Position numbers and translations under genes: made by a program. From the IMG/VR virus record IMGVR_UViG_3300009788_000090, positions 49,028-113,027 of that record: DNA of 64,000 bases; one strand, given 5' to 3'. The notes beneath the pieces were generated by a model, which saw only the letters and a list, made by a program, of their open reading frames with translations, did not search any database and was not told the DNA's origin. This document shows, one piece after another, positions 1-64,000 of this stretch. This DNA comes from a virus. How positions within the stretch are numbered: the stretch's first letter is position 1; the number at the start of each line of letters is the position of its first letter.

Positions 1-2
1 AG

Positions 3-536
3 ATTAGAGAAGCTTTGAAGAATGGCACTCAGTCAATGGGGTTTGTCGGTTTGGCTGAGGCTGTTAAACTCTTGATGGGCAAGCATCACGGAGAAGATGA
101 AGGCGCTTTAGAGATGGCTGAACATGTGGTGAAACATATGAGAAAAAACATTGATGGTTACTCTGATAAATATAATTTAAACTTTTCGTTAATGGCTACA
201 CCAGCTGAGTCAACTGCTGGTAGATTCGCTAATATTGATAAGGAAAAGTTTGGTGAAATTAAAGGGATTACTGATAAAGGATACTATACTAATAGTTTCC
301 ACGTACCAGTAGACCATAAGATTTCCATAGTAGACAAAATGAGAGTGGAAGGGAGATTCCACAAGTACTGTAACGGCGGACATATATCTTACATTGAGTT
401 TGATACAAGTCCAATGGACAACCCAGAAGCAGTAATGTCTGTGGTGAGGATAATGTCACAGAATGATGTTGGGTACGGAGCTATAAATTATAATATAGCA
501 GAGTGTAGACAATGTGGAACATTGGTGAGAGAGTAG
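3..536 (+). CDS. nrdD: Anaerobic ribonucleotide reductase NrdD, main part (5' end outside window; lacks glycyl-radical tail)
   Basis: The reading frame is open from the left edge, so the start lies outside. The residues match the C-terminal part of the class III RNR large chain, which reduces NTPs to dNTPs without oxygen (for example GFVGLAE, GKHHGE, ATPAEST, FHKYCNGGHISYIE). A normal NrdD then has two CxxC zinc knuckles and the glycyl-radical motif RxxGY. Here the protein stops right after the first knuckle (AECRQCGTLVRE, TAG at 534-536). The second knuckle and radical loop are encoded separately at 1829-2011. The family assignment is secure; function in trans is inferred. Confidence 0.93.
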   Translation: MREALKNGTQSMGFVGLAEAVKLLMGKHHGEDEGALEMAEHVVKHMRKNIDGYSDKYNLNFSLMATPAESTAGRFANIDKEKFGEIKGITDKGYYTNSFHVPVDHKISIVDKMRVEGRFHKYCNGGHISYIEFDTSPMDNPEAVMSVVRIMSQNDVGYGAINYNIAECRQCGTLVRE

Positions 537-809
537 ATGGTAAAGTTCAGAAAGAAACCAGTAGTTATTGAAGCTGACCAGTGGTTTAAGGACGGCGATC
601 ATCCAGAAGTAGAAAGTCTTAAAGATTCTGGCCGTGATGGGTCGTGTGAACATTGTGGCTGTATGATGAAAAGTCATGGTTGGATTGATACTCTTGAGGG
701 TGGGCATGTTGTTTGCCCCGGTGACTTGATAATCACTGGAATTAAGGGTGAACATTATCCTTGTAAACCTGATATATTTGTAGAAACCTATGAACTGGTG
801 GTAGAATAA
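537..809 (+). CDS. Conserved phage protein, KKPVVIEAxQW / GExYPCKPDIF type
   Basis: A 90-residue protein starting on the base after the nrdD stop. It has the N-terminal strand KFRKKPVVIEADQW and the C-terminal signature DLIITGIKGEHYPCKPDIFV, which I recognise from many phage genomes without a known function. A central CEHCGCM cluster may bind metal. It is one of four genes lying between the two parts of NrdD. Confidence 0.8.
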   Translation: MVKFRKKPVVIEADQWFKDGDHPEVESLKDSGRDGSCEHCGCMMKSHGWIDTLEGGHVVCPGDLIITGIKGEHYPCKPDIFVETYELVVE

Positions 810-1006
810 TGACACAAAGAGATAGTGCTTGGGAATGGAACAGTGTGACTGGAAGATATATGAGACACGGTGGAAAAACTCACAATCCAGAGCTGACCGT
901 GGAAGAAAAAACATACAGCAGACCTATAGTGATATATGGAGCCAATGGACAAGAGCTTGTACGAAAGGATAAACCAGATAAAATACCGTTTGGTTTTACT
1001 AAATGA
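809..1006 (+). CDS. Small protein of unknown function
   Basis: 65 residues, overlapping the previous stop by TAATG and the next start by ATGA. The protein is polar, with W/Y-rich N-terminus and no membrane segment or metal motif. Coding status rests on the tight coupling to its neighbours. Confidence 0.6.
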   Translation: MTQRDSAWEWNSVTGRYMRHGGKTHNPELTVEEKTYSRPIVIYGANGQELVRKDKPDKIPFGFTK

Positions 1007-1527
1007 ATTTAAATGTTATAGAGAGTGCTTGGAAAGCGCACACGTTGTTTGCTGAGTGGTTGGTGGGCAGAGTAGACCCAGAGGTTATTGTGGATTTAGG
1101 TGTGGATTTAGGGTATTCAACATTTGTATTTGCCAGATACTGTAGTGGTCATGTTTATGGAATTGATCTGAGTGATAAGATTGACGAGGCCGAAGGGTAT
1201 AGAAAACGACTTAATCTTCGCAACGTAACTTTGTTGAAAATGACCTTTGAAGAGGCATTGAAAGATTGGAAAGAATCAATAGATATACTCCACATTGATG
1301 GTACTCACGATGATGTACAGTCTATGAAAGATTTTAATGATTGGAGTCCGTTCCTCTCACCACGTGGGGTAGTGCTTTTTCATGATACTATGTCTTATGA
1401 TTGGGGAGTAGGAAAAACTTTCAAGGAGATTGATTGGCCTAAGTATGAGATGAGAGTTGAGCATGGACTAGGGATTTTATCCAGAGATACAGAATTAATA
1501 GAGGAGATTGCAAAGTGGAATTACTAA
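1003..1527 (+). CDS. Class I SAM-dependent methyltransferase (Methyltransf_24-like)
   Basis: 174 residues. The SAM-binding strand and loop I read as VIVDLGVDLGYSTFVFAR, followed by an acidic strand end (YGIDLSD). Later LHIDGTHDDVQSMKDF and GVVLFHDT match the small O-methyltransferase/glycan-type family with the IDGxHxYxxVxxD pattern. Substrate unknown. It overlaps both neighbours by a few bases. Confidence 0.8.
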   Translation: MNLNVIESAWKAHTLFAEWLVGRVDPEVIVDLGVDLGYSTFVFARYCSGHVYGIDLSDKIDEAEGYRKRLNLRNVTLLKMTFEEALKDWKESIDILHIDGTHDDVQSMKDFNDWSPFLSPRGVVLFHDTMSYDWGVGKTFKEIDWPKYEMRVEHGLGILSRDTELIEEIAKWNY

Positions 1528-1832
1528 GAGTAGGGTATGATATAGATGGAGTTATAATAGGTGGGCCTGAGCTAATGCCAGAGTCACACGCTGTTATAAT
1601 TACAGGCAGAGTTTATTCTATTGCTGAAGGAACATTAAATGAACTAAACCAAAGGGGCATCAATAATCCAGTATCATTTAATCCTTTGAATTTCACACAT
1701 GAGGACGCTGCAATACACAAATCCGTAGTTATAAAAGAAATGGGATTAGAAGTATTCTATGAAGATACATGGAAAGTAGTGCAGTATCTTAGAGTGAATT
1801 GTCCTGATACAAAAATAATACACGTGGGGTGA
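1515..1832 (+). CDS. Small HAD-like phosphatase-fold protein
   Basis: 105 residues. Motif I is GYDIDGVI (D-x-D), motif II is VIITGR, and a late FYEDT resembles HAD motif IV. It is shorter than typical HAD enzymes and has no cap. A nucleotidase or polynucleotide-phosphatase role is possible but not shown. Confidence 0.6.
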   Translation: MELLRVGYDIDGVIIGGPELMPESHAVIITGRVYSIAEGTLNELNQRGINNPVSFNPLNFTHEDAAIHKSVVIKEMGLEVFYEDTWKVVQYLRVNCPDTKIIHVG

Positions 1833-2011
1833 TGATAGTGACAGAGCAAAAAGCGATAGAGTGTCCAAGTTGTAAAAGTACAGATATAAGATATATACAA
1901 AGGATAACAGGTTATTTAGCTGAAACAGATAAGTGGAACCCAGCTAAAATTAGTGAGCTGGAAGACAGAGTAAATCACAATGGGGTGAAAAATGTCGAAG
2001 AAGAAAATTAG
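1829..2011 (+). CDS. nrdD: Stand-alone glycyl-radical domain of NrdD
   Basis: 60 residues that correspond only to the extreme C-terminus of NrdD. They carry the second zinc knuckle (ECPSCKS), then IQRITGYLAETDKWN with the radical glycine in RITGY, then the KxxELxDRVxH tail. The protein complements the truncated NrdD ending at 536, so the zinc site would have two cysteines from each chain. It starts GTG (1829) or ATG (1832), overlaps the HAD stop, and its 3' end overlaps nrdG, the activase that makes the glycyl radical. The split is seen directly; assembly in trans is inferred. Confidence 0.9.
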   Translation: MMIVTEQKAIECPSCKSTDIRYIQRITGYLAETDKWNPAKISELEDRVNHNGVKNVEEEN

Positions 2012-2489
2012 AGTATCCTCTATTACAACTGATAGTATAGTAAATGGGCCAGGGTTGAGGTATGTTTTGTGGGTTCAAGGGTGTTCTTTACAGTGTAAAG
2101 GTTGTCATAACTCTCACACATGGAACACACACGACGGCTACGAAGCGACTGTTGATTACTTAATGAATTATTTTGAGAAAAATAATGCAGGAGCATATGA
2201 TGGTTTGACAGTTTCTGGCGGTGAACCTCTTGACCAGTGGGAAAGCGTTAAGGAGCTAATAATAAGATTCAAAGACAAGTTTCCCAAAAGTAGTATTTGG
2301 CTGTACACTGGATATGAACTAGAAGACATTATGAAGAGATTCAAAAATGAACCAATGGAGTTAGTAGAGATAGAAACTTTGGTGATAGGAAGATATGAAA
2401 AAGAAAGTCCAAAACACAAGAGTTGGGCTGGTTCTGAAAATCAGTTGATTTTACAAAGGATAGGCGAGGATGTGTTTAGTGTCGGATGA
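1992..2489 (+). CDS. nrdG: Anaerobic RNR activase NrdG (radical SAM)
   Basis: 165 residues, the usual NrdG length. It has the radical SAM cluster motif CSLQCKGCHN preceded by GPGLRYVLWVQGC, and the SAM-binding TVSGGEPLDQ. It generates the glycyl radical on NrdD with a 4Fe-4S cluster and SAM. It overlaps the separate glycyl-radical gene by 20 bases, so the tail and its activator are translationally coupled. Confidence 0.95.
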   Translation: MSKKKIRVSSITTDSIVNGPGLRYVLWVQGCSLQCKGCHNSHTWNTHDGYEATVDYLMNYFEKNNAGAYDGLTVSGGEPLDQWESVKELIIRFKDKFPKSSIWLYTGYELEDIMKRFKNEPMELVEIETLVIGRYEKESPKHKSWAGSENQLILQRIGEDVFSVG

Positions 2490-2626
2490 GTGTAGAGGAT
2501 TTTAAGTGTCCTGAATGTGGAGCTTGGATGTCTGAAGAGTATTGTGAAGAATGTAACTATGAAAAATCTAGTAAAAGTGAATTGAAAAAAATGAAAAGGG
2601 AGAATGATGTAATTGGCAAGGAATGA
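2486..2626 (+). CDS. 46-residue Zn-ribbon protein
   Basis: ATGA overlap with nrdG. It contains CPECG and, eight residues later, CEEC, followed by a charged helix (SKSELKKMKREN). The two CxxC pairs suggest a single zinc ribbon. Its end overlaps the ssb start by 14 bases. Function unknown. Confidence 0.65.
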   Translation: MSVEDFKCPECGAWMSEEYCEECNYEKSSKSELKKMKRENDVIGKE

Positions 2627-3059
2627 TATTAACACATGTTGTGTGGTAGGTTATCTAGTAGCTGACCCAGAGCTGAAGTATTTAGCAAATGAAATGGCAG
2701 TTATCAATTATAAGATAGCCAACAACAGGATTGTGTCTAAGGAAAAAGAAAAGACGAATTGGATTAATTGTACGGCGTATGGGAAGTTGGCAGAAATAGC
2801 CTATGACTATATTAAAAAAGGAACTAGAGTCACCATTACTGGAGAGCTTGAAGCTGTGTCTGGTAAAAAAGAGGATGGTAGCTGGTGGAACAGGAACGGT
2901 ATTATCTGTAGAGAAATAGATTTTGGTGGCAACAACGGTGCTGGTGAGGGGAAACCTACTTCTAAAAAAACTGAACCTTCTCCCACTATAAGGCAAAAGT
3001 TGGAAGAAACCACTGAGGAAGATATTCCTATGGATACTGATGATTTCCCTTGGGAATAA
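2613..3059 (+). CDS. ssb: Single-stranded DNA-binding protein
   Basis: 148 residues from a TTG start that fits the overlap. The OB-fold features are VVGYLVADPELKY, TNWINCTAYGKLAE and GTRVTITGELE. A low-complexity linker leads to an acidic tip DTDDFPWE, the type of tail bacterial SSBs use to recruit partner proteins; the usual final Phe is replaced by Trp-Glu. It protects ssDNA during replication and recombination. Confidence 0.92.
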   Translation: MARNDINTCCVVGYLVADPELKYLANEMAVINYKIANNRIVSKEKEKTNWINCTAYGKLAEIAYDYIKKGTRVTITGELEAVSGKKEDGSWWNRNGIICREIDFGGNNGAGEGKPTSKKTEPSPTIRQKLEETTEEDIPMDTDDFPWE

Positions 3060-3505
3060 AGTCTAAAGGAAACAAAGGAAGTAGAGAGAACAAACACAAA
3101 AGTCAAAATATTGGCAAAGCTAATAGAGCTAAAGGTAAGAAGTATGAGCGACAAGCTTGTAAATGGGGGTTAGAACATGCTGGTGGAGTGCATCCACTTG
3201 TTAAGCAAATAGCAAGTTCTACAGGAAGAGTTGGGCATTACACAGATTTACAAATAGATGGAGTGTTTGAAAAATATTCTCTAGAATGTAAAGAAAAAAT
3301 TAATTTGCCCAAATGGTTTTTAAAAGGAGTTGAGCAGGCTTTCAATGCTGTAAAAACTTACCAAAATCAGCCATTGATTGTTTTATACAATCCTTCTAAT
3401 GGTGGGAAGAAAACAGAGGCAGACAGAGATTGTCTGCATATAATTTCGAAGGAAAGGCATGAGGAACTTTTGAAATACGAAAAGGAGTATAATGGAAGTA
3501 AATAG
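3050..3505 (+). CDS. PD-(D/E)XK nuclease, Holliday-junction-resolvase-like
   Basis: 151 residues with a Lys/Asn-rich basic N-terminus (to about residue 40), then AKGKKYERQACKW. The putative active site is DLQIDGVFEKYSLECKEK (Asp, then E-x-K), followed by a helix that fits the PD-(D/E)XK fold of Hjc/RecU-like or VRR-NUC enzymes. A TTG start at 3050 overlaps the end of ssb. Specificity is not deducible. Confidence 0.65.
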   Translation: MGIKSKGNKGSRENKHKSQNIGKANRAKGKKYERQACKWGLEHAGGVHPLVKQIASSTGRVGHYTDLQIDGVFEKYSLECKEKINLPKWFLKGVEQAFNAVKTYQNQPLIVLYNPSNGGKKTEADRDCLHIISKERHEELLKYEKEYNGSK

Positions 3506-3809
3506 GATACACATTATAGAGTTTCTAGAGAGAGGATATTTACAGGAAGTTAATAGACAGTTTTTTCATCCACTTGGTCTTGCTCTAGAAGTAGACACAG
3601 ACGATATGGGCAAACCTATTAGTCTTGGTGGTGTTTGGGATTATAGGGACGACCCAGAGGGTATAAACTTTTTACCTGGTGGGTTTGACAAAGAAACTAC
3701 AATGACTAAATATCAAAATGTACAAGAGGAATTTCTTAACAAGAGTGATACAAGAAAAGAGAGTTTGGGCTATGTTGTCCAACCTATAGAAGATATGTGT
3801 AAAGATTGA
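3492..3809 (+). CDS. Conserved phage protein, HPLGLALEV type
   Basis: 105 residues. The core HPLGLALEVDTDD, then GGVWDYRDDPEG, is a pattern I recall from many phages without a known role. It starts inside the preceding gene and ends in TTGA overlap with the next. Confidence 0.7.
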   Translation: MEVNRIHIIEFLERGYLQEVNRQFFHPLGLALEVDTDDMGKPISLGGVWDYRDDPEGINFLPGGFDKETTMTKYQNVQEEFLNKSDTRKESLGYVVQPIEDMCKD

Positions 3810-4003
3810 GAATACTTTGTGATGGTTGTGATACTGTAGTAAAAGATGAATTCATTACTCCATTTGAGGGCAATGTGCAGCAATTGGGGAGAGCCAGTTC
3901 GCTTGGTTTGTGTCCTAATTGTGTTAGTCGGGTAAGTGGGTTTATAGACAATATCAGAAGAGAAAAAACAATAGAAAGGTTAGATGCGAATGGGAAAGAA
4001 TAA
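3806..4003 (+). CDS. Small Zn-finger protein
   Basis: 65 residues from TTG (TTGA overlap). CDGC near the N-terminus and CPNC about 27 residues later form a likely zinc site, followed by a charged C-terminal helix. Unknown role; precedes the vWA gene. Confidence 0.6.
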   Translation: MRILCDGCDTVVKDEFITPFEGNVQQLGRASSLGLCPNCVSRVSGFIDNIRREKTIERLDANGKE

Positions 4004-4781
4004 GGATTTAGATATAGTGGTAATACTTGACAGGTCTGGTTCAATGGAAAAGATTAGGGACGCCACTATCGGTATGTTCAATGAGTTTAAAAATGAGCAA
4101 GTCAGAGAAAAAGGAAAAACTAGAATGACGTTAGTTACGTTTGATAAATCTCACAACAAACGGAGGTTAGTAGCACCAACAAAAAAGAAACAGCGCCCTG
4201 ACCCTTTTGAGCCAACGACGACGACTACTATGTGGCCTCCTCTTCCGGTAGAGGCAAACATATCAGATGATGTGAGGGTTGTGCATTCACAGAAAGATGT
4301 TAGAAAAGTACCTAATCTCTCTAGAAACAGTTTTAGACCTAGAGGTGGTACGAATCTATTAGATGCTGTAGGGCACACTGTCAATAAATTCTCTGGCGAA
4401 GGAAGACTTACTGAGTGTGGAGAGTGCGGGTGTGCGGTCACTAAAAAAACAAGAACATTAGTTGTTGTTATTACTGACGGCATGGAGAATTCATCCATTG
4501 AGTACACCGCTGATGATGTTAGAAGATTGATCAATAGTAAAGAAGAGTGTGGCTGGAAGTTCTTATACTTAGGAGCTAACCAAGACGCTTGGAGTGAAGG
4601 AATGGGCATGGGCTTCAGAGGTGGAGATACATTCTCTTATGTTGCTTCAGATACAGGTGTTATGAATGTCGGGGAAACTGTTACTGCTTTTGCTTCTGGT
4701 TATAGAGCTGGAGACGACACAAGTAGTCTGAGAGACACCGCCAAAGGTTTAGGCATTGAGGATTCTACAGGGAGAAAATAA
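3984..4781 (+). CDS. von Willebrand factor A domain protein
   Basis: 265 residues. The MIDAS metal site is complete: DRSGSM near residue 15, the threonine loop RGGTNLLDAVG, and VVVITDGMENSS. An insertion (about residues 60-110) is Pro/Thr-rich, with KKKQRPDPFEPTTTTT. A CGECGC cluster lies just before the last strand. vWA proteins mediate metal-dependent protein contacts. The stop overlaps the radical SAM start (TAATG), which suggests the two work together. Start could be ATG 3984 or 3990. Confidence 0.85.
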   Translation: MRMGKNKDLDIVVILDRSGSMEKIRDATIGMFNEFKNEQVREKGKTRMTLVTFDKSHNKRRLVAPTKKKQRPDPFEPTTTTTMWPPLPVEANISDDVRVVHSQKDVRKVPNLSRNSFRPRGGTNLLDAVGHTVNKFSGEGRLTECGECGCAVTKKTRTLVVVITDGMENSSIEYTADDVRRLINSKEECGWKFLYLGANQDAWSEGMGMGFRGGDTFSYVASDTGVMNVGETVTAFASGYRAGDDTSSLRDTAKGLGIEDSTGRK

Positions 4782-5644
4782 TGTTTGAAGGAAATATCTT
4801 ATTAATAGATATGGATAAAACTAAGATTGGTAATGTGGCGTTAATGAAAATTAGCGCCCATTACAAAAAATTAGGTTATCTTACTCACCTCAATGATATA
4901 GATGTGAGACCTGATAAAGTATTCATTTCTACTATCTTTAAAAAGAATAGAGCAAAGGTTGACCAGTGGTTAAATATCTATCCAGATGCAGAAGTAGGTG
5001 GAACTGGCTGGGATTTACAAACGAATTTAGCAGATGAAATAGAATATATAAAACCAGATTATGAGTTATATCCTAATATACATCATGGGATTGGGTTTAC
5101 GTCTAGAGGTTGTATACGGAAATGTTCTTTCTGTGTTGTTGCAGAGAAGGAAGGCAAGATGCGTTCAGTCGCTACTGTCCACGATATATATAATCCAAAG
5201 AGTGATAAAATTATATTGTTGGATAATAATTTCTTTGCTAATCCTGATTGGAAAGATAGAGTGGAAGAAATAGTACAGCTAAAGTTGAAGGTTGATTTTA
5301 ATGGTGGTATAGACATGAGAATTATGACAGATGAAATAGCACAAGGGATTGTTTATGCTAATCCACCGTATACTAGATTCGCTTTCGATGATATTAAGTT
5401 AGAGAAGACAGTTAAAAAGGGAATAGAAACTCTAAGGAGAAATGGATTCCCAATTAATAGAAATAGACTAGGAGCATTTGTGTTGGTTGGTTATAACAGC
5501 ACCCATGAAGAGGATTTATATAGAGTTAACATGCTGCATGATTACAATATAAATACCCATGTACAATGCTTTGAGGGGAGTCCAAGATTAACAAGGCACT
5601 TGAATAATTGGGCTAACTCCCCCAGACAGTGGAGACACCATTAG
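4781..5644 (+). CDS. Radical SAM protein with N-terminal B12-binding-like region; in-frame amber near the end
   Basis: 287 residues. The N-terminus (NILLIDMDKTKIGNVALMKI) resembles the cobalamin-binding-like domain found in front of phage radical SAM enzymes. The cluster motif is GCIRKCSFCVV. The barrel ends with HVQCFEGSPRLTRHLNNW. A TAG stop occurs at 5642-5644, yet the same frame continues for 22 sense codons to TAG at 5711-5713, 14 bases before the next start. The tail looks like the natural C-terminus, so this is a recent nonsense change or a readthrough site. Reaction unknown. Confidence 0.8.
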   Translation: MFEGNILLIDMDKTKIGNVALMKISAHYKKLGYLTHLNDIDVRPDKVFISTIFKKNRAKVDQWLNIYPDAEVGGTGWDLQTNLADEIEYIKPDYELYPNIHHGIGFTSRGCIRKCSFCVVAEKEGKMRSVATVHDIYNPKSDKIILLDNNFFANPDWKDRVEEIVQLKLKVDFNGGIDMRIMTDEIAQGIVYANPPYTRFAFDDIKLEKTVKKGIETLRRNGFPINRNRLGAFVLVGYNSTHEEDLYRVNMLHDYNINTHVQCFEGSPRLTRHLNNWANSPRQWRHH

Positions 5645-5727
5645 TTTGATGATTATAACGCGGTGGCTAAACTTAGGAATAAAGATAACGAGCAAAAAGA
5701 ATTAACATTATAGGAGTGGAATAGGAA

Positions 5728-6795
5728 TTGGAAGTAAATCTAACTGATTTTAAAAGAGCAGTTTCGGGGGTGTTAAAAACAGCTCCCCCAAGTGCAGTGA
5801 GTGACAATCTTGCTTACATTGTGATTATAAAGAAAGGCAAGAGAATGACATTCAGGACACTAAATGGTGTAGTGGAGTCTCAGTATGAGATAGAGACTAC
5901 TGGCAGGAATGGCTTTTCTTTAGCTGTATCTATTGGAGACTTTAGTAAGTTTGTGTCTAGCCTAAGAGGGAATACATGTACTTTGGAATGTGATAAGGAA
6001 GAAAATAAACTGGTAGTTACAGATAATAATAATTCTACTGCCACATTTTCTACCAGAGAAGCAGACTTAGTTCCCACATTATTTGATGAAGAATTAGTGG
6101 AAGAGGTAGAACTACCTTTTTATGACTTTACGGAATCCGTTAAAAGTTGCCTGTGGGCTACTGATTACAGGATTGGTGTGCTTGTCCAAAATTCACTTTT
6201 TCTATTAGGCGATGGGAAAGAGATAAATATTCTAGGAACCAACAAGCTAGTGCTGTGCAACAAGAAAATGAATACCAAGCACAATCCGTTTGAAGTGGTT
6301 ATACCATATCAGGCCGCTAGTGCTCTGTTGAAGTTACCACCGTCTGAGATTGTGAAGATGGAGGTATTTAGTACTGTGGTGCAGTTCTCTGTGGATAATT
6401 TTATACTGAAGTCTGTGGTAGTGGGTTGTAACTATCCAAACTTTGAGGAAAACCTAGCACCATCCGAAGGAGCAAAGAATATAACTATCAATAGAGAAAA
6501 GACATTAGAAGCAATACCAACTGTTGCCTCTATAGAACATCAATTATCAGCTTTGAAAGTAAATGCTGATGGAAAGCAGATGACAATTAGTAGAGATAGC
6601 CAGAAAGGTAATTCATCTAGAGCAACATTAGAGTGTACTGGTTCTGCTGAGTTTGTCGTCAACAGTAATTTCTTATTAGGAATATTGAATTGTATCAAGG
6701 GAGACAGTGTGCAACTGCACGTTGATTCCACTAAAGTAGTCATTGACTCTGATGAAGATGATTCATATAGAGCTGTAGTGGCGTTGATAGCTTAA
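5728..6795 (+). CDS. dnaN: DNA polymerase III beta-type sliding clamp
   Basis: 355 residues, close to bacterial DnaN (about 370). The three-fold repeated clamp architecture is visible: N-terminal VNLTDFKRAVSGVLK, a mid repeat (VVIPYQAASALLKL, then VVGCNYPNFEE, the YPxF loop typical of beta domain 2/3 junctions), and C-terminal VVNSNFLLGILNCIKGDSV. The final M/P-rich tail of cellular clamps is replaced by RAVVALIA. It gives processivity to the family A polymerase at 10208. TTG start with AGGAGT upstream. Confidence 0.85.
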   Translation: MEVNLTDFKRAVSGVLKTAPPSAVSDNLAYIVIIKKGKRMTFRTLNGVVESQYEIETTGRNGFSLAVSIGDFSKFVSSLRGNTCTLECDKEENKLVVTDNNNSTATFSTREADLVPTLFDEELVEEVELPFYDFTESVKSCLWATDYRIGVLVQNSLFLLGDGKEINILGTNKLVLCNKKMNTKHNPFEVVIPYQAASALLKLPPSEIVKMEVFSTVVQFSVDNFILKSVVVGCNYPNFEENLAPSEGAKNITINREKTLEAIPTVASIEHQLSALKVNADGKQMTISRDSQKGNSSRATLECTGSAEFVVNSNFLLGILNCIKGDSVQLHVDSTKVVIDSDEDDSYRAVVALIA

Positions 6796-7001
6796 TGAAG
6801 AATTTAAAGTATTGTCCTGGTTGTGGTAAGAAACTAACTAGAGCAAAAGTCACTGATATTCGTTGTTGTATCCCTTGTAAAACTGGCTATCATAGAGGAA
6901 CAGGTAAAATAGCTAAAGGGCAGATACAAATATTTGATATTACTAAAATGGATTTAGTCGCAGTAGAGTTTGAACGTGTAACAGGGGATTTAGACTATTG
7001 A
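6795..7001 (+). CDS. Small Zn-ribbon protein
   Basis: 68 residues, TAATG coupled to the clamp gene. CPGCG near the N-terminus and CCIPC 15 residues later form a zinc ribbon. Role unknown. Confidence 0.65.
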   Translation: MKNLKYCPGCGKKLTRAKVTDIRCCIPCKTGYHRGTGKIAKGQIQIFDITKMDLVAVEFERVTGDLDY

Positions 7002-7123
7002 TAGACCTAGTATTTTATTTATTAGGTTCTCTGTCTTTCTTTTTTGGATTACCACCAAAAATAGGAGCAGGGTGCTTTATAATAGGCACACTTTTAGCAG
7101 CACATAGAAGGAGAGTACGATGA
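6998..7123 (+). CDS. 41-residue membrane protein
   Basis: TTG start in a TTGA overlap with the previous stop and ATGA overlap with the next start. It has a hydrophobic stretch (LVFYLLGSLSFFFGL and a second, CFIIGTLLAA) and a basic C-terminus HRRRVR, giving one hairpin-like membrane insertion. Supported mainly by filling the gap exactly. Confidence 0.55.
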   Translation: MIDLVFYLLGSLSFFFGLPPKIGAGCFIIGTLLAAHRRRVR

Positions 7124-7461
7124 AGAAAAAGGTTGATATATGTGATAGATGCAAAGAACGTCTTTCTGTTGTAAAGTGTTCAGTCTGTGGAGATTATTTG
7201 TGCGGTCACTATAGTTGTAAAACAATACCAGATGATTTTGGATTATATTTTCCGAAGGGAGTAGATAAAGCTATTGGAGAAGTTTTTACTCCCAATATCT
7301 GTGGTAAATGTTGTGGTGTTTTTGGTTATACTTCTCACACTGTACACAGACGAGACAAATTAATGGAGATATTAGAACCTCATATCAAACAAGGTGAGGA
7401 AGCGTTAATTAAGTATGCAAAAACTAAGGCAAATAAAAAGGAGAGGTTAAATGAAGATTAA
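7120..7461 (+). CDS. Cys-rich Zn-binding protein
   Basis: 113 residues. A CDRC/CSVCGDYLCG/HYSC series followed by CGKCC suggests a RING- or FYVE-like cross-braced zinc fold, then a Lys-rich helical tail. Overlaps the nuclease gene by 11 bases. Function unknown. Confidence 0.65.
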   Translation: MKKKVDICDRCKERLSVVKCSVCGDYLCGHYSCKTIPDDFGLYFPKGVDKAIGEVFTPNICGKCCGVFGYTSHTVHRRDKLMEILEPHIKQGEEALIKYAKTKANKKERLNED

Positions 7462-8575
7462 ATATTTATCTGCTTCGACAATATCTCAATTTGATAAATG
7501 TCCTAAGCAGTTGTTTTTAAACAAAAGCTCGGAAGAAAGAATAAGGAGTACCGCTTTGGGTAAAGCAGATTTAGGTACAATTGTACACGAAGCTCTAAGA
7601 AGATTCTATGAGGAAGGCCCGGGAGAAAAATCTCTTAGAGGATTATATGAAGAAGAATGGACAAAGGGTAGTCTAGCTAATTTAAATTATTATAGAGACG
7701 GATTGAAGATGATAGCTAGGTACGAATCTGAAAACCCACTAACCGATTTGTCTGTGGTGAAGTGTGAGCTTGAGTTCTTAGAGAACTTGAAAGGCAAACT
7801 AGGTGATATTCCAGTTAGAGGATTCATTGACCGTGTTGATTATCATGGTGATGGTGTGTGGGAAATTGTAGATTATAAGACTGGTATATTAACTAAGTCA
7901 GTAAAGGACTTAGAAGATGATGTACAAATGTCTATATATGATTTTGTGTTCCGTGTTATACATGAAGAGCATTTTAGCCATATCGGGCCATTGAAGCAGT
8001 TGTTTGTATCAATGTATATGATAAGGTATGGTAAAATATCGTATGAATATAATGTTGAGCAAAGAGAACAACTGTTGTCATTCTTAGAATCTTCTTGGAG
8101 AAAAATTGGTGAGGCAGAACCGTTTGAGAAGCTTAATGATTTTTGTTATTCCTGTCCGTACAATAACGGCTGTGATACATACAGAAGGATTAATGATAAC
8201 GTAGATATTAGTACGTTGATTACCAGTGACCCTGATGTAGCAGCAGCGACGCTGAAAGATATTAGACTGAAGATAAAATTATTGGGCAAACAAAAGTCAG
8301 AGATAGAAGACTATTTTATGAGTATGGCCAATGAGCTAGACTCTACCAAGATAACTTTAAACCACAATGTAGTGGATTTCGGAGTTAAGAAATACGTCAA
8401 CTATAAAGTACAAACTGTGATGGATGTATTACCTGACGATTGGCAGAAATGTGTCACTGTAAACAAAACTAAACTTAAAGCTTTTGTCAATGATGCAGAA
8501 ACAGAAAGAGCATTGTTAGAAGGAGCAACTGCCAACTTCTCTAAGCCCACACTATATTTGAAGGAGAAAAAGTAA
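7451..8575 (+). CDS. Cas4/RecB-like PD-(D/E)XK exonuclease with Fe-S cysteines
   Basis: 374 residues. N-terminal SASTISQFDKCPKQ (first cluster cysteine), GTIVHEALRRFY (RecB/AddB helix), then catalytic GFIDRVDY and EIVDYKTG (the Asp and the D-x-K of the PDDEXK_1 family). Three cysteines in CYSCPYNNGC complete a 4Fe-4S site as in Cas4/AddB. The C-terminal 130 residues are an additional helical domain. Likely processes DNA ends in replication or recombination together with RecA and SSB. Confidence 0.88.
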   Translation: MKIKYLSASTISQFDKCPKQLFLNKSSEERIRSTALGKADLGTIVHEALRRFYEEGPGEKSLRGLYEEEWTKGSLANLNYYRDGLKMIARYESENPLTDLSVVKCELEFLENLKGKLGDIPVRGFIDRVDYHGDGVWEIVDYKTGILTKSVKDLEDDVQMSIYDFVFRVIHEEHFSHIGPLKQLFVSMYMIRYGKISYEYNVEQREQLLSFLESSWRKIGEAEPFEKLNDFCYSCPYNNGCDTYRRINDNVDISTLITSDPDVAAATLKDIRLKIKLLGKQKSEIEDYFMSMANELDSTKITLNHNVVDFGVKKYVNYKVQTVMDVLPDDWQKCVTVNKTKLKAFVNDAETERALLEGATANFSKPTLYLKEKK

Positions 8576-8826
8576 TGACAGAAATACAAAGATGTAGAGA
8601 GAGTACTGTGGCGAGTCTTTTTGTTACCACTAGGGATGATGGAACATTATTAATTATTGCTGGGGAAAAATCTTCAGTTCAAAAGTCTTTTGATAATTTT
8701 GAAAGAAAAGATTATCTAAAAAAGTATGATAAAGTTATATTGGTTCCCATAGTGCCGGGAGAAAAAAGAAAGTACAACACTGCTCACGACCATGATGAAG
8801 TATTTGAATTTAAAGGTGAGGAATAA
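8575..8826 (+). CDS. Protein of unknown function
   Basis: 83 residues, TAATG coupled on both sides between the nuclease and the next gene. Mixed alpha/beta and charged, with a late HDHDE cluster that might bind metal. No family recognised. Confidence 0.6.
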   Translation: MTEIQRCRESTVASLFVTTRDDGTLLIIAGEKSSVQKSFDNFERKDYLKKYDKVILVPIVPGEKRKYNTAHDHDEVFEFKGEE

Positions 8827-9194
8827 TGAAGACAGTAGAGTTTAAAGTAAGAGACCTTTTACAAGAAAGAAAAGCTGTGATTGATAGAGCTTTTGATAGA
8901 TTAAAGGCAGACAATAACCTAGAAGAGTATGACCGTATTAAATTAACTCCTGTAAAGGTTGAAAAAACTATAATGGATTGGATTCAAATGGCTCTTAGAG
9001 ATTTTCAAAGAGAGAACAATTATAATGAACCAAAAGAACTTAGGGTTAGTACTGAAGTATACAATGAGCTTAATCGTGTGTCAGAGCTAATAACAGATTC
9101 TGGTGAAGAGTGGAAGGACATGACTAATACGCTTATGAAGTGGAATATAGATGTTATCAGGGATGATGAAATCGCAGGGTTTAAGTTTGTTTAA
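8826..9194 (+). CDS. Protein of unknown function
   Basis: 122 residues, highly charged and mainly helical (VRDLLQERKAVIDRAFDRLK). It ends in a strand-like DEIAGFKFV. A following overlapping frame of about 45 codons (to roughly 9320) is not convincing as a gene. Confidence 0.6.
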   Translation: MKTVEFKVRDLLQERKAVIDRAFDRLKADNNLEEYDRIKLTPVKVEKTIMDWIQMALRDFQRENNYNEPKELRVSTEVYNELNRVSELITDSGEEWKDMTNTLMKWNIDVIRDDEIAGFKFV

Positions 9195-9280
9195 AACAAA
9201 AACAATAGAAACAATGATTAAACATAATTTGGTGGACAGGAGTAAACTGAGATATATATTAGTAATTGGGAGGAAAGGTT

Positions 9281-9745
9281 ATGGCAAGAGAGGATACACT
9301 AAAGTTTCAAATAACAATAGGAAATGATAAGATAATATTTGATTTATCCAAAGAATTGGCTGTCAGTGGCGACCCGAACGATATTGCAGATAGACTAAAA
9401 GAACATGCAGCTACCTACGCTTATTACTCTATCAAATCAGAAGAGGCTTCGTTATTAGAGCAGAAGCTCCAACATGAGTTTGATGTGTGGTTGGCGGAGT
9501 TGTATGAAGCAACAAAGACAGCACTACTAGAGCAGTACGGCAAGAGCCAAGTCACTGAAAGATTTATTAATAATAAGATTATGGCAGAGCACAAAGATGA
9601 ATACCAAGACAAAAGAATGGAGCTTTTGCAAGCCAGCTTTAGAAAGAGGAAGTTAGCTGTTGCTCAGAAAGCAGTAGACAAACATGGAATATCATTAGTG
9701 AATCTATTGTCGTACCACAAGAAGGAGCTTGAGAAGCTTGGGTAA
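9281..9745 (+). CDS. Helical coiled-coil protein, possibly recombination-related
   Basis: 154 residues from ATG 9281, chosen because GGGAGG lies 8-13 bases upstream; a TTG at 9266 has no such site. After a short beta region (LKFQITIGNDKIIFDL) the rest is a long charged helix (SEEASLLEQKLQHEFDVWLA and onwards). Size, helical content and context are reminiscent of phage recombination mediators of the UvsY kind, but no motif proves it. Confidence 0.6.
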   Translation: MAREDTLKFQITIGNDKIIFDLSKELAVSGDPNDIADRLKEHAATYAYYSIKSEEASLLEQKLQHEFDVWLAELYEATKTALLEQYGKSQVTERFINNKIMAEHKDEYQDKRMELLQASFRKRKLAVAQKAVDKHGISLVNLLSYHKKELEKLG

Positions 9746-9992
9746 GTTCAGAGAGGAAATGAATGTAAAGTATCATTGTGAAAATGGAGCTTGGCACAAC
9801 GTGGAATGTTGTATGACTTGTTACAATAAACATCCTAACGCAGTTAAGGGAGAATGGAATGCACGTTGGTTAGAGGAAAAAATCAATGGCCAGAGGCACG
9901 ATAAACATGTTTCAGATTTTAGGAGAAACGCCAGAGACGCAGGGTTTAATAAAGAACAGATAGATTTTTTACAAAAATACTGTATGTTATAA
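9738..9992 (+). CDS. Small His/Cys-rich protein
   Basis: Overlaps the previous gene. TTG 9738 has GAAGGAG ten bases upstream; ATG 9759 and TTG 9729 are alternatives with poorer spacing. From ATG 9759 the sequence runs YHCENGAWHNVECCMTCYNKH, a possible zinc site, then a basic helical region. Unknown function. Confidence 0.55.
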   Translation: MGKFREEMNVKYHCENGAWHNVECCMTCYNKHPNAVKGEWNARWLEEKINGQRHDKHVSDFRRNARDAGFNKEQIDFLQKYCML

Positions 9993-10010
9993 GGAAAGGA
10001 TTGGATTAAT

Positions 10011-10208
10011 TTGGGAAGTGAAGAGGGATGTTTGGGCTTTTGGGCGTGGACTCCAGATGGTGATGAATTTGAGTGTGAGTATGAATTCGCTGGTGACATT
10101 GGATGTGCGGATTGTATATATGGGGGAGCTGCTGACCCAGACGATTTGGAGTTAGGGTTTGACCCAAGTATACCCTATGAAGAACAAAGAGAGGGACAAG
10201 TAGTTTAG
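10011..10208 (+). CDS. Acidic protein of unknown function
   Basis: 65 residues from TTG, with GGAAAGGA upstream. Very acidic (DGDEFECEYEF, DPDDLELGFDP) with three cysteines. It overlaps the polymerase start by one base. Confidence 0.55.
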   Translation: MGSEEGCLGFWAWTPDGDEFECEYEFAGDIGCADCIYGGAADPDDLELGFDPSIPYEEQREGQVV

Positions 10209-12037
10209 TGGAACAATCAGGACTTTCGTTTGAGTACGATGTGTGGAGAAATTGGAAACCAGTAGAAGGATTAATACAAACGGAAGAACAGTTGGAGAAG
10301 TTTATAGAGGAAGTTAACCCAAAGGACTACTTAGGTGTAGATACTGAAACAACAAGTAACGACCCAAGGATAGCTGACCTAGTAGGTATAAGTTTTTCTC
10401 AGAATGATAAGTACTGGTATATCCCTGTCACACATGATACTGGTGAGCCACAGTTAGACATTGATTACGTGTTAGAAAAAATAACACCTATCTTGACTAG
10501 TAATTTACCTTTTAAAGTTTTCCATAACGCTGTTTACGATTTAGAGATATTCCACAAGAATGGTATAGATGTTTCTTTTCCTATCTTTGATACAATCATT
10601 ATGACCTTTATGTATGATGAAACTCAAAGGTGGAGTGAGCTGGCCTTAGACGACCAGGATAGAAAATGGGGGTTGGGGGTTGGAGTACAATCATTCAAAG
10701 AACAACGTTGTCCTATCAGGGACATGCAGTGTGTGGACGCTCTAAAGTATGCAGGCAAGGATGCTTTGGGAGCACTTGAATTGTTTAAGTTTTTGAAACC
10801 TAAACTCGATAAACAAAATTTGGTAGGTTTGTATGACAAAGTAGAGATGCTTTTGATTAAAGTTCTAATGAGAATGAAAAGAAAAGGGTTTCTTATTGAT
10901 AAAGAGTATCTCGTGGAATTGCACAAAACGTTGCAGGAAGAAATCAAAATATTAGAAGATGCTATATATGATATAGTAGGTAGGAAGTTTAACATTGATA
11001 GTAAGGTGGCATTGGCAGACGTTTTAGTGAACAGTGGCATCAAGTTGAAGAAGAGAACTAAGGATGGTAATTTAATCGTTAGTGAACCTATACTGAAAGA
11101 CTTTGCTGGAAGAGAATTAATTGATAAGATTCTAGAGTATAGGACAGTAGACAAGCTGGATAGTACATATGTTGTTGGTATATTAAAAAGATTAGATGAA
11201 AACAATAGGGTTCACACGAGCCTTACTCAATTCATAGCTAAGTCTGGGAGACTAAGTTCTATTAACCCTAATTTACAAAATATACCAGCCAGGAATACCG
11301 ACATTATTAGACGAGCGTTTATATGTGAGGAAGATGAAGTTCTTATTGCTGCTGATTATGACCAATTAGAAATAAGAATATTAGCCCACATGAGTAGAGA
11401 TAAGAAGTTAATGGAGATTTGTCAGCCTGGTAAAGATATCCATGTACAAGCAGCGTGTAATTTGTTTAAGTTGCACCCAGATGATGTAACCTATAAGTTA
11501 AGGAGGCAGGCTAAGGATTTACAGTTTGGAATCATTTATGGTATGGGAGTACCTAGGTTGGCAAAGACCTTGGAGTGTGAAATGTGGGAAGCTCAAGAAT
11601 TGGTAAGCGAATATTTTAAGGTGTATAAAGACGTTAAAAAGTTTATTGAGTTCAGCCACAAAGAGTTGTTAAGTAAAGGCTATACGCGTACTCTAGGAGG
11701 ACGCAGAAGGCGCTATGACATTCCCTTTCTGCGTTCCTGTCCAGACCGTATGTTAGAGTCGGCAAAAAGAGAGAGCTTCAACCATAAAATCCAGGGTAGT
11801 GCCGGAGAATTAGTTAAGAAAGCTCAGATAGTAGTTGATGAAGAAATGGTTTCTGGTAATACGATTGATATGTTATTGCAAGTCCATGATGAAATCGTTA
11901 TCAGTACCCTGGCGACCATGCAAGAAGAAGCATCAAAGGAGCTGAAATACTTAATGGAAAATCCTATGAAAAAACCATTGAGAGTTCCTTTGATAGTTAC
12001 AACAGGAGTTGGTAGAAGTTGGGCTGAAGCCAAATGA
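10208..12037 (+). CDS. polA: Family A DNA polymerase with 3'-5' exonuclease
   Basis: 609 residues, GTG start. The exonuclease domain begins with VDTETTS (about residue 44) and has HNAVYDLEIF. Polymerase motif A is AADYDQLEIRILAH (about 381), the O-helix is RRQAKDLQFGIIYG (about 431, Phe at the ddNTP-discrimination site), and motif C is QVHDEIVIS (about 557). There is no 5'-nuclease domain. Length and layout are those of phage replicative Pol A enzymes. It probably works with the clamp at 5728 and SSB. Confidence 0.97.
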   Translation: MEQSGLSFEYDVWRNWKPVEGLIQTEEQLEKFIEEVNPKDYLGVDTETTSNDPRIADLVGISFSQNDKYWYIPVTHDTGEPQLDIDYVLEKITPILTSNLPFKVFHNAVYDLEIFHKNGIDVSFPIFDTIIMTFMYDETQRWSELALDDQDRKWGLGVGVQSFKEQRCPIRDMQCVDALKYAGKDALGALELFKFLKPKLDKQNLVGLYDKVEMLLIKVLMRMKRKGFLIDKEYLVELHKTLQEEIKILEDAIYDIVGRKFNIDSKVALADVLVNSGIKLKKRTKDGNLIVSEPILKDFAGRELIDKILEYRTVDKLDSTYVVGILKRLDENNRVHTSLTQFIAKSGRLSSINPNLQNIPARNTDIIRRAFICEEDEVLIAADYDQLEIRILAHMSRDKKLMEICQPGKDIHVQAACNLFKLHPDDVTYKLRRQAKDLQFGIIYGMGVPRLAKTLECEMWEAQELVSEYFKVYKDVKKFIEFSHKELLSKGYTRTLGGRRRRYDIPFLRSCPDRMLESAKRESFNHKIQGSAGELVKKAQIVVDEEMVSGNTIDMLLQVHDEIVISTLATMQEEASKELKYLMENPMKKPLRVPLIVTTGVGRSWAEAK

Positions 12038-12040
12038 TAG

Positions 12041-12295
12041 GTTATTAATTGTGTAAATCCAGACCACTTATTTTTAGGAACAAACAAAGACAATGTTCAA
12101 GACATGATTGCCAAAGGAAGAGTTTTGGTAGGGGAGAATCACAGCCAAGCTAAATTAACAGAAGAACAAGTGAGGTTAATTAGAAAAAAATTCAAAGAAG
12201 GTTATTCTATACGGGATATTAATTTTGAGTTCAATAATGTAACTGAATCAAATATAGGACTCATAGTTAGGAGAAAATCATGGGTACACATATAA
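12041..12295 (+). pseudogene. Remnant of an HNH homing endonuclease
   Basis: The frame opens right after the polymerase stop and reads CVNPDHLFLGTNKDNVQDM, the second half of an HNH domain, then GENHSQAKLTEEQVRLIRKK and a helix-turn-helix tail ending in SWVHI, the usual C-terminal DNA-binding part of these enzymes. The N-terminal half of the HNH domain is missing and there is no good start before ATG 12104. I infer a decayed free-standing homing endonuclease next to polA, a common insertion target. A short product from 12104 containing only the DNA-binding part is possible. Confidence 0.75.
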
Positions 12296-12726
12296 AAAAG
12301 AAAGTAATACCGAGGAATTTTATAAGAAATAGCCATCCAGACGGATTATGGCTCTTGGCGATAGATGAAAGTATAAGACCGTTAGTAAAACTTATAAATG
12401 AAAGACAGTGGATAAAAACAACATGTAGTTGCCAAGGACACCCAGACAGCTTGGAGTTGTTTACATATAGTTTACATCTACTAATAGAGTTTGTAATAAA
12501 CGATTATGATATATACAGTGCTTGGAAGAGAAGAATTGACAAAGAGATAGTAAATAACTTTCCTTTCTTCATGGGTAGGGATGGTATCTCTATAAGAGCT
12601 TATACTAGAAGAACTGACAATGGTTGGACACCAGGCACAATACTCTACGACTATAAGACTATAGGGCAGAGAAATCTCTTTGTGGAATTACTTATTAAAT
12701 CGTTTAAAGAAGTTAAAGGAAGGTAG
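12280..12726 (+). CDS. Protein of unknown function with TTCSCQGH motif
   Basis: 148 residues, overlapping the end of the homing endonuclease remnant. WIKTTCSCQGHPDS is the only clear motif; this Ser-Cys-Gln-Gly-His type of segment occurs in phage proteins of unknown role and slightly resembles TYW3-like proteins. Remainder alpha/beta. Confidence 0.6.
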   Translation: MGTHIKKKVIPRNFIRNSHPDGLWLLAIDESIRPLVKLINERQWIKTTCSCQGHPDSLELFTYSLHLLIEFVINDYDIYSAWKRRIDKEIVNNFPFFMGRDGISIRAYTRRTDNGWTPGTILYDYKTIGQRNLFVELLIKSFKEVKGR

Positions 12727-12735
12727 GAGATATAT

Positions 12736-12894
12736 ATGGTTATCAAGAGTATGGATATAGGAAACGAACAGTGTGAAGAGCATTGTTGGAAGACGTTGGG
12801 ATTGTCAAGCTACGCAACAGGACAATATTCCAGTGTCATCAAAGCAGTGATTTATTGCGAATATTGTGGCGAAATCAGAAGCCAAGAAGTTTAG
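12736..12894 (+). CDS. 52-residue Zn-ribbon-like protein
   Basis: ATG 12736 with AGGTAGGAG just upstream. Pattern CEEHC, about 25 residues, CEYCGE, so a likely zinc site. It sits between the TTCSCQGH gene and recA. Confidence 0.6.
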   Translation: MVIKSMDIGNEQCEEHCWKTLGLSSYATGQYSSVIKAVIYCEYCGEIRSQEV

Positions 12895-12912
12895 AGAAGG
12901 GTAGGAAATAAT

Positions 12913-13902
12913 TTGTTAGATAATCCAGAAGTGAAAGCAGTAGTAACGTTGTTAAAAAAGAAGCATGGAGAAGGGGTAATGTTTATACCTGGGGATAAAG
13001 TACAGCAGCCCTCAAAGGAAGTTGTGTCAACAGGAGTTTTATCGTTAGATATAGCTTTAGGTATAGGCGGAATAGAACGCGGAAGACTAGTAGAGATATA
13101 TGGGCCAGAGTCAAGTGGTAAGACAACACTAGCATTGAGCTTAGTGGCTCAAGAACAGGCTGAGGGTAGGGACGTTTTGTACATTGATACAGAGCACGCT
13201 TTGTCCCAAAGTCACTGTTCACAATTAGGGGTGGACTTAGAGAAGTTAATAATCAGCCAGCCAGATAGTGCAGAGCAGGTATTCGAGATTATTGATTTAA
13301 TGACTAAAACAGGTTCATTGGGAATGATTGTAGTTGACTCCTTGGCGGCTTTGTTGCCAAACAGGGAGTCAGAAGTAGCGGCAGGCAAACCTATGGTGGC
13401 TTCAATAGCTGCCATGATGTCTCCGTTCTGTAGAAGAATAAAAGGAACTTGCAACAAGACCAACACTAGTCTGATTTTTATTAATCAATTAAGGGAAAAG
13501 GTTGGTGTCATGTTCGGAAACCCAGAGACAACGCCTGGTGGAAGAGCATTAAAGTTCTATGCTTACTACAGGTTTGATGTGAGGATAGCAGGACAGATTA
13601 AGGCTAAACCCTCATTGGAAATTATAGGACATGAGCTGAAGATTAAAGTGGTCAAGAATAAGTCAGCACCACCGTTCAAAGTGGCTGAGGCTCAGTTGCT
13701 TTATGGTAGTGGTATTGATAACGTTGGTTGTGTGTTAGATTTGGCCAAAGACTTAGGTATTATAGATTTAAGTGGGGCATGGTATACCTACGGTGAAGAG
13801 CGTTGGCAGGGAAAAGAAAACGCAAAGGAAGGAATACTACCTCATATAAATGAACTAGAGAGCAGGGTGCGAGAGGCTTTTGGGATTAAGAATAGCAGTT
13901 GA
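12913..13902 (+). CDS. recA: RecA recombinase
   Basis: 329 residues from a TTG start. Walker A is GPESSGKTT (about residue 64), followed by VLYIDTEHAL, Walker B MIVVDSLAALLP, the L1/L2 region FINQLREKVGVMFGNPETTPGG, and a short C-terminal domain. It catalyses strand exchange; partners in the operon include SSB and the nucleases. No intron or intein is seen. Confidence 0.96.
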   Translation: MLDNPEVKAVVTLLKKKHGEGVMFIPGDKVQQPSKEVVSTGVLSLDIALGIGGIERGRLVEIYGPESSGKTTLALSLVAQEQAEGRDVLYIDTEHALSQSHCSQLGVDLEKLIISQPDSAEQVFEIIDLMTKTGSLGMIVVDSLAALLPNRESEVAAGKPMVASIAAMMSPFCRRIKGTCNKTNTSLIFINQLREKVGVMFGNPETTPGGRALKFYAYYRFDVRIAGQIKAKPSLEIIGHELKIKVVKNKSAPPFKVAEAQLLYGSGIDNVGCVLDLAKDLGIIDLSGAWYTYGEERWQGKENAKEGILPHINELESRVREAFGIKNSS

Positions 13903-14431
13903 CTTAGACGATGTACTTAACGACTATACAGAAACATATATAAGAGAACTTAAAAAGCTGTTAGACGTTGAAATATCGTATGAATCAATAACAACTTATG
14001 AGATACCATACAGACACATTTGCAGGCTAGACTTCAGATATGTAGCCTCAAAGTGTTCTGTCAACAAATTTGCCTGTGAGCACCTTAACTCCTTAGATTC
14101 AGAACTGTTTGTAATAACAGCTAGAGAGGCAGACTTATCTTATGCCAGAGAAACATCTAAATGGATAAAGGATGCTGGCCTAGACGCGAGGGTATTTTTC
14201 TCAACGGGTAAAGCAGAGTTAGCAAAACAATTAGGGGTGGACTTGTTTATTGAAGACAACCCCACAGTAGCGATCAACGTGGCCAAGAAAGGTATACCAG
14301 TTTTCCTCATTGATAAACCTTGGAACAGAAGTATCAAGCACAAGAAAATTCATAGAGTAGAAGGATGGCAAACTTTGTCCTGTATTCTAGATAGTGTTGC
14401 AGGAGCTAGGAAGGAAGCGGTCAGTGGTTAA
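13880..14431 (+). CDS. 5'(3')-deoxyribonucleotidase-like HAD phosphatase (NT5C family)
   Basis: 183 residues from TTG, overlapping recA. HAD motif I is IAVDLDDVLNDY, motif II is LFVITARE, motif III Lys in STGKAELAKQ, motif IV DLFIEDNP. This layout fits NT5C-type nucleotidases that dephosphorylate (d)NMPs. With NrdD/NrdG it suggests control of the nucleotide pool. Confidence 0.8.
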   Translation: MGLRIAVDLDDVLNDYTETYIRELKKLLDVEISYESITTYEIPYRHICRLDFRYVASKCSVNKFACEHLNSLDSELFVITAREADLSYARETSKWIKDAGLDARVFFSTGKAELAKQLGVDLFIEDNPTVAINVAKKGIPVFLIDKPWNRSIKHKKIHRVEGWQTLSCILDSVAGARKEAVSG

Positions 14432-14678
14432 TTTAATTAATATCAGTGATGTTATACAAGGAGTAGAGCCTGAACCTAATTGGGACGCTGTAGACGACTA
14501 CAAAAATGTTGTAATATCCAGTAGTGCTCTCGAACCTATTGAAGTGTGTATGTATTGTGGGTATGTCATTGATGGTTGGCACAGATTACAAGCCACCAAA
14601 GAACTTGGTATCAGGACTATAAAGGTTAATTTTATAACAGAAAAAGATTGTGAGTTGAAAAGTTACTTTCATGAGTAA
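14424..14678 (+). CDS. ParB/sulfiredoxin-fold protein
   Basis: 84 residues from GTG 14424, preferred because AAGGAAG lies six bases upstream and it overlaps the previous stop by eight bases. VIDGWHRLQATKELG is the ParB-like nuclease/CTPase motif. No DNA-binding HTH follows, so a partition role is unlikely. Confidence 0.7.
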   Translation: MVNLINISDVIQGVEPEPNWDAVDDYKNVVISSSALEPIEVCMYCGYVIDGWHRLQATKELGIRTIKVNFITEKDCELKSYFHE

Positions 14679-15084
14679 GGGAGAAGATAAATTAGGAGAA
14701 ATTTTAAAGAGACTGTTTGAATTTCATCCAATAGTGTCTCAACACACTATAGCAAGCTTAACGTATGATTTTTATGTTCCTAATCTATTTCTTTTAGCTG
14801 AGTTTGATGGTATTCAGCATAGTGAGGCTAGTGAATTTTTCCACAAAGATAGTGATGGTTGGGAAAAGCAAAAAACTAGAGATAAGAAACGATGGATAAT
14901 AGCGAAGACTAATGGATTATACCTAATCGTTGTGAGTGAGAAAGAACTTAATAAAAAAACGGTAATGACAAAGGTTATAGAATCCTACACTGATTCTAAT
15001 TTTGATGAATTGTCGGAAGATTTTAATTATCTCAGTACGGCTAGGAAGAGACAGGCAATACTGAAAAAATATAAAGGTAGGTAA
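14671..15084 (+). CDS. PD-(D/E)XK endonuclease, Vsr/DUF559-like
   Basis: 137 residues. YDFYVPNLFLLAEFDGIQH gives the catalytic acids and QH, followed by KTRDKKRWIIAKTNGLYLIVV, the hallmark second half of Vsr/DUF559-type endonucleases. Overlaps the ParB-like gene by eight bases. Could nick mismatches or host DNA. Confidence 0.75.
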   Translation: MSKGEDKLGEILKRLFEFHPIVSQHTIASLTYDFYVPNLFLLAEFDGIQHSEASEFFHKDSDGWEKQKTRDKKRWIIAKTNGLYLIVVSEKELNKKTVMTKVIESYTDSNFDELSEDFNYLSTARKRQAILKKYKGR

Positions 15085-15089
15085 GATAT

Positions 15090-16058
15090 TTGCAAATTGA
15101 TAAAGAAGCTTTAGAAATATGGAATAGGGGAAAGAAGAGCCAATCGGAAATAGGAGAAGAACTAAGTGCGAAGTATGGTATTGATCTGACCAGGGACAAG
15201 GTTAGACACGCCATTGACAGGGCAAGGACAAACATGGTAAGTTTAAAAGATAAACCTGTCTCAGTACCAACGCCGTACTATGACAAGTACAAGAAAACCA
15301 TTGAGGATAGTCTGCACGCGAGAAAGAACCCTGTACCAAGTAATGCTGAAGACATATTGATACTTCAGGACTTACACGTTCCTTTTCAGTACGATGATAA
15401 ACTTGAGTTCGCGGTTGAAAGAAACCTAACAGCAGACTTGACTATTATCAATGGAGACATTATGGATTGCTATGCGTTGTCTGTGTTTAGGAAAGACTAC
15501 TCAGTACCGTTTGAAGTAGAACTGGACGGCATAATGAGAGTGGCAGAATATTTATCACAGAACTTGAATCACATTGTGATGTTAGCTTGTAATCATGATA
15601 ACAGACCGAAAAGGTTACTCCAGAAGGTAGTCCCTCCGTCGTTATTCTTTTTACTAGAGGCAAATATATTAGAGAAACTAATGAGTCCGTTCCCCAACAT
15701 TACTATAGTTGATAACTGGTACTGGCAATACGGTGATTTGATTGTTGCCCATCCAGAAGCTAACAGTAAAGTGGAACTAAAGACTCCCATCAACGCTTAT
15801 AAGTGGTTTAGGGAGTGGAAGGACGATATAGATATTGGAGACTTTAAAGCGTTGTGCGTAGCCCACACACACCAAATGGGAGTGAGCTACAAGAGTACTA
15901 ACTGTAAAGTGATAGAAGGTGGTTGCTTATGCCAGTCAATGAACTATGCGAAGCAGAGTATCCGTTATCCCTCACCACAAACTAACGGCTATGTAACACT
16001 GAAACAAGAGAATGGGAAGACAATTTGGAACACGTTTAGAGAACGTCTCTTTTTATAA
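15090..16058 (+). CDS. Calcineurin-like metallophosphoesterase with N-terminal HTH
   Basis: 322 residues from TTG. The first 60 residues form a helix-turn-helix-like segment (KSQSEIGEELSAKYGIDL). The phosphoesterase motifs follow: LQDLHVPF in place of DxH, INGDIMD (GD), ACNHDNR (GNHD-like), VAHPEA (GH-like, altered to AH) and VAHTHQ (GHTH-like). Altered glycine positions are typical of phage members of this family. Last gene of the + operon. Confidence 0.82.
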   Translation: MQIDKEALEIWNRGKKSQSEIGEELSAKYGIDLTRDKVRHAIDRARTNMVSLKDKPVSVPTPYYDKYKKTIEDSLHARKNPVPSNAEDILILQDLHVPFQYDDKLEFAVERNLTADLTIINGDIMDCYALSVFRKDYSVPFEVELDGIMRVAEYLSQNLNHIVMLACNHDNRPKRLLQKVVPPSLFFLLEANILEKLMSPFPNITIVDNWYWQYGDLIVAHPEANSKVELKTPINAYKWFREWKDDIDIGDFKALCVAHTHQMGVSYKSTNCKVIEGGCLCQSMNYAKQSIRYPSPQTNGYVTLKQENGKTIWNTFRERLFL

Positions 16059-16178
16059 AAAAAGACTCGTTTATTCTAAAGTTTGGGGTTGCTAGGGTAT
16101 GCAAAAGTCCTAAAAGCCGCTTAGAAGCCGTCTCAGTGCGTCGCTGACCTGCTGGTTTGCAATTGAATATTAGACAAC
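16059..16178. other. Intergenic region between convergent operons
   Basis: No gene seen. It holds TGACCTGCTGGTTTGCA around 16131-16149, similar to the block found upstream of leftward promoters at 23.9 and 63.1 kb, but no -35/-10 pair follows it here. Confidence 0.5.
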
Positions 16179-16205
16179 AAAAAAGCCCCGAAGTGGGGCT
16201 TTTTT
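16179..16205. terminator. Bidirectional rho-independent terminator
   Basis: Perfect 11-bp stem AAAAAAGCCCC / GGGGCTTTTTT with a 5-base loop (GAAGT). It has a U-tract on either strand, so it ends both the rightward operon (last gene stops at 16058) and the leftward operon (last gene stops at 16241). Confidence 0.95.
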
Positions 16206-16240
16206 GAGTGTAAAAAGAGGAGCTTTCCTAAACTACTGTT

Positions 16241-16609
16241 TCATTGTCCAACTTGTCTAGTTTTGAAGTCCTCTTTTACTTTTACTCCAGGCGAAGTGCC
16301 TTGAAGGCGGCTTAATACGGTTGTCCAAACACCAGTACCGTAAATATTTTCATCGGTACGGATCTCCATTGCCGTTTGCGCGGTAGTGTGTTCTTTGATT
16401 TGCGCTTTCGTGTAATTCTTTTCGAGGTGGTTGTATATCTTTTTGATGATGATAACCACCGCAAATCTAGTAAGTCCATTACCTTTTGAACATGCCATCA
16501 CAAGTGGATGCCTGCTGGGAGCTTTGCAAGTAGCTACAGCTTTTAACTTGCCCCATCCTTTTTCGTTTAATGTGATTCTCCTTGTGTATGCTGTTTTCTG
16601 TACTACCAA
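16241..16609 (-). CDS. Protein of unknown function
   Basis: 122 residues, last gene of the leftward amidoligase operon. Central hydrophobic strand FAVVIIIKKIYNHL in an otherwise basic protein. No family recognised. Confidence 0.6.
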   Translation of the reverse strand: MVVQKTAYTRRITLNEKGWGKLKAVATCKAPSRHPLVMACSKGNGLTRFAVVIIIKKIYNHLEKNYTKAQIKEHTTAQTAMEIRTDENIYGTGVWTTVLSRLQGTSPGVKVKEDFKTRQVGQ

Positions 16610-16610
16610 C

Positions 16611-17174
16611 CTAAATCACGAACCCTTCTGCTACACTAGTAACATTATTTTGTGGATAAAACTTTTTACATTTGGTTGTTTCTTCAATACAAGCCTCCAA
16701 CATAGCCTCCACGGAGTAATGGAAACAATGTACTGTTCCTTTGTTTACATCATTTAACCCCGCATGACCACATCTTCTGTGAAATCTATCAGCATCAAAT
16801 TCAGATAAAACTTGTACTATTTTGTCCATAGTAGTTTCTTTGACTGAATGTAAATCTAGCATTTCTTCCCAACTACCCTTGTGGTTGCTCAAGTAAAATT
16901 GAACCTTAGCGGCAGCATATCTACAGGGCGGAACAAGCCTGGAGCTTTTGCCTCTGCCTTTTCCGTGATTCACTTCATCAGTGAACCCTTCTGTTCTCTT
17001 ACAAGAAAGACAACAGAGAAGCTCTTCTTGGCACGGAGAATGTTTCTTGCTGGTATCTTTCTCTTCGCTCTTTGGCTTTGTGTCAACTTTTTCTTCTATG
17101 TCAATTTTTTCTTCTGGGACAATAACCACAACGTTGTTTTTGCCTCTACCTTTTCTCTTTCTACCCTTACCCAT
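16611..17174 (-). CDS. Cys/His-rich protein with basic N-terminus
   Basis: 187 residues. Starts with a Lys/Arg-rich segment (GKGRKRKGRGK), then an acidic-basic linker, then CQEELLCCLSCKRTEGF and several scattered Cys/His. A second basic patch is HGKGRGKSSR. Likely zinc-binding. It overlaps the ATP-grasp gene by eight bases, so it may be part of the amidoligase pathway, for instance as substrate or carrier (inference). Confidence 0.6.
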   Translation of the reverse strand: MGKGRKRKGRGKNNVVVIVPEEKIDIEEKVDTKPKSEEKDTSKKHSPCQEELLCCLSCKRTEGFTDEVNHGKGRGKSSRLVPPCRYAAAKVQFYLSNHKGSWEEMLDLHSVKETTMDKIVQVLSEFDADRFHRRCGHAGLNDVNKGTVHCFHYSVEAMLEACIEETTKCKKFYPQNNVTSVAEGFVI

Positions 17175-17892
17175 CTAGTACTTCCCACCACCTTTGTAAA
17201 AATGAATCTAACCTAACAGCTGTCGAGGCTCCTATGCCTGGGCAGCTATTTATTTCTAAAAGAAAGAGTTCTTCGTTTGGCGCTCTAAGAATATCCAAAG
17301 CTATAAAATCTAGATGTGTTTGTTCAGCCACATTCCTAGAAAAGTGTATCAAATCTACACCCGCGTTTGAAACTCGTTTCCCGCACTGTACAAAAACTCC
17401 AGGAGCTTCACGAATATGAGAGATTAGAATTTTGGGGTCTCCGTCTGGAGTTTTAATGACAAAAATCCTGAACTCTCTTTTAGCTTCAATGAATGTTTGA
17501 AACAAACTGTACTGTCTCAAATTAACAGTGTCTATGTTCTCTTTAGTCACTAATTCTTTGTTTCTCCCTTTCCTGCCTGTTCTACCTTTGGCATAAAAAG
17601 GTAAATCTGGGAGTTCGTTAATGTTGGTTGTGGTGTACGGCATGTACTCAGATAACAAGTTGAACATAGTTACCTTGTCACTGGATTGTTGTACATGCTC
17701 TGGGCGATTTAATACCACAACATTCTCAGCTAGCTCAGAGTCGATGCTTTCAGCTCCAAAGTTTAGTAATAGCCCATTTCTAATTCTCTTTTTGGAGTTG
17801 GTTTTGAGCACTCTAAAAGCATTATCTTTCAGATTACCTATAGTGTCACTACTAAAAGGTACACTATGATAAACACTTCGTTTTGTTACCAT
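17167..17892 (-). CDS. ATP-grasp ligase-like protein
   Basis: 241 residues. The C-terminal half has EFRIFVIKTPDGDPKILISH and DFIALDILRAPNEELFLLEINSCPGI, which carry the ATP-grasp nucleotide/metal ligands (acidic residue, then E-x-N). ATP-grasp enzymes form amide bonds through acyl-phosphates. It lies in the same operon as two amidoligases and a class II glutamine amidotransferase, a known type of phage gene neighbourhood for peptide or amide modification. Confidence 0.75.
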   Translation of the reverse strand: MVTKRSVYHSVPFSSDTIGNLKDNAFRVLKTNSKKRIRNGLLLNFGAESIDSELAENVVVLNRPEHVQQSSDKVTMFNLLSEYMPYTTTNINELPDLPFYAKGRTGRKGRNKELVTKENIDTVNLRQYSLFQTFIEAKREFRIFVIKTPDGDPKILISHIREAPGVFVQCGKRVSNAGVDLIHFSRNVAEQTHLDFIALDILRAPNEELFLLEINSCPGIGASTAVRLDSFLQRWWEVLDG

Positions 17893-17894
17893 TC

Positions 17895-18557
17895 TTACAG
17901 CTCCCCATCTTCATCATCATCGTCAAACTCGTCTTCATCAAACACTTCATCGTCATCAAATTCTTCATCTTCTTCATCCTCTTCAGTGTTAAATTCTCGC
18001 ATAATCCTGTCCATGTCAACAGGTTGTCGAACTGTACCATCCCGATCCATGATGTGTGTACCATCTTGGTTGATTGTAGTATGGAACGCATTACCTATGT
18101 GTGTGAAAATTGGCCCACCCTGAGCTGGAGGTTCAGGTATAGGAGGTACAGGATTAGCATTAGGCCCGGCGGCGCGTCTTTCCTCTTGTATTGCTCTAGC
18201 CTGAGTGATAGTCAAATTTCGTGTTCTTTCCGTGAATTCAGCTCTTACCCTAGATTGTCCTCGCCTGTATGTTTTTTTTCCAGTGTAACATTGTTTACAG
18301 AAATGTAATCCTCTTTTCTTAAAAACATGTGCTGGACAAACATATTTTCCACATGTCTTACAGACAAGCAAATCCTCTCCGAAAGTGAAGCACTCGGAAC
18401 ACTTTATACCACTACCTAATAAATCCTCTAAGTGATAGTGAGAAATTAATCCAGTATCCCAAGCCACAGTGTACAATCTACCTCCCTGTGAACTACGCGA
18501 GGTAAGTATTTTTCCAACATTTTGTCCATTTGTTACATTACCATCCAACACTTTCAC
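17895..18557 (-). CDS. Zn-binding protein with long acidic tail
   Basis: 220 residues. Residues about 50-95 hold CSECFTFGEDLLVCKTCG, CPAHVF and HFCKQC, a treble-clef/B-box-like cluster. A Pro-rich linker (about 130-145) leads to a C-terminal tail of about 35 residues that is almost only Asp/Glu. The tail is a good candidate for polyelectrolyte contact or for being modified by the nearby ligases (inference). Confidence 0.7.
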   Translation of the reverse strand: MKVLDGNVTNGQNVGKILTSRSSQGGRLYTVAWDTGLISHYHLEDLLGSGIKCSECFTFGEDLLVCKTCGKYVCPAHVFKKRGLHFCKQCYTGKKTYRRGQSRVRAEFTERTRNLTITQARAIQEERRAAGPNANPVPPIPEPPAQGGPIFTHIGNAFHTTINQDGTHIMDRDGTVRQPVDMDRIMREFNTEEDEEDEEFDDDEVFDEDEFDDDDEDGEL

Positions 18558-18863
18558 CTATAAATCTCTCCATATTGGGCCTATTGTGCCAGTCCCAGTA
18601 TCATTTGTTTTTAGTTTTCTTTTCCTCATCACTTTTTTTGGTTTTACAACACTAGCACAAACACCACTACAAGCGCTTCTCACTGAACAAAATTGACAAC
18701 AACTCGAAGAGCTTTTGGGCAAACACGCTCCCAATTGACAATATTTGTAGTGAGCACTGTTCACAGGAACACAATCTGTGTATTCAGTTCTATCACTTGC
18801 TGCTTGTTTAGTCTTTAAAACTCCTAGTTTTATCAATATGTTTGATTGTCGTTTAATAACCAT
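18558..18863 (-). CDS. Cys-rich small protein
   Basis: 101 residues from ATG 18863, three bases after the upstream stop. A cluster of cysteines (CQLGACLP, then CCQFCSVRSACSGVC) resembles the Cys-rich insert of the neighbouring amidoligase at 18866. Basic C-terminus. Unknown role. Confidence 0.6.
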   Translation of the reverse strand: MVIKRQSNILIKLGVLKTKQAASDRTEYTDCVPVNSAHYKYCQLGACLPKSSSSCCQFCSVRSACSGVCASVVKPKKVMRKRKLKTNDTGTGTIGPIWRDL

Positions 18864-18865
18864 AC

Positions 18866-20452
18866 TTATCTTTTGAGGGACAAGAATTGTCCCACAGAAC
18901 CATCCCACAGCAACTCCCGTCTGGATGAAACATAAGTTTCTATAGTTCGCGCAGGTAAACCACTATGGGCGCTGACCTCAGCAAACCATTTCTTTGGAGT
19001 CTCCGCAGTGACTTGGTTAGTCTCTATGATAGCTGTAATAACTTCATCATGCTCCTGATTCTTTTGTTTGTAAAATTTCTCAACTGCACGCCAATCTTGA
19101 TTTTTCCATGAAGTGAAGTGAGAGTGTACAGGAGTTTCACACAGGGAAAATAAGATATTGTAAGCTTCTTCTGACAAAGATAATATCTCTGCTTTTAAGA
19201 AGTTTACAAAGTATTTACTTCTATCTATGACTTTTTTCCTGTCTTTAGTGTTTAAGTGTGGTTGTGATGCTCTGTGCTCCCAATCTCCGCCAGCCACCAA
19301 ACTATTAGCTAAATGATTAACGTTATTCATTTCTCTTGTTTCCACTAATCCATATCTGGAAAGAGAAACTGATTTCATCATCATAGCAGACACTAATACA
19401 CAAAAAGCACTAAGCACACTTGGAGAAAAAATACCATCAGGATACCTAGCCTCAACGTGAAGTTTTACTATGTTACCTGTTTCGTCCATCTGTACATTGT
19501 TAATGTTCAGAAAGGAGTATTTTCCCTCATGTCTTGCCATGTGTTGTTGTATGCTGCCAAACGTTTTTCTATTCAGAGTCCCATTCACACCAATCAGTGT
19601 TTGGAAATTCCTATGTTTTTGCCACCTAGTGATGTGCGTAATATCAACAGCCGAAGTCAGCCAGATTAAAACATCTGTAAAACTCCTGTGTAGTTGATAG
19701 AAATTTTTCAGCACAATACTAGGGATTGTAAAGCCCATTTCGTTGTACTCAGTCTGTCCATTATCATAGTAAGCCAAGAGATAATGTATGTGAGTGCTAC
19801 ATCTTGGAGATAAAGTACAACCATGATTCGATAAAGTATTAATAATAGACTCGAAGTTGTTCTTCATCAGTCCAAAGTTTATTCTTTGAGCTACTGTTGG
19901 CACTTCTATTCCATCCGGCACAGAGCCTTCTGTCTTAACTTCCAGAGCTGCACATTTGCCAGTAATATCATGCCTCAAAGTGGGCTGTAACTCTCTTGCA
20001 AGAGTTTGTATGAACTCTTTTTTAACTCTTTTCTTAGTGGTAGCGTCGCAACGAGAAAATGTACAAGGTGAGCAAATTCTTTTATCTTTGCATTTAACAC
20101 AAGATTTTGCACTACGTTTTTCAGGGCAGCTACTACTACATAGAGGTTGGAATTGCCTACACTCTTTGGCAGCTTTTTTGGTGTACATGTTGTAAGGATG
20201 CCCACATATCATCTTGTGGTTCACGCAGATAGTACATTGGGGAACACATTTAGGTATGAGTTCACACATGCACGCTTCTCTATCAGAGAAGTGTAAGCAA
20301 GGACAGTAATCTTGTGGTTTCCAAGCCATGTGAACCTCAAACTCTACCGCTGTTTTTTGGGTAGCCAATAGACCATCCATAATCTGCTCATACTGAATGG
20401 CAGTTATGGTATCTTTTTGCTGTGTTAAAAATACTTCATCTTTCCCGCCCAT
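18866..20452 (-). CDS. Amidoligase_2-type (glutamine-synthetase fold) enzyme with Cys-rich insertion
   Basis: 528 residues. Signature segments of the Amidoligase_2 family: AVEFEVHM at about residue 36 (first metal Glu pair), GIEVPT at about 190, CSTHIHYLL at about 225 (the CGxHVH-type motif), and VEARYPDG further on. Between the first strand and the rest, residues about 50-135 form an inserted domain with some 20 cysteines in CxxC-like pairs. Such enzymes ligate amines to carboxylates at the expense of ATP. Its ATG overlaps the amidotransferase stop. Confidence 0.72.
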   Translation of the reverse strand: MGGKDEVFLTQQKDTITAIQYEQIMDGLLATQKTAVEFEVHMAWKPQDYCPCLHFSDREACMCELIPKCVPQCTICVNHKMICGHPYNMYTKKAAKECRQFQPLCSSSCPEKRSAKSCVKCKDKRICSPCTFSRCDATTKKRVKKEFIQTLARELQPTLRHDITGKCAALEVKTEGSVPDGIEVPTVAQRINFGLMKNNFESIINTLSNHGCTLSPRCSTHIHYLLAYYDNGQTEYNEMGFTIPSIVLKNFYQLHRSFTDVLIWLTSAVDITHITRWQKHRNFQTLIGVNGTLNRKTFGSIQQHMARHEGKYSFLNINNVQMDETGNIVKLHVEARYPDGIFSPSVLSAFCVLVSAMMMKSVSLSRYGLVETREMNNVNHLANSLVAGGDWEHRASQPHLNTKDRKKVIDRSKYFVNFLKAEILSLSEEAYNILFSLCETPVHSHFTSWKNQDWRAVEKFYKQKNQEHDEVITAIIETNQVTAETPKKWFAEVSAHSGLPARTIETYVSSRRELLWDGSVGQFLSLKR

Positions 20453-21705
20453 TAAGAACTCTTCCTATTCTTTACTTTTTCAGACAATTCATCATAAGGC
20501 AACTGTAGGAAAGAAGCTCGCTCTGTGAGTAATACTTCCATATTTGATATTAATGCCTCTTCCTCTAGTGTTTTTACATTCTCAAGCTCTTGCCCAGAGG
20601 TATAACGACCCATCAGATAGGCTGCATTGAATATATCTAGGAGATTGTCCTTATCATTTCTATTCATAGCATGTCCACCGTTCTTGAGTAACCTTGTTTT
20701 AAATATCTCTGAACTCATAGCGTAGTGTAGTTGTGCTTTTATTTTAGCACTTTCCATAGTAGTATCCCCTAACTGTTTTCCTGGGGCTAAACTGTGCTGC
20801 CTCCTATTTCTATCAATATTTACTCCTTGATTGTGTCCGAACTCACTCCCTAAACCAGCTTTTCTTCTCCTTTGCACTTCTGCTCTATCAGCAGCAGTGT
20901 AGTAACCCTCGAAACTTTTTCCAACCGGATTAGCATCGTCAATTAGAAACGCCTGGTCTCCATAGTCTATACCTTTTTGGGGTATATTAGAATCAAGGAT
21001 TAAACCTCTGTCACCGCGCATGTGGAAAGTATCACTAGTGCCTTTGATTCCTACTGCCTTCAAAGCATCACTAATGAAAAGGTACTCAGAAACAACTCCG
21101 ACAAGTCCCAACTCTGGTACTCTGAAAACAATTATTGGGTTACGATTTTTGTAAAGCCCCAAGATATTAGGTTGGTGTAAATTAACTGTAACGCAAGCAA
21201 ATCCACCTTCTAATTCCTCACATGTTTTCTTAATAGATTCCTTTGTTATCTTCTTAGGGTTGTAATGTTTGAGCAACCTAATAATTACTTCACTATCAAC
21301 AGAGCCGTCCCTGGACAGTTTGTGTTCTTTCACCAACTCATCATCATTCATAATAGTACCGTTGTGTATCCCCACAAAGGGGTGTACTAATACAGGATGA
21401 TTATTCTGTTTGATGGATGCTGAACCCTTAGTGGTTCTCCTACAATGAGCTAGGATAGTTTTGGTTCTAGCACCTATGGTTGGGATTAGCATATTGTATT
21501 GTTCCGATTCAATGAACTCCGCTGATTTGGCGTTCGATTTGAGCAATACAGCGTCACCACTTTTACTAATGGTAACTATCCCTGTAGCGTGTTCTCCTCT
21601 TTTACTAGTAGATTGGATTAATGAACCCAATAGGGTACGAATATCTCCGTACTCTTTCTCTGTCCTTACCTTGTTCTCTAAACTTAACGCTACTATCCCG
21701 CACAT
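20452..21705 (-). CDS. Class II glutamine amidotransferase
   Basis: 417 residues. The mature catalytic Cys follows Met1 (MCGIVAL), then KRGEHATG, AHCRRTTKGS and HNGTIMNDD, all diagnostic of Ntn-type GATase domains that release ammonia from glutamine. The C-terminal 200 residues (with a basic RRRKAGLG segment) have no recognised synthase partner, so ammonia may be passed to one of the co-encoded ligases. Confidence 0.88.
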   Translation of the reverse strand: MCGIVALSLENKVRTEKEYGDIRTLLGSLIQSTSKRGEHATGIVTISKSGDAVLLKSNAKSAEFIESEQYNMLIPTIGARTKTILAHCRRTTKGSASIKQNNHPVLVHPFVGIHNGTIMNDDELVKEHKLSRDGSVDSEVIIRLLKHYNPKKITKESIKKTCEELEGGFACVTVNLHQPNILGLYKNRNPIIVFRVPELGLVGVVSEYLFISDALKAVGIKGTSDTFHMRGDRGLILDSNIPQKGIDYGDQAFLIDDANPVGKSFEGYYTAADRAEVQRRRKAGLGSEFGHNQGVNIDRNRRQHSLAPGKQLGDTTMESAKIKAQLHYAMSSEIFKTRLLKNGGHAMNRNDKDNLLDIFNAAYLMGRYTSGQELENVKTLEEEALISNMEVLLTERASFLQLPYDELSEKVKNRKSS

Positions 21706-22022
21706 ACTAATTTATCCTCTATCCTAGCCGTCACTTCGGTGGGATTCATAAATATCTTGTAAAACATTGGTGGAGTAATCACTTTTTTTGTGAAAGCCCC
21801 TGTGTGTGTTCTCAATTCTTTAAAGTAGTAATGAACATCTTTTGGAATCGAAAGCCACAACTCTCCTTCAATTTGAAAGAACAGTCTGTCACACTCTTTC
21901 CCTGTTTCCAGTTCCATTTTCTTTTCTTCACTTATTAAATCTCCATAGCACCAAACTAACTCTGCCATTGGAAACTCAATAAGATAAAGTTGATCTGGAT
22001 TACCTACTTGCACTAACAGCAC
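21693..22022 (-). CDS. Protein of unknown function in amidoligase operon
   Basis: 109 residues from GTG 22022, chosen since AAGGAG lies nine bases upstream and the GTG overlaps the amidoligase TAG (TTTTAGTG). Upstream frame extension lies inside the amidoligase gene. Mixed alpha/beta. Overlaps the amidotransferase start by 13 bases. Confidence 0.65.
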   Translation of the reverse strand: MLLVQVGNPDQLYLIEFPMAELVWCYGDLISEEKKMELETGKECDRLFFQIEGELWLSIPKDVHYYFKELRTHTGAFTKKVITPPMFYKIFMNPTEVTARIEDKLVCAG

Positions 22023-23086
22023 TAAAATATTCTCCTTAATCCAGTTAGAAAGCCGTACTGAGCCATAAATCCTGGGTCTTGAGACAATGTGCTGGATATG
22101 AACTTCTGATAACCAGATTTTCCGTATCCTACACCCTTCCAATTTGTGAATAGATTTGTTCCTAAAATTTCTTGGTTATCGGCCAAGTAGATAATTGAAG
22201 CCCACTCGAATGGGTCGTCGAGGCGAAAAAACCTCTTACCTAAACCTATCAAAGTGCCATCAGATACCCTATTGGGCAATGGTTTTTGTCTGTGGAACAA
22301 CTCTATTAAGTAAGCGATGTTATCCAAAGCTAAGTACTTATCTTGTAAGTTGATAGCCTGCTTTGAAGACTCCGCTAGATGAGAAATAATAGTCTTGGCT
22401 AAGACAGAGTTCTCAAAGTACATGGTTATCATAGTCCTAGCTAAGAGGAAAATCATAGAAGTTGTTGCCGGATGCCATACCCACCAATTAGAGGGAACTC
22501 GGTACTCTAACCCGTGTGCTGGCCGTCTGTAAGCTCCTGCGGAACCATAGACTTCCCTACGCCTCTTGTTGCTGTCCTCTTGGTCTTGCTCAAAGAGCAC
22601 ACCGATGTTACCAACACCTATATCTAAGAGCTGTACTACTTCGTGGATTTGTTTGTCGGTGAGCCGAGTTAATGAAGGAGACCCAAAGTGCATGTGACCA
22701 CCAGCATACCTATCTAATTGCTTCGGGTCGGCTTTGACTACTCTCACTTTGCCGGAATACGCATCTTTATCTTCTTCACAACCAAACTGTCTGTCGGCTG
22801 CTGGTAAAGCATCCAGTACTTTTCTTGGAACTTCGTAGGTGGATGCCCTGCTAACGTCGAGACCTTCGCTTTGGCAAATACGTTGAACGCTCATTATCGA
22901 GGAACCGATGTAACTGAGTAAATGCTCTCTACACGAGGCTGCTGAGGGGTTTATCTCAACATTGATACCGTCTTTCTTAACTTTTTGACTTCGCCTGATT
23001 GCGGCTGAGACTTCTTCCGCTGGTACTATTTGACCCGTTTTGTTGACTAATGGTAGCTCTGGGTCAGCTCCTAATCTTAAATCCAA
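22022..23086 (-). CDS. phiEco32-like COOH-NH2 ligase-type 2 (amidoligase)
   Basis: 354 residues, TTG start with AGGAAG eight bases upstream. Motifs of the family: LGADPELPL at the N-terminus, VEINPSAASCREHL, GGHMHFGSP and LEYRVPSNWW, which make up the glutamine-synthetase-like ATP/metal site. Related phage genes occur with ATP-grasp and amidotransferase genes, as here. Substrate unknown. Confidence 0.87.
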   Translation of the reverse strand: MDLRLGADPELPLVNKTGQIVPAEEVSAAIRRSQKVKKDGINVEINPSAASCREHLLSYIGSSIMSVQRICQSEGLDVSRASTYEVPRKVLDALPAADRQFGCEEDKDAYSGKVRVVKADPKQLDRYAGGHMHFGSPSLTRLTDKQIHEVVQLLDIGVGNIGVLFEQDQEDSNKRRREVYGSAGAYRRPAHGLEYRVPSNWWVWHPATTSMIFLLARTMITMYFENSVLAKTIISHLAESSKQAINLQDKYLALDNIAYLIELFHRQKPLPNRVSDGTLIGLGKRFFRLDDPFEWASIIYLADNQEILGTNLFTNWKGVGYGKSGYQKFISSTLSQDPGFMAQYGFLTGLRRIF

Positions 23087-23101
23087 TCATGAAACTTCCT
23101 T

Positions 23102-23776
23102 TCAATTTGTTTTGGCTGTCTTCGGTTTGGCTTGCTCTTGTAATTTTCTGTAAATTTTGTTAGGCCCAGTATTTTTTATCTCAAAGTCGTTGGTTATTTT
23201 CTCGTTCATAATCCTCGACATGAGTATGTACATGGGGCGTGGCACTTGAACGGTAGGCATATCTGGAGCTTCCCTAGTTTCGTCCGTGTACAGTAGTGAT
23301 TGTAAAACCCCCTTGCTGGTCAAAAATCCTATATAGGGGATACTGCCCGTAGCGTATTCCACTATTGCTATCTGTTGTCTTTCTGCCAAGTTATCAAATA
23401 TGGCATTGAACACGGTTTCATCTTTCAAAGTCTTATCTGGTCGTACATAGTAACGATTACTACCGGGCGAAAGTGAGCCTGCTTTAGATTCTGGTATCAA
23501 GTGCAACACCTTAATCTCTTTAGCAGGATTTAATATTTTGTCCTTTTGTGTATCTGTCAATTCATATAGTTCACCGTCTATCATTACTTTCTTCGTTATA
23601 TCGTCTGCGTCAACTTCTGCTTCGCAATAAGTACAAAACGATTTAGTTTCGATAGCACCATCATCTTCAATGTGAAAGGTTTTTCGTGTTACCTCTTTTG
23701 TTTCAGTTGCTTTATATAATGCAACGTTTGTAAAGTGTCTGCCTATCTTTAGTTTAAGTTTTGCTGTAGCTCTCAT
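23102..23776 (-). CDS. ku: Ku-like DNA end-binding protein
   Basis: 224 residues, slightly shorter than bacterial Ku. It follows the Ku core: MRATAKLKLKIGRHFTNVALYKA, a CxxC knuckle SFCTYCEAEVDADDI, ELYELTDTQKDKI, RYYVRPD, AIVEYATGSIPYIGFLT and LQSLLYTDE. Bacterial and some phage Ku proteins bind DNA ends and recruit a ligase for end joining. No LigD is seen here, so a host ligase or end protection may be involved (inference). First gene after the promoter at 23.85 kb. Confidence 0.85.
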   Translation of the reverse strand: MRATAKLKLKIGRHFTNVALYKATETKEVTRKTFHIEDDGAIETKSFCTYCEAEVDADDITKKVMIDGELYELTDTQKDKILNPAKEIKVLHLIPESKAGSLSPGSNRYYVRPDKTLKDETVFNAIFDNLAERQQIAIVEYATGSIPYIGFLTSKGVLQSLLYTDETREAPDMPTVQVPRPMYILMSRIMNEKITNDFEIKNTGPNKIYRKLQEQAKPKTAKTN

Positions 23777-23834
23777 CTACGAATCCTCCTATCGGGTGTT
23801 TGCTACTATTTAGTAACTGCAACAACACAAACAC

Positions 23835-23864
23835 ATAATACCATAGTCTTAAAACGCTTGTCAA
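23835..23864 (-). promoter_or_regulatory. Sigma-A-like leftward promoter for the Ku/amidoligase operon
   Basis: On the - strand TTGACA (23864-23859), 18-bp spacer ending in TGG, then TATTAT (23840-23835). A block AAAGTCGCAGGTCA lies directly upstream of the -35 (about 23868-23885) and is nearly identical upstream of the promoter at 63.06 kb. Confidence 0.85.
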
Positions 23865-23928
23865 TAGCCTTGACCTGCGACTTTGCAAAACCAAGCGACC
23901 AAACGCCATTTAACATTTTGACGGATTG

Positions 23929-24198
23929 CTATCCACCATATATATGTCTACAATTATCTATGGCCTCCTTCATTCTTTCTATAAGAAGTTGTTCTTCTTC
24001 GTCTCTGGGCAATGCAAATCTAGCGTAACCTAATAGTAATCTAAACTTTGCAATGTTCCCTTCTTCGACTTTTGGAATGAGTACATCTAAAAATTCACCC
24101 CAAGGTAAATCAGGTAGTTCTCTAAAGTTTAGGTTATTAAAATCATTTTCATTAAATCCCAATTCTTCTGATACCTGTGCAAAAACAGAACTAGGCAT
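23929..24198 (-). CDS. Protein of unknown function
   Basis: 89 residues from ATG 24198 with GGAGGG upstream and TAATG coupling. The first residues MPSSV recur at the start of the SNF2 helicase at 34847, as does an N-terminal acidic/helical pattern. Helical. Confidence 0.7.
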   Translation of the reverse strand: MPSSVFAQVSEELGFNENDFNNLNFRELPDLPWGEFLDVLIPKVEEGNIAKFRLLLGYARFALPRDEEEQLLIERMKEAIDNCRHIYGG

Positions 24199-24452
24199 TA
24201 TATACCCTCCAATAGTTTGTCTACGTCCATCTCTATCAGTAGCTTTGCTTCTTCTACCGATTCTCTTATTATTTCTTTCATAGTGTCTGAAAGAGATGAG
24301 CTGAGAAACTCTGGCAAACACTCTGGTCTGTATACTATACCATTGTAACAATCATCCCAATCACAACCGATGCCTCCGCAACTACTACAAGTGCAGTGAT
24401 TAAAACCATCCCAACTTGGGTGGTTCCAGTGAGGCCGACGCTCGTTTGTCAT
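24198..24452 (-). CDS. Small Cys-rich protein
   Basis: 84 residues from ATG 24452, just after the previous gene's stop with AGGA upstream. HCTCSSCGGIGCDWDDC suggests zinc binding; the C-terminal half is helical and acidic. Confidence 0.65.
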   Translation of the reverse strand: MTNERRPHWNHPSWDGFNHCTCSSCGGIGCDWDDCYNGIVYRPECLPEFLSSSLSDTMKEIIRESVEEAKLLIEMDVDKLLEGI

Positions 24453-24457
24453 ATAGT

Positions 24458-25021
24458 CTATCCTGCGAGTTTCCAATACTTTTTATAATCTCTCTTTCCG
24501 TTTAAACCTGTTCCAACAAATTCAAATATCTTTGTGTGGTGGCCGAGTGAGCCTATTACATTTTTTCCACAAAGTTCATTTACCTCTTTTGTAGAGTATA
24601 CTCGCCCTGGTTCCATCTTGCTCGCGATAAATGTTTGTATAGATGGTCGCTTATCTGTTTCTTCTGTGCCGATAAGTTTCCATTTGGCGAACCCTACATT
24701 TTTGAAGTTCTTTTCATGTCGTCCCATGACACTAGATATTTTAGAGTTTTTGATACCTTTAGTAGCCAACAAATCGTTTATTTCAGTTACAGTATATTCT
24801 CTGTTTAGCTCCATTAATTCAACCAACGTAGATGCTATAGTCGGTTTCTGTTCTTTTGCTGGTGGTCTATTTTTCTCTACAACTGGGTCTACCATCTTAG
24901 CGTTTAAATAGGGTATTCCAGCGCGTAGAGAGCGGTCTACAGCGTCAAAAAACTTAGATGGGCTGTGTACGTCCACTTCTTCTATAGTGCCATCTGAGCG
25001 CAGTATACGTGAAGTAGCCAA
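24458..25021 (-). CDS. Protein with two tandem winged-helix-like repeats
   Basis: 187 residues. Two copies of a 60-residue unit can be aligned: residues about 63-117 (TVTEINDLLATKGIKNSKIS, ending FAKWKL) and about 128-186 (STKEVNELCGKNVIGSLGHH, ending YKKYWKL). Each looks like a small HTH/winged-helix domain. A DNA- or protein-binding regulator is plausible. Confidence 0.7.
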   Translation of the reverse strand: MATSRILRSDGTIEEVDVHSPSKFFDAVDRSLRAGIPYLNAKMVDPVVEKNRPPAKEQKPTIASTLVELMELNREYTVTEINDLLATKGIKNSKISSVMGRHEKNFKNVGFAKWKLIGTEETDKRPSIQTFIASKMEPGRVYSTKEVNELCGKNVIGSLGHHTKIFEFVGTGLNGKRDYKKYWKLAG

Positions 25022-25027
25022 TTCAAA

Positions 25028-25198
25028 TCACTTTCCTTTTGCTCCAGGCCAAAGCTCTTCTTTTTCCTCGTCCTCTTGTATCTTGAATTTTCCTCCACAA
25101 GTATCGCAGGTGTACATACCACAACCACATCCAACTATACCTGTGCGTGGTAGTGGCGACGAACCACAATGAGGACAGAACCTTATTGCCATACTCAT
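25028..25198 (-). CDS. 56-residue Zn-ribbon protein
   Basis: FCPHCGSS, then CGCGMYTCDTCGGKF, giving two zinc knuckles, and an acidic/basic tail. ATG 25198 with GAGGAG upstream. Lies between the stop at 25200 and the start at 25021. Confidence 0.7.
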   Translation of the reverse strand: MSMAIRFCPHCGSSPLPRTGIVGCGCGMYTCDTCGGKFKIQEDEEKEELWPGAKGK

Positions 25199-25199
25199 A

Positions 25200-25436
25200 C
25201 TATATTTTCTCCTCAGTTGTTATGGTGAACACTTGAGCCTCTAAATATATTTCATACATTCTGTTATCTTCGCATTCGTGTCTAACCATGTTTACAGAGT
25301 GTCCACCATTTATAGCATCTACTAAATCCTCTCTATCTACTAGAGGATTTTCGCAAATCGGACATCTCTTTTCTAATAGTTCATCAAAAGTTATGTAATT
25401 TTGAATATTCATTTTGGGTTTTGAATGGCCATCCAT
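25200..25436 (-). CDS. Small Zn-binding protein
   Basis: 78 residues, strong AGGAGGT site upstream, TAATG coupling. CPICENPL is one zinc half-site; HECED may add ligands. Unknown role. Confidence 0.7.
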   Translation of the reverse strand: MDGHSKPKMNIQNYITFDELLEKRCPICENPLVDREDLVDAINGGHSVNMVRHECEDNRMYEIYLEAQVFTITTEEKI

Positions 25437-25597
25437 TATGAAGTACCTCCTTTGCGTGATCTAGTTCTCATATTGAGTTGAAATATAACTCCACGTTTTT
25501 TACCGTTCTTATCTAATTGGTATAATCTAGTATACTCTCCTTCACTCATTGGAGGTTTTATTTTCTTACCATTAGTTATTTCTCTGCGAGACTTCAT
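25436..25597 (-). CDS. Basic 53-residue protein
   Basis: Starts in an ATGA overlap with the upstream stop at 25594 and ends in TAATG with the next gene. Rich in Lys/Arg (MKSRREITNGKKIKPP and RTRSRKGG). Possibly nucleic-acid-binding. Confidence 0.65.
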   Translation of the reverse strand: MKSRREITNGKKIKPPMSEGEYTRLYQLDKNGKKRGVIFQLNMRTRSRKGGTS

Positions 25598-25932
25598 CTC
25601 TTTTTCTGCTCCTTCTCACATTCGTCCAACAGTCTGATTAGGTGTTCTTTTGGAATTTTGTCAGTGTCGATTTCACCAAAGTATAGTCCCTCAACTCCTT
25701 TAAGGATAGCTACTACTTTCATTTCCTCGTCCCTATTAGTATGAACCATCTGGAATTGTCTTTGCCCATCCTGGGAGTGAGGATTAAGACCTCTAAAATA
25801 TCCTCTTTTTTCGCTGTAAAAACTTGCACTTCTTTCTCTAGGATATTTACCCCCAGCAAGAGCGTAAAAGCCCAAGTATACAACTAGTTCTTGGTTCTCT
25901 GTGTCATTTATTACCTGTCCTAGATTTAACAT
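25594..25932 (-). CDS. Protein of unknown function
   Basis: 112 residues with a strand-rich first half (ELVVYLGFYALAGGKYPRE) and charged C-terminus. Contiguous with neighbours. Confidence 0.65.
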   Translation of the reverse strand: MLNLGQVINDTENQELVVYLGFYALAGGKYPRERSASFYSEKRGYFRGLNPHSQDGQRQFQMVHTNRDEEMKVVAILKGVEGLYFGEIDTDKIPKEHLIRLLDECEKEQKKR

Positions 25933-26301
25933 TTAGTCTTCCAACTCCCTAGCTGCATCAATGAGTTCTCTTTCCATGCCTCTATAGTCTTCGTAATTTC
26001 CTTCTTCTCCCGCAAAAGCTAGATATACATACGGAAAATATCTCTTATCATATACTATGTGACCATCTCTGGTCAGCCAAGTATTGTTGTCACCCTCTTC
26101 AATCTCTAGCTTCTTGGCTTCGTCCTCGTCATTACTATCCACACCGCACTCAGGACACTTGGAATCGTCTTCATTCCTCATATAAGTCTGTCCAAGGTCT
26201 CTTTCCATAGAGACAGTCCAGGGAGTACCACAAGCCCAACAAGTGAGCTCTTCTCCCCATCTCTGAATGGGCGGCATATTGGGTGGATAACCGTCATCCA
26301 C
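25933..26301 (-). CDS. Zn-ribbon protein
   Basis: 122 residues from GTG 26301, which overlaps the small membrane gene upstream. CWACGTPW and CPECGVD are the zinc knuckles; the rest is acidic. Confidence 0.7.
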   Translation of the reverse strand: MDDGYPPNMPPIQRWGEELTCWACGTPWTVSMERDLGQTYMRNEDDSKCPECGVDSNDEDEAKKLEIEEGDNNTWLTRDGHIVYDKRYFPYVYLAFAGEEGNYEDYRGMERELIDAARELED

Positions 26302-26374
26302 TATAATACAGTCCAGCGATTATTATAGCTAAACCTAACAACAGTGCAATGTTTGCTGCTATCTTAGTTGACAT
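26294..26374 (-). CDS. 26-residue single-pass membrane peptide
   Basis: ATG 26374 with AAGGAG six bases upstream. Nearly the whole product is one hydrophobic helix (IAANIALLLGLAIIIAGLYY). The stop overlaps the next GTG start. Confidence 0.6.
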   Translation of the reverse strand: MSTKIAANIALLLGLAIIIAGLYYSG

Positions 26375-26376
26375 AT

Positions 26377-26661
26377 TCAGCTCCTTCTCAACGTCTCCAA
26401 TCCAGCTTCTTCAATTATTCGTCTAGCTAAAACATTTTCATATAGTTCTGATGAACACTTAGTACATATACTTAAATCTTCCCATCCGTATCCTCCGTGC
26501 TTGTCTACAAAATACTTTTTTAAAACATAATTAGGGCTTGCTAATCTGTTCCATAATCTACTCCACAATTTGTATAACCAATTGCGACTCACTAATTTAT
26601 AATTCGGGAATTCTATAATATCGTCTTCACACATACAGCAAACAGTATCATCGTTCTTCAT
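26377..26661 (-). CDS. Cys-containing protein of unknown function
   Basis: 94 residues. CCMCEDD near the N-terminus and CTKCSSEL later form a split zinc site, separated by a Trp/Arg-rich region (RNWLYKLWSRLWNRL). Confidence 0.65.
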   Translation of the reverse strand: MKNDDTVCCMCEDDIIEFPNYKLVSRNWLYKLWSRLWNRLASPNYVLKKYFVDKHGGYGWEDLSICTKCSSELYENVLARRIIEEAGLETLRRS

Positions 26662-26953
26662 TCTTCTTCTTCTCCGTTTCCTTTATCAGTAGTTCCAAGC
26701 CCTTTGCTACTCTTTCAAATGCTTCTTTTTTCTGTTTTTCCTCTTCTTTTAGTTGTCTTATGTGTAAGAATTTCAAGATTCTTGCGTACTCTAGTATTGA
26801 ACTAGCCCCGAGAGCAAAAGCCAACACAAAAAGAGCTGCAATAGTACCAAATGAAAACATACTAAGGAAAGCTGCCATATACAATAATCCCCATCTAAAT
26901 GTATTGAGGTTTTTTATTGAGTCGTCAGCCATGTCAGTATATTTATCCTTCAT
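26648..26953 (-). CDS. Two-helix membrane protein with charged cytoplasmic tail
   Basis: 101 residues. A hydrophobic block (WGLLYMAAFLSMFSFG, then IAALFVLAFALGAS) is followed by a 45-residue Lys/Glu coiled coil. Confidence 0.7.
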   Translation of the reverse strand: MKDKYTDMADDSIKNLNTFRWGLLYMAAFLSMFSFGTIAALFVLAFALGASSILEYARILKFLHIRQLKEEEKQKKEAFERVAKGLELLIKETEKKKNEER

Positions 26954-27254
26954 CTAACTTCCCATCGTGGTCTCTTCCGTCTGGTAGATTTCTTTGTAAA
27001 AACTCAATTAATTCAAGAGTCTTTTGTCTGTTGAGTGAATGACCACTCATGTAATCATCATTATGAGCAACCATTTGTGGTACTAAACAGCCCACTCCAC
27101 AGCAACTTCTACTCTCAATGTAAAAAGTAGGAGCGTTGTGCTTTGCTGGTGAGTCAGAAGCTCTTTCAGGAGCTTTTAATACAAAATATTCTTTGTTACC
27201 TTCTTTTCCTATGACTTGTGAATGAAGGCTCATTCTAATTATATCACCACTCAT
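26943..27254 (-). CDS. Protein with C-terminal LIEFLQRNLPD motif
   Basis: 103 residues. The end (LNRQKTLELIEFLQRNLPD) matches the end of the gene at 28603 (SRNEALGLIDFLQNHLPE), so the two are paralogous. N-terminal half is strand-rich with CCGVGC. Confidence 0.65.
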   Translation of the reverse strand: MSGDIIRMSLHSQVIGKEGNKEYFVLKAPERASDSPAKHNAPTFYIESRSCCGVGCLVPQMVAHNDDYMSGHSLNRQKTLELIEFLQRNLPDGRDHDGKLDEG

Positions 27255-27424
27255 GCTTTTTCTTTCTCTCTAATTAGCTCTCCAATATATAAGAATCCGA
27301 TTGTTAAAATCAATACTATTGAGCCTGTCCCAACAAGTACCATTTGGCCGCTCGATATCCCTCCAAGCAATGAGCCAATGCCAGAACCGTATCCTAATCC
27401 ACTAAGCCATTCACTCTTTTTCAT
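27251..27424 (-). CDS. Small two-helix membrane protein (paralogue of 27612-27782)
   Basis: 57 residues from ATG 27424 in ATGA overlap; an ATG at 27436 has no ribosome binding site. Glycine-rich first helix (GYGSGIGSLLGG) and second helix ending LTIGFLYIGELI, which matches MTLGFLYVGEVI in the gene at 27612. Confidence 0.65.
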   Translation of the reverse strand: MKKSEWLSGLGYGSGIGSLLGGISSGQMVLVGTGSIVLILTIGFLYIGELIREKEKA

Positions 27425-27597
27425 ATTCTTTTCCATAAAGCGTTTTTGAGGCTGGTGACGAATTCAGCCGAGCCTCTTTCACCTTTTACCTCTTTACTTA
27501 TGTTTTCTATTTGGTCTTCAAATTCTTCTGCATCCAACATTTCGGCTGAATGGAACTCATCTAAATTCTCTTGAATGTCATTTAAAGTTACTTTCAT
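27421..27597 (-). CDS. 58-residue acidic protein of unknown function
   Basis: Located between the two paralogous membrane genes. Helical and acidic (NLDEFHSAEMLDAEEFEDQI). Ends in ATGA overlap. Confidence 0.6.
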   Translation of the reverse strand: MKVTLNDIQENLDEFHSAEMLDAEEFEDQIENISKEVKGERGSAEFVTSLKNALWKRI

Positions 27598-27611
27598 TGT
27601 TTTTCTCCATT

Positions 27612-27782
27612 TTATTCTTGGGTTTCGATTAGCTTTTCGATTACCTCTCCAACATACAGGAATCCAAGTGTCATAACTAACAATATAAAACCTATGCCCA
27701 CGATTATTGGTTCCAACAATGTTCCTATAATCAGTGAAGCAGCGGAAAAGCCAAATCCTATTCCTCTAACCCAATCTTTCAT
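27612..27782 (-). CDS. Small two-helix membrane protein
   Basis: 56 residues, ATG 27782 with GGAGGAAAC upstream. Two hydrophobic segments separated by EPIIVG. Paralogue of the product at 27251 (shared GFLYxGE). First gene downstream of the Met tRNA. Confidence 0.65.
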   Translation of the reverse strand: MKDWVRGIGFGFSAASLIIGTLLEPIIVGIGFILLVMTLGFLYVGEVIEKLIETQE

Positions 27783-27810
27783 GTTTCCTCCTGTCGCTCT
27801 ATTACCACAG

Positions 27811-27886
27811 TGGGGAGTGAGGGACTCGAACCCCCAACCAACAGATTATGAGTCTGCGGCTCTATACCAAGTTGAGCTAACTCCCC
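27811..27886 (-). tRNA. tRNA with CAT anticodon (Met or Ile2)
   Basis: 76 nt cloverleaf. Acceptor GGGGAGT pairs with ACTCCCC and the discriminator is A. Anticodon loop CTCATAA gives CAT; T-arm GGTTCGAGTCC is normal. CCA is not encoded. Whether it is elongator Met or lysidine-modified Ile cannot be told here. Confidence 0.93.
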
Positions 27887-27892
27887 TTATTT

Positions 27893-28051
27893 TTATATAG
27901 CAGTAATTACTCCATAAGTCATAAGTAGTGCAATCCCAAAGCACACTATAAATGCCAAAGGATTACCTGTTGCACTAAGAATTATCACGCCAGTAAGAGC
28001 CATCTCAAGTGCAAGTAATAATATTATGGTAAGAACTATTTTCTTAAACAT
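27893..28051 (-). CDS. 52-residue two-helix membrane protein
   Basis: ATG 28051. Two hydrophobic segments (IVLTIILLLALEMALTG and PLAFIVCFGIALLM). Overlaps nothing but sits directly upstream of the Met tRNA. Unknown role. Confidence 0.6.
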   Translation of the reverse strand: MFKKIVLTIILLLALEMALTGVIILSATGNPLAFIVCFGIALLMTYGVITAI

Positions 28052-28052
28052 G

Positions 28053-28139
28053 TTACACCTCCCTAATATATAGGCACGCTGCGATTAAAATAAATATCAT
28101 AAGAATCACAACTGCACTTGTCAATAACCAAAACTCCAT
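28053..28139 (-). CDS. 28-residue single-pass membrane peptide
   Basis: ATG 28139; one hydrophobic helix (WLLTSAVVILMIFILIAACL) then IREV. The GGGAGG for the next gene lies within its last codons, which supports coupling. Confidence 0.5.
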   Translation of the reverse strand: MEFWLLTSAVVILMIFILIAACLYIREV

Positions 28140-28143
28140 AGCG

Positions 28144-28317
28144 TTATCTTGTTCTCCCCAAAGCACCAAGAAGATTTAGTGTTCCAAAGAAAACGTTAAA
28201 TAAAATTATGTACACATCAACGCCATCTGAACCAAACCTCAGCGCAGATACTCCTAAAACTAATGACACGCCGTAGTTAGTTCCAGACAGTAAAAACAAA
28301 GCATCTCTTAAAGTCAT
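28144..28317 (-). CDS. 57-residue two-helix membrane protein
   Basis: ATG 28317 with GAGGAGAAAAC upstream. Hydrophobic blocks YGVSLVLGVSAL and VYIILFNVFFGTLNLLGAL; basic C-terminal GRTR. Confidence 0.6.
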   Translation of the reverse strand: MTLRDALFLLSGTNYGVSLVLGVSALRFGSDGVDVYIILFNVFFGTLNLLGALGRTR

Positions 28318-28329
28318 TGTTTTCTCCTC

Positions 28330-28602
28330 TCATATTAAGTTTAATATCTCATACACCACTACAGCTCCAATTAATATATTACCAAAAACCATAGCATATC
28401 TTATCTTCCTGTGTGCTCTGTATGAGCGATACACACCAAGTACAATAGCGGCTGATGTGAACTTGAGTGCAAAGAACGGCAACCATCCATATTGCCAGGC
28501 TCTATTCAAGACAGGATTACCCTCCACAGCCTGTCCACTTGTGATAGCCCAGTATGTTAGACCACCATCAAGTATATTTAATATCACCCAAGCTGCTCCC
28601 AT
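28330..28602 (-). CDS. DUF5658-like membrane protein
   Basis: 90 residues with three hydrophobic segments. LDGGLTYWAITSGQAVEGNP resembles the LDxxxTxxGLxxGxxEGNP pattern of DUF5658. Function unknown. Confidence 0.7.
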   Translation of the reverse strand: MGAAWVILNILDGGLTYWAITSGQAVEGNPVLNRAWQYGWLPFFALKFTSAAIVLGVYRSYRAHRKIRYAMVFGNILIGAVVVYEILNLI

Positions 28603-28803
28603 CTAATCTGGTTCCGGTAGATGATTTTGTAAAAAGTCAATTAAACCAAGGGCTTCATTCCTTGAAAATGGATTACTTGCTATCAGAGAATCACCAGTAT
28701 CCAGAAATATTGCTAGACAGCCTTCATCATCTCTAACAGCCCTAAAATCTGCACCTGGGTCTCCATTTAAGTAGTAGACTTTTGTTTTTTTATTACCTGC
28801 CAT
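28603..28803 (-). CDS. Protein with C-terminal LIDFLQNHLPE motif
   Basis: 66 residues, paralogue of the C-terminal part of the gene at 26943. The first half is strand-rich (KVYYLNGDPGADFRAVRDDE). Confidence 0.65.
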   Translation of the reverse strand: MAGNKKTKVYYLNGDPGADFRAVRDDEGCLAIFLDTGDSLIASNPFSRNEALGLIDFLQNHLPEPD

Positions 28804-28806
28804 TGT

Positions 28807-29043
28807 TTAGTCCTCCTTTATTCTTATCTCATATTTTATACCAACTTTTATTTCCACTGTGCGCTCTCCTCTACAGATTACACATTCTTCCCACACTCTA
28901 CCACCTTTGTATAACTGATTACTTGGTGGTGGTAATTCTCCAAAGTGTTCCCAATATTTATCCCATTCGTCGTCAACGAGAACTCTGCCTTCTCCCTTAC
29001 AGTGTTCACATTTTATATCTATACATATATTTTTTTCTTGCAT
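28807..29043 (-). CDS. DnaJ-type Zn-finger protein
   Basis: 78 residues with CEHCKGEGRV and CVICRGERTV, the CxxCxGxG repeat of DnaJ zinc domains, without a J domain. Starts next to the Lys tRNA. Confidence 0.7.
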   Translation of the reverse strand: MQEKNICIDIKCEHCKGEGRVLVDDEWDKYWEHFGELPPPSNQLYKGGRVWEECVICRGERTVEIKVGIKYEIRIKED

Positions 29044-29045
29044 AG

Positions 29046-29118
29046 TGGGTAGAGAGGGAGTCGAACCCTCGGCGAATGGATTAAAAGTCCACTACTCTGG
29101 CCTCTGAGTTACCTACCC
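29046..29118 (-). tRNA. tRNA-Lys (TTT)
   Basis: 73 nt. Acceptor GGGTAGG pairs with TCTACCC (one wobble), discriminator A. Anticodon loop CTTTTAA gives TTT. T-loop TTCGACT. No encoded CCA. Confidence 0.94.
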
Positions 29119-29124
29119 CGATAT

Positions 29125-29316
29125 TTAGTCAACGTTAGGCGATAGTGCAATCCCTCCCAACAACGCCATTGTCGCAAATATAACATCTACAAAAGCCCAT
29201 GCGGGACTTACCCCCAGCATAAAGATACATGCAGTATAACCTGCACCAGAACTCATGAGCAGTGCTCCTGATATTATTTTACCACCTTTACGCTTTTCCT
29301 CCATTTTAGACTTCAT
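29125..29316 (-). CDS. Small membrane protein
   Basis: 63 residues with a basic N-terminus (MKSKMEEKRKGGK) and two hydrophobic segments. Its first residues are echoed by the adjacent short gene at 29313 (MRSKMDAKK), hinting at local duplication. Confidence 0.6.
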   Translation of the reverse strand: MKSKMEEKRKGGKIISGALLMSSGAGYTACIFMLGVSPAWAFVDVIFATMALLGGIALSPNVD

Positions 29317-29402
29317 TTAAATCTCGACGTTAGTTTATCCAATATAAAATTTAACCAAACGCGGCAGGGCTTGATCTTCTTTGCGTCCATTTTAGACCTC
29401 AT
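29313..29402 (-). CDS. 29-residue basic peptide
   Basis: ATG 29402 with GTGAGGAAG upstream and ATGA overlap into the next gene. MRSKMDAKKIKPC repeats the start of its neighbour, so it may be a truncated duplicate that keeps the downstream gene coupled. Confidence 0.45.
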   Translation of the reverse strand: MRSKMDAKKIKPCRVWLNFILDKLTSRFK

Positions 29403-29416
29403 ACTTCCTCACTCCT

Positions 29417-29692
29417 CTATTGTACGATTTTCGCCGGTTGTTTTGGTTTACCTGTTGTCGGATGATAGTGCTTTATTATCTTTAGTATGTCTACATCACT
29501 TTGGACATGTTCGATGTCTTTACCTATGTTGTCAAGCGCAGCTTTGTGTAGAGCATCTATTTGTCCTTGCATTACGGCAGTTCTTCCTACAGCAAGAGAA
29601 GCGATAAAACAAGCAATTATTGCTACTCCCGTTGCTACCCACACCAAAAAAGTTACCCTATTATTAGTTGATTCGTCATCATCATTCGCCAT
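29417..29692 (-). CDS. Membrane-anchored coiled-coil protein
   Basis: 91 residues: acidic N-terminus, one membrane helix (TFLVWVATGVAIIACFIASL), then a helical outer or inner domain with basic C-terminus. Confidence 0.7.
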   Translation of the reverse strand: MANDDDESTNNRVTFLVWVATGVAIIACFIASLAVGRTAVMQGQIDALHKAALDNIGKDIEHVQSDVDILKIIKHYHPTTGKPKQPAKIVQ

Positions 29693-30041
29693 TCGTTTCC
29701 TCCTCTCTTATAATCGTTACTTCATTCGTATCTCCACAAGAGTCACATTGAAAAATAGACAAAGTTATTCTCTGTTTGCCCTTAAATGATACTTCACTGT
29801 GAAGTTCTATCATTGGCTCGGCACAAGTACATTTAATGTTTATAGTGGGGTCTTGAGTTTCTTTTTTTATAGCTTCCCACAGAGCTGCTGGTAAATTATC
29901 ACCACAATCTCCAGGTGGTACGCCGCAGTTGAGTTCCTCTCCTTTTAGACAACGAATACAATCTAATATTTTTGCTGTCCCCAGGTGCACTTTATCTGTG
30001 ATATTTGCTGCTGTTAGTTTGTCATGAATACTACTCATCAT
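29682..30041 (-). CDS. Cys-rich Zn-binding protein
   Basis: 119 residues. CIRCLKG, CTCAEPM and CDSCGDTN provide likely zinc sites; GDCGDNLP in between. No family recognised. Confidence 0.65.
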   Translation of the reverse strand: MMSSIHDKLTAANITDKVHLGTAKILDCIRCLKGEELNCGVPPGDCGDNLPAALWEAIKKETQDPTINIKCTCAEPMIELHSEVSFKGKQRITLSIFQCDSCGDTNEVTIIREEETNGE

Positions 30042-30050
30042 ACCCCTTTG

Positions 30051-30314
30051 TTAAATCAGTTTGAAGGAATTCATTTTTCTTATATCTGCTTCTTGTAATA
30101 GAGTTACCTCAATTAGTTTAATCTTTTTCTTATTTGCTTGTTCCCAAGCATCCACAAAGCATAAGGCATCTACATCTTCTTCAAGATAAATGTCGTTTCC
30201 ATCTCTGTGGCTATGTTCTGAGATTTTATTAACTATATTCAACATGAGCAGCTCGTGATATGGTACTGCGAGCCACCCGTGTCCTGGGTCTGAGATAAAT
30301 CTATATTCTGACAT
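30051..30314 (-). CDS. Conserved phage protein, SDPGHGW type
   Basis: 87 residues. ISDPGHGWLAVPYHELLML, then YLEEDVDALCF, is a pattern I recall from phage and plasmid proteins of unknown function. Confidence 0.75.
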   Translation of the reverse strand: MSEYRFISDPGHGWLAVPYHELLMLNIVNKISEHSHRDGNDIYLEEDVDALCFVDAWEQANKKKIKLIEVTLLQEADIRKMNSFKLI

Positions 30315-30327
30315 ACTTCACCTCTTT

Positions 30328-30474
30328 TTAAGGATTATTTATAACAAAACTCACAACAATGTAGCCAATTACTGCTAGGATAATAATCCATTGCACAGCA
30401 CACTGCCAATCACATAATTTATAAGGTTTTTTATCATCTGATTTACCAACTAAAAAGTCTTCGAGCTCACTCAT
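30328..30474 (-). CDS. 48-residue single-pass membrane protein
   Basis: ATG 30474. Polar N-terminus (MSELEDFLVGKSDDKK) then hydrophobic WIIILAVIGYIVVSFVI. Confidence 0.6.
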   Translation of the reverse strand: MSELEDFLVGKSDDKKPYKLCDWQCAVQWIIILAVIGYIVVSFVINNP

Positions 30475-30490
30475 TATACACTTCCCTTAA

Positions 30491-30715
30491 TTATCTACTT
30501 ATAGCTTTAAGTAGGTTAGATAGAGCTTTTTCATAACTGCCAACCCACTCTGTTTCTTTATGACACCATTCACCAGTTCTTATCTGTTTGATATTGTAAT
30601 AATCAGCTTCCGCCGCCCAGCGACCATGAATATTACGTTCAATGCCAAAAGTAAAACTATCATATCTTGATAATTCTTTTTCAATAGCTTTTATTAAATC
30701 ATCAATATTTGCCAT
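30491..30715 (-). CDS. Protein of unknown function
   Basis: 74 residues from ATG 30715; an upstream frame extension overlaps the preceding membrane gene. GGGAGG lies 14-19 bases upstream. Helical start, then strand-rich FTFGIERNIHGRW. Confidence 0.6.
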   Translation of the reverse strand: MANIDDLIKAIEKELSRYDSFTFGIERNIHGRWAAEADYYNIKQIRTGEWCHKETEWVGSYEKALSNLLKAISR

Positions 30716-30717
30716 AG

Positions 30718-30858
30718 TTAATACAACCTCCCGATGAGTCCAAAGTGCATACCAACAGCACACATAATAATCCATGAACTAAAAAGAACCGAAAGAAATA
30801 TCCAAAAAGAACGCATCTCATGTTTAAATTTCTTATATGTTATTCTATCTCTATCCAT
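30718..30858 (-). CDS. 46-residue membrane protein
   Basis: ATG 30858 with GGAGGG upstream. Basic N-terminus then a hydrophobic helix (FWIFLSVLFSSWIIMCAV). Directly downstream of the tRNA-like gene. Confidence 0.55.
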   Translation of the reverse strand: MDRDRITYKKFKHEMRSFWIFLSVLFSSWIIMCAVGMHFGLIGRLY

Positions 30859-30860
30859 AG

Positions 30861-30938
30861 TTTACCCTCCGGGAGTCGAACCCAGACTTATCATCTCCAT
30901 ACCAGAGATAACCGTGCAATCCACTACACCAAGAGTAT
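30861..30938 (-). tRNA. Degenerate tRNA-like gene (possible Tyr/GTA or Thr/GGT)
   Basis: On the - strand: acceptor ATACTCT/AGGGTAA (first pair mismatched), D-arm GTGT/GCAC with GTGG in the loop, and a good T-arm CTGGG-TTCGACT-CCCGG. The anticodon arm ATCTC-TGGTATG-GAGAT lacks U33 and is separated from the D-arm by four bases, so the anticodon is ambiguous. Either an unusual tRNA or a decaying one. Confidence 0.5.
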
Positions 30939-30945
30939 ATCATAG

Positions 30946-31018
30946 AGGACTATACAGGATTTGAACCTGTAGTCTCCGGGTTCGTAACCCGGCGCTCTGT
31001 CCGTTGAGCCAATAGCCC
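30946..31018 (-). tRNA. tRNA-Arg (ACG)
   Basis: 73 nt. Acceptor GGGCTAT pairs with ATAGTCC. Anticodon stem CCGGG/CCCGG with loop TTACGAA gives ACG. T-arm CAGGTTCAAATCCTG. No encoded CCA. Confidence 0.93.
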
Positions 31019-31026
31019 TTAAAACT

Positions 31027-31533
31027 TTATACGGTACTCCCCGTATTGAGAACGCTACTCCCCGCTGCCACCTGGTCGCCTTGCGGGGCATCCTTCTCCC
31101 TGTTGATAGCATCTTTACTGTGCTTGACTTTCTTGGCCTCGATTTTCACTAAGCGCCTTTCTTCAAAGGCTTGTTCCTCAACTGGCTTGCCTTCTTTCAT
31201 CTTCTCAGCTGCCACTTGGACTATGACTAGACCTGAGATATGTGTAGTCCTGCACACAACGATTCCTTTGAACCCAGTTATGGAATCTTTTACCTCCCAC
31301 CCCATCTCAATTGGTGGGTCTGCATCAATGTCGGGTACAATCGCTCCCTTATCATCAATAATGTCCAATCGTTGTTCATCAAAGACTTGATTTTGAATTG
31401 GAGCACCCTTTTCGTCAAGTCTGTTTGGCTCTACTTTGATGCGGATGCAGCCAAAAGCCCAATCACTTATAGCTGTGACTGTTCCTTCAAATCCAGATAA
31501 ATTGTCCCTTACTTTCATACCATGTTGAATCAT
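31027..31533 (-). CDS. Protein with two tandem VxDxxTGFxG (KOW-like) repeats
   Basis: 168 residues from ATG 31533 (GAGAGGTGATATTT upstream). Two copies of a 55-residue unit: MKVRDNLSGFEGTVTAI (residues about 6-58) and WEVKDSITGFKGIVVCR (about 72-125), each ending in FxExRLxxI. This repeat is known from phage proteins, some near tail or head genes. C-terminal tail basic then polar. Confidence 0.8.
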   Translation of the reverse strand: MIQHGMKVRDNLSGFEGTVTAISDWAFGCIRIKVEPNRLDEKGAPIQNQVFDEQRLDIIDDKGAIVPDIDADPPIEMGWEVKDSITGFKGIVVCRTTHISGLVIVQVAAEKMKEGKPVEEQAFEERRLVKIEAKKVKHSKDAINREKDAPQGDQVAAGSSVLNTGSTV

Positions 31534-31675
31534 AAATATCACCTCTCTTCCATTAAAGATTTGAGGGAGCACCCGGTCACCAGTCCAGGCACTCCGTTAA
31601 ACCTTTAAATCATTTCCTGTAAGTTGTTTTGTTAATCTAACGGTATAATGTTAATCTCCATGTTGCCAGCCACGG

Positions 31676-31789
31676 CTACGGGGCAAACTCTGCCGCATAC
31701 TTCAGTCGATCAAGATGAACGTGCGGTTTTGGTTCTGCTGTTGTCCTTGCTTCACACACCCAGAGTACACTAGTACTGTTAAATAGCAT
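31676..31789 (-). CDS. 37-residue peptide with near-perfect ribosome binding site
   Basis: ATG 31789 preceded by GGAGGTGATAACTT, almost fully complementary to the 16S 3' end. The product starts MLFNSTSVLWVCEARTTAEP and has no membrane segment. It lies alone in a 490-base stretch between the KOW-like gene and the KGG genes, downstream of tRNA-Leu. It could be a leader peptide or a small effector. Confidence 0.5.
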   Translation of the reverse strand: MLFNSTSVLWVCEARTTAEPKPHVHLDRLKYAAEFAP

Positions 31790-31902
31790 AAGTTATCACC
31801 TCCAATATAATATAATGTCATAGTCTCTGCAACCCTAGTGAGTCACGGTGAACAGCCGCAGTTCTCTCTCAGGCTCGTCAGCTCTTCAGTTTGCAGAGAC
31901 AG

Positions 31903-31986
31903 TAGGCAAGGGGGGATTCGAACCCCCAATCCGGTTAAGGCGACGGATTTTAAGTCTGTTGTGTATACCAGTTCCACCACTCGCCC
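31903..31986 (-). tRNA. tRNA-Leu (TAA)
   Basis: 84 nt class II tRNA. Acceptor GGGCGAG pairs with CTTGCCT, anticodon loop CTTAAAA gives TAA, and a long variable arm is present. T-arm GGGGGTTCGAATCCCCC. No encoded CCA. Confidence 0.93.
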
Positions 31987-32032
31987 AAAGTAGAGCCATT
32001 CCTGGCTCTACTGTCGGTTTCCCGACAATATC

Positions 32033-32293
32033 TTATAGTTCTTCTTCTTCGGTTCCCTTGCCTGCCGCCTCCGCTTCGGCTTTTTTGCCTGCCTCAATGA
32101 GCTTCTTCACTTTCTGGCCTCCCCTGTGGCCAATCTCCTGATAGAACTCTCGCCCATACTTTCGAGATGTTTCAGTACCGCCCTTTTTGCCTATCTCTTC
32201 ATAGAATCCTGGGCCGTACTTCTTCATGGTGCTTTTGCCACCTTTACTTCCAGCAGCACCAACCGTCATTTTACCTTTTTCACTGTCACTCAA
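32033..32293 (-). CDS. KGG-repeat (stress protein, GsiB/Em-like)
   Basis: 86 residues. Repeats of the KGG unit: AGSKGGKSTMKKYGPGFYEE IGKKGG-type segments, three copies, then an Ala/Lys/Glu tail. KGG proteins are hydrophilic, disordered stress proteins in bacteria such as B. subtilis GsiB. ATGA-coupled to a second KGG gene. Confidence 0.88.
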   Translation of the reverse strand: MSDSEKGKMTVGAAGSKGGKSTMKKYGPGFYEEIGKKGGTETSRKYGREFYQEIGHRGGQKVKKLIEAGKKAEAEAAGKGTEEEEL

Positions 32294-32556
32294 GTTTTTT
32301 CATCTCCTTCCTCTGTGCTCCTGCGGCCTCCTTTTTTGCCTATTCTCTCATAGAATTCGAGGCCATGCTTTGCTTTGGTAGATTCACCGCCTTTTTTACC
32401 AATCTCTTCGTAGAAACTAGCACCATACTTCTTTTTGACAGCATCGCCACCCTTTTTGCCTATCTTTTTATAGAACTCAGGGCCGTACTTTTCCTTGACT
32501 GTCTCCCCTCCCCGCTTTGCTTGTGGAGTACCCGGTTGTGGGCCTCTTTTCGCCAT
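32290..32556 (-). CDS. KGG-repeat protein, second copy
   Basis: 88 residues with four KGG/RGG units (for example KYGPEFYKKIGKKGGDAVKK). Lacks the acidic tail of its neighbour. The tandem pair probably arose by duplication. Confidence 0.88.
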   Translation of the reverse strand: MAKRGPQPGTPQAKRGGETVKEKYGPEFYKKIGKKGGDAVKKKYGASFYEEIGKKGGESTKAKHGLEFYERIGKKGGRRSTEEGDEKT

Positions 32557-32598
32557 AATAAACTCCTTACGTCAACCTCATAAGAGGATTACAGGTAA

Positions 32599-32691
32599 TT
32601 ATCCTACCACCAGGAATATAAGATAATAGATAGCAAACGCTACAATGACAGCAAGAGCTACAATTAATTTATCTACAAGGGTTAGTTTCAT
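32599..32691 (-). CDS. 30-residue membrane peptide
   Basis: ATGA overlap with the helicase stop. KLTLVDKLI followed by a hydrophobic helix VALAVIVAFAIYYLIFLVV. Coupled translation supports it. Confidence 0.55.
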   Translation of the reverse strand: MKLTLVDKLIVALAVIVAFAIYYLIFLVVG

Positions 32692-34847
32692 ATTGCATAC
32701 TCTCTCTTCAATTGTGATGTTAGCTCATTGAGAGTTGATGTGTCTGTTATAGTTTCGTCTGTTGAGCCATCTATTACTTGATTGATAACCTTTCTTTTTG
32801 AACCCAATATACCTTTAATTTTCTGGTCTATTGTTTCATCTGCTATTAGATAGTATACATTTAATGCTTCTTTCTGACCGATTCTGTGCGCTCTATCCTC
32901 GGCTTGGTCGTGGTCACTGGGAGTCCAAGCTAAATCAATGAATAGAACTTTATCTGCTTGAGTTAATGTGAACCCGACCCCAGCTGCTTTTATAGTACCA
33001 ACAAGAATCTTAACTTCATCGTTATTTTGAAATTCCTCTACTGCGTTTTGTCTTTGTGATGAACTACTCTCGCCAGTGATTTTAACAACTTTGCTACCGT
33101 ACTCTTCATAGATGTCCTTAACCACATCTTTGTATTGAGAGAATACTAGTATTTTACCGGAGTCTCCGTTCTGCTCTAAAGCAGTGTCTATGAACTCTTT
33201 AGCAGACTTCAGTTTATCCGCAGAACATAGCTGTTTTAGTGCTTGAATCTTAACTAAATGCTCTGCATTTCCAGCTCTTTTGGCTTCAGCATATCGTTCT
33301 TGTTCTCTTAGAAATTCTATATAGTTATCGAATATTCTATTGTAGGTTATCCTAGTGTCATGCGATAACTCAACCATAATGTCTGTTATTTGTTTGTCTG
33401 GTAACTCTGGTAACACTTCTGATTTCTTACGTCTAATCATAGTGTCTTGTAATAATTCATGTAGTTCTTGTAGATTGGAAGCACCATTCCCATCCCACCC
33501 GGATGAAGTCATGCCACCAGAACAAAATTTCCTTTTGAACTCAGCAAAATTATCCCATTTCCAAGGATTGATGAATCTCAACAGTGGGAATAACTCTGCT
33601 GGTCTATTTAATAGTGGTGTGCCAGTGAGTATTATCTTTCTAGGCACACAGTCTAGCTCCAACACTGCTTGAGTTCTCTTGGTCTTTGTGTTCTTTATAT
33701 AATGTCCTTCATCTAATATAAGTACGTCAAAGCCAACTCCCAACTCATATAACCCTTGTATATTCTCCACATGGTTATCAAGAATGTCATAATTGATGAT
33801 AGTGAAGTCTTTGTAGTAGTCAGTATCTGAGCTATCTAGTATATTTGTTGTACTGTCTGGAGAAAACTTGTTTATTTCAAGCTCCCAGTTTCTTTTGAGT
33901 GAGGCGGGGCAGACCACTAAAGCTCTAAATTCGTGCTTAACTACAAATGCAATACCTTGAGGAGTCTTACCAAGCCCCATCTCGTCTGCTATTATAGCTC
34001 GACCATCAACTTGTTCTACAAAAGACACTCCGTGGTTTTGAAACGGACGTAGTTCAAGAGCTAGTTTTGCTGGTTCTCCAATAGTGAGGAAAGGTTTTGC
34101 TATTACTTCAGGCTTTTTAGCTTCTTCTTCTTCCTCTTCTCCTATTGTTATTTGTTGCATATCTAATTTAGCGGTTTCTGGAGCCTTGTGAGTATCAACT
34201 TTCACCACTGGTGCTGGTTTAGGCTCAAGTATTACTGCATTTGTATCTTCTATTTCTTCTGTTGGTACTAGCTTCAGCTCTTTAGGTATAGGTTTTGTAT
34301 CTAGGCCACGAGCCTTTGCATAATCACTAAGTTCAAGAGATATATCAAAGTCTGGGAACCTTTCAACAATTGTTGCATAGTACTCTATTTTTATAACCCA
34401 GAACTTGTCACCATCTATCTTCCTGAAGTAAGCTCCAATAGACTTCTTCAGAGGCTGCATTTTCTGGACAAGGAGATTGTCATACTCAAATCTTACTATT
34501 ATATAGTCATTACCTGACATAACATCCCGTGAGAGGTTTATTGTACCTGTGGTTTTGGTATCAGGTTTCTCTAATTCAATCGTTGCTAGTGCTATCTGTC
34601 TCTCTGCGGTGAGTTCTGAAGCAACAATCCCTGCGGATTCTAGCTGTCGTCTATATTTCCCTATCATACTATAAGCAGCTATGAGCTGTCTATTTGATAG
34701 AGTGTCTCCTTCTCCTATTTGTTCAGCTAGTGACTTGCCAAAGCGAGAGTCTGTGCCATTAAAGCCTACGCCATCTTCATCGACAGCTCCATCACATTTA
34801 CTGTCTAGATATAGTAAGGACTTTTCTAATAGCACAGAGCTAGGCAC
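32688..34847 (-). CDS. SNF2-family helicase/ATPase
   Basis: 719 residues. The first 260 have a HARP-like region (about 90-190, with FPDFDISLELSDYAK) and an acidic linker. The ATPase core has LRPFQNHGVSFV, Walker A ADEMGLGKT (about 288), LILDEGHYIKN (motif II DEGH), LTGTPLLNRP (III), KILVFSQYKDVV, VGTIKAAGVGFTLTQA (V) and QAEDRAHRIGQ (VI). A dsDNA translocase or fork-remodelling enzyme. Starts MPSSV like the gene at 24198. Confidence 0.93.
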   Translation of the reverse strand: MPSSVLLEKSLLYLDSKCDGAVDEDGVGFNGTDSRFGKSLAEQIGEGDTLSNRQLIAAYSMIGKYRRQLESAGIVASELTAERQIALATIELEKPDTKTTGTINLSRDVMSGNDYIIVRFEYDNLLVQKMQPLKKSIGAYFRKIDGDKFWVIKIEYYATIVERFPDFDISLELSDYAKARGLDTKPIPKELKLVPTEEIEDTNAVILEPKPAPVVKVDTHKAPETAKLDMQQITIGEEEEEEAKKPEVIAKPFLTIGEPAKLALELRPFQNHGVSFVEQVDGRAIIADEMGLGKTPQGIAFVVKHEFRALVVCPASLKRNWELEINKFSPDSTTNILDSSDTDYYKDFTIINYDILDNHVENIQGLYELGVGFDVLILDEGHYIKNTKTKRTQAVLELDCVPRKIILTGTPLLNRPAELFPLLRFINPWKWDNFAEFKRKFCSGGMTSSGWDGNGASNLQELHELLQDTMIRRKKSEVLPELPDKQITDIMVELSHDTRITYNRIFDNYIEFLREQERYAEAKRAGNAEHLVKIQALKQLCSADKLKSAKEFIDTALEQNGDSGKILVFSQYKDVVKDIYEEYGSKVVKITGESSSSQRQNAVEEFQNNDEVKILVGTIKAAGVGFTLTQADKVLFIDLAWTPSDHDQAEDRAHRIGQKEALNVYYLIADETIDQKIKGILGSKRKVINQVIDGSTDETITDTSTLNELTSQLKREYAI

Positions 34848-34856
34848 TGAATAACC

Positions 34857-35024
34857 TCATTGTATTGTAATTTCTATGTACAAAATAAACACACACATTA
34901 ATCCACTCAGTATAGATATGGAGTAGACACCGGCACAAAACGCCGCAGGACAGAGAAAAGCAAAACCTATTGTGAGTGTGAGTCCAGTTCTTGTTATTTT
35001 AATTGGGTTGGGTATTTTAATCAC
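34857..35024 (-). CDS. 55-residue membrane protein
   Basis: GTG 35024 with GAGG eight bases upstream, overlapping the SLOG gene by eight bases. Two hydrophobic segments (TLTIGFAFLCPAAFCAG and LSGLMCVFILYI). Confidence 0.6.
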   Translation of the reverse strand: MIKIPNPIKITRTGLTLTIGFAFLCPAAFCAGVYSISILSGLMCVFILYIEITIQ

Positions 35025-35370
35025 TAAACAACCTCACTTCAACTCCAGCTTTCTCGGCTTTGGCTATCATGTCCTTAGTGCCTTTGCTCTTCTCAATGTT
35101 CTCGTGAAAAGCTAACACTAAATCTGGATAGCCCTGTGTTAACATCTTGGAGTTTCTAACTGGGCCAGCTCCCAGGCGATACCTAGTCCAATTGGCAGGA
35201 TAAGGCTCTATGTCGAAACCTAACTTGCTGCCAACATCTCTAGCAATCAAATCAGCGCCTTGAGCTTCACCTTCAATTATCGTGGTGGTTTTCATATCGA
35301 ACTTGCTTAATTCTCGCATAATGGCGCTTCTACTAGTCCACCATCTGCTACCGCATACTAAAATTCTCAC
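35017..35370 (-). CDS. SLOG/YspA-like (DUF2493) nucleotide-binding protein
   Basis: 117 residues. LVCGSRWWTSR, IIEGEAQGADLIA and AGPVRNSKMLT are the Rossmann-like SLOG motifs. SLOG domains bind nucleotides or nucleotide-derived signals, including in phage-defence sensors. Could process or sense such ligands (inference). Confidence 0.85.
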   Translation of the reverse strand: MRILVCGSRWWTSRSAIMRELSKFDMKTTTIIEGEAQGADLIARDVGSKLGFDIEPYPANWTRYRLGAGPVRNSKMLTQGYPDLVLAFHENIEKSKGTKDMIAKAEKAGVEVRLFSD

Positions 35371-35453
35371 TCAGCATCACCTGAGGCGAGAGTGAATGTG
35401 ATATTTACTGCTGCTGCTATCATTATAAGTACAAAGACTACGATTACTACCAT
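35367..35453 (-). CDS. 28-residue membrane peptide
   Basis: ATG 35453, ATGA overlap into the SLOG gene. One hydrophobic helix (VVIVVFVLIMIAAAV). First short gene after the leader region of the 35.6 kb promoter. Confidence 0.5.
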   Translation of the reverse strand: MVVIVVFVLIMIAAAVNITFTLASGDAE

Positions 35454-35461
35454 TATAATAC

Positions 35462-35551
35462 TCTCCGTAGAACGTCTAGCTTCCACACAGGGAGGGCGCA
35501 GTGGCATACTGCGTTAATCCTCGTGTTTAGTCTAGCCGCTCTTCGCAGAGC
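35462..35551 (-). repeat. Divergent copy of the intergenic hairpin element (R1)
   Basis: On the - strand, GAGCGGCTAG pairs with CTAGACGTTC (9 of 10), followed by TCTACGGAGAG in place of TCTAAGGAAAGCC. It also contains CGCAGT-ATGCC-ACTGCG and GCTCT-TCGC-AGAGC hairpins. It occupies the leader of the operon downstream of the 35.6 kb promoter. Confidence 0.5.
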
Positions 35552-35598
35552 CTCTCTCCTCAAATTATATACTATTCTGTTAATTTCTTAGCTCCCTT

Positions 35599-35627
35599 AT
35601 TATAGCATAACCGTAAAACGCAAGCAA
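35599..35627 (-). promoter_or_regulatory. Sigma-A-like leftward promoter
   Basis: On the - strand TTGCTT (35627-35622), 17 bp, TATAAT (35604-35599). Upstream lies GCTTGCTTGGTTAAG followed by GGTCA, related to the block above the promoters at 23.85 and 63.06 kb. Drives the SLOG/SNF2/KGG genes. Confidence 0.8.
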
Positions 35628-35678
35628 CCCCCGTGACCAGGCACTTAACCAAGCAAGCGGAAAGCCGCCAAGAGCACT

Positions 35679-35861
35679 CTATTCTCTGTCGTCTCCATCT
35701 TCAATTTCATTTTCGACTACGTGATTAATATCGAATGTATCTCCCACATAATTAGGGAACTCTAAGTCAGCAGCTTTGTCCCTAGCTAGCTCTTCACTCT
35801 CAGCAAATATATGTATGGTTAAAGATACTTCCATTTCGTATCGCTTCACCTCTCTACCCAT
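35679..35861 (-). CDS. 60-residue acidic protein
   Basis: ATG 35861 chosen: AGGAGGTG lies about eight bases upstream; the longer frame overlaps hairpin R2. Starts MGREVKRYEMEVSLTIHIFA and ends very acidic. Unknown function. Confidence 0.65.
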   Translation of the reverse strand: MGREVKRYEMEVSLTIHIFAESEELARDKAADLEFPNYVGDTFDINHVVENEIEDGDDRE

Positions 35862-35887
35862 GCAGGCAACACCTCCTTTCTGGAGCA

Positions 35888-35958
35888 TTAGGCTCTCCTT
35901 AGAGCCGGTAAGTACCACAACTTTGCGATGGGGCATTACCGGCTCTAACAAAGTCTAA
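35888..35958 (-). repeat. Intergenic hairpin element R2
   Basis: Perfect 13-bp stem TTAGAGCCGGTAA / TTACCGGCTCTAA on the - strand, flanked by AGACTTTG and GGAGAGCC. Begins at the TAG stop of the upstream gene and precedes the AGGAGGTG of the next. Confidence 0.85.
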
Positions 35959-36137
35959 TCTTTCATGTACCCGAACTCAAGATCATCTGGTTTTTCTCCA
36001 AGCTCCTTTTCGATCTTGTCAACGTGAGCTTGAGCTTTCGGTGGTATTCCAAAACCTCCAACAATGTCTTTGCCAGTACCATCCCATCTTTTATCTTTTA
36101 TGCTTCTTACCCACCAACTGCCCATTTTCATGCTCAC
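35955..36137 (-). CDS. Protein of unknown function
   Basis: 60 residues from GTG 36137 (GGAGG nine bases upstream; ATG 36131 is the alternative). SIKDKRWDGTGKDIVGGFGI is distinctive. Its stop codon is part of hairpin R2. Confidence 0.6.
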   Translation of the reverse strand: MSMKMGSWWVRSIKDKRWDGTGKDIVGGFGIPPKAQAHVDKIEKELGEKPDDLEFGYMKD

Positions 36138-36171
36138 TCTCAATCACCTCCTCAATCTTATATTCAAACAC

Positions 36172-36354
36172 TTATTTACCCGCTGTCAACTGAGACAAGT
36201 AATAGTCTTCTTCGCATATCAAACACTCAGCAAAGTATCCAGGTTTCACTGTGCTGTCCTCATGTGTTCTGAGACGTACTGGATGCCCAGACGGACAATA
36301 CAGCTTCTCCACTGGTCTCCTTTTCCCTCTCCCCATAATTTGTTCGTAGCTCAT
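36172..36354 (-). CDS. 60-residue Zn-ribbon protein
   Basis: CPSGHPVRLR and CLICEEDYY give the zinc ligands; basic start GRGKRRPVEK. ATGA coupled to the upstream gene. Confidence 0.65.
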   Translation of the reverse strand: MSYEQIMGRGKRRPVEKLYCPSGHPVRLRTHEDSTVKPGYFAECLICEEDYYLSQLTAGK

Positions 36355-36569
36355 GTTTGCATCTCCTTAAAATTAGCAACTTCTCCAGCGTTTGCAAATC
36401 GTTCAACATCAAAGCCAGAAATGCTATGGTTGGCTCCATCCGCATCTTCGATGAATAGTCCTCGACCCACAGTAAAACTAAAAGACCCGAAACCATTTAC
36501 TGCGAGAACCGTTCTCCCATGTACTATCACGTGCTTGCCCATGAGGTCAGCATCTAATGAATTAGCCAC
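36351..36569 (-). CDS. Protein of unknown function
   Basis: 72 residues from GTG 36569 with GGAGG eight bases upstream. Beta-rich (KHVIVHGRTVLAVNGFGSFS). Confidence 0.65.
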   Translation of the reverse strand: MANSLDADLMGKHVIVHGRTVLAVNGFGSFSFTVGRGLFIEDADGANHSISGFDVERFANAGEVANFKEMQT

Positions 36570-36584
36570 GTTATTTCACCTCCT

Positions 36585-36884
36585 TCACTGTGATGTTGCA
36601 AAGTCTCTCAAAAACAGTTGATTTGATGCTGCTAACAACTCCCGTTTGCCCACAAGGTATAGAGTCTTTGGTCTTGGGTCTCCGGGAGTGCGTAAAAAGT
36701 ACTGAAACTCTTTATCTGTAGTACAGATAACAGCTGCTGTGAATGTTGGATTTTCTACCAGTATCACTGGAAACATACCATTAGGAACTTCATCCCAAGG
36801 TATATCACCAGAGTCTACCTTTTGGCCTTCACGCTCCAAAAAGTCCTCTTTTTCTTCAGTTTCTGGGTCAACATAATATCCCAT
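36585..36884 (-). CDS. Protein of unknown function
   Basis: 99 residues from ATG 36884, eight bases after GGAGG; the GTG at 36899 lies inside that site. Acidic N-terminus (DPETEEKEDFLEREGQ), then strands. Confidence 0.65.
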   Translation of the reverse strand: MGYYVDPETEEKEDFLEREGQKVDSGDIPWDEVPNGMFPVILVENPTFTAAVICTTDKEFQYFLRTPGDPRPKTLYLVGKRELLAASNQLFLRDFATSQ

Positions 36885-36902
36885 TTGTCGTGCCTCCACA
36901 TC

Positions 36903-36976
36903 TTAGGCTTTCCTTAGAACGCCTAGCGTAAATGAGAGGGGAACTCTACACCACTAGGCGCTCTAACAAAGTCTAA
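36903..36976 (-). repeat. Intergenic hairpin element R3
   Basis: AGAGCGCCTAG pairs with CTAGGCGTTCT (one G-T wobble). Flanks TTAGACTTTGTT and AAGGAAAGCCTAA as in the other copies; upstream stop codon is the TAG in TTAGACTTTG. Confidence 0.85.
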
Positions 36977-37296
36977 TAGTTCACTTGAGCTGTGGTTGGG
37001 TCAACTGTCCACTCTGGGACATCACTGCCCTTGAGAGTAGAGAACCCTTTATTGAACCACAACGCACCTCGTAGGATTGATTGGTCGGGACAATGGTTCC
37101 TATCAAATATGCGAAACATACCGAAAATCTCTTCATTGGTCTTTGGGTTTATCGTTGGATAACCCTCAATAGATTTAATGTCATCCCAATCAGGGTATAC
37201 CATCTTGTACAAAGCTAGTACAATATCTGATTGGTTTTCACTTGTCCTAAAAAGAGCACGTACCTCTTCTTGGTCTAACTTTATAAAATCCATCAT
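36973..37296 (-). CDS. Protein of unknown function
   Basis: 107 residues from ATG 37296 in the motif GGAGGTGAACAGAATG. Helical start (DFIKLDQEEVRALFRTSENQ), YPTINPKTNEEIFG in the middle. Confidence 0.65.
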   Translation of the reverse strand: MMDFIKLDQEEVRALFRTSENQSDIVLALYKMVYPDWDDIKSIEGYPTINPKTNEEIFGMFRIFDRNHCPDQSILRGALWFNKGFSTLKGSDVPEWTVDPTTAQVNY

Positions 37297-37314
37297 TCTG
37301 TTCACCTCCTTGTA

Positions 37315-37428
37315 TTAGGCTCTCCTTAGAACGCCTGGTGGATACCGCAGGGATTCAAACCCTACTCTCCCACACCTAAGTAATCCCTAGTTGACATCCT
37401 CTCCACTAGGCGCTCTAACAAAGTCTAA
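37315..37428 (-). repeat. Intergenic hairpin element R4 (long loop, T-arm-like insert)
   Basis: GAGCGCCTAG pairs with a CCAGGCGTTC partner, same flanks. The 75-base loop contains a T-arm-like hairpin (TAGGG-TTTGAAT-CCCTG) and GGTATCCACCA, but no full cloverleaf can be drawn. Confidence 0.8.
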
Positions 37429-37611
37429 TTAAATTAAAGTTATCTCGACCTTTTCGATTACATTTTGCTTGAAGTAATCTGTGTAGTCAAGCTCAACGTA
37501 AGCTAAGTGTAGGGCTTTTTGTTCGTTCTCAGCCTCCACTTCTTCATTATCTATTGAGCTACCATAATAGACTAGTACTTGATATTTTTTGAGTTGTGAT
37601 TCAAATGCCAT
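37429..37611 (-). CDS. Protein of unknown function
   Basis: 60 residues from ATG 37611 (GAGGTGAGCAGAATG). Strands and acidic helix (NEEVEAENEQKALHLAYVEL). Confidence 0.65.
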   Translation of the reverse strand: MAFESQLKKYQVLVYYGSSIDNEEVEAENEQKALHLAYVELDYTDYFKQNVIEKVEITLI

Positions 37612-37629
37612 TCTGCTCACCTCTTTCCA

Positions 37630-37911
37630 TTAGTTTACCATTTCTTTTGGTATCCTCTGCATGACTAGGAGTTCAAACTCCACATATGTTGTGTGGACAG
37701 ACTTAGCCATACCTTGATGGCCAATAATCCTTAGAGTTATCTCCAATTCTTTGAGACAAGTAATCATCACCAATGCTGCCTCGGCTTCATACTTCTCAAG
37801 TTCCAGAGGCATTTCTGCACAGATATCTGCTGTTTTTTGTACAATATGTTCAGCAAATCCCAGTACGTCCATGCCCCCATCTTCTCTTATGAACTCTTTG
37901 GGTGGAAACAT
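37630..37911 (-). CDS. Helical protein of unknown function
   Basis: 93 residues from ATG 37911 (GGAGGTGAACAAGATG). Helical throughout (LGFAEHIVQKTADICAEMPL). Confidence 0.65.
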   Translation of the reverse strand: MFPPKEFIREDGGMDVLGFAEHIVQKTADICAEMPLELEKYEAEAALVMITCLKELEITLRIIGHQGMAKSVHTTYVEFELLVMQRIPKEMVN

Positions 37912-37927
37912 CTTGTTCACCTCCCTC

Positions 37928-38185
37928 TCAACTTGTCCTTATTGTGTGTTCCCATTTCTCTAAGTAATCCAACTCGGCATTAGTCAAGAAACTAAGAGCT
38001 TTTCTATGCTCATTGTAGCCATCCACAAAAGCCCTTCTTATTGCAGAGCTTTGGTCTTCTTCTCCCAACACTTTATATCTCATAATAGTGCTGAATGTTT
38101 GGCTCTCTTTTCTTATCTTAGCAGTGTGCAGAATATCTTTAGATGTTGGTACGCGCACACCTAATCCATGTCTTCTTCTACTCAT
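37928..38185 (-). CDS. Basic protein of unknown function
   Basis: 85 residues. Basic start MSRRRHGLGVRVP. One-base overlap with the upstream stop (TAATG). Confidence 0.6.
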   Translation of the reverse strand: MSRRRHGLGVRVPTSKDILHTAKIRKESQTFSTIMRYKVLGEEDQSSAIRRAFVDGYNEHRKALSFLTNAELDYLEKWEHTIRTS

Positions 38186-38379
38186 TAGTTTAATCCTTTT
38201 CTATCAAAGATTAGTGCCATATTTACCATAAGGTCAGTATCGAAAGCAACTGTTTTTGTCTCATCACATCTATGACACGCGATAGTGACGGTAACATCTT
38301 CTGTTGATGTTACTACATCTGCCGAACTCACATACCACACACACTTATGCTCTGTACTTGCTAGTTCATCATCTTCCAC
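38185..38379 (-). CDS. Small Cys-containing protein
   Basis: 64 residues with KCVWYVSSADVVTSTEDVTV and CHRCDETK, a single CxxC. Beta-rich. Confidence 0.6.
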   Translation of the reverse strand: MEDDELASTEHKCVWYVSSADVVTSTEDVTVTIACHRCDETKTVAFDTDLMVNMALIFDRKGLN

Positions 38380-38398
38380 TGTACCCCTCCCTTATTTA

Positions 38399-38469
38399 TA
38401 GGCTTTCCTTAGAGCGCCTAGTGACCGATAGCCCATCGTCGCTGTCACTAGACACTCTAACAAAGTCTG
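38399..38469 (-). repeat. Intergenic hairpin element R5
   Basis: AGAGTGTCTAGTGAC pairs with GTCACTAGGCGCTCT, extended stem with wobble pairs. Flanks CAGACTTTGTT and AAGGAAAGCC. Confidence 0.85.
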
Positions 38470-38802
38470 TTATCTACGGTCTTGCCTCGTAACGAAGTTC
38501 TCTTCAGCTCCTTTTCTGTCGTCATGTCTGAAGTAATTACCGCTAGTAGTGATGAGTTTGCCGTCGTTCCTACAAACCCATGTGGCATACCTCTCACCTT
38601 TAGTACCAGTCTCAGGCAGATAGCAAAGGACAACTATCTCGTCGCCAAGCCCTTTGAGAGCGATGTCCAGTAAAACTCGCGATGGAGAACTGTTGCTTTT
38701 GTTCATTCTCGCGTCGAGTTCGTACATGTGTGTGCGCCAATCTTTCTCAAAGAGAATCCTTGGTGCAATATTATGTACTATGTTTGTTTCATGTTCTTGC
38801 AT
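38470..38802 (-). CDS. Protein of unknown function
   Basis: 110 residues from ATG 38802 (GGTGGTGATAAAGATG). Strand EIVVLCYLPETGTKGERYAT; C-terminal polar. Confidence 0.65.
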   Translation of the reverse strand: MQEHETNIVHNIAPRILFEKDWRTHMYELDARMNKSNSSPSRVLLDIALKGLGDEIVVLCYLPETGTKGERYATWVCRNDGKLITTSGNYFRHDDRKGAEENFVTRQDRR

Positions 38803-38832
38803 CTTTATCACCACCTTCCAAGTGAAGTTTAT

Positions 38833-39135
38833 TCATAGCCTTGTTACATCTCTCCACGATAACCAAGCTTTTCGTTGAGCGTCGGTTTCGGGTGGACATT
38901 CCAGAGCTTCAGCGACAAGAGCCCTTCGGAATACGGTCAGTAACTCAGACAAAAACAACTGGAAACTAGAGTCCTCATATCTTCTATTTAAGAGTATTAC
39001 TTTATTTTCACTGGTTAGCCCAGAAGTAGCTTTCTCTAGATTCTCCAGTACCCTTGCTCTACAAGGACATATATCAAGACCTGCTTTTAGGTTATCCGCT
39101 ACCGGAGTCCCACAGTACATACATACCAATGCCAT
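38833..39135 (-). CDS. Zn-binding protein of unknown function
   Basis: 100 residues from ATG 39135 (GGAGGTGAACAAGATG). MALVCMYCGTPV and DICPCRARV at the N-terminus supply four cysteines; long helices follow. Confidence 0.65.
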   Translation of the reverse strand: MALVCMYCGTPVADNLKAGLDICPCRARVLENLEKATSGLTSENKVILLNRRYEDSSFQLFLSELLTVFRRALVAEALECPPETDAQRKAWLSWRDVTRL

Positions 39136-39154
39136 CTTGTTCACCTCCATTATA

Positions 39155-39219
39155 TTAGGCTTTCCTTAGAGCAGATAGAGTCCTCCGAATCAAACCCTAT
39201 CTACTCTAACAAAGTCTAA
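39155..39219 (-). repeat. Intergenic hairpin element R6
   Basis: AGAGTAGATAG pairs with CTATCTGCTCT (one wobble), a stem sequence different from other copies but with identical flanks TTAGACTTTGTT and AAGGAAAGCCTAA. Confidence 0.85.
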
Positions 39220-39380
39220 ATGTGCAATGTATCTTTTATAAGTTCCGCGTTGAGTCCTACCCAGAGTAACAGGTAGAACCAAGCAAACCCACCGAAACCT
39301 AGGACTATAAGGGACATAGACTTAGGCTCCTTCTCTTGTGCTTCGTGGTCATAAATATCATTCTTTTCTTCCAAGCGCAT
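39216..39380 (-). CDS. 54-residue membrane protein
   Basis: ATG 39380 with AGGAGGTGAAGAGAACA upstream, overlapping the previous gene by 23 bases. Charged N-terminus then one long hydrophobic segment (LIVLGFGGFAWFYLLLWVGL). Confidence 0.6.
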   Translation of the reverse strand: MRLEEKNDIYDHEAQEKEPKSMSLIVLGFGGFAWFYLLLWVGLNAELIKDTLHI

Positions 39381-39624
39381 TGTTCTCTTCACCTCCTACT
39401 GTGTGGTGTTGCCTCAACTCTGCTTCAATTATTATAAAGCCATCATTGATGTCAACGTTACCTTTCTTACATCGTTCTACCATCTCGTCTACGTTGAAAT
39501 GTAGAGCAACATGGGCAACATTTTCTACTGCCGATTCAACACTGTCTCCCGCCCGCAATGCAACATCTCGTCGCATAACAATATCTTGCATTGCCCTCCT
39601 ACCAACAGCAAATCTAATTTTCAT
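39358..39624 (-). CDS. Protein of unknown function
   Basis: 88 residues, ATG 39624 with GGAGGTGAGGA upstream. Basic start MKIRFAVGRRAMQ; helical. Confidence 0.65.
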   Translation of the reverse strand: MKIRFAVGRRAMQDIVMRRDVALRAGDSVESAVENVAHVALHFNVDEMVERCKKGNVDINDGFIIIEAELRQHHTVGGEENNALGRKE

Positions 39625-39643
39625 TCCTCACCTCCCATCGTGT

Positions 39644-39709
39644 ATAGGCTTTCCCTAGAGCGCCCAGACTGTCCGGCGAAATTCACCTGGGCGCTCAAGC
39701 AAAGTCTAA
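39644..39709 (-). repeat. Intergenic hairpin element R7
   Basis: Perfect stem GAGCGCCCAG / CTGGGCGCTC with flanks TTAGACTTTGCTT and TAGGGAAAGCC. Confidence 0.85.
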
Positions 39710-39831
39710 CTCTCTAAAATACCTGGTTCATCTGTTGGAAACCAAGGCCCAATTGAACCACATTCTTTACATTTCCCAGTTATGGGATGGATAAACCCAC
39801 CACACGTACACTGGTTTTCTTCATCCGGCAT
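39706..39831 (-). CDS. 41-residue Zn-ribbon protein
   Basis: ATG 39831. CTCGGFIHPITGKCKECG, two CxC/CxxC knuckles. Its TAG stop is the first part of hairpin R7. Confidence 0.65.
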   Translation of the reverse strand: MPDEENQCTCGGFIHPITGKCKECGSIGPWFPTDEPGILES

Positions 39832-39847
39832 TTTCAATACCTCCCAT

Positions 39848-40555
39848 CTAGCTTTCTAAGGCTTTGCCCCTAGCATTGTTAGCATCAGCATGGCTCCAGT
39901 CCCTACCAGCCTCAGAGCCGCTTTCATGTGCCTCTCCGCTTAACCTAGCCTGTGACTTCTGAGCAGAAACTAGTCTAAGCTCAATTGCTTTGTCGGTCAC
40001 ATTTTTCGGAGTAGCCAGCACCAATTCCCAAGAGTTAGCAGCTTTCTGTTCCTCGAACTTTTGGTTCAAACCGCTTGAGAATCCCCACATAAAGGACTTC
40101 TTCAGTTTAGATGGAGAGTTTGACAACAATGGGGAACTATTAACTCTTAGGTTGTGTAAGTAGCGGTCGGCTAAATGCTCCATTGACTTGACCGCAGCCT
40201 TGTAAACCATCAAACAAAGCTCAATATCTTCCTTGTTACCTATCAAACGTGCTTGAACCTCTTTGGTATGCTTATTTCTTATCGAGTATTCCATGCACCT
40301 GAAGTTACTAGATATGACAGCCATCAAGGAGAGATATAAGTTACTACGTTTTCCCGATGTAGTGTCATATATCTCGTCAAGAGCCGCTAAGGACTGTTCA
40401 GTTTCAGTGTGACGCTCGAATTCCTCAACTGTCAGCCCTATCCCTTTCAGCATGGTTTGTGCTTTGAGTAATGCTGCTTCAGCTTCACCAACAAAGTCAG
40501 TGCCATACGATAAAGCAAGTATCTTCTTTACTTTATCTTGTACTTCTATATCCAT
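39848..40555 (-). CDS. DUF2786 protein
   Basis: 235 residues from ATG 40555. KVKKILALSYGTDFVGEAEA then LKAQTMLKGIGLTVEEFE is the DUF2786 signature. The rest is helical with a basic middle (SPSKLKKSFMWGFSSGL). Often found near SprT-like or phage replication genes; function unknown. Confidence 0.85.
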   Translation of the reverse strand: MDIEVQDKVKKILALSYGTDFVGEAEAALLKAQTMLKGIGLTVEEFERHTETEQSLAALDEIYDTTSGKRSNLYLSLMAVISSNFRCMEYSIRNKHTKEVQARLIGNKEDIELCLMVYKAAVKSMEHLADRYLHNLRVNSSPLLSNSPSKLKKSFMWGFSSGLNQKFEEQKAANSWELVLATPKNVTDKAIELRLVSAQKSQARLSGEAHESGSEAGRDWSHADANNARGKALES

Positions 40556-40576
40556 TTCATTCACCACCTTTCAACT

Positions 40577-40655
40577 GTTAGGCTTTCCCTAGAACGCTCA
40601 AGCCTGCTTTCGTGCTATACTACCGGCAATAGCCTGAGCGTTCAAGCAAAGTCTA
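40577..40655 (-). repeat. Intergenic hairpin element R8
   Basis: Perfect stem GAACGCTCA / TGAGCGTTC, flanks TAGACTTTGCTT and TAGGGAAAGCCTAA. A long loop of about 35 bases. Confidence 0.85.
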
Positions 40656-41126
40656 CTTCAACATCCCTTGTAACCGTTCAATTTCAGCTTGTATAGCCTC
40701 GTTGTCACCCAAGCCCATCATCTCTCTACCAATAGGACTGAGCTTTTCACTTGTCCAGAAGTTAGGGTCATCAACACAACCCTTCAAATCTCCCGCAGCC
40801 AAGCTAAGAACTTCCAAGGCTCGTTGAATGTTAACAATAACCATCCCGAGGCTACCATTCAAACTACCAGCCTCAAGTTCAGAGCAAGTCATGTTAAGTG
40901 TGTGTAATAACATCATGGAAGACTCAATCACACAAATAGCAGACTCTAGCTTGTCGTCATCGTCAAAGGGAGTCATCAACTTGTAAGCGTCACCCTTCTC
41001 CGTTCTGTCTGAAAGCTCGTAGCCATTGTAAAAAGCTTCGTAACATTTATTTGGGGCATTAGTATCGGCTGTAACTGTTCCTCTGGTCACACATATCTTA
41101 AACTTTTTGCAAGTTTCACATTTCAT
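40653..41126 (-). CDS. Protein with N-terminal Cys cluster
   Basis: 157 residues from ATG 41126 (GGAGGTGACAAACATG). MKCETCKKFKICVTRG, then a helical body. No family recognised. Confidence 0.65.
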   Translation of the reverse strand: MKCETCKKFKICVTRGTVTADTNAPNKCYEAFYNGYELSDRTEKGDAYKLMTPFDDDDKLESAICVIESSMMLLHTLNMTCSELEAGSLNGSLGMVIVNIQRALEVLSLAAGDLKGCVDDPNFWTSEKLSPIGREMMGLGDNEAIQAEIERLQGMLK

Positions 41127-41156
41127 GTTTGTCACCTCCTTTCAATAAGATAATGT

Positions 41157-41387
41157 TCATACCTCAGACCAGTTACACAAGCCGTCGATATAAGCTACTA
41201 GCTCTTGATACTGGCCTTGGTTGTCAAACATATAGCACCAGGGAGTCTCGTCACCAGTGACAGTGATGCTGCCAGAACCAAAACCACTATGTACCTCAAT
41301 ACGTCTGTAACCATTGTCTGAGATATATGTCCTAGCTGTAGCTGGATAACCTGCTTTGTCACCTGGATGCTTTAATTGTAATGACAT
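41157..41387 (-). CDS. Protein of unknown function
   Basis: 76 residues from ATG 41387 (GGAGGTGAACAGAATG). Beta-rich (EVHSGFGSGSITVTGDETPW). Confidence 0.65.
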   Translation of the reverse strand: MSLQLKHPGDKAGYPATARTYISDNGYRRIEVHSGFGSGSITVTGDETPWCYMFDNQGQYQELVAYIDGLCNWSEV

Positions 41388-41392
41388 TCTGT

Positions 41393-41509
41393 TCACCTCC
41401 CTTCAATAACGTAAGAGAGCTTTAATATAATATTTAAGGAAGCACCGACCAAGAACATTGTCAGCCCAACCTTACCAACTATACCAAGCTCACTCCATAG
41501 TTGCTTCAT
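41393..41509 (-). CDS. 38-residue membrane peptide
   Basis: ATG 41509. Hydrophobic IVGKVGLTMFLVGASLNIIL. Its last codons contain the GGGAGG site of the next gene. Confidence 0.5.
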   Translation of the reverse strand: MKQLWSELGIVGKVGLTMFLVGASLNIILKLSYVIEGR

Positions 41510-41513
41510 TCTT

Positions 41514-41750
41514 CTAATACCTCCCAAGGGCGGGGGAATGAATAACAAACCCCGACCATTCTTTCCTATTCCTCGAAGGATACTCTATAGACATAAGAAT
41601 ACCCATAGAGAGTAATAGCCATATAGGACAGCAACAACATATACTGCCACTAATATCAAGTTTCTTACAATTATAACAAGCACCTCTTATATATTTACCT
41701 GTCTTGACCAGGCTTTCCTTAGAATACCCGTCTATAGGATACTCTAACAA
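41514..41750 (-). CDS. Doubtful Cys-rich frame overlapping hairpin R9
   Basis: 78 codons from TTG. The first third lies inside hairpin R9, so the real start is unclear and no ATG with a ribosome site follows. CYNCKKLDISGSICCCCPIW looks like a real Cys-rich segment before a hydrophobic LLLSMGILM. Possibly a degraded gene. Confidence 0.35.
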   Translation of the reverse strand: MLEYPIDGYSKESLVKTGKYIRGACYNCKKLDISGSICCCCPIWLLLSMGILMSIEYPSRNRKEWSGFVIHSPALGRY

Positions 41751-41756
41751 AGTCTG
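41709..41756 (-). repeat. Intergenic hairpin element R9 (shortest copy)
   Basis: GAGTATCC pairs with GGGTATTC through two wobbles, 10-base loop, flanks CAGACTTTGTTA and TAAGGAAAGCC. Confidence 0.8.
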
Positions 41757-41762
41757 TCTCCG

Positions 41763-41999
41763 TCACTTGAGGACTTCACGAGTGAGCACTTCTATTAGTT
41801 CCAAGTCACCTACTAACTCGTCTTGTGGGTAAGGCTCTTGGTTGGCTCTGTCCTTCATGAAAATGACCATCTCTTGAATGGTTGTATTAGCTCCCAGCTG
41901 CTTGTACCAGGGCGTTTGATAGTCAAATTCTTTATCAGTGCTTTCAATAATGTCACTATTGTAACCAAACCGTTCTGTTACTCCGTCTGCTGTAAACAT
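41763..41999 (-). CDS. Protein of unknown function
   Basis: 78 residues from ATG 41999 (GGAGGTGGAACAAATG). Acidic, helical C-terminal half (DELVGDLELIEVLTREVLK). Confidence 0.65.
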   Translation of the reverse strand: MFTADGVTERFGYNSDIIESTDKEFDYQTPWYKQLGANTTIQEMVIFMKDRANQEPYPQDELVGDLELIEVLTREVLK

Positions 42000-42057
42000 T
42001 TGTTCCACCTCCTATCTTCCCAGTTCAGATACATAGTCCTCGGCCTACGTACTAGCA

Positions 42058-42384
42058 TCAAAACACGCAATTGCTCTTACTATAGAATTGGGCCGGACAG
42101 CACAAAACTCCACTCCGCTTGAATAGCTTTATTAGTTCGCCACCATCCAGTTCGTACATGGCTCTAAAGTTCTTCAATACTCGAATGAAGTCAAGTTCGT
42201 TATCCGGGTCAACCAGTGTTTGATAGTCAAAGCTCCCTAGGTAAACCTCACGAGGCTCTAACGGATATTCCGTAATGGAATTGATGATCTCACCAGTAGA
42301 GGTCTCCCACCGTCTTTCCGTAGCTCTCCAGTTTCGAATCTCCCTTGGTGCTTTATCTAGTCGCAATACAACACGTTCTGCCAT
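42058..42384 (-). CDS. Protein of unknown function
   Basis: 108 residues from ATG 42384 (GGAGGGATACAAATG). Basic first half (LRLDKAPREIRNWRATERRW), then EVYLGSFDYQTLVDPDNELD. Confidence 0.65.
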   Translation of the reverse strand: MAERVVLRLDKAPREIRNWRATERRWETSTGEIINSITEYPLEPREVYLGSFDYQTLVDPDNELDFIRVLKNFRAMYELDGGELIKLFKRSGVLCCPAQFYSKSNCVF

Positions 42385-42407
42385 TTGTATCCCTCCCATT
42401 GAGTTAT

Positions 42408-42457
42408 TGGGCTTTCCCTGGAACCCCTAGTCTCCCAGAGGTTCTAGCAAAGTCTAA
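42408..42457 (-). repeat. Intergenic hairpin element R10
   Basis: GAACCTCTGG pairs with the CTAGGGGTTC partner (wobble included). Flanks TTAGACTTTGCTA and CAGGGAAAGCCC. Confidence 0.8.
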
Positions 42458-42606
42458 TTGTTGTCACATCCATCTTTGCACACATTCATCTTAGCTGAAA
42501 GCGCATTAACGGATATTTGTGTCTCCTTGAGCTGTCCGTCTTTGTTGTGTGTATAGCCGCATAGTTCGCACAGTCTATCCCCGAGCCTTCCTGTAGATAC
42601 TATCAT
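42454..42606 (-). CDS. 50-residue Cys-containing protein
   Basis: ATG 42606, first gene after the promoter at 42.67 kb, with GGGAGGGAG upstream. CELCGYTHN and NVCKDGCD form a likely zinc site. Stop TAG is part of R10. Confidence 0.6.
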   Translation of the reverse strand: MIVSTGRLGDRLCELCGYTHNKDGQLKETQISVNALSAKMNVCKDGCDNN

Positions 42607-42655
42607 GTCTCCCTCCCTCCCGTCTGTCCAGTATCCCGCGTAGCCATATACCTAT

Positions 42656-42685
42656 ATTATACCCTATACAGGCGCACAATACCAA
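42656..42685 (-). promoter_or_regulatory. Leftward promoter with operator-like palindrome
   Basis: On the - strand TTGGTA (42685-42680), 18 bp, TATAAT (42661-42656). CCTGTATAGG (42672-42663) lies in the spacer beside the -10 and matches a perfect palindrome at the same place in the promoter at 43.57 kb. CCGCTTGCTTG lies just upstream of the -35. Confidence 0.75.
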
Positions 42686-42748
42686 CAAGCAAGCGGTGTC
42701 TTTAGCGTAGTAACGTGTTAAAGGGATGGGATGGGAGCAACCACGAAT

Positions 42749-42770
42749 AGACCGGGCTTTCACCCGGTCT
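42749..42770 (-). terminator. Strong hairpin after the 42790 gene (no U-tract)
   Basis: Perfect AGACCGGG / CCCGGTCT stem with a 6-base loop, 20 bases after the stop codon. No T-run follows on the - strand, so it may protect the 3' end of the mRNA rather than terminate. Confidence 0.45.
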
Positions 42771-42789
42771 ACCATGTGCCGCTGCTAAG

Positions 42790-43443
42790 TTAGCTGTCGT
42801 CACTGTCAAGGTTAGCAAGATAGTCATGTATTTCTTGCGTCACGGCTGGACTGTCGGAACGTCCCAACGCTGTAGTAATATTAGTGAAGCTAATTCCTTC
42901 ACCCGCTGGGATGGTTGCGTCACGGCATACGGTTTCGGAACGTGTATGCAATTTTCCGCCGACCACTTTTAATTCGACTTTTTTGGAACCGTTCGCCTTA
43001 TCGAATTCTGTACCGTCTGGCGCTGTAACTTTTGCACCACCGCGCGAACCACCCTTGCCACCCGACCGCTTTTTTTCTTTCAACGTTTCGGCTTGCTTGG
43101 CGAATAAGTTTAGGATGTTTTCGCCATTTTCAACCGCTTCTACACGTTCCATAATTTCGGCGCGTGCGGTTTCGCTTTTCTTAGCGACAATTTTTTCCGC
43201 TTGTGCTTCCAATGCTTCCCGCTGGTCGGCCACAATTGCGTCGATCAACGTTTTCACTTCCCGCTTTTGGTCACTAGCAGCAACCTGGTCAAGGTCATTC
43301 AATTCAACCCACATACCCTGTACAGTTTGCATAGCTTCCAATTGGTCAAGTTCACCAAGCGCGTCAAGTTCCGTCTTGCGTTCCGCTTGTGCCGCTTCCA
43401 ATTCGGCCTTAGCAGCGGCTTTTGTCTTTTGTTCTTGTGCCAT
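42790..43443 (-). CDS. Coiled-coil protein with Gly/Lys/Arg-rich linker
   Basis: 217 residues from ATG 43443 (AAGGTGG upstream). Residues 1-130 are an Ala/Glu/Lys coiled coil; KRSGGKGGSRGGAK (about 135-150) is a basic flexible segment, then a small C-terminal domain ending LANLDSDDS. Its codons are GC-richer than those of neighbours. It has its own promoter and hairpin, so strong expression is likely. Function unknown; DNA-associated protein is plausible. Confidence 0.75.
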   Translation of the reverse strand: MAQEQKTKAAAKAELEAAQAERKTELDALGELDQLEAMQTVQGMWVELNDLDQVAASDQKREVKTLIDAIVADQREALEAQAEKIVAKKSETARAEIMERVEAVENGENILNLFAKQAETLKEKKRSGGKGGSRGGAKVTAPDGTEFDKANGSKKVELKVVGGKLHTRSETVCRDATIPAGEGISFTNITTALGRSDSPAVTQEIHDYLANLDSDDS

Positions 43444-43558
43444 TTGAAACCACCTTATTAGGTTTACATTATAGCAAGGCACGCTATACAGCACTTACCT
43501 AGACTTTCACCACCTTATACTATTTAGTTTTCAAGGTTCGCCTTGCTATGTATTTATA

Positions 43559-43588
43559 ATTATACCCTGTACAGGCACTATATACCGA
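43559..43588 (-). promoter_or_regulatory. Leftward promoter of the 42790 gene, with palindromic operator-like site
   Basis: On the - strand TCGGTA (43588-43583), 18 bp, TATAAT (43564-43559). The spacer holds CCTGTACAGG (43575-43566), a perfect 10-bp palindrome abutting the -10. Confidence 0.7.
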
Positions 43589-43761
43589 CCACGCTAAACA
43601 TTTTTTATGTACCTCCCTCCACCAAGAGTACAGACGCAAGGCGCTGACCTGGGATGATACTAACAAGCAGGCGGGGGTTATTGCACTAATTGTAGAGACG
43701 GCAGCGCGGCTGCCGCCCTAGGAACATCTCTTATATAACAACCTTTTTTCCCAGCCAATCA
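43589..43761. other. Non-coding region upstream of the 43.57 kb promoter
   Basis: No gene seen. It contains CTGACCTGG then AACAAGCAGGCGGG (43643-43676), related to the block upstream of other leftward promoters, and a GGCAGC-GCG-GCTGCC hairpin (43700-43714). Confidence 0.5.
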
Positions 43762-43797
43762 ACAAAAAAATCCCAGGAAAATTCCCAGGACTTTTTT
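43762..43797. terminator. Probable bidirectional terminator
   Basis: An A-run, two copies of TCCCAGGA separated by AAAT, then CTTTTTT. The inner pairing GGAA-AA-TTCC and outer A/T tracts can form a stem with a U-tract on both strands, though imperfectly. It follows the leftward genes of 43.8-63 kb. Confidence 0.55.
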
Positions 43798-43827
43798 ATA
43801 AAGCATTATTCAATTGTTTCTGTTCGT

Positions 43828-43941
43828 TTAACCTAAAAATCTTGGTAAGATAAACCAAGGTATTACAATACCAAACAGGATTATTGCCCCCACTGCTAAT
43901 GGGAACTCCCATTCACTACGATAACCTCCTATACCTATCAT
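43828..43941 (-). CDS. 37-residue membrane peptide
   Basis: ATG 43941 with GCGGGGGAAAAC upstream. Hydrophobic LAVGAIILFGIVIPWFIL. Last gene before the terminator. Confidence 0.55.
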   Translation of the reverse strand: MIGIGGYRSEWEFPLAVGAIILFGIVIPWFILPRFLG

Positions 43942-43966
43942 TGTTTTCCCCCGCTCTCTGGATTAA

Positions 43967-44389
43967 TCACAATTCATTCTTGGCTTGAGTTATCTGCGAC
44001 CTAATACGTTTCCAAATACTAGGATGAATGTAGCCCCAATAATCTTCATACAAATATCGGTACTTGTATTTTGGTCGTTTGTCCCTAACCTTTAGTACCC
44101 TATCGCGAGTTATGTCAGTTGGCACATAAACCTTACTGCCACCGCAAGAACATCGAACTTCATCACCCAGCCCACCACCAATGTCCATATCAAAAGGCAC
44201 GTTAGGGTTGGGCAAATCAAGGTGGTAATATCCTCTTCCTCCACAAGTATGGCAGGGGATTTTAACCACCGAAATACCATCTATCTTTACAATAGGTCTT
44301 TTGGCCGTAAAGTTGATTTCATACTTTGTAACACCCAATTGCCTTAACTCTTTAATTATTGGGTACGTGGGGTCGTATTTAGTTGCCAT
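43967..44389 (-). CDS. DnaJ-type Zn-finger protein
   Basis: 140 residues. CHTCGGRGYY and CSCGGSK resemble half of a DnaJ zinc domain; the C-terminus is Arg/Lys/Tyr-rich (RDKRPKYKYRYLYEDY). Confidence 0.7.
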   Translation of the reverse strand: MATKYDPTYPIIKELRQLGVTKYEINFTAKRPIVKIDGISVVKIPCHTCGGRGYYHLDLPNPNVPFDMDIGGGLGDEVRCSCGGSKVYVPTDITRDRVLKVRDKRPKYKYRYLYEDYWGYIHPSIWKRIRSQITQAKNEL

Positions 44390-44390
44390 T

Positions 44391-45269
44391 TTAGATCAAC
44401 ACGTTTTCTTCCCATGTTGGTGTGAAGTACCCATCAGACACACAGTTAGACGATGGTGTTATGACTATTTTATCTTCATAGAACTTTGCTAGTTCACTGC
44501 CAGTCAAAGGCCAGCACTCAGGACATACATCATCCCCGCCGAGCAACAGTTTTGTAATTGTCTTATGACTAGTCGGTGACACCAAACATCTTCTTGGTTT
44601 GCCATTGTGTCGAATTAAAGCTCTGCGTACAGGTCTGCCCGGATATGGGCCGTTCTCAACGGGTATGTCAGAGTCGCACGTAAACGTTTCTCTTTGCGTG
44701 AATACTGGCTTATCCGTCCCTAGTTCAATGTTGTGCCAAGGAACCGCTTTTAGCTCTTTAACCCAAACTACTTTTTTCCACGTTTTCCACATGGAACTCG
44801 AAAGGTGATTTGTAATAAGCTTATGGCTCATATCAATCGGCACTCTATGCGCCCAGTACCTAGCTCTTTCAAGCCAGTCAAACGTTTCTGGTAGCTTGTG
44901 AATCATTTTTACTTTGTCTAAGTACTGCCACCAATCGCCCTCGGGACAATCACGCCTCGAGTCTATCGCCATTGACAGTTTGAAATCCGGGAACAGAAGT
45001 CTGACCACTTGCAGCATCTCTTGAAATGCGGGGTGGTCGAACGTATCCCCGTTTCCGTATGTCCACAAATCAACGACTTCAAATTTTGGTTCTTTTTCCT
45101 TCAGGGCAGATTTTACTTCTTTTGCAATATCTAGTAGGGTGGACAGAGACATATACCGTTGCTCCGTTTGTTTGCACACAGTACCAAATGAAGGGCACTC
45201 GGCGTTTTTGCACCCCTTTACTAATTCTAAGAACATGATTAACCTAGTAGGTTCAATATGTTTGTTCAT
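44391..45269 (-). CDS. Radical SAM-like protein with atypical cysteine motif
   Basis: 292 residues from ATG 45269. LIMFLELVKGCKNAECPSFG sits where the Fe-S cluster motif belongs, but the spacing CxxxxCxxxxxxC departs from CxxxCxxC. VDLWTYGNGDTFDHPAFQEM matches the SAM-binding GGGEP-like strand, and the C-terminal CLVSPTSHKTITKLL plus CPECWPL resembles a SPASM-type region. Likely a divergent radical SAM enzyme. Confidence 0.65.
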   Translation of the reverse strand: MNKHIEPTRLIMFLELVKGCKNAECPSFGTVCKQTEQRYMSLSTLLDIAKEVKSALKEKEPKFEVVDLWTYGNGDTFDHPAFQEMLQVVRLLFPDFKLSMAIDSRRDCPEGDWWQYLDKVKMIHKLPETFDWLERARYWAHRVPIDMSHKLITNHLSSSMWKTWKKVVWVKELKAVPWHNIELGTDKPVFTQRETFTCDSDIPVENGPYPGRPVRRALIRHNGKPRRCLVSPTSHKTITKLLLGGDDVCPECWPLTGSELAKFYEDKIVITPSSNCVSDGYFTPTWEENVLI

Positions 45270-45372
45270 TATTTTACTCCCTCGTTTGTTTGTTTTTAAA
45301 TTAACTTTGAAGTATAAATAATTTTTTACTCTTGCTTTGGCATGAACCACCAAGTGACCATTACTCTGCTCC

Positions 45373-45465
45373 TTATTGCCGTGTGCCGAAATACATCATT
45401 AGCACCCATACAACATTTACTAGTATAGTGCCAGTCCAAAATCCTTTTGACCAATCATTTAACAT
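45373..45465 (-). CDS. 30-residue membrane peptide
   Basis: ATG 45465 in TAATG overlap with the upstream gene. One hydrophobic helix (GTILVNVVWVLMMYFG). A gap of about 100 bases with no recognisable signal follows. Confidence 0.5.
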   Translation of the reverse strand: MLNDWSKGFWTGTILVNVVWVLMMYFGTRQ

Positions 45466-45695
45466 TATTTGTCCTCCACTTTCGGGTTCAGTGCTGGACT
45501 GTAAGCATCCTTCAAATGGAAGTTTAGTTTTAATGCCACAGTTATCTGTTCGTCCATAATACTGAGTATTGGGTTCGGTCTTTCTAACTCACTGCTTAAT
45601 TCACTGATAGCAATCCTAGCGTCAAGCAAGGAGTTTGTTACTCGCCACAATAAAGCTACTTGTGCTTTAGTCATTAATATTTTATCGACAATCAT
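45465..45695 (-). CDS. Helical protein of unknown function
   Basis: 76 residues, ATG 45695 with AGAAGG upstream. Heptad-like helices (ALLWRVTNSLLDARIAISEL). Confidence 0.6.
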   Translation of the reverse strand: MIVDKILMTKAQVALLWRVTNSLLDARIAISELSSELERPNPILSIMDEQITVALKLNFHLKDAYSPALNPKVEDK

Positions 45696-45826
45696 GTTTC
45701 GCCTTCTTTCGGTTTACAATCGCAGGTTTCTCCCACTGTATGACAGGCTTCACATGGCCCATAGGAAGTAGAAAAATGTATGAACTCACACTTGCTTTTT
45801 TCATGGCACTTCTCACATAGGAACAT
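45692..45826 (-). CDS. 44-residue Cys-rich protein
   Basis: ATG 45826, ATGA overlap. CEKCHEKSKCEF and CEACHTVGETCDC, two zinc knuckles. Similar small proteins are common in phages of Bacillota. Confidence 0.65.
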   Translation of the reverse strand: MFLCEKCHEKSKCEFIHFSTSYGPCEACHTVGETCDCKPKEGET

Positions 45827-45827
45827 C

Positions 45828-46220
45828 TTATACCCGCCTTCTTTTTTTGTATGGGTTTTGCGCGTTCCCTATACTATGACTCCACTCTACCTCAAACTTG
45901 GGTGATGTCTCTTGTGTTAAGCCGTTTTCTCTTAGGTGAGCAAAGTACGCATCAGTGAACGACCCTAGTATGTCAGGGAAAGCACATTTTTCACCATCTG
46001 GTGGTTCGCCCTTGTATTCCCATATCTCCTTAAATTTTGCGTCAACGTATGCTTTGTGCCTCGCCCTCTCTGTTGCTTTTTGATTATCTTGGGGAGTAGC
46101 TTCTTGTTTTGCTCTCTTGCGGTCTCTTATCGCAGTACAGTACGGACACGGTAGCCCCATTTTATCCCACGTGCTCATATCTTTTCCACATATAGAACAT
46201 CTTTTATCGTATGCACCCAT
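45828..46220 (-). CDS. Zn-ribbon protein of unknown function
   Basis: 130 residues. CSICGKDM and CPYCTAIRDRKRAK at the N-terminus, then a helical region and basic tail KKRRRV. Confidence 0.65.
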   Translation of the reverse strand: MGAYDKRCSICGKDMSTWDKMGLPCPYCTAIRDRKRAKQEATPQDNQKATERARHKAYVDAKFKEIWEYKGEPPDGEKCAFPDILGSFTDAYFAHLRENGLTQETSPKFEVEWSHSIGNAQNPYKKRRRV

Positions 46221-46236
46221 GACTCATCTCCAGTAT

Positions 46237-46479
46237 TTAAGTTGCTCTCTTAATTTCCATTAGATAGTCCAGCATTATTATTCCCAAAGGTACTAACAGT
46301 ATTACTGCCACTATCACAGTCACTTCTATTATTATCTTTAAGTACAGCCTGTGGTTTGAATCACTCAAATACATTAGTGTAAGTAAAGGTGAAAACAACA
46401 CAAGCACTAAGAGAAGTATGGTCATTAACATGACAAGAAATATTCCCACGTTATATAGATGTGCCACATACTCTCCCAT
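46237..46479 (-). CDS. Two-helix membrane protein
   Basis: 80 residues with hydrophobic IFLVMLMTILLLVLVLFSPL and VTVIVAVILLVPLGIIML. Short loop DSNHRLYLK between them. Confidence 0.65.
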   Translation of the reverse strand: MGEYVAHLYNVGIFLVMLMTILLLVLVLFSPLLTLMYLSDSNHRLYLKIIIEVTVIVAVILLVPLGIIMLDYLMEIKRAT

Positions 46480-46502
46480 TAAATACTCTCCCTAGTCATT
46501 GT

Positions 46503-46778
46503 CTATCTTCCTTTTTTAGTGGGAATCAATAGTAAGTGTCCACTATCATCATACCCTGTTTCCCAATTGTAATTACGGTTAAGGAACAGAGCTTTGTCCT
46601 TAAATTTTCCAGAACTTCTTATACCAGCTATGAATCCGTGCTTGTGCTCTGTGGCGCTTATTTTGACTGGACTTGCTGCTACAAGCTCCAGAAGTCTATC
46701 CTTTTTTATGGTCATTGTGTTCTCACCATCAAATAAGAGAACTTCTTTAGCTACTTCTCTGCCGTTTATTTTAGTCAC
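46503..46778 (-). CDS. Protein of unknown function
   Basis: 91 residues from GTG 46778, preferred because GGAGG lies eight bases upstream as for many genes here; ATG 46793 is the alternative. Strand-rich (AFLNRNYNWETGYDDSGHLL-like end). Confidence 0.6.
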   Translation of the reverse strand: MTKINGREVAKEVLLFDGENTMTIKKDRLLELVAASPVKISATEHKHGFIAGIRSSGKFKDKALFLNRNYNWETGYDDSGHLLLIPTKKGR

Positions 46779-46977
46779 TACCATATCCTCCATGTCGTTT
46801 CATTTCCTGGTGAGCGGTTATTTTCCCGCACATAGGACACCACATATGTTTTAAATGCCCTGGTTGTTTATCTTTGCTTTTCTTTCTCCAAATAGTTAGT
46901 ATGTTATTGCACACACTACATTTGAGAGACTTCTCTACTGTGTTCCTATATTTCCTCGTCAAGTACAAGTAGGGCAT
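46771..46977 (-). CDS. 68-residue Zn-ribbon protein
   Basis: ATG 46977. CSVCNNIL and CPMCGKIT. Basic between the knuckles (WRKKSKDKQPGHLKH). Overlaps the upstream gene's end. Confidence 0.6.
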   Translation of the reverse strand: MPYLYLTRKYRNTVEKSLKCSVCNNILTIWRKKSKDKQPGHLKHMWCPMCGKITAHQEMKRHGGYGSD

Positions 46978-47153
46978 GGTATAAGTGTCAAATTGACCCG
47001 TCCTGTTTCTTTCAGTCTGTTGGTTCCACACTTAGAACATCGCCCTTTACAGACAGGACAGGGAATATCATATATGACAGTTCCCTCACCACCTATAGTT
47101 CTCCCTGTACCACTACACTCTTCACAATGAATTGGTTCCATCCCTTTATTCAT
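46959..47153 (-). CDS. DnaJ-like Zn-finger protein
   Basis: 64 residues. CEECSGTGRT, CPVCKGRCSKCG and CPTC resemble a complete DnaJ-type zinc domain with no J domain. Confidence 0.7.
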   Translation of the reverse strand: MNKGMEPIHCEECSGTGRTIGGEGTVIYDIPCPVCKGRCSKCGTNRLKETGRVNLTLIPCPTCT

Positions 47154-47157
47154 CTTC

Positions 47158-47370
47158 TTACTCGTCCGCTTCTTGGTTGTGTGTGCTAGTGTCTCTAGTT
47201 AGTTGAGCAATAATATAGACAATTGGTATTGCCGCCGACACTATGACAATCCATATTAATGCAGAAGAAACATGTTCCATACTGTTGTAATCATGCCAGT
47301 AGGAAAACTGTGCTAACATCCCCATCAAAGTGACAAAAGGTACTCTTGCTCGTCTTATGAATTTATACAA
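47158..47370 (-). CDS. Two-helix membrane protein
   Basis: 70 residues with basic start (MYKFIRRARVP), two hydrophobic segments and acidic end. Confidence 0.65.
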   Translation of the reverse strand: MYKFIRRARVPFVTLMGMLAQFSYWHDYNSMEHVSSALIWIVIVSAAIPIVYIIAQLTRDTSTHNQEADE

Positions 47371-47375
47371 TTCAA

Positions 47376-47789
47376 TTACTTCCTTTCCGAATCAATTGTT
47401 GCTTGGCAACAAGCAGAACAACCATCTTTGGTGATGTTGTTTTGTTCTCTACAGTCGTCACAAATACCAAGAGATTCTTTGTATCTTCTTATTACCATTT
47501 TTGCTGAGTCTATTTCAGTTATCTTTTTCTTTCCCTTTAATACCTGTCTGCCGACTATTGGTAAAGGACACCAATCAGGTATGTTTGCTCTAACTGCTGA
47601 GGGGTCGCCACCTCTTGAAATTAACTTACCGTAACTGGGTTCTCCTTCATAATTTATCTTTTTTCTTTTTTTCGTCGGGTGTTCACAAGCATACGTGGGC
47701 TTGCAAGGATAATCTTGCTCAAACTTTAGGTAAGGACATTTACTACAGCTGCGAACTTCTTCGTCTATCCTAACTCTTCTTGTAGCCAT
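47376..47789 (-). CDS. Cys-rich protein of unknown function
   Basis: 137 residues from ATG 47789 (GGGAGG six bases upstream). Eleven cysteines in CSKCPYL, YACEHPT, CPLP, CDDCRE and CSACC; probably two zinc sites or a redox cluster. Confidence 0.65.
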   Translation of the reverse strand: MATRRVRIDEEVRSCSKCPYLKFEQDYPCKPTYACEHPTKKRKKINYEGEPSYGKLISRGGDPSAVRANIPDWCPLPIVGRQVLKGKKKITEIDSAKMVIRRYKESLGICDDCREQNNITKDGCSACCQATIDSERK

Positions 47790-47922
47790 CAACATCCTCC
47801 CAATCAATGAACTGTCCTCTATTGGCATAGTCCTCTGCGTCTTGAATCCCTTGTGCAATCCGTCTTTTGATGATCTCCTTCATTGACATACGTTCAAAGC
47901 CGTCCATGAACTCTATGCTCAT
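47770..47922 (-). CDS. 50-residue protein of unknown function
   Basis: ATG 47922, ATGA coupled to the amidoligase-like gene upstream. Helical, charged (MKEIIKRRIAQGIQDAEDYA). It carries the ribosome site of the next gene. Confidence 0.6.
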   Translation of the reverse strand: MSIEFMDGFERMSMKEIIKRRIAQGIQDAEDYANRGQFIDWEDVDGYKKS

Positions 47923-48524
47923 TCTTGCCCAGCGTACCTTGCTTTGCCTAGAACCTTTATTACCTTGTCTAAATCTACATTGTTCGGCAATGAGCGGTAT
48001 TCAATTCTAAGGTCGTTTTTTATCTCGTAGAACCCTGGTTTTCTCTTTGCTAAGAGAATTTCAGTTGCGAAAGCTTTATCCAGTGCTCTAAATATTTGAA
48101 CAAAGTCAAACAATTGGTTTACTACCTGTGTGCCGTCGTGCTCTGTTCTAACGTGCATCGCGTCTGTGAAAGATATGTGTAGCCCAGCTGCCGCTTCTGA
48201 CATATTGAACTTGTGCCGTTCATGCCCATAGATATTTTGGTAAGTAATTCTCCCCTTGTGATGTTGCCTAGCAGCAGCGAGTCTTGTTTTCCTAGAGACT
48301 TTCATTAACGGAACTTCTTTCAAGTCTACTGAAGCTTTTTCAGCCCTTTGTTCCAATCTGTAAATATCAGCTTCAAGGCTAAAGTATGCTTCTGCTATAT
48401 CATCACGAGGTTCACCCCTTGCTTCTGCTAACCACCCACATTCATCTGCTGGTACACCATTTGGGCAAAGAACTACCTCTCTACCTTTCATTACAAAAAA
48501 TTCTTTTTCAAAACCAAATTTCAT
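47919..48524 (-). CDS. Amidoligase-like protein (glutamine-synthetase fold)
   Basis: 201 residues. MKFGFEKEFFV is the G-x-E-x-E strand, AAGLHISFTD corresponds to the GxHxH-type strand and LRIEYRSLPN to the ExR strand of COOH-NH2 ligases. It is smaller than the enzyme at 22022 and lacks an obvious extra domain. Third member of this fold in the window, far from the island at 16-23 kb. Confidence 0.7.
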   Translation of the reverse strand: MKFGFEKEFFVMKGREVVLCPNGVPADECGWLAEARGEPRDDIAEAYFSLEADIYRLEQRAEKASVDLKEVPLMKVSRKTRLAAARQHHKGRITYQNIYGHERHKFNMSEAAAGLHISFTDAMHVRTEHDGTQVVNQLFDFVQIFRALDKAFATEILLAKRKPGFYEIKNDLRIEYRSLPNNVDLDKVIKVLGKARYAGQE

Positions 48525-48536
48525 TTTAGCCTCCGT

Positions 48537-48599
48537 TTAAATACTCCAGAATACAAAGTTAATTACTACTATCATACATATCACAAATAATAATTCCAT
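48537..48599 (-). CDS. 20-residue membrane peptide
   Basis: ATG 48599, AAGG upstream. MELLFVICMIVVINFVFWSI is entirely hydrophobic. Marginal evidence. Confidence 0.35.
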   Translation of the reverse strand: MELLFVICMIVVINFVFWSI

Positions 48600-48608
48600 T
48601 CAGCTACC

Positions 48609-48764
48609 TTAGTCCTCGAAGAGTATCGCCAGTATTATGAAGAGAATGACTCCTACTATAATAAATCCCCACCACGGAAAACCAACTGAAACGGAATTCT
48701 CAACGGCGGTTGTTGCTTCCACTATAGAGGGATTCACAAAGGAGTCTGCTATTAATGTTCTCAT
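48609..48764 (-). CDS. 51-residue single-pass membrane protein
   Basis: ATG 48764 with GAGGGGG seven bases upstream. Polar first half, then WWGFIIVGVILFIILAILF and a final acidic FED. Confidence 0.65.
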   Translation of the reverse strand: MRTLIADSFVNPSIVEATTAVENSVSVGFPWWGFIIVGVILFIILAILFED

Positions 48765-48931
48765 TCTATTACCCCCTCTTGTATACTTACTGAACCATCT
48801 TCTACACCAATAGCCCAGTTGATGAGACAGTCTATGCCACAAAATTTCTTTGTAACTTCCGTATCTTCGTCGTTAAATTTGACTGTGATTGATGTTGTTT
48901 CTTCTCCACAGTTCGCACATTTTTCAGACAT
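48761..48931 (-). CDS. 56-residue TRASH/MYM-like Zn-finger protein
   Basis: ATG 48931, ATGA overlap with the next. CANCGEE, then KKFCGIDCLINW, the F-C-x2-C pattern of TRASH-type treble-clef zinc fingers. Confidence 0.65.
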   Translation of the reverse strand: MSEKCANCGEETTSITVKFNDEDTEVTKKFCGIDCLINWAIGVEDGSVSIQEGVIE

Positions 48932-48948
48932 CTAACTCACTTACTTTC

Positions 48949-49275
48949 TTAAAGATTTATTCCGACGTACCAAACTATTAATATTGAGACCAAATGAAGA
49001 ACTTGGTCTACATACACAAGCCACATCTTCTTTCCCTTTTTTAATTCATTACATTTCCAGGTATCTATCACGTAGTGAGAGAAAATAAGAAATGAAAATA
49101 ATATAGGAGCAAAGATACCAGTAAAATACAACAATGGTAAATAAACAATCAATGCCCAAGTAAAAGAATGTACAAACATTATAAATGGATATTTACTTTT
49201 GTATTCTCCTATAAATACTCCCTGCCAATGGAAATCATACAACAGGTGAACCAATAACATTAGATATATAATCAT
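48949..49275 (-). CDS. DUF3307 membrane protein
   Basis: 108 residues from ATG 49275 (ATGA overlap with coaD). HLLYDFHWQGVFIGEYKSKY and FVHSFTWALIVYLPLLY match the DUF3307 pattern H-x3-DF-x-Q ... K ... H. Four hydrophobic helices. Confidence 0.8.
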   Translation of the reverse strand: MIIYLMLLVHLLYDFHWQGVFIGEYKSKYPFIMFVHSFTWALIVYLPLLYFTGIFAPILFSFLIFSHYVIDTWKCNELKKGKKMWLVYVDQVLHLVSILIVWYVGINL

Positions 49276-49793
49276 ATGTTTCTTCTCTTTTCCGGGAATC
49301 TGTTCTTTAGCCATTCTTTCGTTGTTCTTGGTACTAAAGATGATACGTCTCCACCAAGTATTACTATCTCTTTGACCGCGCTCGAACTCAAGAATGTATA
49401 TTTGGGGTCAGACATCATGAAGACTGTCTCCACCGATTCATCAAGCTGCTTGTTAAGGTGGGCCATCTGGAATTCATACTCAAAGTCTGTTATGGCTCTT
49501 AGACCCTTTATTATGGTTGTTGCTTTCTGTTGTTTAACAAAATCAACTAACAAGCCACTAAAAGCTTTCACTTCTACTATTATCTTTTGGTAGTGCAGAC
49601 CTGTTTTTAAATCGTGTACCGCATTCTCTATCATAAGCCTGCGTGTGCTTACTGTGAAAGAAGGCTCTTTGTTTGGGTTAGCAACTATACCAACAATTAC
49701 TTTATCAAACATATGTGTAGAGCGTTCAATTATATCAAGATGCCCAAATGTGATAGGGTCGAAACTACCTGGGTATATAGCTACTTTATTCAT
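49272..49793 (-). CDS. coaD: Phosphopantetheine adenylyltransferase (CoaD)
   Basis: 173 residues, close to the bacterial length (about 160). YPGSFDPITFGHLDIIERS has the TxGH motif, KGLRAITDFEYEFQMA is the central region, and TFLSSSAVKEI replaces the ISSTxVRE motif. It joins ATP and 4'-phosphopantetheine in CoA synthesis. A host-derived metabolic gene; use in CoA or nucleotide balance is inferred. Confidence 0.92.
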   Translation of the reverse strand: MNKVAIYPGSFDPITFGHLDIIERSTHMFDKVIVGIVANPNKEPSFTVSTRRLMIENAVHDLKTGLHYQKIIVEVKAFSGLLVDFVKQQKATTIIKGLRAITDFEYEFQMAHLNKQLDESVETVFMMSDPKYTFLSSSAVKEIVILGGDVSSLVPRTTKEWLKNRFPEKRRNI

Positions 49794-49986
49794 TTGATTT
49801 TATTTTCCTTTTCTTTGGTATCCTAGTTTTGATAATATTGTAATTCCTATTCCAAGGCTCTGCAATAATGTAGTAGTATTCTTCATCTTCTTCAAACTCA
49901 ATAAGACTAATAAAGTCTGCCAGTACATCCAGCTTTAGTCTTCTTTTTATTCCTTCTGGAATATTTAGATTATCCATTGTTACCAT
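49786..49986 (-). CDS. Protein of unknown function
   Basis: 66 residues, coupled to coaD. Acidic middle (FEEDEEYYYIIAEPWNRNYN) and basic tail. Confidence 0.6.
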   Translation of the reverse strand: MVTMDNLNIPEGIKRRLKLDVLADFISLIEFEEDEEYYYIIAEPWNRNYNIIKTRIPKKRKIKSNE

Positions 49987-49989
49987 TTT

Positions 49990-50196
49990 TTATTCATGAG
50001 GTTTTACCCACCTATATCCTTTTGTTCTAGGCTCCATTGCTACAATCCCTGGTTCGTCACATAATTCCCACCACTGAAAATCCGCAGGGTTGAAGCCCAC
50101 TTCCCTAGCTTTCTTTTTAGCTCCTGGTAAAGTATCTGCTTTTGTTATGATAAGTTCCCCACTGTCTGAGAAAGCATAGAAAGTTGATTTGCTCAT
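49990..50196 (-). CDS. Protein of unknown function
   Basis: 68 residues. STFYAFSDSGELIITKADTL then ARxxGF and W-rich end; a WGR- or DUF-like small beta protein is possible. Confidence 0.6.
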   Translation of the reverse strand: MSKSTFYAFSDSGELIITKADTLPGAKKKAREVGFNPADFQWWELCDEPGIVAMEPRTKGYRWVKPHE

Positions 50197-50406
50197 TTAA
50201 TACCCCATACTTTCTAATACCAAACTAATAGTTAATATAATAAAGGCAAAGGACATTAATCCTCCGTACCCGACAAGTACCCAAGCATCTTGTTCACCTT
50301 TTCTAATCTCTGTAATCCCATAAATGAACACCCACAAAGCAGCGAAAAAAGCAAATAATAATGTGAACAATATCAACATTGATAAAACAAATTCACTTGG
50401 TTTCAT
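50197..50406 (-). CDS. Two-helix membrane protein
   Basis: 69 residues: LSMLILFTLLFAFFAALWVFI and GGLMSFAFIILTISLVL, joined by a charged loop. Confidence 0.65.
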   Translation of the reverse strand: MKPSEFVLSMLILFTLLFAFFAALWVFIYGITEIRKGEQDAWVLVGYGGLMSFAFIILTISLVLESMGY

Positions 50407-50666
50407 CCTTCTATCACATGTCCTGCTTTATATTCCCCGCACCATGCTTCTTTTCCTACCTTTGGATATATTGGGTCGTCAATATCTTTTTGCTGTACCG
50501 GAGGATACCTACGACAATGCAGGGTTTCATATGTAGAATACCCTCCTTCCACTGCAACATTTGTATACTCTTTACTAAATCTACAGTTCCCACAACACTC
50601 CGGTGTCAAAAGTTCCTCATGCAGTTCCTCATCCATAAGTTCTGCTGACGGCATACCATCCTTCAT
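50403..50666 (-). CDS. Conserved CGNCRFxK / CRRYPP protein
   Basis: 87 residues. CCGNCRFSKEY, HCRRYPPV and AWCGEYK form a recurrent Zn-binding pattern in phage and host proteins. Role unknown. Confidence 0.75.
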   Translation of the reverse strand: MKDGMPSAELMDEELHEELLTPECCGNCRFSKEYTNVAVEGGYSTYETLHCRRYPPVQQKDIDDPIYPKVGKEAWCGEYKAGHVIEG

Positions 50667-50749
50667 TATATTTGTGCTCTACCAGATTCAACCAAGAACC
50701 AAGAGATTGTAAATACCCAAATAAGAACTAGAACAACTAATGCTTTCAT
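50666..50749 (-). CDS. 27-residue membrane peptide
   Basis: ATG 50749, ATGA overlap with the upstream gene. Hydrophobic KALVVLVLIWVFTISWFLV. Confidence 0.5.
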   Translation of the reverse strand: MKALVVLVLIWVFTISWFLVESGRAQI

Positions 50750-51051
50750 TTTTCCTCCAAGTCAGTTATTAAACATAACTTGATGAAACTATTTAATAAC
50801 GTTCTATATAGATTAAGTTGGTTCTGCATTATCCAAGTCTCTACATTATCCAAATGCGGCGCATCAACGTCAATAGGCATGAACCAATCATTCTTAGAAA
50901 GTTTGTCGATAGCATCCTCTCCGCCGTGCTCCACCTCTAACATAATAGCCTTGAAGACTCTAGCAATATTACTAGCCCTCTCCCTAGGAATGCTATCTCT
51001 CAATTCTTCTATGTATTTATCTAATAATGGCAACTCTATATCTTTACTCAC
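50746..51051 (-). CDS. Helical protein of unknown function
   Basis: 101 residues from GTG 51051 (GGTGG eight bases upstream, overlap with the upstream stop). Acidic helices (DKYIEELRDSIPRERASNIA). Confidence 0.65.
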   Translation of the reverse strand: MSKDIELPLLDKYIEELRDSIPRERASNIARVFKAIMLEVEHGGEDAIDKLSKNDWFMPIDVDAPHLDNVETWIMQNQLNLYRTLLNSFIKLCLITDLEEK

Positions 51052-51209
51052 GGTTGTAACCACCAAGCAAAGAACATCACACATAGAATACCTACACCCA
51101 AGATAGCAAAGGCTAATCCCATCAAAACAATAGCAACGTTCTCAGGCAACCAAATTCCCCAAGCCAATCCGAGGATTAAGACTAGTAAACTGTATCCAAT
51201 TATTAACAT
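51048..51209 (-). CDS. 53-residue two-helix membrane protein
   Basis: ATG 51209. YSLLVLILGLAWGIWLP and VLMGLAFAILGVGILCVMFFAWW. Ends in an overlap with the next GTG start. Confidence 0.55.
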   Translation of the reverse strand: MLIIGYSLLVLILGLAWGIWLPENVAIVLMGLAFAILGVGILCVMFFAWWLQP

Positions 51210-51259
51210 TTTAAATCAAAGACACTTAGCATGACTTTTTCCTCCTATGCTTAGTGATA

Positions 51260-51520
51260 TTAACTATTTTCCATCCACAACACAAGGCCGGTAACTATAG
51301 TGACAAATCCCACTAATCCAAACTTTGCTGCCGTTGATGTATCTGACAGTAATAGCGTAACTAAAAGACAGATTGCTCCAAGGATAGCTATCAATATAGA
51401 AACGCCAATAATGGTGTCTCGATCATCATTAAATAGAAATTTCCACATACTCTTGTTTCCCTTCTTTCTCTGTTCTATGGAGTCAAAGTACTCCTTTGGT
51501 TCTTCATCTAATTGATGCAT
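51260..51520 (-). CDS. Two-helix membrane protein
   Basis: 86 residues from ATG 51520 (AAGG upstream). Polar N-terminus with MHQLDEEPKEYFDSIEQRKK, two hydrophobic helices. Confidence 0.65.
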   Translation of the reverse strand: MHQLDEEPKEYFDSIEQRKKGNKSMWKFLFNDDRDTIIGVSILIAILGAICLLVTLLLSDTSTAAKFGLVGFVTIVTGLVLWMENS

Positions 51521-51695
51521 CGTCCAATACCTTTCCACACTTTATGCAGAACTCTCCCCTGTTGTCTGACAAGGTTTCTGTCACTTCGTGCGTACACGGG
51601 TGTCCAGTGTGCGGTTTACTCATTTGTCTTTCCACGCCCGACACTACCACTACGACAAGTATTATCAGTAGTAAAGCAACTATTATCGTTATCAT
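51504..51695 (-). CDS. Membrane-anchored Zn-ribbon protein
   Basis: 63 residues: N-terminal membrane helix (IIVALLLIILVVVVVSG), then HPCTHEVTET and EFCIKCGKV zinc ligands. Confidence 0.65.
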   Translation of the reverse strand: MITIIVALLLIILVVVVVSGVERQMSKPHTGHPCTHEVTETLSDNRGEFCIKCGKVLDDASIR

Positions 51696-51698
51696 TAT

Positions 51699-51893
51699 TT
51701 AGTCCTCCTTCTCTTCTAAAACTTCTAATGTCAATTTAACCTTAACTCGCTTAAACTTCCTACTCATACCTGGATAACTTCCTGGGTCTTTGTCCCACAT
51801 AGTGAATACCATAAATCTATCTCTTACTACACCAAAATATTTAATGTCTTTTGGAGTAATCCATCCCTCTGCACTCTTCTTTATATTTTCCAT
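51699..51893 (-). CDS. Basic protein of unknown function
   Basis: 64 residues ending RKFKRVKVKLTLEVLEEKED. Beta-rich middle. Overlaps the upstream gene by 13 bases. Confidence 0.6.
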   Translation of the reverse strand: MENIKKSAEGWITPKDIKYFGVVRDRFMVFTMWDKDPGSYPGMSRKFKRVKVKLTLEVLEEKED

Positions 51894-52297
51894 TGTATTC
51901 TAAGTTCCTTTAAAAAGTCTTTCCACTCTGGCACACGAGCACTACTGTTCAAAGCCCCGCACTTCTCCATAGCCCACTCATAGTATGTTTCATGTGGGTT
52001 TTTAGATGGCCCAAGTGTCCAATTAAGATGTTCATATGCTAAATTACTAGGTGCATCAGATGAATTTTCACCATACAAATCTTCACATATATCTGCGAGC
52101 ATGGCACTAGTTATCATAGCTCTTGTCATATTGTGCTTATTTTTTTCTTCTAGTCTACGGCAAGTCTCTTCAAACCTTCGCTCCATAGCCAGCTTAAATC
52201 TATTGCGTATTAATTTCGCGTATAACTCTTGATCTCCTGCTGCGAATTTTATTGCATGCCCCATCATGTCTTCAAATACATGTTCTGGTGTTTCCAT
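51881..52297 (-). CDS. Helical protein of unknown function
   Basis: 138 residues, alpha-helical with several Cys/His (CRRLEEKNKHNMT). TAATG coupled to the upstream gene. Confidence 0.65.
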   Translation of the reverse strand: METPEHVFEDMMGHAIKFAAGDQELYAKLIRNRFKLAMERRFEETCRRLEEKNKHNMTRAMITSAMLADICEDLYGENSSDAPSNLAYEHLNWTLGPSKNPHETYYEWAMEKCGALNSSARVPEWKDFLKELRIQWKI

Positions 52298-52488
52298 TAT
52301 ACCCTCCTAAAAATTTTTAAAACTCTGGGTACGTGGTGCTCCCAGGCGTTACGTACTCCGTCTATGCCACCAGAAGGCTCTACACCATACTCACAACCTT
52401 CGAATCTTTGGCGCAAAGTAAGTTGATCACGAAATTCTTCGTACATCATTTCCACAAACTCTTCTTTAGACTTTAGACCAGCACGCAT
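52297..52488 (-). CDS. Protein of unknown function
   Basis: 63 residues. Helical start KSKEEFVEMMYEEFRDQL, then a glycine-rich stretch. Confidence 0.6.
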   Translation of the reverse strand: MRAGLKSKEEFVEMMYEEFRDQLTLRQRFEGCEYGVEPSGGIDGVRNAWEHHVPRVLKIFRRV

Positions 52489-52494
52489 TTTTCC

Positions 52495-52644
52495 TCATTT
52501 CTTGTAATTCTTATCTGCTGTAGCTAACAGAACAAATATTGCCGCTAGTGCTAAGATTGTCCATATAATGTGTGTAACATTTGTGACAAAAATAAACACT
52601 ATCAGTACTGTTAAGAAAGGATGATCTAAACACCACTGTTTCAT
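52495..52644 (-). CDS. 49-residue two-helix membrane protein
   Basis: ATG 52644. FLTVLIVFIFVTNVTHIIW and ILALAAIFVLLAT; end ADKNYKK. Confidence 0.6.
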   Translation of the reverse strand: MKQWCLDHPFLTVLIVFIFVTNVTHIIWTILALAAIFVLLATADKNYKK

Positions 52645-52654
52645 GTGCTATCAC

Positions 52655-52828
52655 CTACCAATCTATTTCTTCCCAATACACTATTACCGCTAAAACTGCA
52701 CCGAACATCAGCACAACTATACTACAAAGAAATACTTTTACTGCGATGGTACTCAATGATAATAAAATTGATAATACCAACAATAGACCAGCTAAACCTG
52801 TAATACATCCTGCAACTCGCTTAATCAT
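52655..52828 (-). CDS. Two-helix membrane protein
   Basis: 57 residues from ATG 52828 (ATGA overlap). ITGLAGLLLVLSILLSLSTI and VLMFGAVLAVIVYW. Confidence 0.6.
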   Translation of the reverse strand: MIKRVAGCITGLAGLLLVLSILLSLSTIAVKVFLCSIVVLMFGAVLAVIVYWEEIDW

Positions 52829-53088
52829 TTGTAAACCCTCCAAGGTTCTTCTCTACCATGCCATACATTTGCCATACATGCCGCTACCCACACGATGAAC
52901 ACAACTGCTGTTGCCGCTGCACCTAGTACTGATACAAGAAAGATTCCGAACGCAAACAATTGGAACCACGTAAACACTGAGTCAAGTAGACTGAGTGGAG
53001 CTGACAATATTCCCCACGCGATTATACCAATGATAACTGTTAAAACTTTAGTTTGAAAAAATTCAAACAATCTACGATTAATTCTCAT
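52825..53088 (-). CDS. Two-helix membrane protein
   Basis: 87 residues. Basic N-terminus MRINRRLFEFFQTK, hydrophobic IIGIIAWGILSAPLSLL and FLVSVLGAAATAVVFIVW. Confidence 0.65.
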   Translation of the reverse strand: MRINRRLFEFFQTKVLTVIIGIIAWGILSAPLSLLDSVFTWFQLFAFGIFLVSVLGAAATAVVFIVWVAACMANVWHGREEPWRVYK

Positions 53089-53510
53089 GACTTACCTTTC
53101 TTCAGTGCTATCCATAGTCTTGCTACTGCTTGTTCGGGCGTGTCACCTTCACCATAAACGTCATGTTCACTAGTGTCCCACCAAACCCCATGTGCATACC
53201 AGCGAGCGATGCAGCCATTTCCATGCTCATTTGGTTCTGCTTGCTGATGGATAGTAGTAATTCTTCTTTCGAATGGAACATCACAAGCTCTTATAAGTTC
53301 TGAGAGTGTTGGGAGATAAGCACTGTCTTGAAGCCGTTTCCCTAGCTCATAGAAATTTAGATGGGTATCTTCATTTACTTCTTTCCACTCAGTTTCATGG
53401 TTTTCAAGAACCCACCAATTTTTTCCGTATTGTGAATACCCAGCTTCTTTCAGCTCTTTTGCCAATTCAAAGTCTAATGGCAAGAAACTAGAATTTTTAC
53501 TTCCCATCAT
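53085..53510 (-). CDS. Conserved phage protein, LPTLSELI type
   Basis: 141 residues. AKELKEAGY, then AYLPTLSELIRACD and EAVARLWIAL-like end, with a WYAHGVWWD segment. Such proteins recur in phages; function unknown. Confidence 0.7.
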   Translation of the reverse strand: MMGSKNSSFLPLDFELAKELKEAGYSQYGKNWWVLENHETEWKEVNEDTHLNFYELGKRLQDSAYLPTLSELIRACDVPFERRITTIHQQAEPNEHGNGCIARWYAHGVWWDTSEHDVYGEGDTPEQAVARLWIALKKGKS

Positions 53511-53685
53511 TTTCCTCTCTTTTTACTGTGTACCCACAATAAACACAGACCATATCGCCTTTTTTGAAGACACCTTTATCTCTTTTAACTGTTACGTAAT
53601 CATGGTGTCCATCTTTGTCACAGATAGTTTGTTCTTTCTTCCATGACCCTTTTGGCGGTCTCTCTTTTTTCTTTTTATTCGCCAT
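53497..53685 (-). CDS. Small Zn-ribbon protein
   Basis: 62 residues, very basic N-terminus (MANKKKKERPPKGSWKK), CDKDGHHDY and CVYCGYT zinc ligands. Confidence 0.65.
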   Translation of the reverse strand: MANKKKKERPPKGSWKKEQTICDKDGHHDYVTVKRDKGVFKKGDMVCVYCGYTVKREENDGK

Positions 53686-54049
53686 TGTCTTTTAAATTCC
53701 ACCTTTTACATTTTTCTTGTGCGAGTTTTCTTGTTGGTAATAAACGTCTTTCATCTACTATTTCGTAGTGCCGAGTACACATGCTTGTGTGATATTGAAT
53801 GGAAGTGTGTTTAGGGCATATAATAATTTCAATCTTATCTACAGTTCTTTCTACTCCTTCAACTATCCATTGTGGTTGCGCTTCAATAACTTTGCTGCCG
53901 AGACACTTAGGACATTTGTATAGTTGTCCATCCAGAAGCACAACTTCTCCAACGCCTTCACAGGAAGGGCATTTTATCTCCATACCTCTACGGATAATTC
54001 TACAAACTTTATTACCTATAAAGTATTTATGTTCTACTGTGCAACTCAT
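53675..54049 (-). CDS. DnaJ-type Zn-finger protein
   Basis: 124 residues. CPSCEGVGEV and CPKCLGSKV at residues about 25-55 are half a DnaJ zinc domain; a later CPKHTSIQYH adds possible ligands. Confidence 0.7.
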   Translation of the reverse strand: MSCTVEHKYFIGNKVCRIIRRGMEIKCPSCEGVGEVVLLDGQLYKCPKCLGSKVIEAQPQWIVEGVERTVDKIEIIICPKHTSIQYHTSMCTRHYEIVDERRLLPTRKLAQEKCKRWNLKDNGE

Positions 54050-54219
54050 TTTGTAATAGCTCTACCCACTCTCTCAAAATTCATACCCGCAAGGAAAATT
54101 ATAGTGATGCCTATTGGCAAAAACAATGGAAAATCTTTCTGTGTAGATATAAACCATGCCACAAAGATTAACCTCACTACTCCCGTGAGTAATTCTATTT
54201 TCATTCGCTTTCTTGTCAT
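54046..54219 (-). CDS. Small membrane protein
   Basis: 57 residues from ATG 54219 (52 from ATG 54204). Two hydrophobic segments (LTGVVRLIFVAWFIS and LPIGITIIFLAGM). ATGA overlap with the next gene. Confidence 0.6.
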   Translation of the reverse strand: MTRKRMKIELLTGVVRLIFVAWFISTQKDFPLFLPIGITIIFLAGMNFERVGRAITK

Positions 54220-54254
54220 AGCACCCCAGGAGCCGATGAAGGCTCAAGGGGCTA
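54220..54254 (-). terminator. GC-rich hairpin after the SPFH gene
   Basis: AGCCCC-TT-GAGCC / GGCTC-CT-GGGG with a 6-base loop, 35 bases after the stop codon and just before the next start. No U-tract, so attenuation or mRNA protection is as likely as termination. Confidence 0.45.
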
Positions 54255-54288
54255 TCGTACAAAGGTGGTTCAGGTTGGCAAACCTAAA

Positions 54289-55239
54289 CTATTTAGGAAT
54301 GTTGAACAGCAACGGTGCGCCCGCTCCGCCACTGTAGTACGTGGGGAACTTACCATCCCAGACATCAATGGCTCGTTGTTGTAAGACTCCGGGAGTTAAG
54401 CTGCGCTCCAGTAGTTCGTTGGCTTTAGCAGTACCTTCAGCTTTGAGAATACGAGACTCTTTGACGCCTCTTGCCTCTGCAATGAGCTGTTCGGCTTCAG
54501 CCTCTTTTGTCACGACTATGAGCTTTGCCTGCTTCGCCAATTGTTTCTGCTTCACTTTGTTCTCGATGGCGGCGGTAAAGTCCTTCTTGAAACTGATATT
54601 CTGCACCGAAATATCATCGACGATCAAGTATGAAGATGCGAGACGGTCGGATAGAGTTGTTTTGATCAACTCGGCCAGTTTCCCTCGGTTAGCAATCATA
54701 TCCTCGGCTTCGAATGTTGCGGTGGCTCTTTTGATTGCGTCCTGAGTTTTCGGCACAAGGATGGTTTTCGCAACTGTATCTGCGTCTCCAATATCCCTGT
54801 AGATTCTATGGACATTTTTAGCATCGTAGTGGTAATTGACTGTGACGACCGCTCCAACATCTTGTGTGTCCTTGGAGGCCGCCGAATTCTTTTCGACATC
54901 TAATACGACCGTGTGCTCTCTCACTCGAACCGAAACCTCGTGAACTGTCTCCACCGCTGGGGTTACAACGTTGAACCCCTCTTGCAAAATGCGGCTTTTT
55001 ACACCAGATTTTTGTGAGTAAATAACACCTCTGTGACCTGCGGGCATGATCTGAATGGCAGAAAAGAATACTAATATTCCCACCAATACAACCAGCCCTG
55101 TTACTGTACGAGAGACTGGAAAACTCGCAATCCCTCTGATATCACCGTAATCAGTTCTGTCGAAAGATATGCCCTTCCATATCCATCCAATCAAACCAAT
55201 TAGAGTGACCATAAACAATAGAAACTTTAAAAACTCCAT
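54289..55239 (-). CDS. SPFH/prohibitin-like membrane protein
   Basis: 316 residues. Two N-terminal hydrophobic segments (FLLFMVTLIGLIGWIW, GLVVLVGILVFFSAI), then the Band 7 core: GHRGVIYSQKSGVKSRILQE, SVRVREHTVVLDVE, VVTVNYHYDAKNVHRIYRDI, then the coiled coil KQKQLAKQAKLIVVTKEAEA ending GGAGAPLLFNIPK. Prohibitin-type proteins form ring assemblies at membranes. Role in a phage could be membrane remodelling (inference). Confidence 0.92.
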   Translation of the reverse strand: MEFLKFLLFMVTLIGLIGWIWKGISFDRTDYGDIRGIASFPVSRTVTGLVVLVGILVFFSAIQIMPAGHRGVIYSQKSGVKSRILQEGFNVVTPAVETVHEVSVRVREHTVVLDVEKNSAASKDTQDVGAVVTVNYHYDAKNVHRIYRDIGDADTVAKTILVPKTQDAIKRATATFEAEDMIANRGKLAELIKTTLSDRLASSYLIVDDISVQNISFKKDFTAAIENKVKQKQLAKQAKLIVVTKEAEAEQLIAEARGVKESRILKAEGTAKANELLERSLTPGVLQQRAIDVWDGKFPTYYSGGAGAPLLFNIPK

Positions 55240-55281
55240 GCTTGTTACTCCTTTTACCTGTTTACCTTACTATCAAAGTCA

Positions 55282-55297
55282 ATACTCTATAGAGTAT
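55282..55297. promoter_or_regulatory. 16-bp perfect palindrome, possible operator
   Basis: ATACTCTATAGAGTAT between the acidic tail-anchored gene (stop 55310) and the SPFH gene (start 55239). As DNA it is operator-like; as RNA it would be a weak AU-rich hairpin. No clear promoter pair flanks it. Confidence 0.5.
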
Positions 55298-55309
55298 ATT
55301 GAGTGTGGG

Positions 55310-55579
55310 CTAGTAGCCCAATGAAACTAGTATGCTGCCAATGAGGAAACCAAGAGCCAATCCGCCGACGATACAGCCTATGACCGTCCAGACTCCAATT
55401 CCTGACTTTTCTTCTACCACCAATTCCTCTTCTTCTTGCTTGTCGTCTTCAACAAGCTCCAGTTTAGGCACATCAACGTTGTCAGTTTCCCCTTGTACGA
55501 CTTCCTCTGCTCCAGCGCCTGCTGGTTCAACCTTTTCTCCATTGTTCTCGTTCTGTTGTTCGTTCTTATCTTTGCTCAT
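55310..55579 (-). CDS. Acidic tail-anchored membrane protein
   Basis: 89 residues from ATG 55579 (GGAGAG eight bases upstream). Residues 1-65 are highly acidic and disordered; one C-terminal membrane helix (VWTVIGCIVGGLALGFLIGS). Confidence 0.7.
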   Translation of the reverse strand: MSKDKNEQQNENNGEKVEPAGAGAEEVVQGETDNVDVPKLELVEDDKQEEEELVVEEKSGIGVWTVIGCIVGGLALGFLIGSILVSLGY

Positions 55580-55601
55580 GCTTTTTTCTCTCCTTCCCAT
55601 C

Positions 55602-57011
55602 TTAAAGTTCCGCTCTCTTTCTTACGTCGGTAAAATTTTCATCACGTATCAATTGACCATCAACGAATACGGTTTCTAATAGGTCTTCGCCTTCCTCTGA
55701 GATTAGGACTGTTTTGAACTCTTCTCCAACCTTGATTAATTTAAGTCTTCCTGCTTTGGACGCTTTGTACACATCTCTTGGTTGTTTACGAATATCATGC
55801 CAAGTACCATCTCTGAGTTGTGAAGAACACTTGAAAGCAAACCGCTGTACGTCTCGATTTACGTCTTGAAGTAAGCCACCACCCATCCCAAATGTAGCTA
55901 TGTTATCAGTGCTGAACTTGTTTAGTTCCACAAAAGCTAATGTCTCACTGATTGAATCTATACTTAGTCCGTCTCCCCAAAGAACTCTTACTTTCGGGTT
56001 AAGAACTTTGTATCCTTTGCTGTTTATTTCGCCTCCAAAATTATGGTAAAGCGATTGTAATATCCAAAGTACCTGCTCACCAGGGGTTCTATGCTCTGGA
56101 GATATACTGTCTGGTCTAACGACGAATACTCCATCACGTTTTAGTATCTGTTCTTTGTAGATTTTGCCCATGTACTCGTCTACGAATCTGTAAATGTCGT
56201 AAGAATCTCCCACGACGCTCAAGATTCCAGCAGGGTATTTGGCTAATATTTCGCCCAACAACCTTATTTCTCCTTCTCTGCCGTAACTAGTCATGATACT
56301 ATGCTCCGTTGCTGGTACAGAGAAAGCAATATCGCTGAAGTCACGCGGGGCATTGTAATAGTCTCTAGCGCACACAATCGCGGCCAGGGTGTCAGTACCC
56401 ATAAAGTTCACTAGATGGGCAAGACCACCTATCTCAGCGCCACTCATAGTACTTACGCCCCTTGCTCCAAAGTCATGCAACTTAAAGAGTAGACTACTTA
56501 CATCGTCTGAAGTCATTCCCAAATAAGCTTTGAGAATTCTTTTGACTTCACGACTGAGAGTAGCCACTGTGCTTGGATACCAAACTTGGCTCAAAAGTGT
56601 TTCCAAGTATGATGTTAGCCACTCACACTCTTTGTCAGTGTTTAGTATGGTGAGCATCACATTATCTTTCGGAACTACCATGCCCTCCGGCACTGCCTTT
56701 ATCATTACTGGCAATCTTCCGTCGTGTTTATTGAGTATGTGCTCCCACCCAGCTTTGTTAAAGGCTCCTGGGCCTAGATGCGCCAAGCACAATGTTTCTG
56801 CTTCATCTATTTTTTCTTGGGTCACAACTCGGCCTAAGAACATGTTCTTGAGTATGTATTGTAACCCAAAGAAAACAGTCTCATCCCACCTTGCCGTATT
56901 TCTCGCCTCCAGGTAGGAGTATATTCCTCGTGTGCCTGGTGGATACATATTGTGGTGAGCACCAATTTTGTAACTGTCTGTGCTTAAAATAATGTTCTTT
57001 TTGCTCATCAA
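55602..57011 (-). CDS. nadV: Nicotinamide phosphoribosyltransferase (NAMPT/NadV)
   Basis: 469 residues, the full NAMPT length. STDSYKIGAHHNMYPPGTRG at the N-terminus, KLHDFGARGVSTMSGAEIGG, and VVRPDSISPEHRTPGEQVLW with VLWGDGLS, which bind PRPP/nicotinamide. It converts nicotinamide and PRPP to NMN. Adjacent NMN adenylyltransferase completes a two-step route to NAD+. Confidence 0.95.
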   Translation of the reverse strand: MMSKKNIILSTDSYKIGAHHNMYPPGTRGIYSYLEARNTARWDETVFFGLQYILKNMFLGRVVTQEKIDEAETLCLAHLGPGAFNKAGWEHILNKHDGRLPVMIKAVPEGMVVPKDNVMLTILNTDKECEWLTSYLETLLSQVWYPSTVATLSREVKRILKAYLGMTSDDVSSLLFKLHDFGARGVSTMSGAEIGGLAHLVNFMGTDTLAAIVCARDYYNAPRDFSDIAFSVPATEHSIMTSYGREGEIRLLGEILAKYPAGILSVVGDSYDIYRFVDEYMGKIYKEQILKRDGVFVVRPDSISPEHRTPGEQVLWILQSLYHNFGGEINSKGYKVLNPKVRVLWGDGLSIDSISETLAFVELNKFSTDNIATFGMGGGLLQDVNRDVQRFAFKCSSQLRDGTWHDIRKQPRDVYKASKAGRLKLIKVGEEFKTVLISEEGEDLLETVFVDGQLIRDENFTDVRKRAEL

Positions 57012-57032
57012 CTCTACCTTTCTCCCTTATTA

Positions 57033-57986
57033 TTAAACAGTGAATTCTTCTTTACTTATTCCTTTTTCTCTACAATGGTGTATTAACTCCCTTAATAAGT
57101 CTTCATGGCTGGGAATTAAATCACCAGGCAGGATGTCTGTGTTTCCACTTGGTAAAAATCTTACCCACTTCAGTTCATCTAAGTCGTCTCTTGGTTGTAT
57201 ATCACCAAAGATATATTTGGCTGTGTAAAATGCGGTCATTATTTTATCTTCTTCTCTACTATAACGACCATCATTAATTCTAAGACTACAAACGTATCTT
57301 AAATCATCTATTTCTGCACATGTCTCTTCATTGACTTCTCGTTTGCAAGCTGCTTCCAATGAATCATCTTTCTGCGGGTCAACAAACCCTCCAGGAAATC
57401 TCCATTTTATTTCGTTCTCTTTTCTACCAATTAGCAGTTCTTCATCTTTTAAAACTGCAATATCCACGGTTTGATAAGAGGTTGCAAATCTATTTTGAGC
57501 TGCCCACGTAACACCTGCTCTGAAATGAGCAGTTGGTAGTTCACGCAGACCAGTTTCTTTTCTCAACTGTGTCGCAGATTGACATGGCTTCTCTAAGAAT
57601 TTGCGTGTATTAAACCCACCATGATAACGGCCAATGAAACTGTCTCTACCACCATACAACATAACACTGTGATTTGGGCCTCTGAAATCATTAATTATAG
57701 AGTCTAGATTTCTTGACCACAATTCATCGTTGTCTGGTACATCTTTAATATAGGCTATTGTCGTGGTTGGGAACTCATTAAATATCATTTGCCTCCGCGA
57801 TTCGTAACTGAGAGGATTATTCATGGTCACTCTAGTATGAGCTACCCCCACTATTATGAGCAATCTGCCAGTTTTTCCTAGCACAGTGTGTATCATGTCT
57901 CTGTGTGCATCAGTTAAATAAGGGGTTTGGAATCTACCCACAATCACACCTATGTCACTGAGTTCCTCTTCTGGTTCCATGTTCAT
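57033..57986 (-). CDS. Bifunctional NMN adenylyltransferase / Nudix hydrolase (NadM-Nudix type)
   Basis: 317 residues. N-terminal GVIVGRFQTPYLTDAHRDMI is the adenylyltransferase nucleotide site (H-x-x-M in place of HxGH), with LSYESRRQMI as the second signature. Residues about 195-300 are a Nudix domain: RRFPGGFVD-type strand, then KREVNEET Nudix box. Makes NAD+ from NMN and ATP; the Nudix half may clear ADP-ribose. Overlaps its upstream gene by four bases. Confidence 0.93.
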   Translation of the reverse strand: MNMEPEEELSDIGVIVGRFQTPYLTDAHRDMIHTVLGKTGRLLIIVGVAHTRVTMNNPLSYESRRQMIFNEFPTTTIAYIKDVPDNDELWSRNLDSIINDFRGPNHSVMLYGGRDSFIGRYHGGFNTRKFLEKPCQSATQLRKETGLRELPTAHFRAGVTWAAQNRFATSYQTVDIAVLKDEELLIGRKENEIKWRFPGGFVDPQKDDSLEAACKREVNEETCAEIDDLRYVCSLRINDGRYSREEDKIMTAFYTAKYIFGDIQPRDDLDELKWVRFLPSGNTDILPGDLIPSHEDLLRELIHHCREKGISKEEFTV

Positions 57987-58291
57987 AGCTCAGTACCTCC
58001 ATACTTATCTATAATTACCCAATCTTCTTTTAAATATTGTCTTACTAAATCTTCAAGGTGCTTATCATCTTTAGCCCACAATGTAGCGTATTCATGAGCT
58101 TCCATAACGTGAGTAATTACTTCGTAATGCAAAGAAGCGATTACAAAATTAGGTATGCCTGCATGATTAGATACTTTTAAATCTAAATGTTTTGTAGGCT
58201 CAAAATGTATTGAAATATTTCTTAATAATTTTACACCTTTGCCTGTATCTTCGGTTCTAATGCGTCTTTCAAGTCTTAATTTATTTTGCAT
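57983..58291 (-). CDS. Protein of unknown function
   Basis: 102 residues from ATG 58291 (GAGG upstream). Basic N-terminus, then strand HFEPTKHLDLKV and helices. Confidence 0.65.
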   Translation of the reverse strand: MQNKLRLERRIRTEDTGKGVKLLRNISIHFEPTKHLDLKVSNHAGIPNFVIASLHYEVITHVMEAHEYATLWAKDDKHLEDLVRQYLKEDWVIIDKYGGTEL

Positions 58292-58409
58292 CAACAACCT
58301 CACTCTTGTTTACTTCTTTGCACTTGTGTTTTGTTCTTCCCACCACAGTAAGGATACAATCGCTTCCCCAAAAGGTTTCACAATGAGTCTGCCCACAAAA
58401 AGGAAGCAT
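58281..58409 (-). CDS. 42-residue Cys/His-rich protein
   Basis: ATG 58409; the frame also extends upstream to an ATT at about 58433 that overlaps the previous stop (GGAGAAAAAATTGA), a possible non-standard start. CGQTHCETFWGSDC is the likely metal site. Confidence 0.5.
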   Translation of the reverse strand: MLPFCGQTHCETFWGSDCILTVVGRTKHKCKEVNKSEVVDAK

Positions 58410-58428
58410 ATCACATATATAAACTTTT

Positions 58429-58938
58429 TCAATTTTTTCTCCAGGTTCCACTTTCTATCCTTCTAGCTCCGTGTTCTTCCATATTGTCTTTGTTGTTCAT
58501 GTGATACGCCCAGACAGGAAAAATACTACCATTAGATTCTGTCAAAACTAATGCTCTTTCGTACAAACAATTTTTTACGCCTGGTCTAAATCCTTCCAAT
58601 CTATCTAAATCATTAAAACTAGATGACGGATTTCTGAATGTAATTACTTCTCCAAAAACTCTACCCCATTCATCACCATAGTCATTAAATGTATTAAACT
58701 CCGGGTCAGTCAATGTTTCTTGGAGTTCAACATCAAATTCATGGTCTTTCGTCCCATGCGCTATGATGGAACGGTGTGGAATCTGGATGCCAGGAAATGC
58801 ACCGTGTACTAAATCATAAATTCTCCCGATAATACTTCCTTCTTCCACATGTGTAACATCTTTGCAATAAAAATAGTGGTTGCCATGACCTCTTTTTAGA
58901 GTACCATAAACAAACACTTTGTATAGTTTTTCCATCAT
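58429..58938 (-). CDS. Gamma-glutamylcyclotransferase/AIG2-like protein
   Basis: 169 residues. KVFVYGTLKRGHGNHYF is the GGCT signature and DLDRLEGFRPGV the second conserved segment. GGCTs release 5-oxoproline from gamma-glutamyl amines and co-occur with amidoligases in known gene neighbourhoods. The catalytic Glu is plausibly the E of LxGEVITF-like strand, not verified. Confidence 0.85.
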   Translation of the reverse strand: MMEKLYKVFVYGTLKRGHGNHYFYCKDVTHVEEGSIIGRIYDLVHGAFPGIQIPHRSIIAHGTKDHEFDVELQETLTDPEFNTFNDYGDEWGRVFGEVITFRNPSSSFNDLDRLEGFRPGVKNCLYERALVLTESNGSIFPVWAYHMNNKDNMEEHGARRIESGTWRKN

Positions 58939-59492
58939 TTATTAACTTCCATTCTCAACACTTCATCAGTAAAAGCAAATAAAGTACCGTACATGACTCT
59001 CATTTCATTTACAATATCAAGTGAACCATCGACTTCTTCATCTGACGCATGTAGCATAACAGCGTCGAAGGGTACTACTGTATCGTACCCACGATAAAAA
59101 GCATCAATCACACTGTGCCGTATACTAATGTCTAAAAATGCTCCTGTAAAAATTAATGTGTCTACGGCGTATTCAGTTAGAATATAATCCAAACCTGTGT
59201 TATTAAAAGCAGAAAAAGAATTCTTGTGTAGAACTTCATCTCTTTTATAATCAACTGCTATCTCTGGTACAAGACTTGCAGCAGGAGAACCTTTCATAGC
59301 ATGGTTATCCCACACCTTAAATTCAACATCTTCTGGAGAATGACTATCTATTACATGAACTGCTCTATTATAACCACTACTCCACTGTAGCAAATCATTG
59401 ATGTTAACTACACAACCAGGGAAACGAGGTGAAGCGTACCTTCCCCTGACACATTCCTCTGTAGTATCTATATTTATAACCATTGGATTCAA
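58935..59492 (-). CDS. Isochorismatase/nicotinamidase-fold protein with Ser in place of the catalytic Cys
   Basis: 185 residues. VINIDTTEECVRGRY aligns with the catalytic-Asp strand, HKNSFSAFNNTGLD with the Lys-containing KxxxSxF segment, and FTGAFLDISIRHSVIDAFYR with the GxxTDxCVxxTAxDA motif; the nucleophile Cys is Ser. Close to the NAD+ genes. It may bind nicotinamide-like ligands without hydrolysing them, or use Ser (inference). Confidence 0.82.
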   Translation of the reverse strand: MNPMVINIDTTEECVRGRYASPRFPGCVVNINDLLQWSSGYNRAVHVIDSHSPEDVEFKVWDNHAMKGSPAASLVPEIAVDYKRDEVLHKNSFSAFNNTGLDYILTEYAVDTLIFTGAFLDISIRHSVIDAFYRGYDTVVPFDAVMLHASDEEVDGSLDIVNEMRVMYGTLFAFTDEVLRMEVNK

Positions 59493-59803
59493 TTTGGGTC
59501 TCCTGAGGGCATTGGATTCACACTTGGTATACCAAACTCTTTAGTCACTGTTTTGGACTCTTTTCTTCCCAAAGCATCCTCCCCACCAAATTTTTCATCT
59601 ATGACTACTTCTCTAATTAAAGTTATAGTGCTTTCGTTCGCAATTATTTTTGGAGTAGACTTTGAAGTAACACTCTTTTTTAAAGCGACAACAGTATTTC
59701 CAAGTGTATGTATTTTCCAGATAGAAAAGAATAATAAAACAATTATTCCAACCATAAACACTCGTAAGTACACATTCTCATTAATTTTTACTTTTTCGCT
59801 CAT
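59489..59803 (-). CDS. Single-pass membrane protein
   Basis: 104 residues from ATG 59803 (AAGGAGT upstream). N-terminal helix VYLRVFMVGIIVLLFFSIW, then a soluble polar domain. Confidence 0.65.
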   Translation of the reverse strand: MSEKVKINENVYLRVFMVGIIVLLFFSIWKIHTLGNTVVALKKSVTSKSTPKIIANESTITLIREVVIDEKFGGEDALGRKESKTVTKEFGIPSVNPMPSGDPN

Positions 59804-60000
59804 AACACTCCTTTTCATTTGCTTTTCAAGTGCTTTCCGATAGCTCCCGGTCGGGGAGCCACCAGGAAGCATTTGACAGGCTTCTAGGTAACAATGGAGC
59901 AACATCCTTGATTGTTGTCGCGCTAAGGCTGAATTCGTGATGGTACATCATCTTGTTTCGGGAGTTGCTGTCCGTGCAATGCGCTCCAGTGTATTTTATT
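59804..60000 (-). other. Intergenic region with hairpins
   Basis: 197 bases without a convincing gene. Contains GCTCCC-GGTCG-GGGAGC (59843-59859) and CAACA-TCCTTGAT-TGTTG (about 59911-59928) hairpins. A 41-codon frame starting near 59938 lacks a ribosome binding site. Could be a structured RNA or attenuator. Confidence 0.4.
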
Positions 60001-60237
60001 TTAGGTTACATTTTCAAATGTTATTCTATATCTTTCCTTATCTCCCACATCTTCTATAGACATTATTACTCTTTTTTCTACGTCAGTTACAAAATGTTCA
60101 TAAAACTTATTAAACGTCAATCCAGATTTAGCAAATTCTCTTATATACCTACGGCTTATTAATTCATATAAATCTATAGGTATTGTAAATATATACAAAA
60201 CTTCGTATATATTCTCTCTTACCACAGCGTTTGCCAT
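60001..60237 (-). CDS. Protein of unknown function
   Basis: 78 residues. IYEVLYIFTIPIDLYELISR then basic helices. TAATG coupled. Confidence 0.6.
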   Translation of the reverse strand: MANAVVRENIYEVLYIFTIPIDLYELISRRYIREFAKSGLTFNKFYEHFVTDVEKRVIMSIEDVGDKERYRITFENVT

Positions 60238-60701
60238 TATGTTGTGTTCTCTTCGACTGTCTCTTTCTTTTTTTCCGTTGTTTTGTTTTCTAACCTGGCA
60301 GCAACTCTAGCAGCTTTGCTCTCATCTCTGCGCCTTTCATACGCTTCAATTTTGCCAGCTTTGTTGTCTTTTTGTTCTTTCCTCTGGCTTTGTATATCGT
60401 CTTGGTGTTTTATAAGACCGTTTATTGATTCAGCATATCTTCTTGAGACATTATGCAAGGCTCTTGCTAAAGCAATTTGCTCGCCAAGTTCAGCGTTCGG
60501 TGTGTCTCCTTTAGCACGAACAGCTCTACCAGTTGATGATATTCCATATAAGCTTTTTGCATCACCAACAAAACCTTGTTTATTTGGAATAGTACTGATT
60601 ATTGACATTTCAACGTTAGCCACAGAAACGTCTCCATCAGAACAAGTTTTGGTTATTATTGTTACTGAATGTTCTCTTTCTTTATTTACTTTTTTGCTCA
60701 T
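60237..60701 (-). CDS. Protein with GDTPNAELGEQIALARAL motif
   Basis: 154 residues. The motif KGDTPNAELGEQIALARALH resembles a segment of DUF1876-like and phage proteins. The C-terminal 60 residues are a basic charged helix. Confidence 0.65.
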   Translation of the reverse strand: MSKKVNKEREHSVTIITKTCSDGDVSVANVEMSIISTIPNKQGFVGDAKSLYGISSTGRAVRAKGDTPNAELGEQIALARALHNVSRRYAESINGLIKHQDDIQSQRKEQKDNKAGKIEAYERRRDESKAARVAARLENKTTEKKKETVEENTT

Positions 60702-60714
60702 GGCGATAGTCCTC

Positions 60715-60996
60715 CTAGTTTATTTTTGATTGTTCTTTTGAAAACATTATATACGTTGATATAAGTGAAAATCCTTCTGCCATTATATCTGTGTATTTGT
60801 TTTCCCCTACTACTTCAGATGGAATTAAGAACACCCCTTGCCCTAATAAGTCTTCTCTGTTGCCATCATCTTCATCCAAGAACCGTAGTTTTAGGTTTCC
60901 TTCACTCGGTAATCTTTCCACCTGCCCTATATATTCACTAGATTCTGTGAAAGCTAAATAGTGATTTTTATTAATTGATTTTGAGCTGTTCTCCAA
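60715..60996 (-). CDS. Protein of unknown function
   Basis: 93 residues from TTG 60996 (start uncertain; the frame runs up to 61032 inside the RNA-ligase-like gene). Beta-rich (YLAFTESSEYIGQVERLPSE), acidic. Confidence 0.55.
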   Translation of the reverse strand: MENSSKSINKNHYLAFTESSEYIGQVERLPSEGNLKLRFLDEDDGNREDLLGQGVFLIPSEVVGENKYTDIMAEGFSLISTYIMFSKEQSKIN

Positions 60997-62281
60997 ACTC
61001 ACTGCTTTCTTTGGTTCCATTCGCTGTTTCATCTATTTCCATTCCTCTTGCTGGTTGAATTTCTAGAAGATTTGCTTTCAGCACTTTCCAAATTGGTAAC
61101 ATTTTGTCAGCTTTCCATTTGTCTCTAGCTTCGGCCATCATTTTGGGACGTTCTCTGGGGTCATCGAAATTAATTCCTGACTCTAAAGCCCATTCTAATA
61201 CTTCTGCTGCAAAATCCCTTTCGTCTTGATAACCTTTAATAGTCCAATTAATTAATGTTTCAGCTCTATAAATTTTTCCTGGGTTAAAGTCTTCTCCTAA
61301 AACCTTCATAATGTATTTTGTATCCACAACAAAACCATTAGCCAATTGTTTAGTTAGAGTTCTTGAAATCATAAATTTGTTTATATAATTTTCTGCTGTT
61401 GCTCTTAATTGTCTACTCAAGAAACTGTAAACATATAGTTGTCCTTTGTCTCCATAAGCATAGCAGCAATATCCAGCAGTACTTATTTGCATAGTCTCTT
61501 TAACTGTATTTTTATTTAGTTCATCCATAAATTTTTCCATAGAAGCTATTGCTCTAGGGAATGTTTTCATGTCCGTACTATCAAATTCATTTATTGCGAT
61601 GGGTGGTAAGTGTCCTTTTGCGTCACCTAATTCAAACATTTGACCATCTGTTTGTCGCACTGCAAACAAGGTAGAAGCAGCTAAATCAAAGTTATACTTT
61701 ATACAACCATATACCTGATACCCAAACACTTCAAAAACCATGTTCATGTTATCCATTATTGCATCAGGTATGTGTGGGTACATTTTTAATATTTTCTTCC
61801 ACAAAGATGCTGCTGGGAAACCTATAGTGTCTCGAAGAATTTCAGTTATTCTTGGTTTGAATGTTACAAACTCTTTTTCACCATCAGTATACTTATAACC
61901 TAATACACTGAACCCTTCAAATTTCTCTCTCACAACTATGTATTTGAAAGTTGGCACAGTCTCACTATCTAAATTGCCCAAGCTAGGGTAACTAAATACT
62001 TTTTGAGGCACAAATTTCTTGTTGACTGAAGCTATGTATAAAGAGCCATACATAAGTCCCGGTTCGTCACAAAAAGCCCCAGTAATAGTATTACCGGGGT
62101 TAAAAGTATCCTCTTCTTCAAAAAAAGATACATGTTGCTTTTGAACCTTTAATGCTTCGGAAGCCTCACTTAAAACTGTTTTTCTTTCTTTAGCAATAGA
62201 GCCAGGTTGTTTTTTTCGTTTAATCTTATTTGTTAAAGTGTGTATAGAATTGGTATTGGTGCGGTGAGGGATATTAGACAT
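60971..62281 (-). CDS. RNA-ligase-like nucleotidyltransferase
   Basis: 436 residues. YIVVREKFEGFSVLGYKY is a fit for ligase motif I (KxxG), FKPR a nearby basic site, and MVFEVFGYQVYGCIKYNFDL fits motif IIIa (FExxG). Motifs IV and V are not obvious, so the assignment is by pattern. Phage RNA ligases reseal tRNAs cut by host defence nucleases, fitting the phage tRNA set. Confidence 0.62.
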   Translation of the reverse strand: MSNIPHRTNTNSIHTLTNKIKRKKQPGSIAKERKTVLSEASEALKVQKQHVSFFEEEDTFNPGNTITGAFCDEPGLMYGSLYIASVNKKFVPQKVFSYPSLGNLDSETVPTFKYIVVREKFEGFSVLGYKYTDGEKEFVTFKPRITEILRDTIGFPAASLWKKILKMYPHIPDAIMDNMNMVFEVFGYQVYGCIKYNFDLAASTLFAVRQTDGQMFELGDAKGHLPPIAINEFDSTDMKTFPRAIASMEKFMDELNKNTVKETMQISTAGYCCYAYGDKGQLYVYSFLSRQLRATAENYINKFMISRTLTKQLANGFVVDTKYIMKVLGEDFNPGKIYRAETLINWTIKGYQDERDFAAEVLEWALESGINFDDPRERPKMMAEARDKWKADKMLPIWKVLKANLLEIQPARGMEIDETANGTKESSEFGEQLKIN

Positions 62282-62666
62282 TATTGAAACTCTCTAACGT
62301 TCTTATGTTCACATGGTCTAGCACTGGTTTCATTGTTTCTAATCCGCCAAACATCGTATGTGGATTGTCATAATCAATTGTTGTAATCTTCCCAGCTGTC
62401 AATGGTATTTCTTGAAATTCAAATAGTACACGCCGAATCATATCCATTACACCGTTTTCTGCCCAACCATTAGCTTCTGCTTCTATGCTCAAGGCTTCTT
62501 CTAGGGAAGTCGCTATTATTACAGAACAAAGAGTTCCTTGGTGGTCGAGCAGATACAGATTAAGTTTTTTATTTTTAATAGTTTTTTTCACTGGTGTCCT
62601 TGATTTTCTTAATCTATCTCTTGGTTCTTTTCCCGTTCCCATGTTGCTCCTAAAAAGTATTGCCAT
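62274..62666 (-). CDS. Protein of unknown function
   Basis: 130 residues. Basic N-terminal third (KEPRDRLRKSRTPVKKTIKN), then alpha/beta (LNLYLLDHQGTLCSVIIATS). Overlaps the ligase-like gene. Confidence 0.65.
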   Translation of the reverse strand: MAILFRSNMGTGKEPRDRLRKSRTPVKKTIKNKKLNLYLLDHQGTLCSVIIATSLEEALSIEAEANGWAENGVMDMIRRVLFEFQEIPLTAGKITTIDYDNPHTMFGGLETMKPVLDHVNIRTLESFNNV

Positions 62667-62750
62667 TATTTCTGCCTGTTATATGTCCAGCAGTATGGGC
62701 CGGATGCCACAACGACCCACACTACTGGATTGGAGGTGAAACCATCAAAC

Positions 62751-62954
62751 TTAAAACATTAAATACTTGGTCGGTATAAGTTCAGTAATACCCAATTCTT
62801 CTTTTTCTTGAGATAACATTAATCCTTTTTTATAAAAACAAAAGGGACAGGCTCTTGCTAGTTCTTCGTTTGTTGTGGGTATTTCTCCTTTTTCGGGACA
62901 AGTACATTGTTTCTCTAATTCCTTGAACATTTGTCCATAAGTAAACTCTGTCAC
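62751..62954 (-). CDS. Small Cys-containing protein
   Basis: 67 residues. CTCPEKGEIPTTNEELARAC and CPFCFYKK give a possible Zn or Fe-S site. First gene downstream of the 63.06 kb promoter. Confidence 0.65.
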   Translation of the reverse strand: MTEFTYGQMFKELEKQCTCPEKGEIPTTNEELARACPFCFYKKGLMLSQEKEELGITELIPTKYLMF

Positions 62955-63053
62955 TCTTTCAAATAGTCTCCTTTCTCCCTGTGTGCAGTATATTAAGTAC
63001 TCTGCACATTTTTTTAATCTTGTTTTTTTACTTTTTAACCATTTTCTTAGTAC

Positions 63054-63082
63054 AATATACCATTAAAGAAAAGGGCTGTCAA
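63054..63082 (-). promoter_or_regulatory. Near-consensus sigma-A-like leftward promoter
   Basis: On the - strand TTGACA (63082-63077), 17 bp, TATATT (63059-63054). Directly upstream is AAAGTCGCAGGTCAGGACTA, nearly the same as above the 23.85 kb promoter, and GCTTGCTTGG further up. Confidence 0.9.
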
Positions 63083-63154
63083 TAGTCCTGACCTGCGACT
63101 TTACCAAGCAAGCTGGTTGCGTAGGAGGCCAAACAATAAGGTTTGTTTTGGATA

Positions 63155-63601
63155 TTAACTATTCATTAGTTTTTCTTTTACAGTAGTTACTATCTCATCT
63201 ATTTTTTGCCTATTGATGTCTACTAAATCAGATATTTGAGTATTACTGAACTGGAAGAACTTTAGTATTAGTACATGTCTTTCAAGTTCTGTTAATCCAT
63301 TAGTTGAGTAAATATCATTATCAATTATTTGTTCCAGTGCTTCAACTTCTTTTGCACCATCACTCTTTGTTTCATAGCCCCATGCGGCAGACTTGCTCAG
63401 GTTAATAAATCTATTCTTTATTATTGTTTTAAAATTTGGATTTTCTGGCATACCGTCTTTTAAAGATTGTAGCATGGCCAAGACACCTTCTTGATATAAA
63501 TCTTCTTTGCTCATAGAAACACTTTTAGAAAATTTATCTGCCATTCTTTTCAATAGGTTATCGTAACTGTCTATTATTTTTAACTTCTCATCATTATTCA
63601 T
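63155..63601 (-). CDS. Sigma-70-like factor
   Basis: 148 residues. Region 2-like YQEGVLAMLQSLKDGM and FKTIIKNRFINL, region 4-like LTELERHVLILKFFQFSNTQ with an HTH (ISDLVDINRQKIDEIV). No region 1.1. Likely directs host RNA polymerase to phage promoters. Located just upstream of the 63.06 kb promoter, whose conserved upstream block could be its site or that of an activator. Confidence 0.85.
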   Translation of the reverse strand: MNNDEKLKIIDSYDNLLKRMADKFSKSVSMSKEDLYQEGVLAMLQSLKDGMPENPNFKTIIKNRFINLSKSAAWGYETKSDGAKEVEALEQIIDNDIYSTNGLTELERHVLILKFFQFSNTQISDLVDINRQKIDEIVTTVKEKLMNS

Positions 63602-63960
63602 TAAAATCTATACTTACCTTTACGTTTATATTCTTCACTGTTTTTTAACTTGCACACTCTACAAGTAGAAATGCTATTACAGTAATCTTTGTCAAGGGGT
63701 TCATCGGATAAAGTACATCTATACAGTATCACTATTTTGCTATAAAAATCTTTCTTTCCATCTGCGAATACGGCTACTTTTTTTTCACAGACTTCGCATT
63801 CCCCTCTAATAAATTTACCCAAAGGGTAATAACCCATCGCTCCTTTGAAGAGGTTTCTGAAGTTAAAAGGAACAGAATATCTTCGTTTTCCAGGTATGAT
63901 AGGGTCGTCAGAGTGCCAAATTCTACTTTGGCAATGAGGACAAATATTTTCAAGAATCAT
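63601..63960 (-). CDS. Zn-ribbon protein of unknown function
   Basis: 119 residues with CPHCQSRIW, CEVCEKKV and CRVCKLKN, three zinc half-sites. TAATG coupled to the sigma factor gene. Confidence 0.65.
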   Translation of the reverse strand: MILENICPHCQSRIWHSDDPIIPGKRRYSVPFNFRNLFKGAMGYYPLGKFIRGECEVCEKKVAVFADGKKDFYSKIVILYRCTLSDEPLDKDYCNSISTCRVCKLKNSEEYKRKGKYRF

Positions 63961-64000
63961 TTCATCACTTCCTTATTCTCCAAATAGAATATCCATTAAA

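What the first reader, a model, noticed from the sequence alone, without database searches (positions are those of the whole stretch)
35462..42457. About ten intergenic hairpins with fixed flanks and covarying stems
Between 35.5 and 42.5 kb each copy starts at or near the stop codon of one gene with (T)TAGACTTTGyTwGA, forms a stem whose sequence differs from copy to copy while pairing is kept (for example GAGCGCCCAG/CTGGGCGCTC against AGAGTAGATAG/CTATCTGCTCT), and ends with TCTArGGAAAGCC before the next ribosome site. Compensatory changes argue for selection on RNA structure or a two-fold DNA site. They do not look like terminators (no U-run) or promoters. They could be processing sites, attenuators bound by a phage protein, or recombination sites for swapping genes.
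Basis: seen in the sequence. Interest (0 to 1): 0.85.

Follow-up and report, generated by a model that had tools for sequence, protein, structure and literature searches.

The report
Phage mRNA hairpins separating gene modules
A little-known bacterial virus places ten related but individually different RNA hairpins between groups of small genes in one operon, most likely as signals read in the messenger RNA (for example cutting or protection points), and no matching RNA family is described.

Summary
Nine near-consensus hairpins and one divergent copy lie on the minus strand, all in the same orientation as the small-gene operon at 35.4-42.6 kb, and nowhere else in the 113-kb phage contig. The nine near-consensus copies start between 3 nt inside and 6 nt after an upstream stop codon, and in six the element's own TAG is the stop; eight end 6-12 nt before a ribosome site, one 24 nt before. 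The base is conserved: UUAG-A-CUUU-G-YUWGA / UCWAR-GG-ARAG-C-CUAA. The upper stem varies with pairing kept: 12 of 23 pairs show two-sided changes, covariation 0.44 against 0.21 shuffled, 0/500 shuffles as high. Wobble pairs sit on the mRNA strand (10 G.U to 1 A.C) and sense RNA folds better than antisense in 9 of 10 copies. This points to selection on the transcript rather than on a two-fold DNA site. There is no U-run, attC box or Rfam match, no recombinase was seen, and scans of IMG/VR and GTDB gave only chance hits. Best reading: a cis-acting intercistronic mRNA element, probably a processing or stability boundary (T7- or SP82-like), with the conserved base as the recognition part. Cleavage and the binding protein are inferred. 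The family is new; the kind is known.

The parts
42410..42456 (-). hairpin copy 1 (TAG = stop codon of ORF 42606-42454)
41711..41756 (-). hairpin copy 2 (6 nt after TGA; outer pair UA changed to CG)
40581..40655 (-). hairpin copy 3 (TAG = stop of ORF 41135-40653)
39647..39708 (-). hairpin copy 4 (TAG = stop of ORF 39837-39706)
39158..39218 (-). hairpin copy 5 (TAG = stop of ORF 39392-39216)
38401..38469 (-). hairpin copy 6 (directly after TAA of ORF 38814-38470)
37318..37427 (-). hairpin copy 7, longest, with an inner structured loop (1 nt after TAA of ORF 37620-37429)
36906..36975 (-). hairpin copy 8 (TAG = stop of ORF 37305-36973)
35891..35957 (-). hairpin copy 9 (TAG = stop of ORF 36143-35955)
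35461..35553 (-). divergent tenth copy; lower pairs CUCU/AGAG; its 3' arm GGAGAG could serve as ribosome site of a 28-aa peptide
   Evidence: 3' arm 2 mismatches of 19 to copy 8; fold
42656..42685 (-). sigma-70-like promoter TTGGTA-18-TATAAT at the head of the leftward operon (consensus match only)
35367..42606 (-). leftward cluster of about 20 small genes, nearly all without a recognised family, divided by the hairpins into modules of one to four genes

Best explanation
Each copy is a cis-acting element of the leftward polycistronic mRNA. Its base, 5' UUAG-A-CUUU-G-YUWGA / UCWAR-GG-ARAG-C-CUAA 3', is an interrupted helix kept in sequence. Above it sits a helix free in sequence but kept in pairing, with a free loop. 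Shown here: RNA-level selection on the sense strand, placement between a stop codon and the next ribosome site, and division of one gene cluster into modules. Inferred: that the cluster is one transcript, and that the conserved base recruits a host or phage RNA-binding protein or nuclease, most likely a double-strand RNase such as RNase III acting at the interrupted helix. The operon is then cut into short mRNAs whose upstream parts end in a hairpin protected against 3'->5' decay, while the downstream gene starts just upstream of its ribosome site. This would be the same logic as the T7 and SP82 early operons.
For: Covariation: 12 of 23 pairs with two-sided changes, 94% of cells paired, 0/500 shuffles as high for both measures, slid structures at 58% or less. 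Non-Watson-Crick pairs in the upper stems are G.U on the mRNA strand (10 against 1 A.C, one-sided p = 0.006). Sense folds better than antisense in 9 of 10 copies. All ten lie in one orientation relative to the genes. The nine near-consensus copies start from 3 nt inside to 6 nt after a stop codon, and eight of these nine end 6-12 nt before a ribosome site. A total helix of roughly 20-28 bp with internal loops is of the size RNase III cuts (own knowledge). No U-run, and promoter and terminator counts at shuffle level. One promoter-like site at the operon head.
Against: No transcript or cleavage data. RNase III does not need a base conserved letter for letter, so another reader is possible. No RNase III family appeared among the phage ORFs scanned, so the enzyme would have to be the host's, and the host is unknown. 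The paralogous copies share ancestry, so the number of independent compensatory events is smaller than the number of cells counted. One copy folds only slightly better than its shuffles (z -1.8).
Confidence: 0.45

Rival explanations
1. RNA operator: a phage or host RNA-binding protein binds the conserved base and sets translation or elongation of the modules together, without cutting.
For: Letter-for-letter conservation of the base, including the A.C mismatch in all nine copies and the G/GG loop, with free upper stems, is what a sequence-specific binder would leave. The hairpins sit next to ribosome sites.
Against: Eight of nine near-consensus hairpins end 6-12 nt before the ribosome site and one 24 nt before, and do not cover it. 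No candidate binder was recognised in the cluster. Antitermination would need one site, not ten.
Confidence: 0.27
2. Passive hairpins: barriers to 3'->5' exonucleases and insulators against translational coupling between modules, with no specific partner.
For: Placement at stop codons and absence from tightly coupled junctions.
Against: Does not explain why the base sequence is conserved while the upper stem is free.
Confidence: 0.15
3. Mobile or recombination hairpins (attC-like, REP/RAYT-like or MITE-like) that spread between genes.
For: Copies are paralogues spread without their neighbours: copies 36975, 37427 and 35461 share the stem GAGCGnCTAG. The site at the stop codon resembles gene cassettes.
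Against: Selection is on sense RNA; all copies share the genes' orientation; no recombinase or transposase family was listed for the scanned ORFs; no RYYYAAC/GTTRRRY boxes; confined to 7 kb of 113 kb.
Confidence: 0.08
4. Targets of the phage's own Ro60/TROVE protein, as mRNA-borne relatives of its Y RNAs.
For: The same contig encodes a TROVE protein and four Y-like RNAs with conserved arms and variable cores.
Against: The conserved letters of the Y-like RNAs (AGTCAG..TACTTC) are not those of the hairpins.
Confidence: 0.04

Closest known systems
RNase III processing sites between early genes of coliphage T7 and Bacillus phage SP82 (own knowledge)
   Same: Intercistronic hairpins of about two helical turns with internal loops, near stop codons and ahead of ribosome sites, in an operon that looks host-transcribed
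   Different: Here ten copies share a letter-conserved base with free covarying stems; cleavage has not been shown
Short intergenic repeats of actinobacteriophages: ESAS/SAS of clusters K and EF, 17-18 bp inverted repeats of clusters O and EG (PMC7302621)
   Same: About ten copies in short intergenic gaps upstream of start codons in one region of the genome; role unclear
   Different: Cluster EG repeats have a fixed palindrome (GATCAACCNNGGTTGATC), whereas here the stem sequence changes with pairing kept and lengths run from 46 to 110 nt
Integron attC sites
   Same: Folded element at the stop codon, conserved base, variable inner stem and loop
   Different: No R'/R'' boxes, no integrase found, selection on sense RNA
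REP elements with RAYT transposase
   Same: Many imperfect hairpins in gene gaps
   Different: No RAYT found, no fixed tetranucleotide flank, single orientation, one operon only

Membership tests
RNase III intercistronic processing site | cut in the hairpin by RNase III | not testable with these tools
   no transcript data for this uncultivated phage
RNase III intercistronic processing site | near-continuous RNA helix of about 20 bp or more between two neighbouring genes on the same strand | tested here: met
Intrinsic terminator | U-run after the stem | tested here: not met
   stems are followed by GGAAAGCC; terminator-like sites at shuffle level and none at the copies
Integron attC site | R''/R' boxes RYYYAAC and GTTRRRY | tested here: not met
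   read directly in the ten copies; GTTAGAG or GCTTGAG present instead
Integron attC site | tyrosine recombinase in the element | tested here: inconclusive
   no such family listed for the scanned ORFs, but the scan covered mostly ORFs of 120 aa or more, 10 of 35 PHROG families were not shown, and the record is incomplete
REP/RAYT element | RAYT (Y1 transposase) partner | tested here: inconclusive
   same scans and same limits; none listed
REP/RAYT element | conserved tetranucleotide (GTAG type) before the hairpin | tested here: not met
   flanks are TTAGAC/GCCTAA
Actinobacteriophage cluster EG inverted repeats | fixed consensus of those repeats | tested here: not met
   published EG consensus differs; short intergenic placement is similar
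Y RNA | binding by Ro60/Rsr | not testable with these tools
   phage encodes a TROVE protein; conserved letters differ from its Y-like RNAs
Any Rfam family | score above the gathering threshold | tested here: not met

The most novel reading that the evidence does not exclude
A new class of sequence-specific RNA punctuation: a dedicated, unknown RNA-binding protein or nuclease reads the conserved interrupted base, while the upper stem is free to drift so that ten copies in one operon do not recombine with each other.
Probability: 0.2. Interest if true: 0.7.

Novelty: new variant of a known kind. Interest (0 to 1): 0.5.

Why it matters
One genome holds its own covariation experiment: ten paralogous hairpins with changed stems and kept pairing give strong evidence for an RNA element in a phage without close relatives. 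Such intergenic repeat families are known in other phages with unclear roles; here the RNA level and the sense strand can be read from sequence alone, and a reporter or RNase III assay would test it directly.

Tried and rejected
Relatives: pattern scans of IMG/VR gave 0 hits and 19 single hits that do not form the structure, and GTDB gave 3 chance hits; helicase and PolA queries of IMG/VR gave no relatives; NAMPT gave one 99.9% identical fragment that does not cover the hairpins and distant contigs without the element. Other phages sharing one cluster gene show TTGACA promoter motifs and terminator-like hairpins in their gaps, not this element. Stop-codon readthrough: the frame after the stop closes inside the hairpin in six of nine copies. 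T4 gene-60-type bypassing: the next gene has its own strong ribosome site and start, and no matching take-off and landing codons were seen by eye. tRNA-like loop of copy 37427: a T-arm-like hairpin only, no tRNA called. Rfam: only sub-threshold chance matches. No structure prediction was run, because no single protein is implicated.

Full report
Origin. The window is bases 49028-113027 of a 113,027-bp IMG/VR virus record. It has no close relative among phage records by DNA; protein queries for a helicase and PolA gave at best about 36% identity, and one 99.9% identical fragment extends past the end of the record. The GC content is 39%, the ribosome sites are strong (GGAGGTGA), and one cluster gene has its nearest relatives in Bacillota phages. 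A Bacillota host is therefore likely but not shown.

Check of the observation. Nine copies match TAGACTTTGYTWGA..TCTARGGARAGCC, three of them with one mismatch in an arm, at 35.9-42.5 kb on the minus strand and none elsewhere in the record. The tenth, at about 35.5 kb, is a true divergent homologue.

Is it more than chance? With the structure written on the alignment of nine copies (long loops trimmed), 94% of cells pair, 12 of 23 pairs have changes on both sides (shuffled mean 6.5) and the covariation score is 0.44 (shuffled mean 0.21, 0/500 as high); sliding the partner by one to three bases leaves 58% or less. The structure was written by me on these same sequences and the copies are paralogues, so the counts are not independent events; the slid controls keep relatedness and still separate clearly.

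RNA or DNA, and which strand? Non-Watson-Crick positions inside the upper stems are G.U ten times and A.C once when read on the coding strand (one-sided p = 0.006). Some of these are shared by related copies, so the p-value is approximate. Folding energies favour the sense strand in 9 of 10 copies (sum -303 against -267 kcal/mol). The conserved A.C mismatch would be G.U on the other strand, the opposite of what antisense folding would want. All ten copies lie in the direction of the genes. Together these favour selection on the mRNA.

Position. The nine near-consensus copies start from 3 nt inside to 6 nt after a stop codon, and in six the element's TAG is the stop. Eight of these nine end 6-12 nt before a ribosome site and one 24 nt before. 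They part about 20 small genes into modules of one to four. Promoter-like and terminator-like sites in the region are at shuffle level, with one promoter-like site at the head of the operon, 42685-42656.

Mechanism. Shown: a sense-strand RNA structure under selection, with a conserved base and a free upper stem, at module borders in one gene cluster. Inferred: the cluster is one operon, and it is cut or protected at these points by a double-strand RNase or another base-specific RNA-binding protein. The T7 and SP82 early operons are the model (own knowledge; the papers on those sites are not in the library searched). No RNase III family was found among the ORFs scanned (mostly ORFs of 120 aa or more, and 10 of 35 PHROG families were not displayed), so the enzyme would be the host's.

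Known kinds. Actinobacteriophages of clusters K, EF, EG and O carry intergenic repeats whose role is unclear (PMC7302621), but with fixed sequence in cluster EG. Rfam has no match. The terminator reading and the attC-box and REP-tetranucleotide features fail when tested; the absence of a recombinase or RAYT is only as complete as the scans. The element is filed as a new variant of a known kind: intercistronic RNA hairpins of phages.

Noticed in passing
L010:8264-8685 (G000:C1:28264-28685), upstream of the TROVE gene G000:C1:28720-30150: Four tandem Y-RNA-like elements with conserved arms (AGTCAG..TACTTC / TTTTC) and pairing basal ends; the third carries a permuted tRNA-like module as in YrlA (own knowledge). 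The next gene is a Ro60/TROVE protein. Rfam finds none of the four.
   Followed up: partly
L011:1294-1373 (G000:C1:41294-41373): An 80-nt RNA matches only the tRNA-like domain of tmRNA (65.3 bits), with 13 nt in place of the 308-position middle; G3-U70 is kept and the 3' end is ACTA. Possibly a stand-alone tmRNA tRNA-like domain.
   Followed up: partly
L010, L011 and window: About 27 tRNA genes in one phage contig.
   Followed up: no
a member of alignment A3 (window 35-64 kb, minus strand; perhaps 43967-44389): One protein near the operon matches anti-TRAP (E 1.2e-5); one matches the DnaJ zinc centre and one sigma-70 region 2. Which members matched was not resolved.
   Followed up: no
   Followed up: partly
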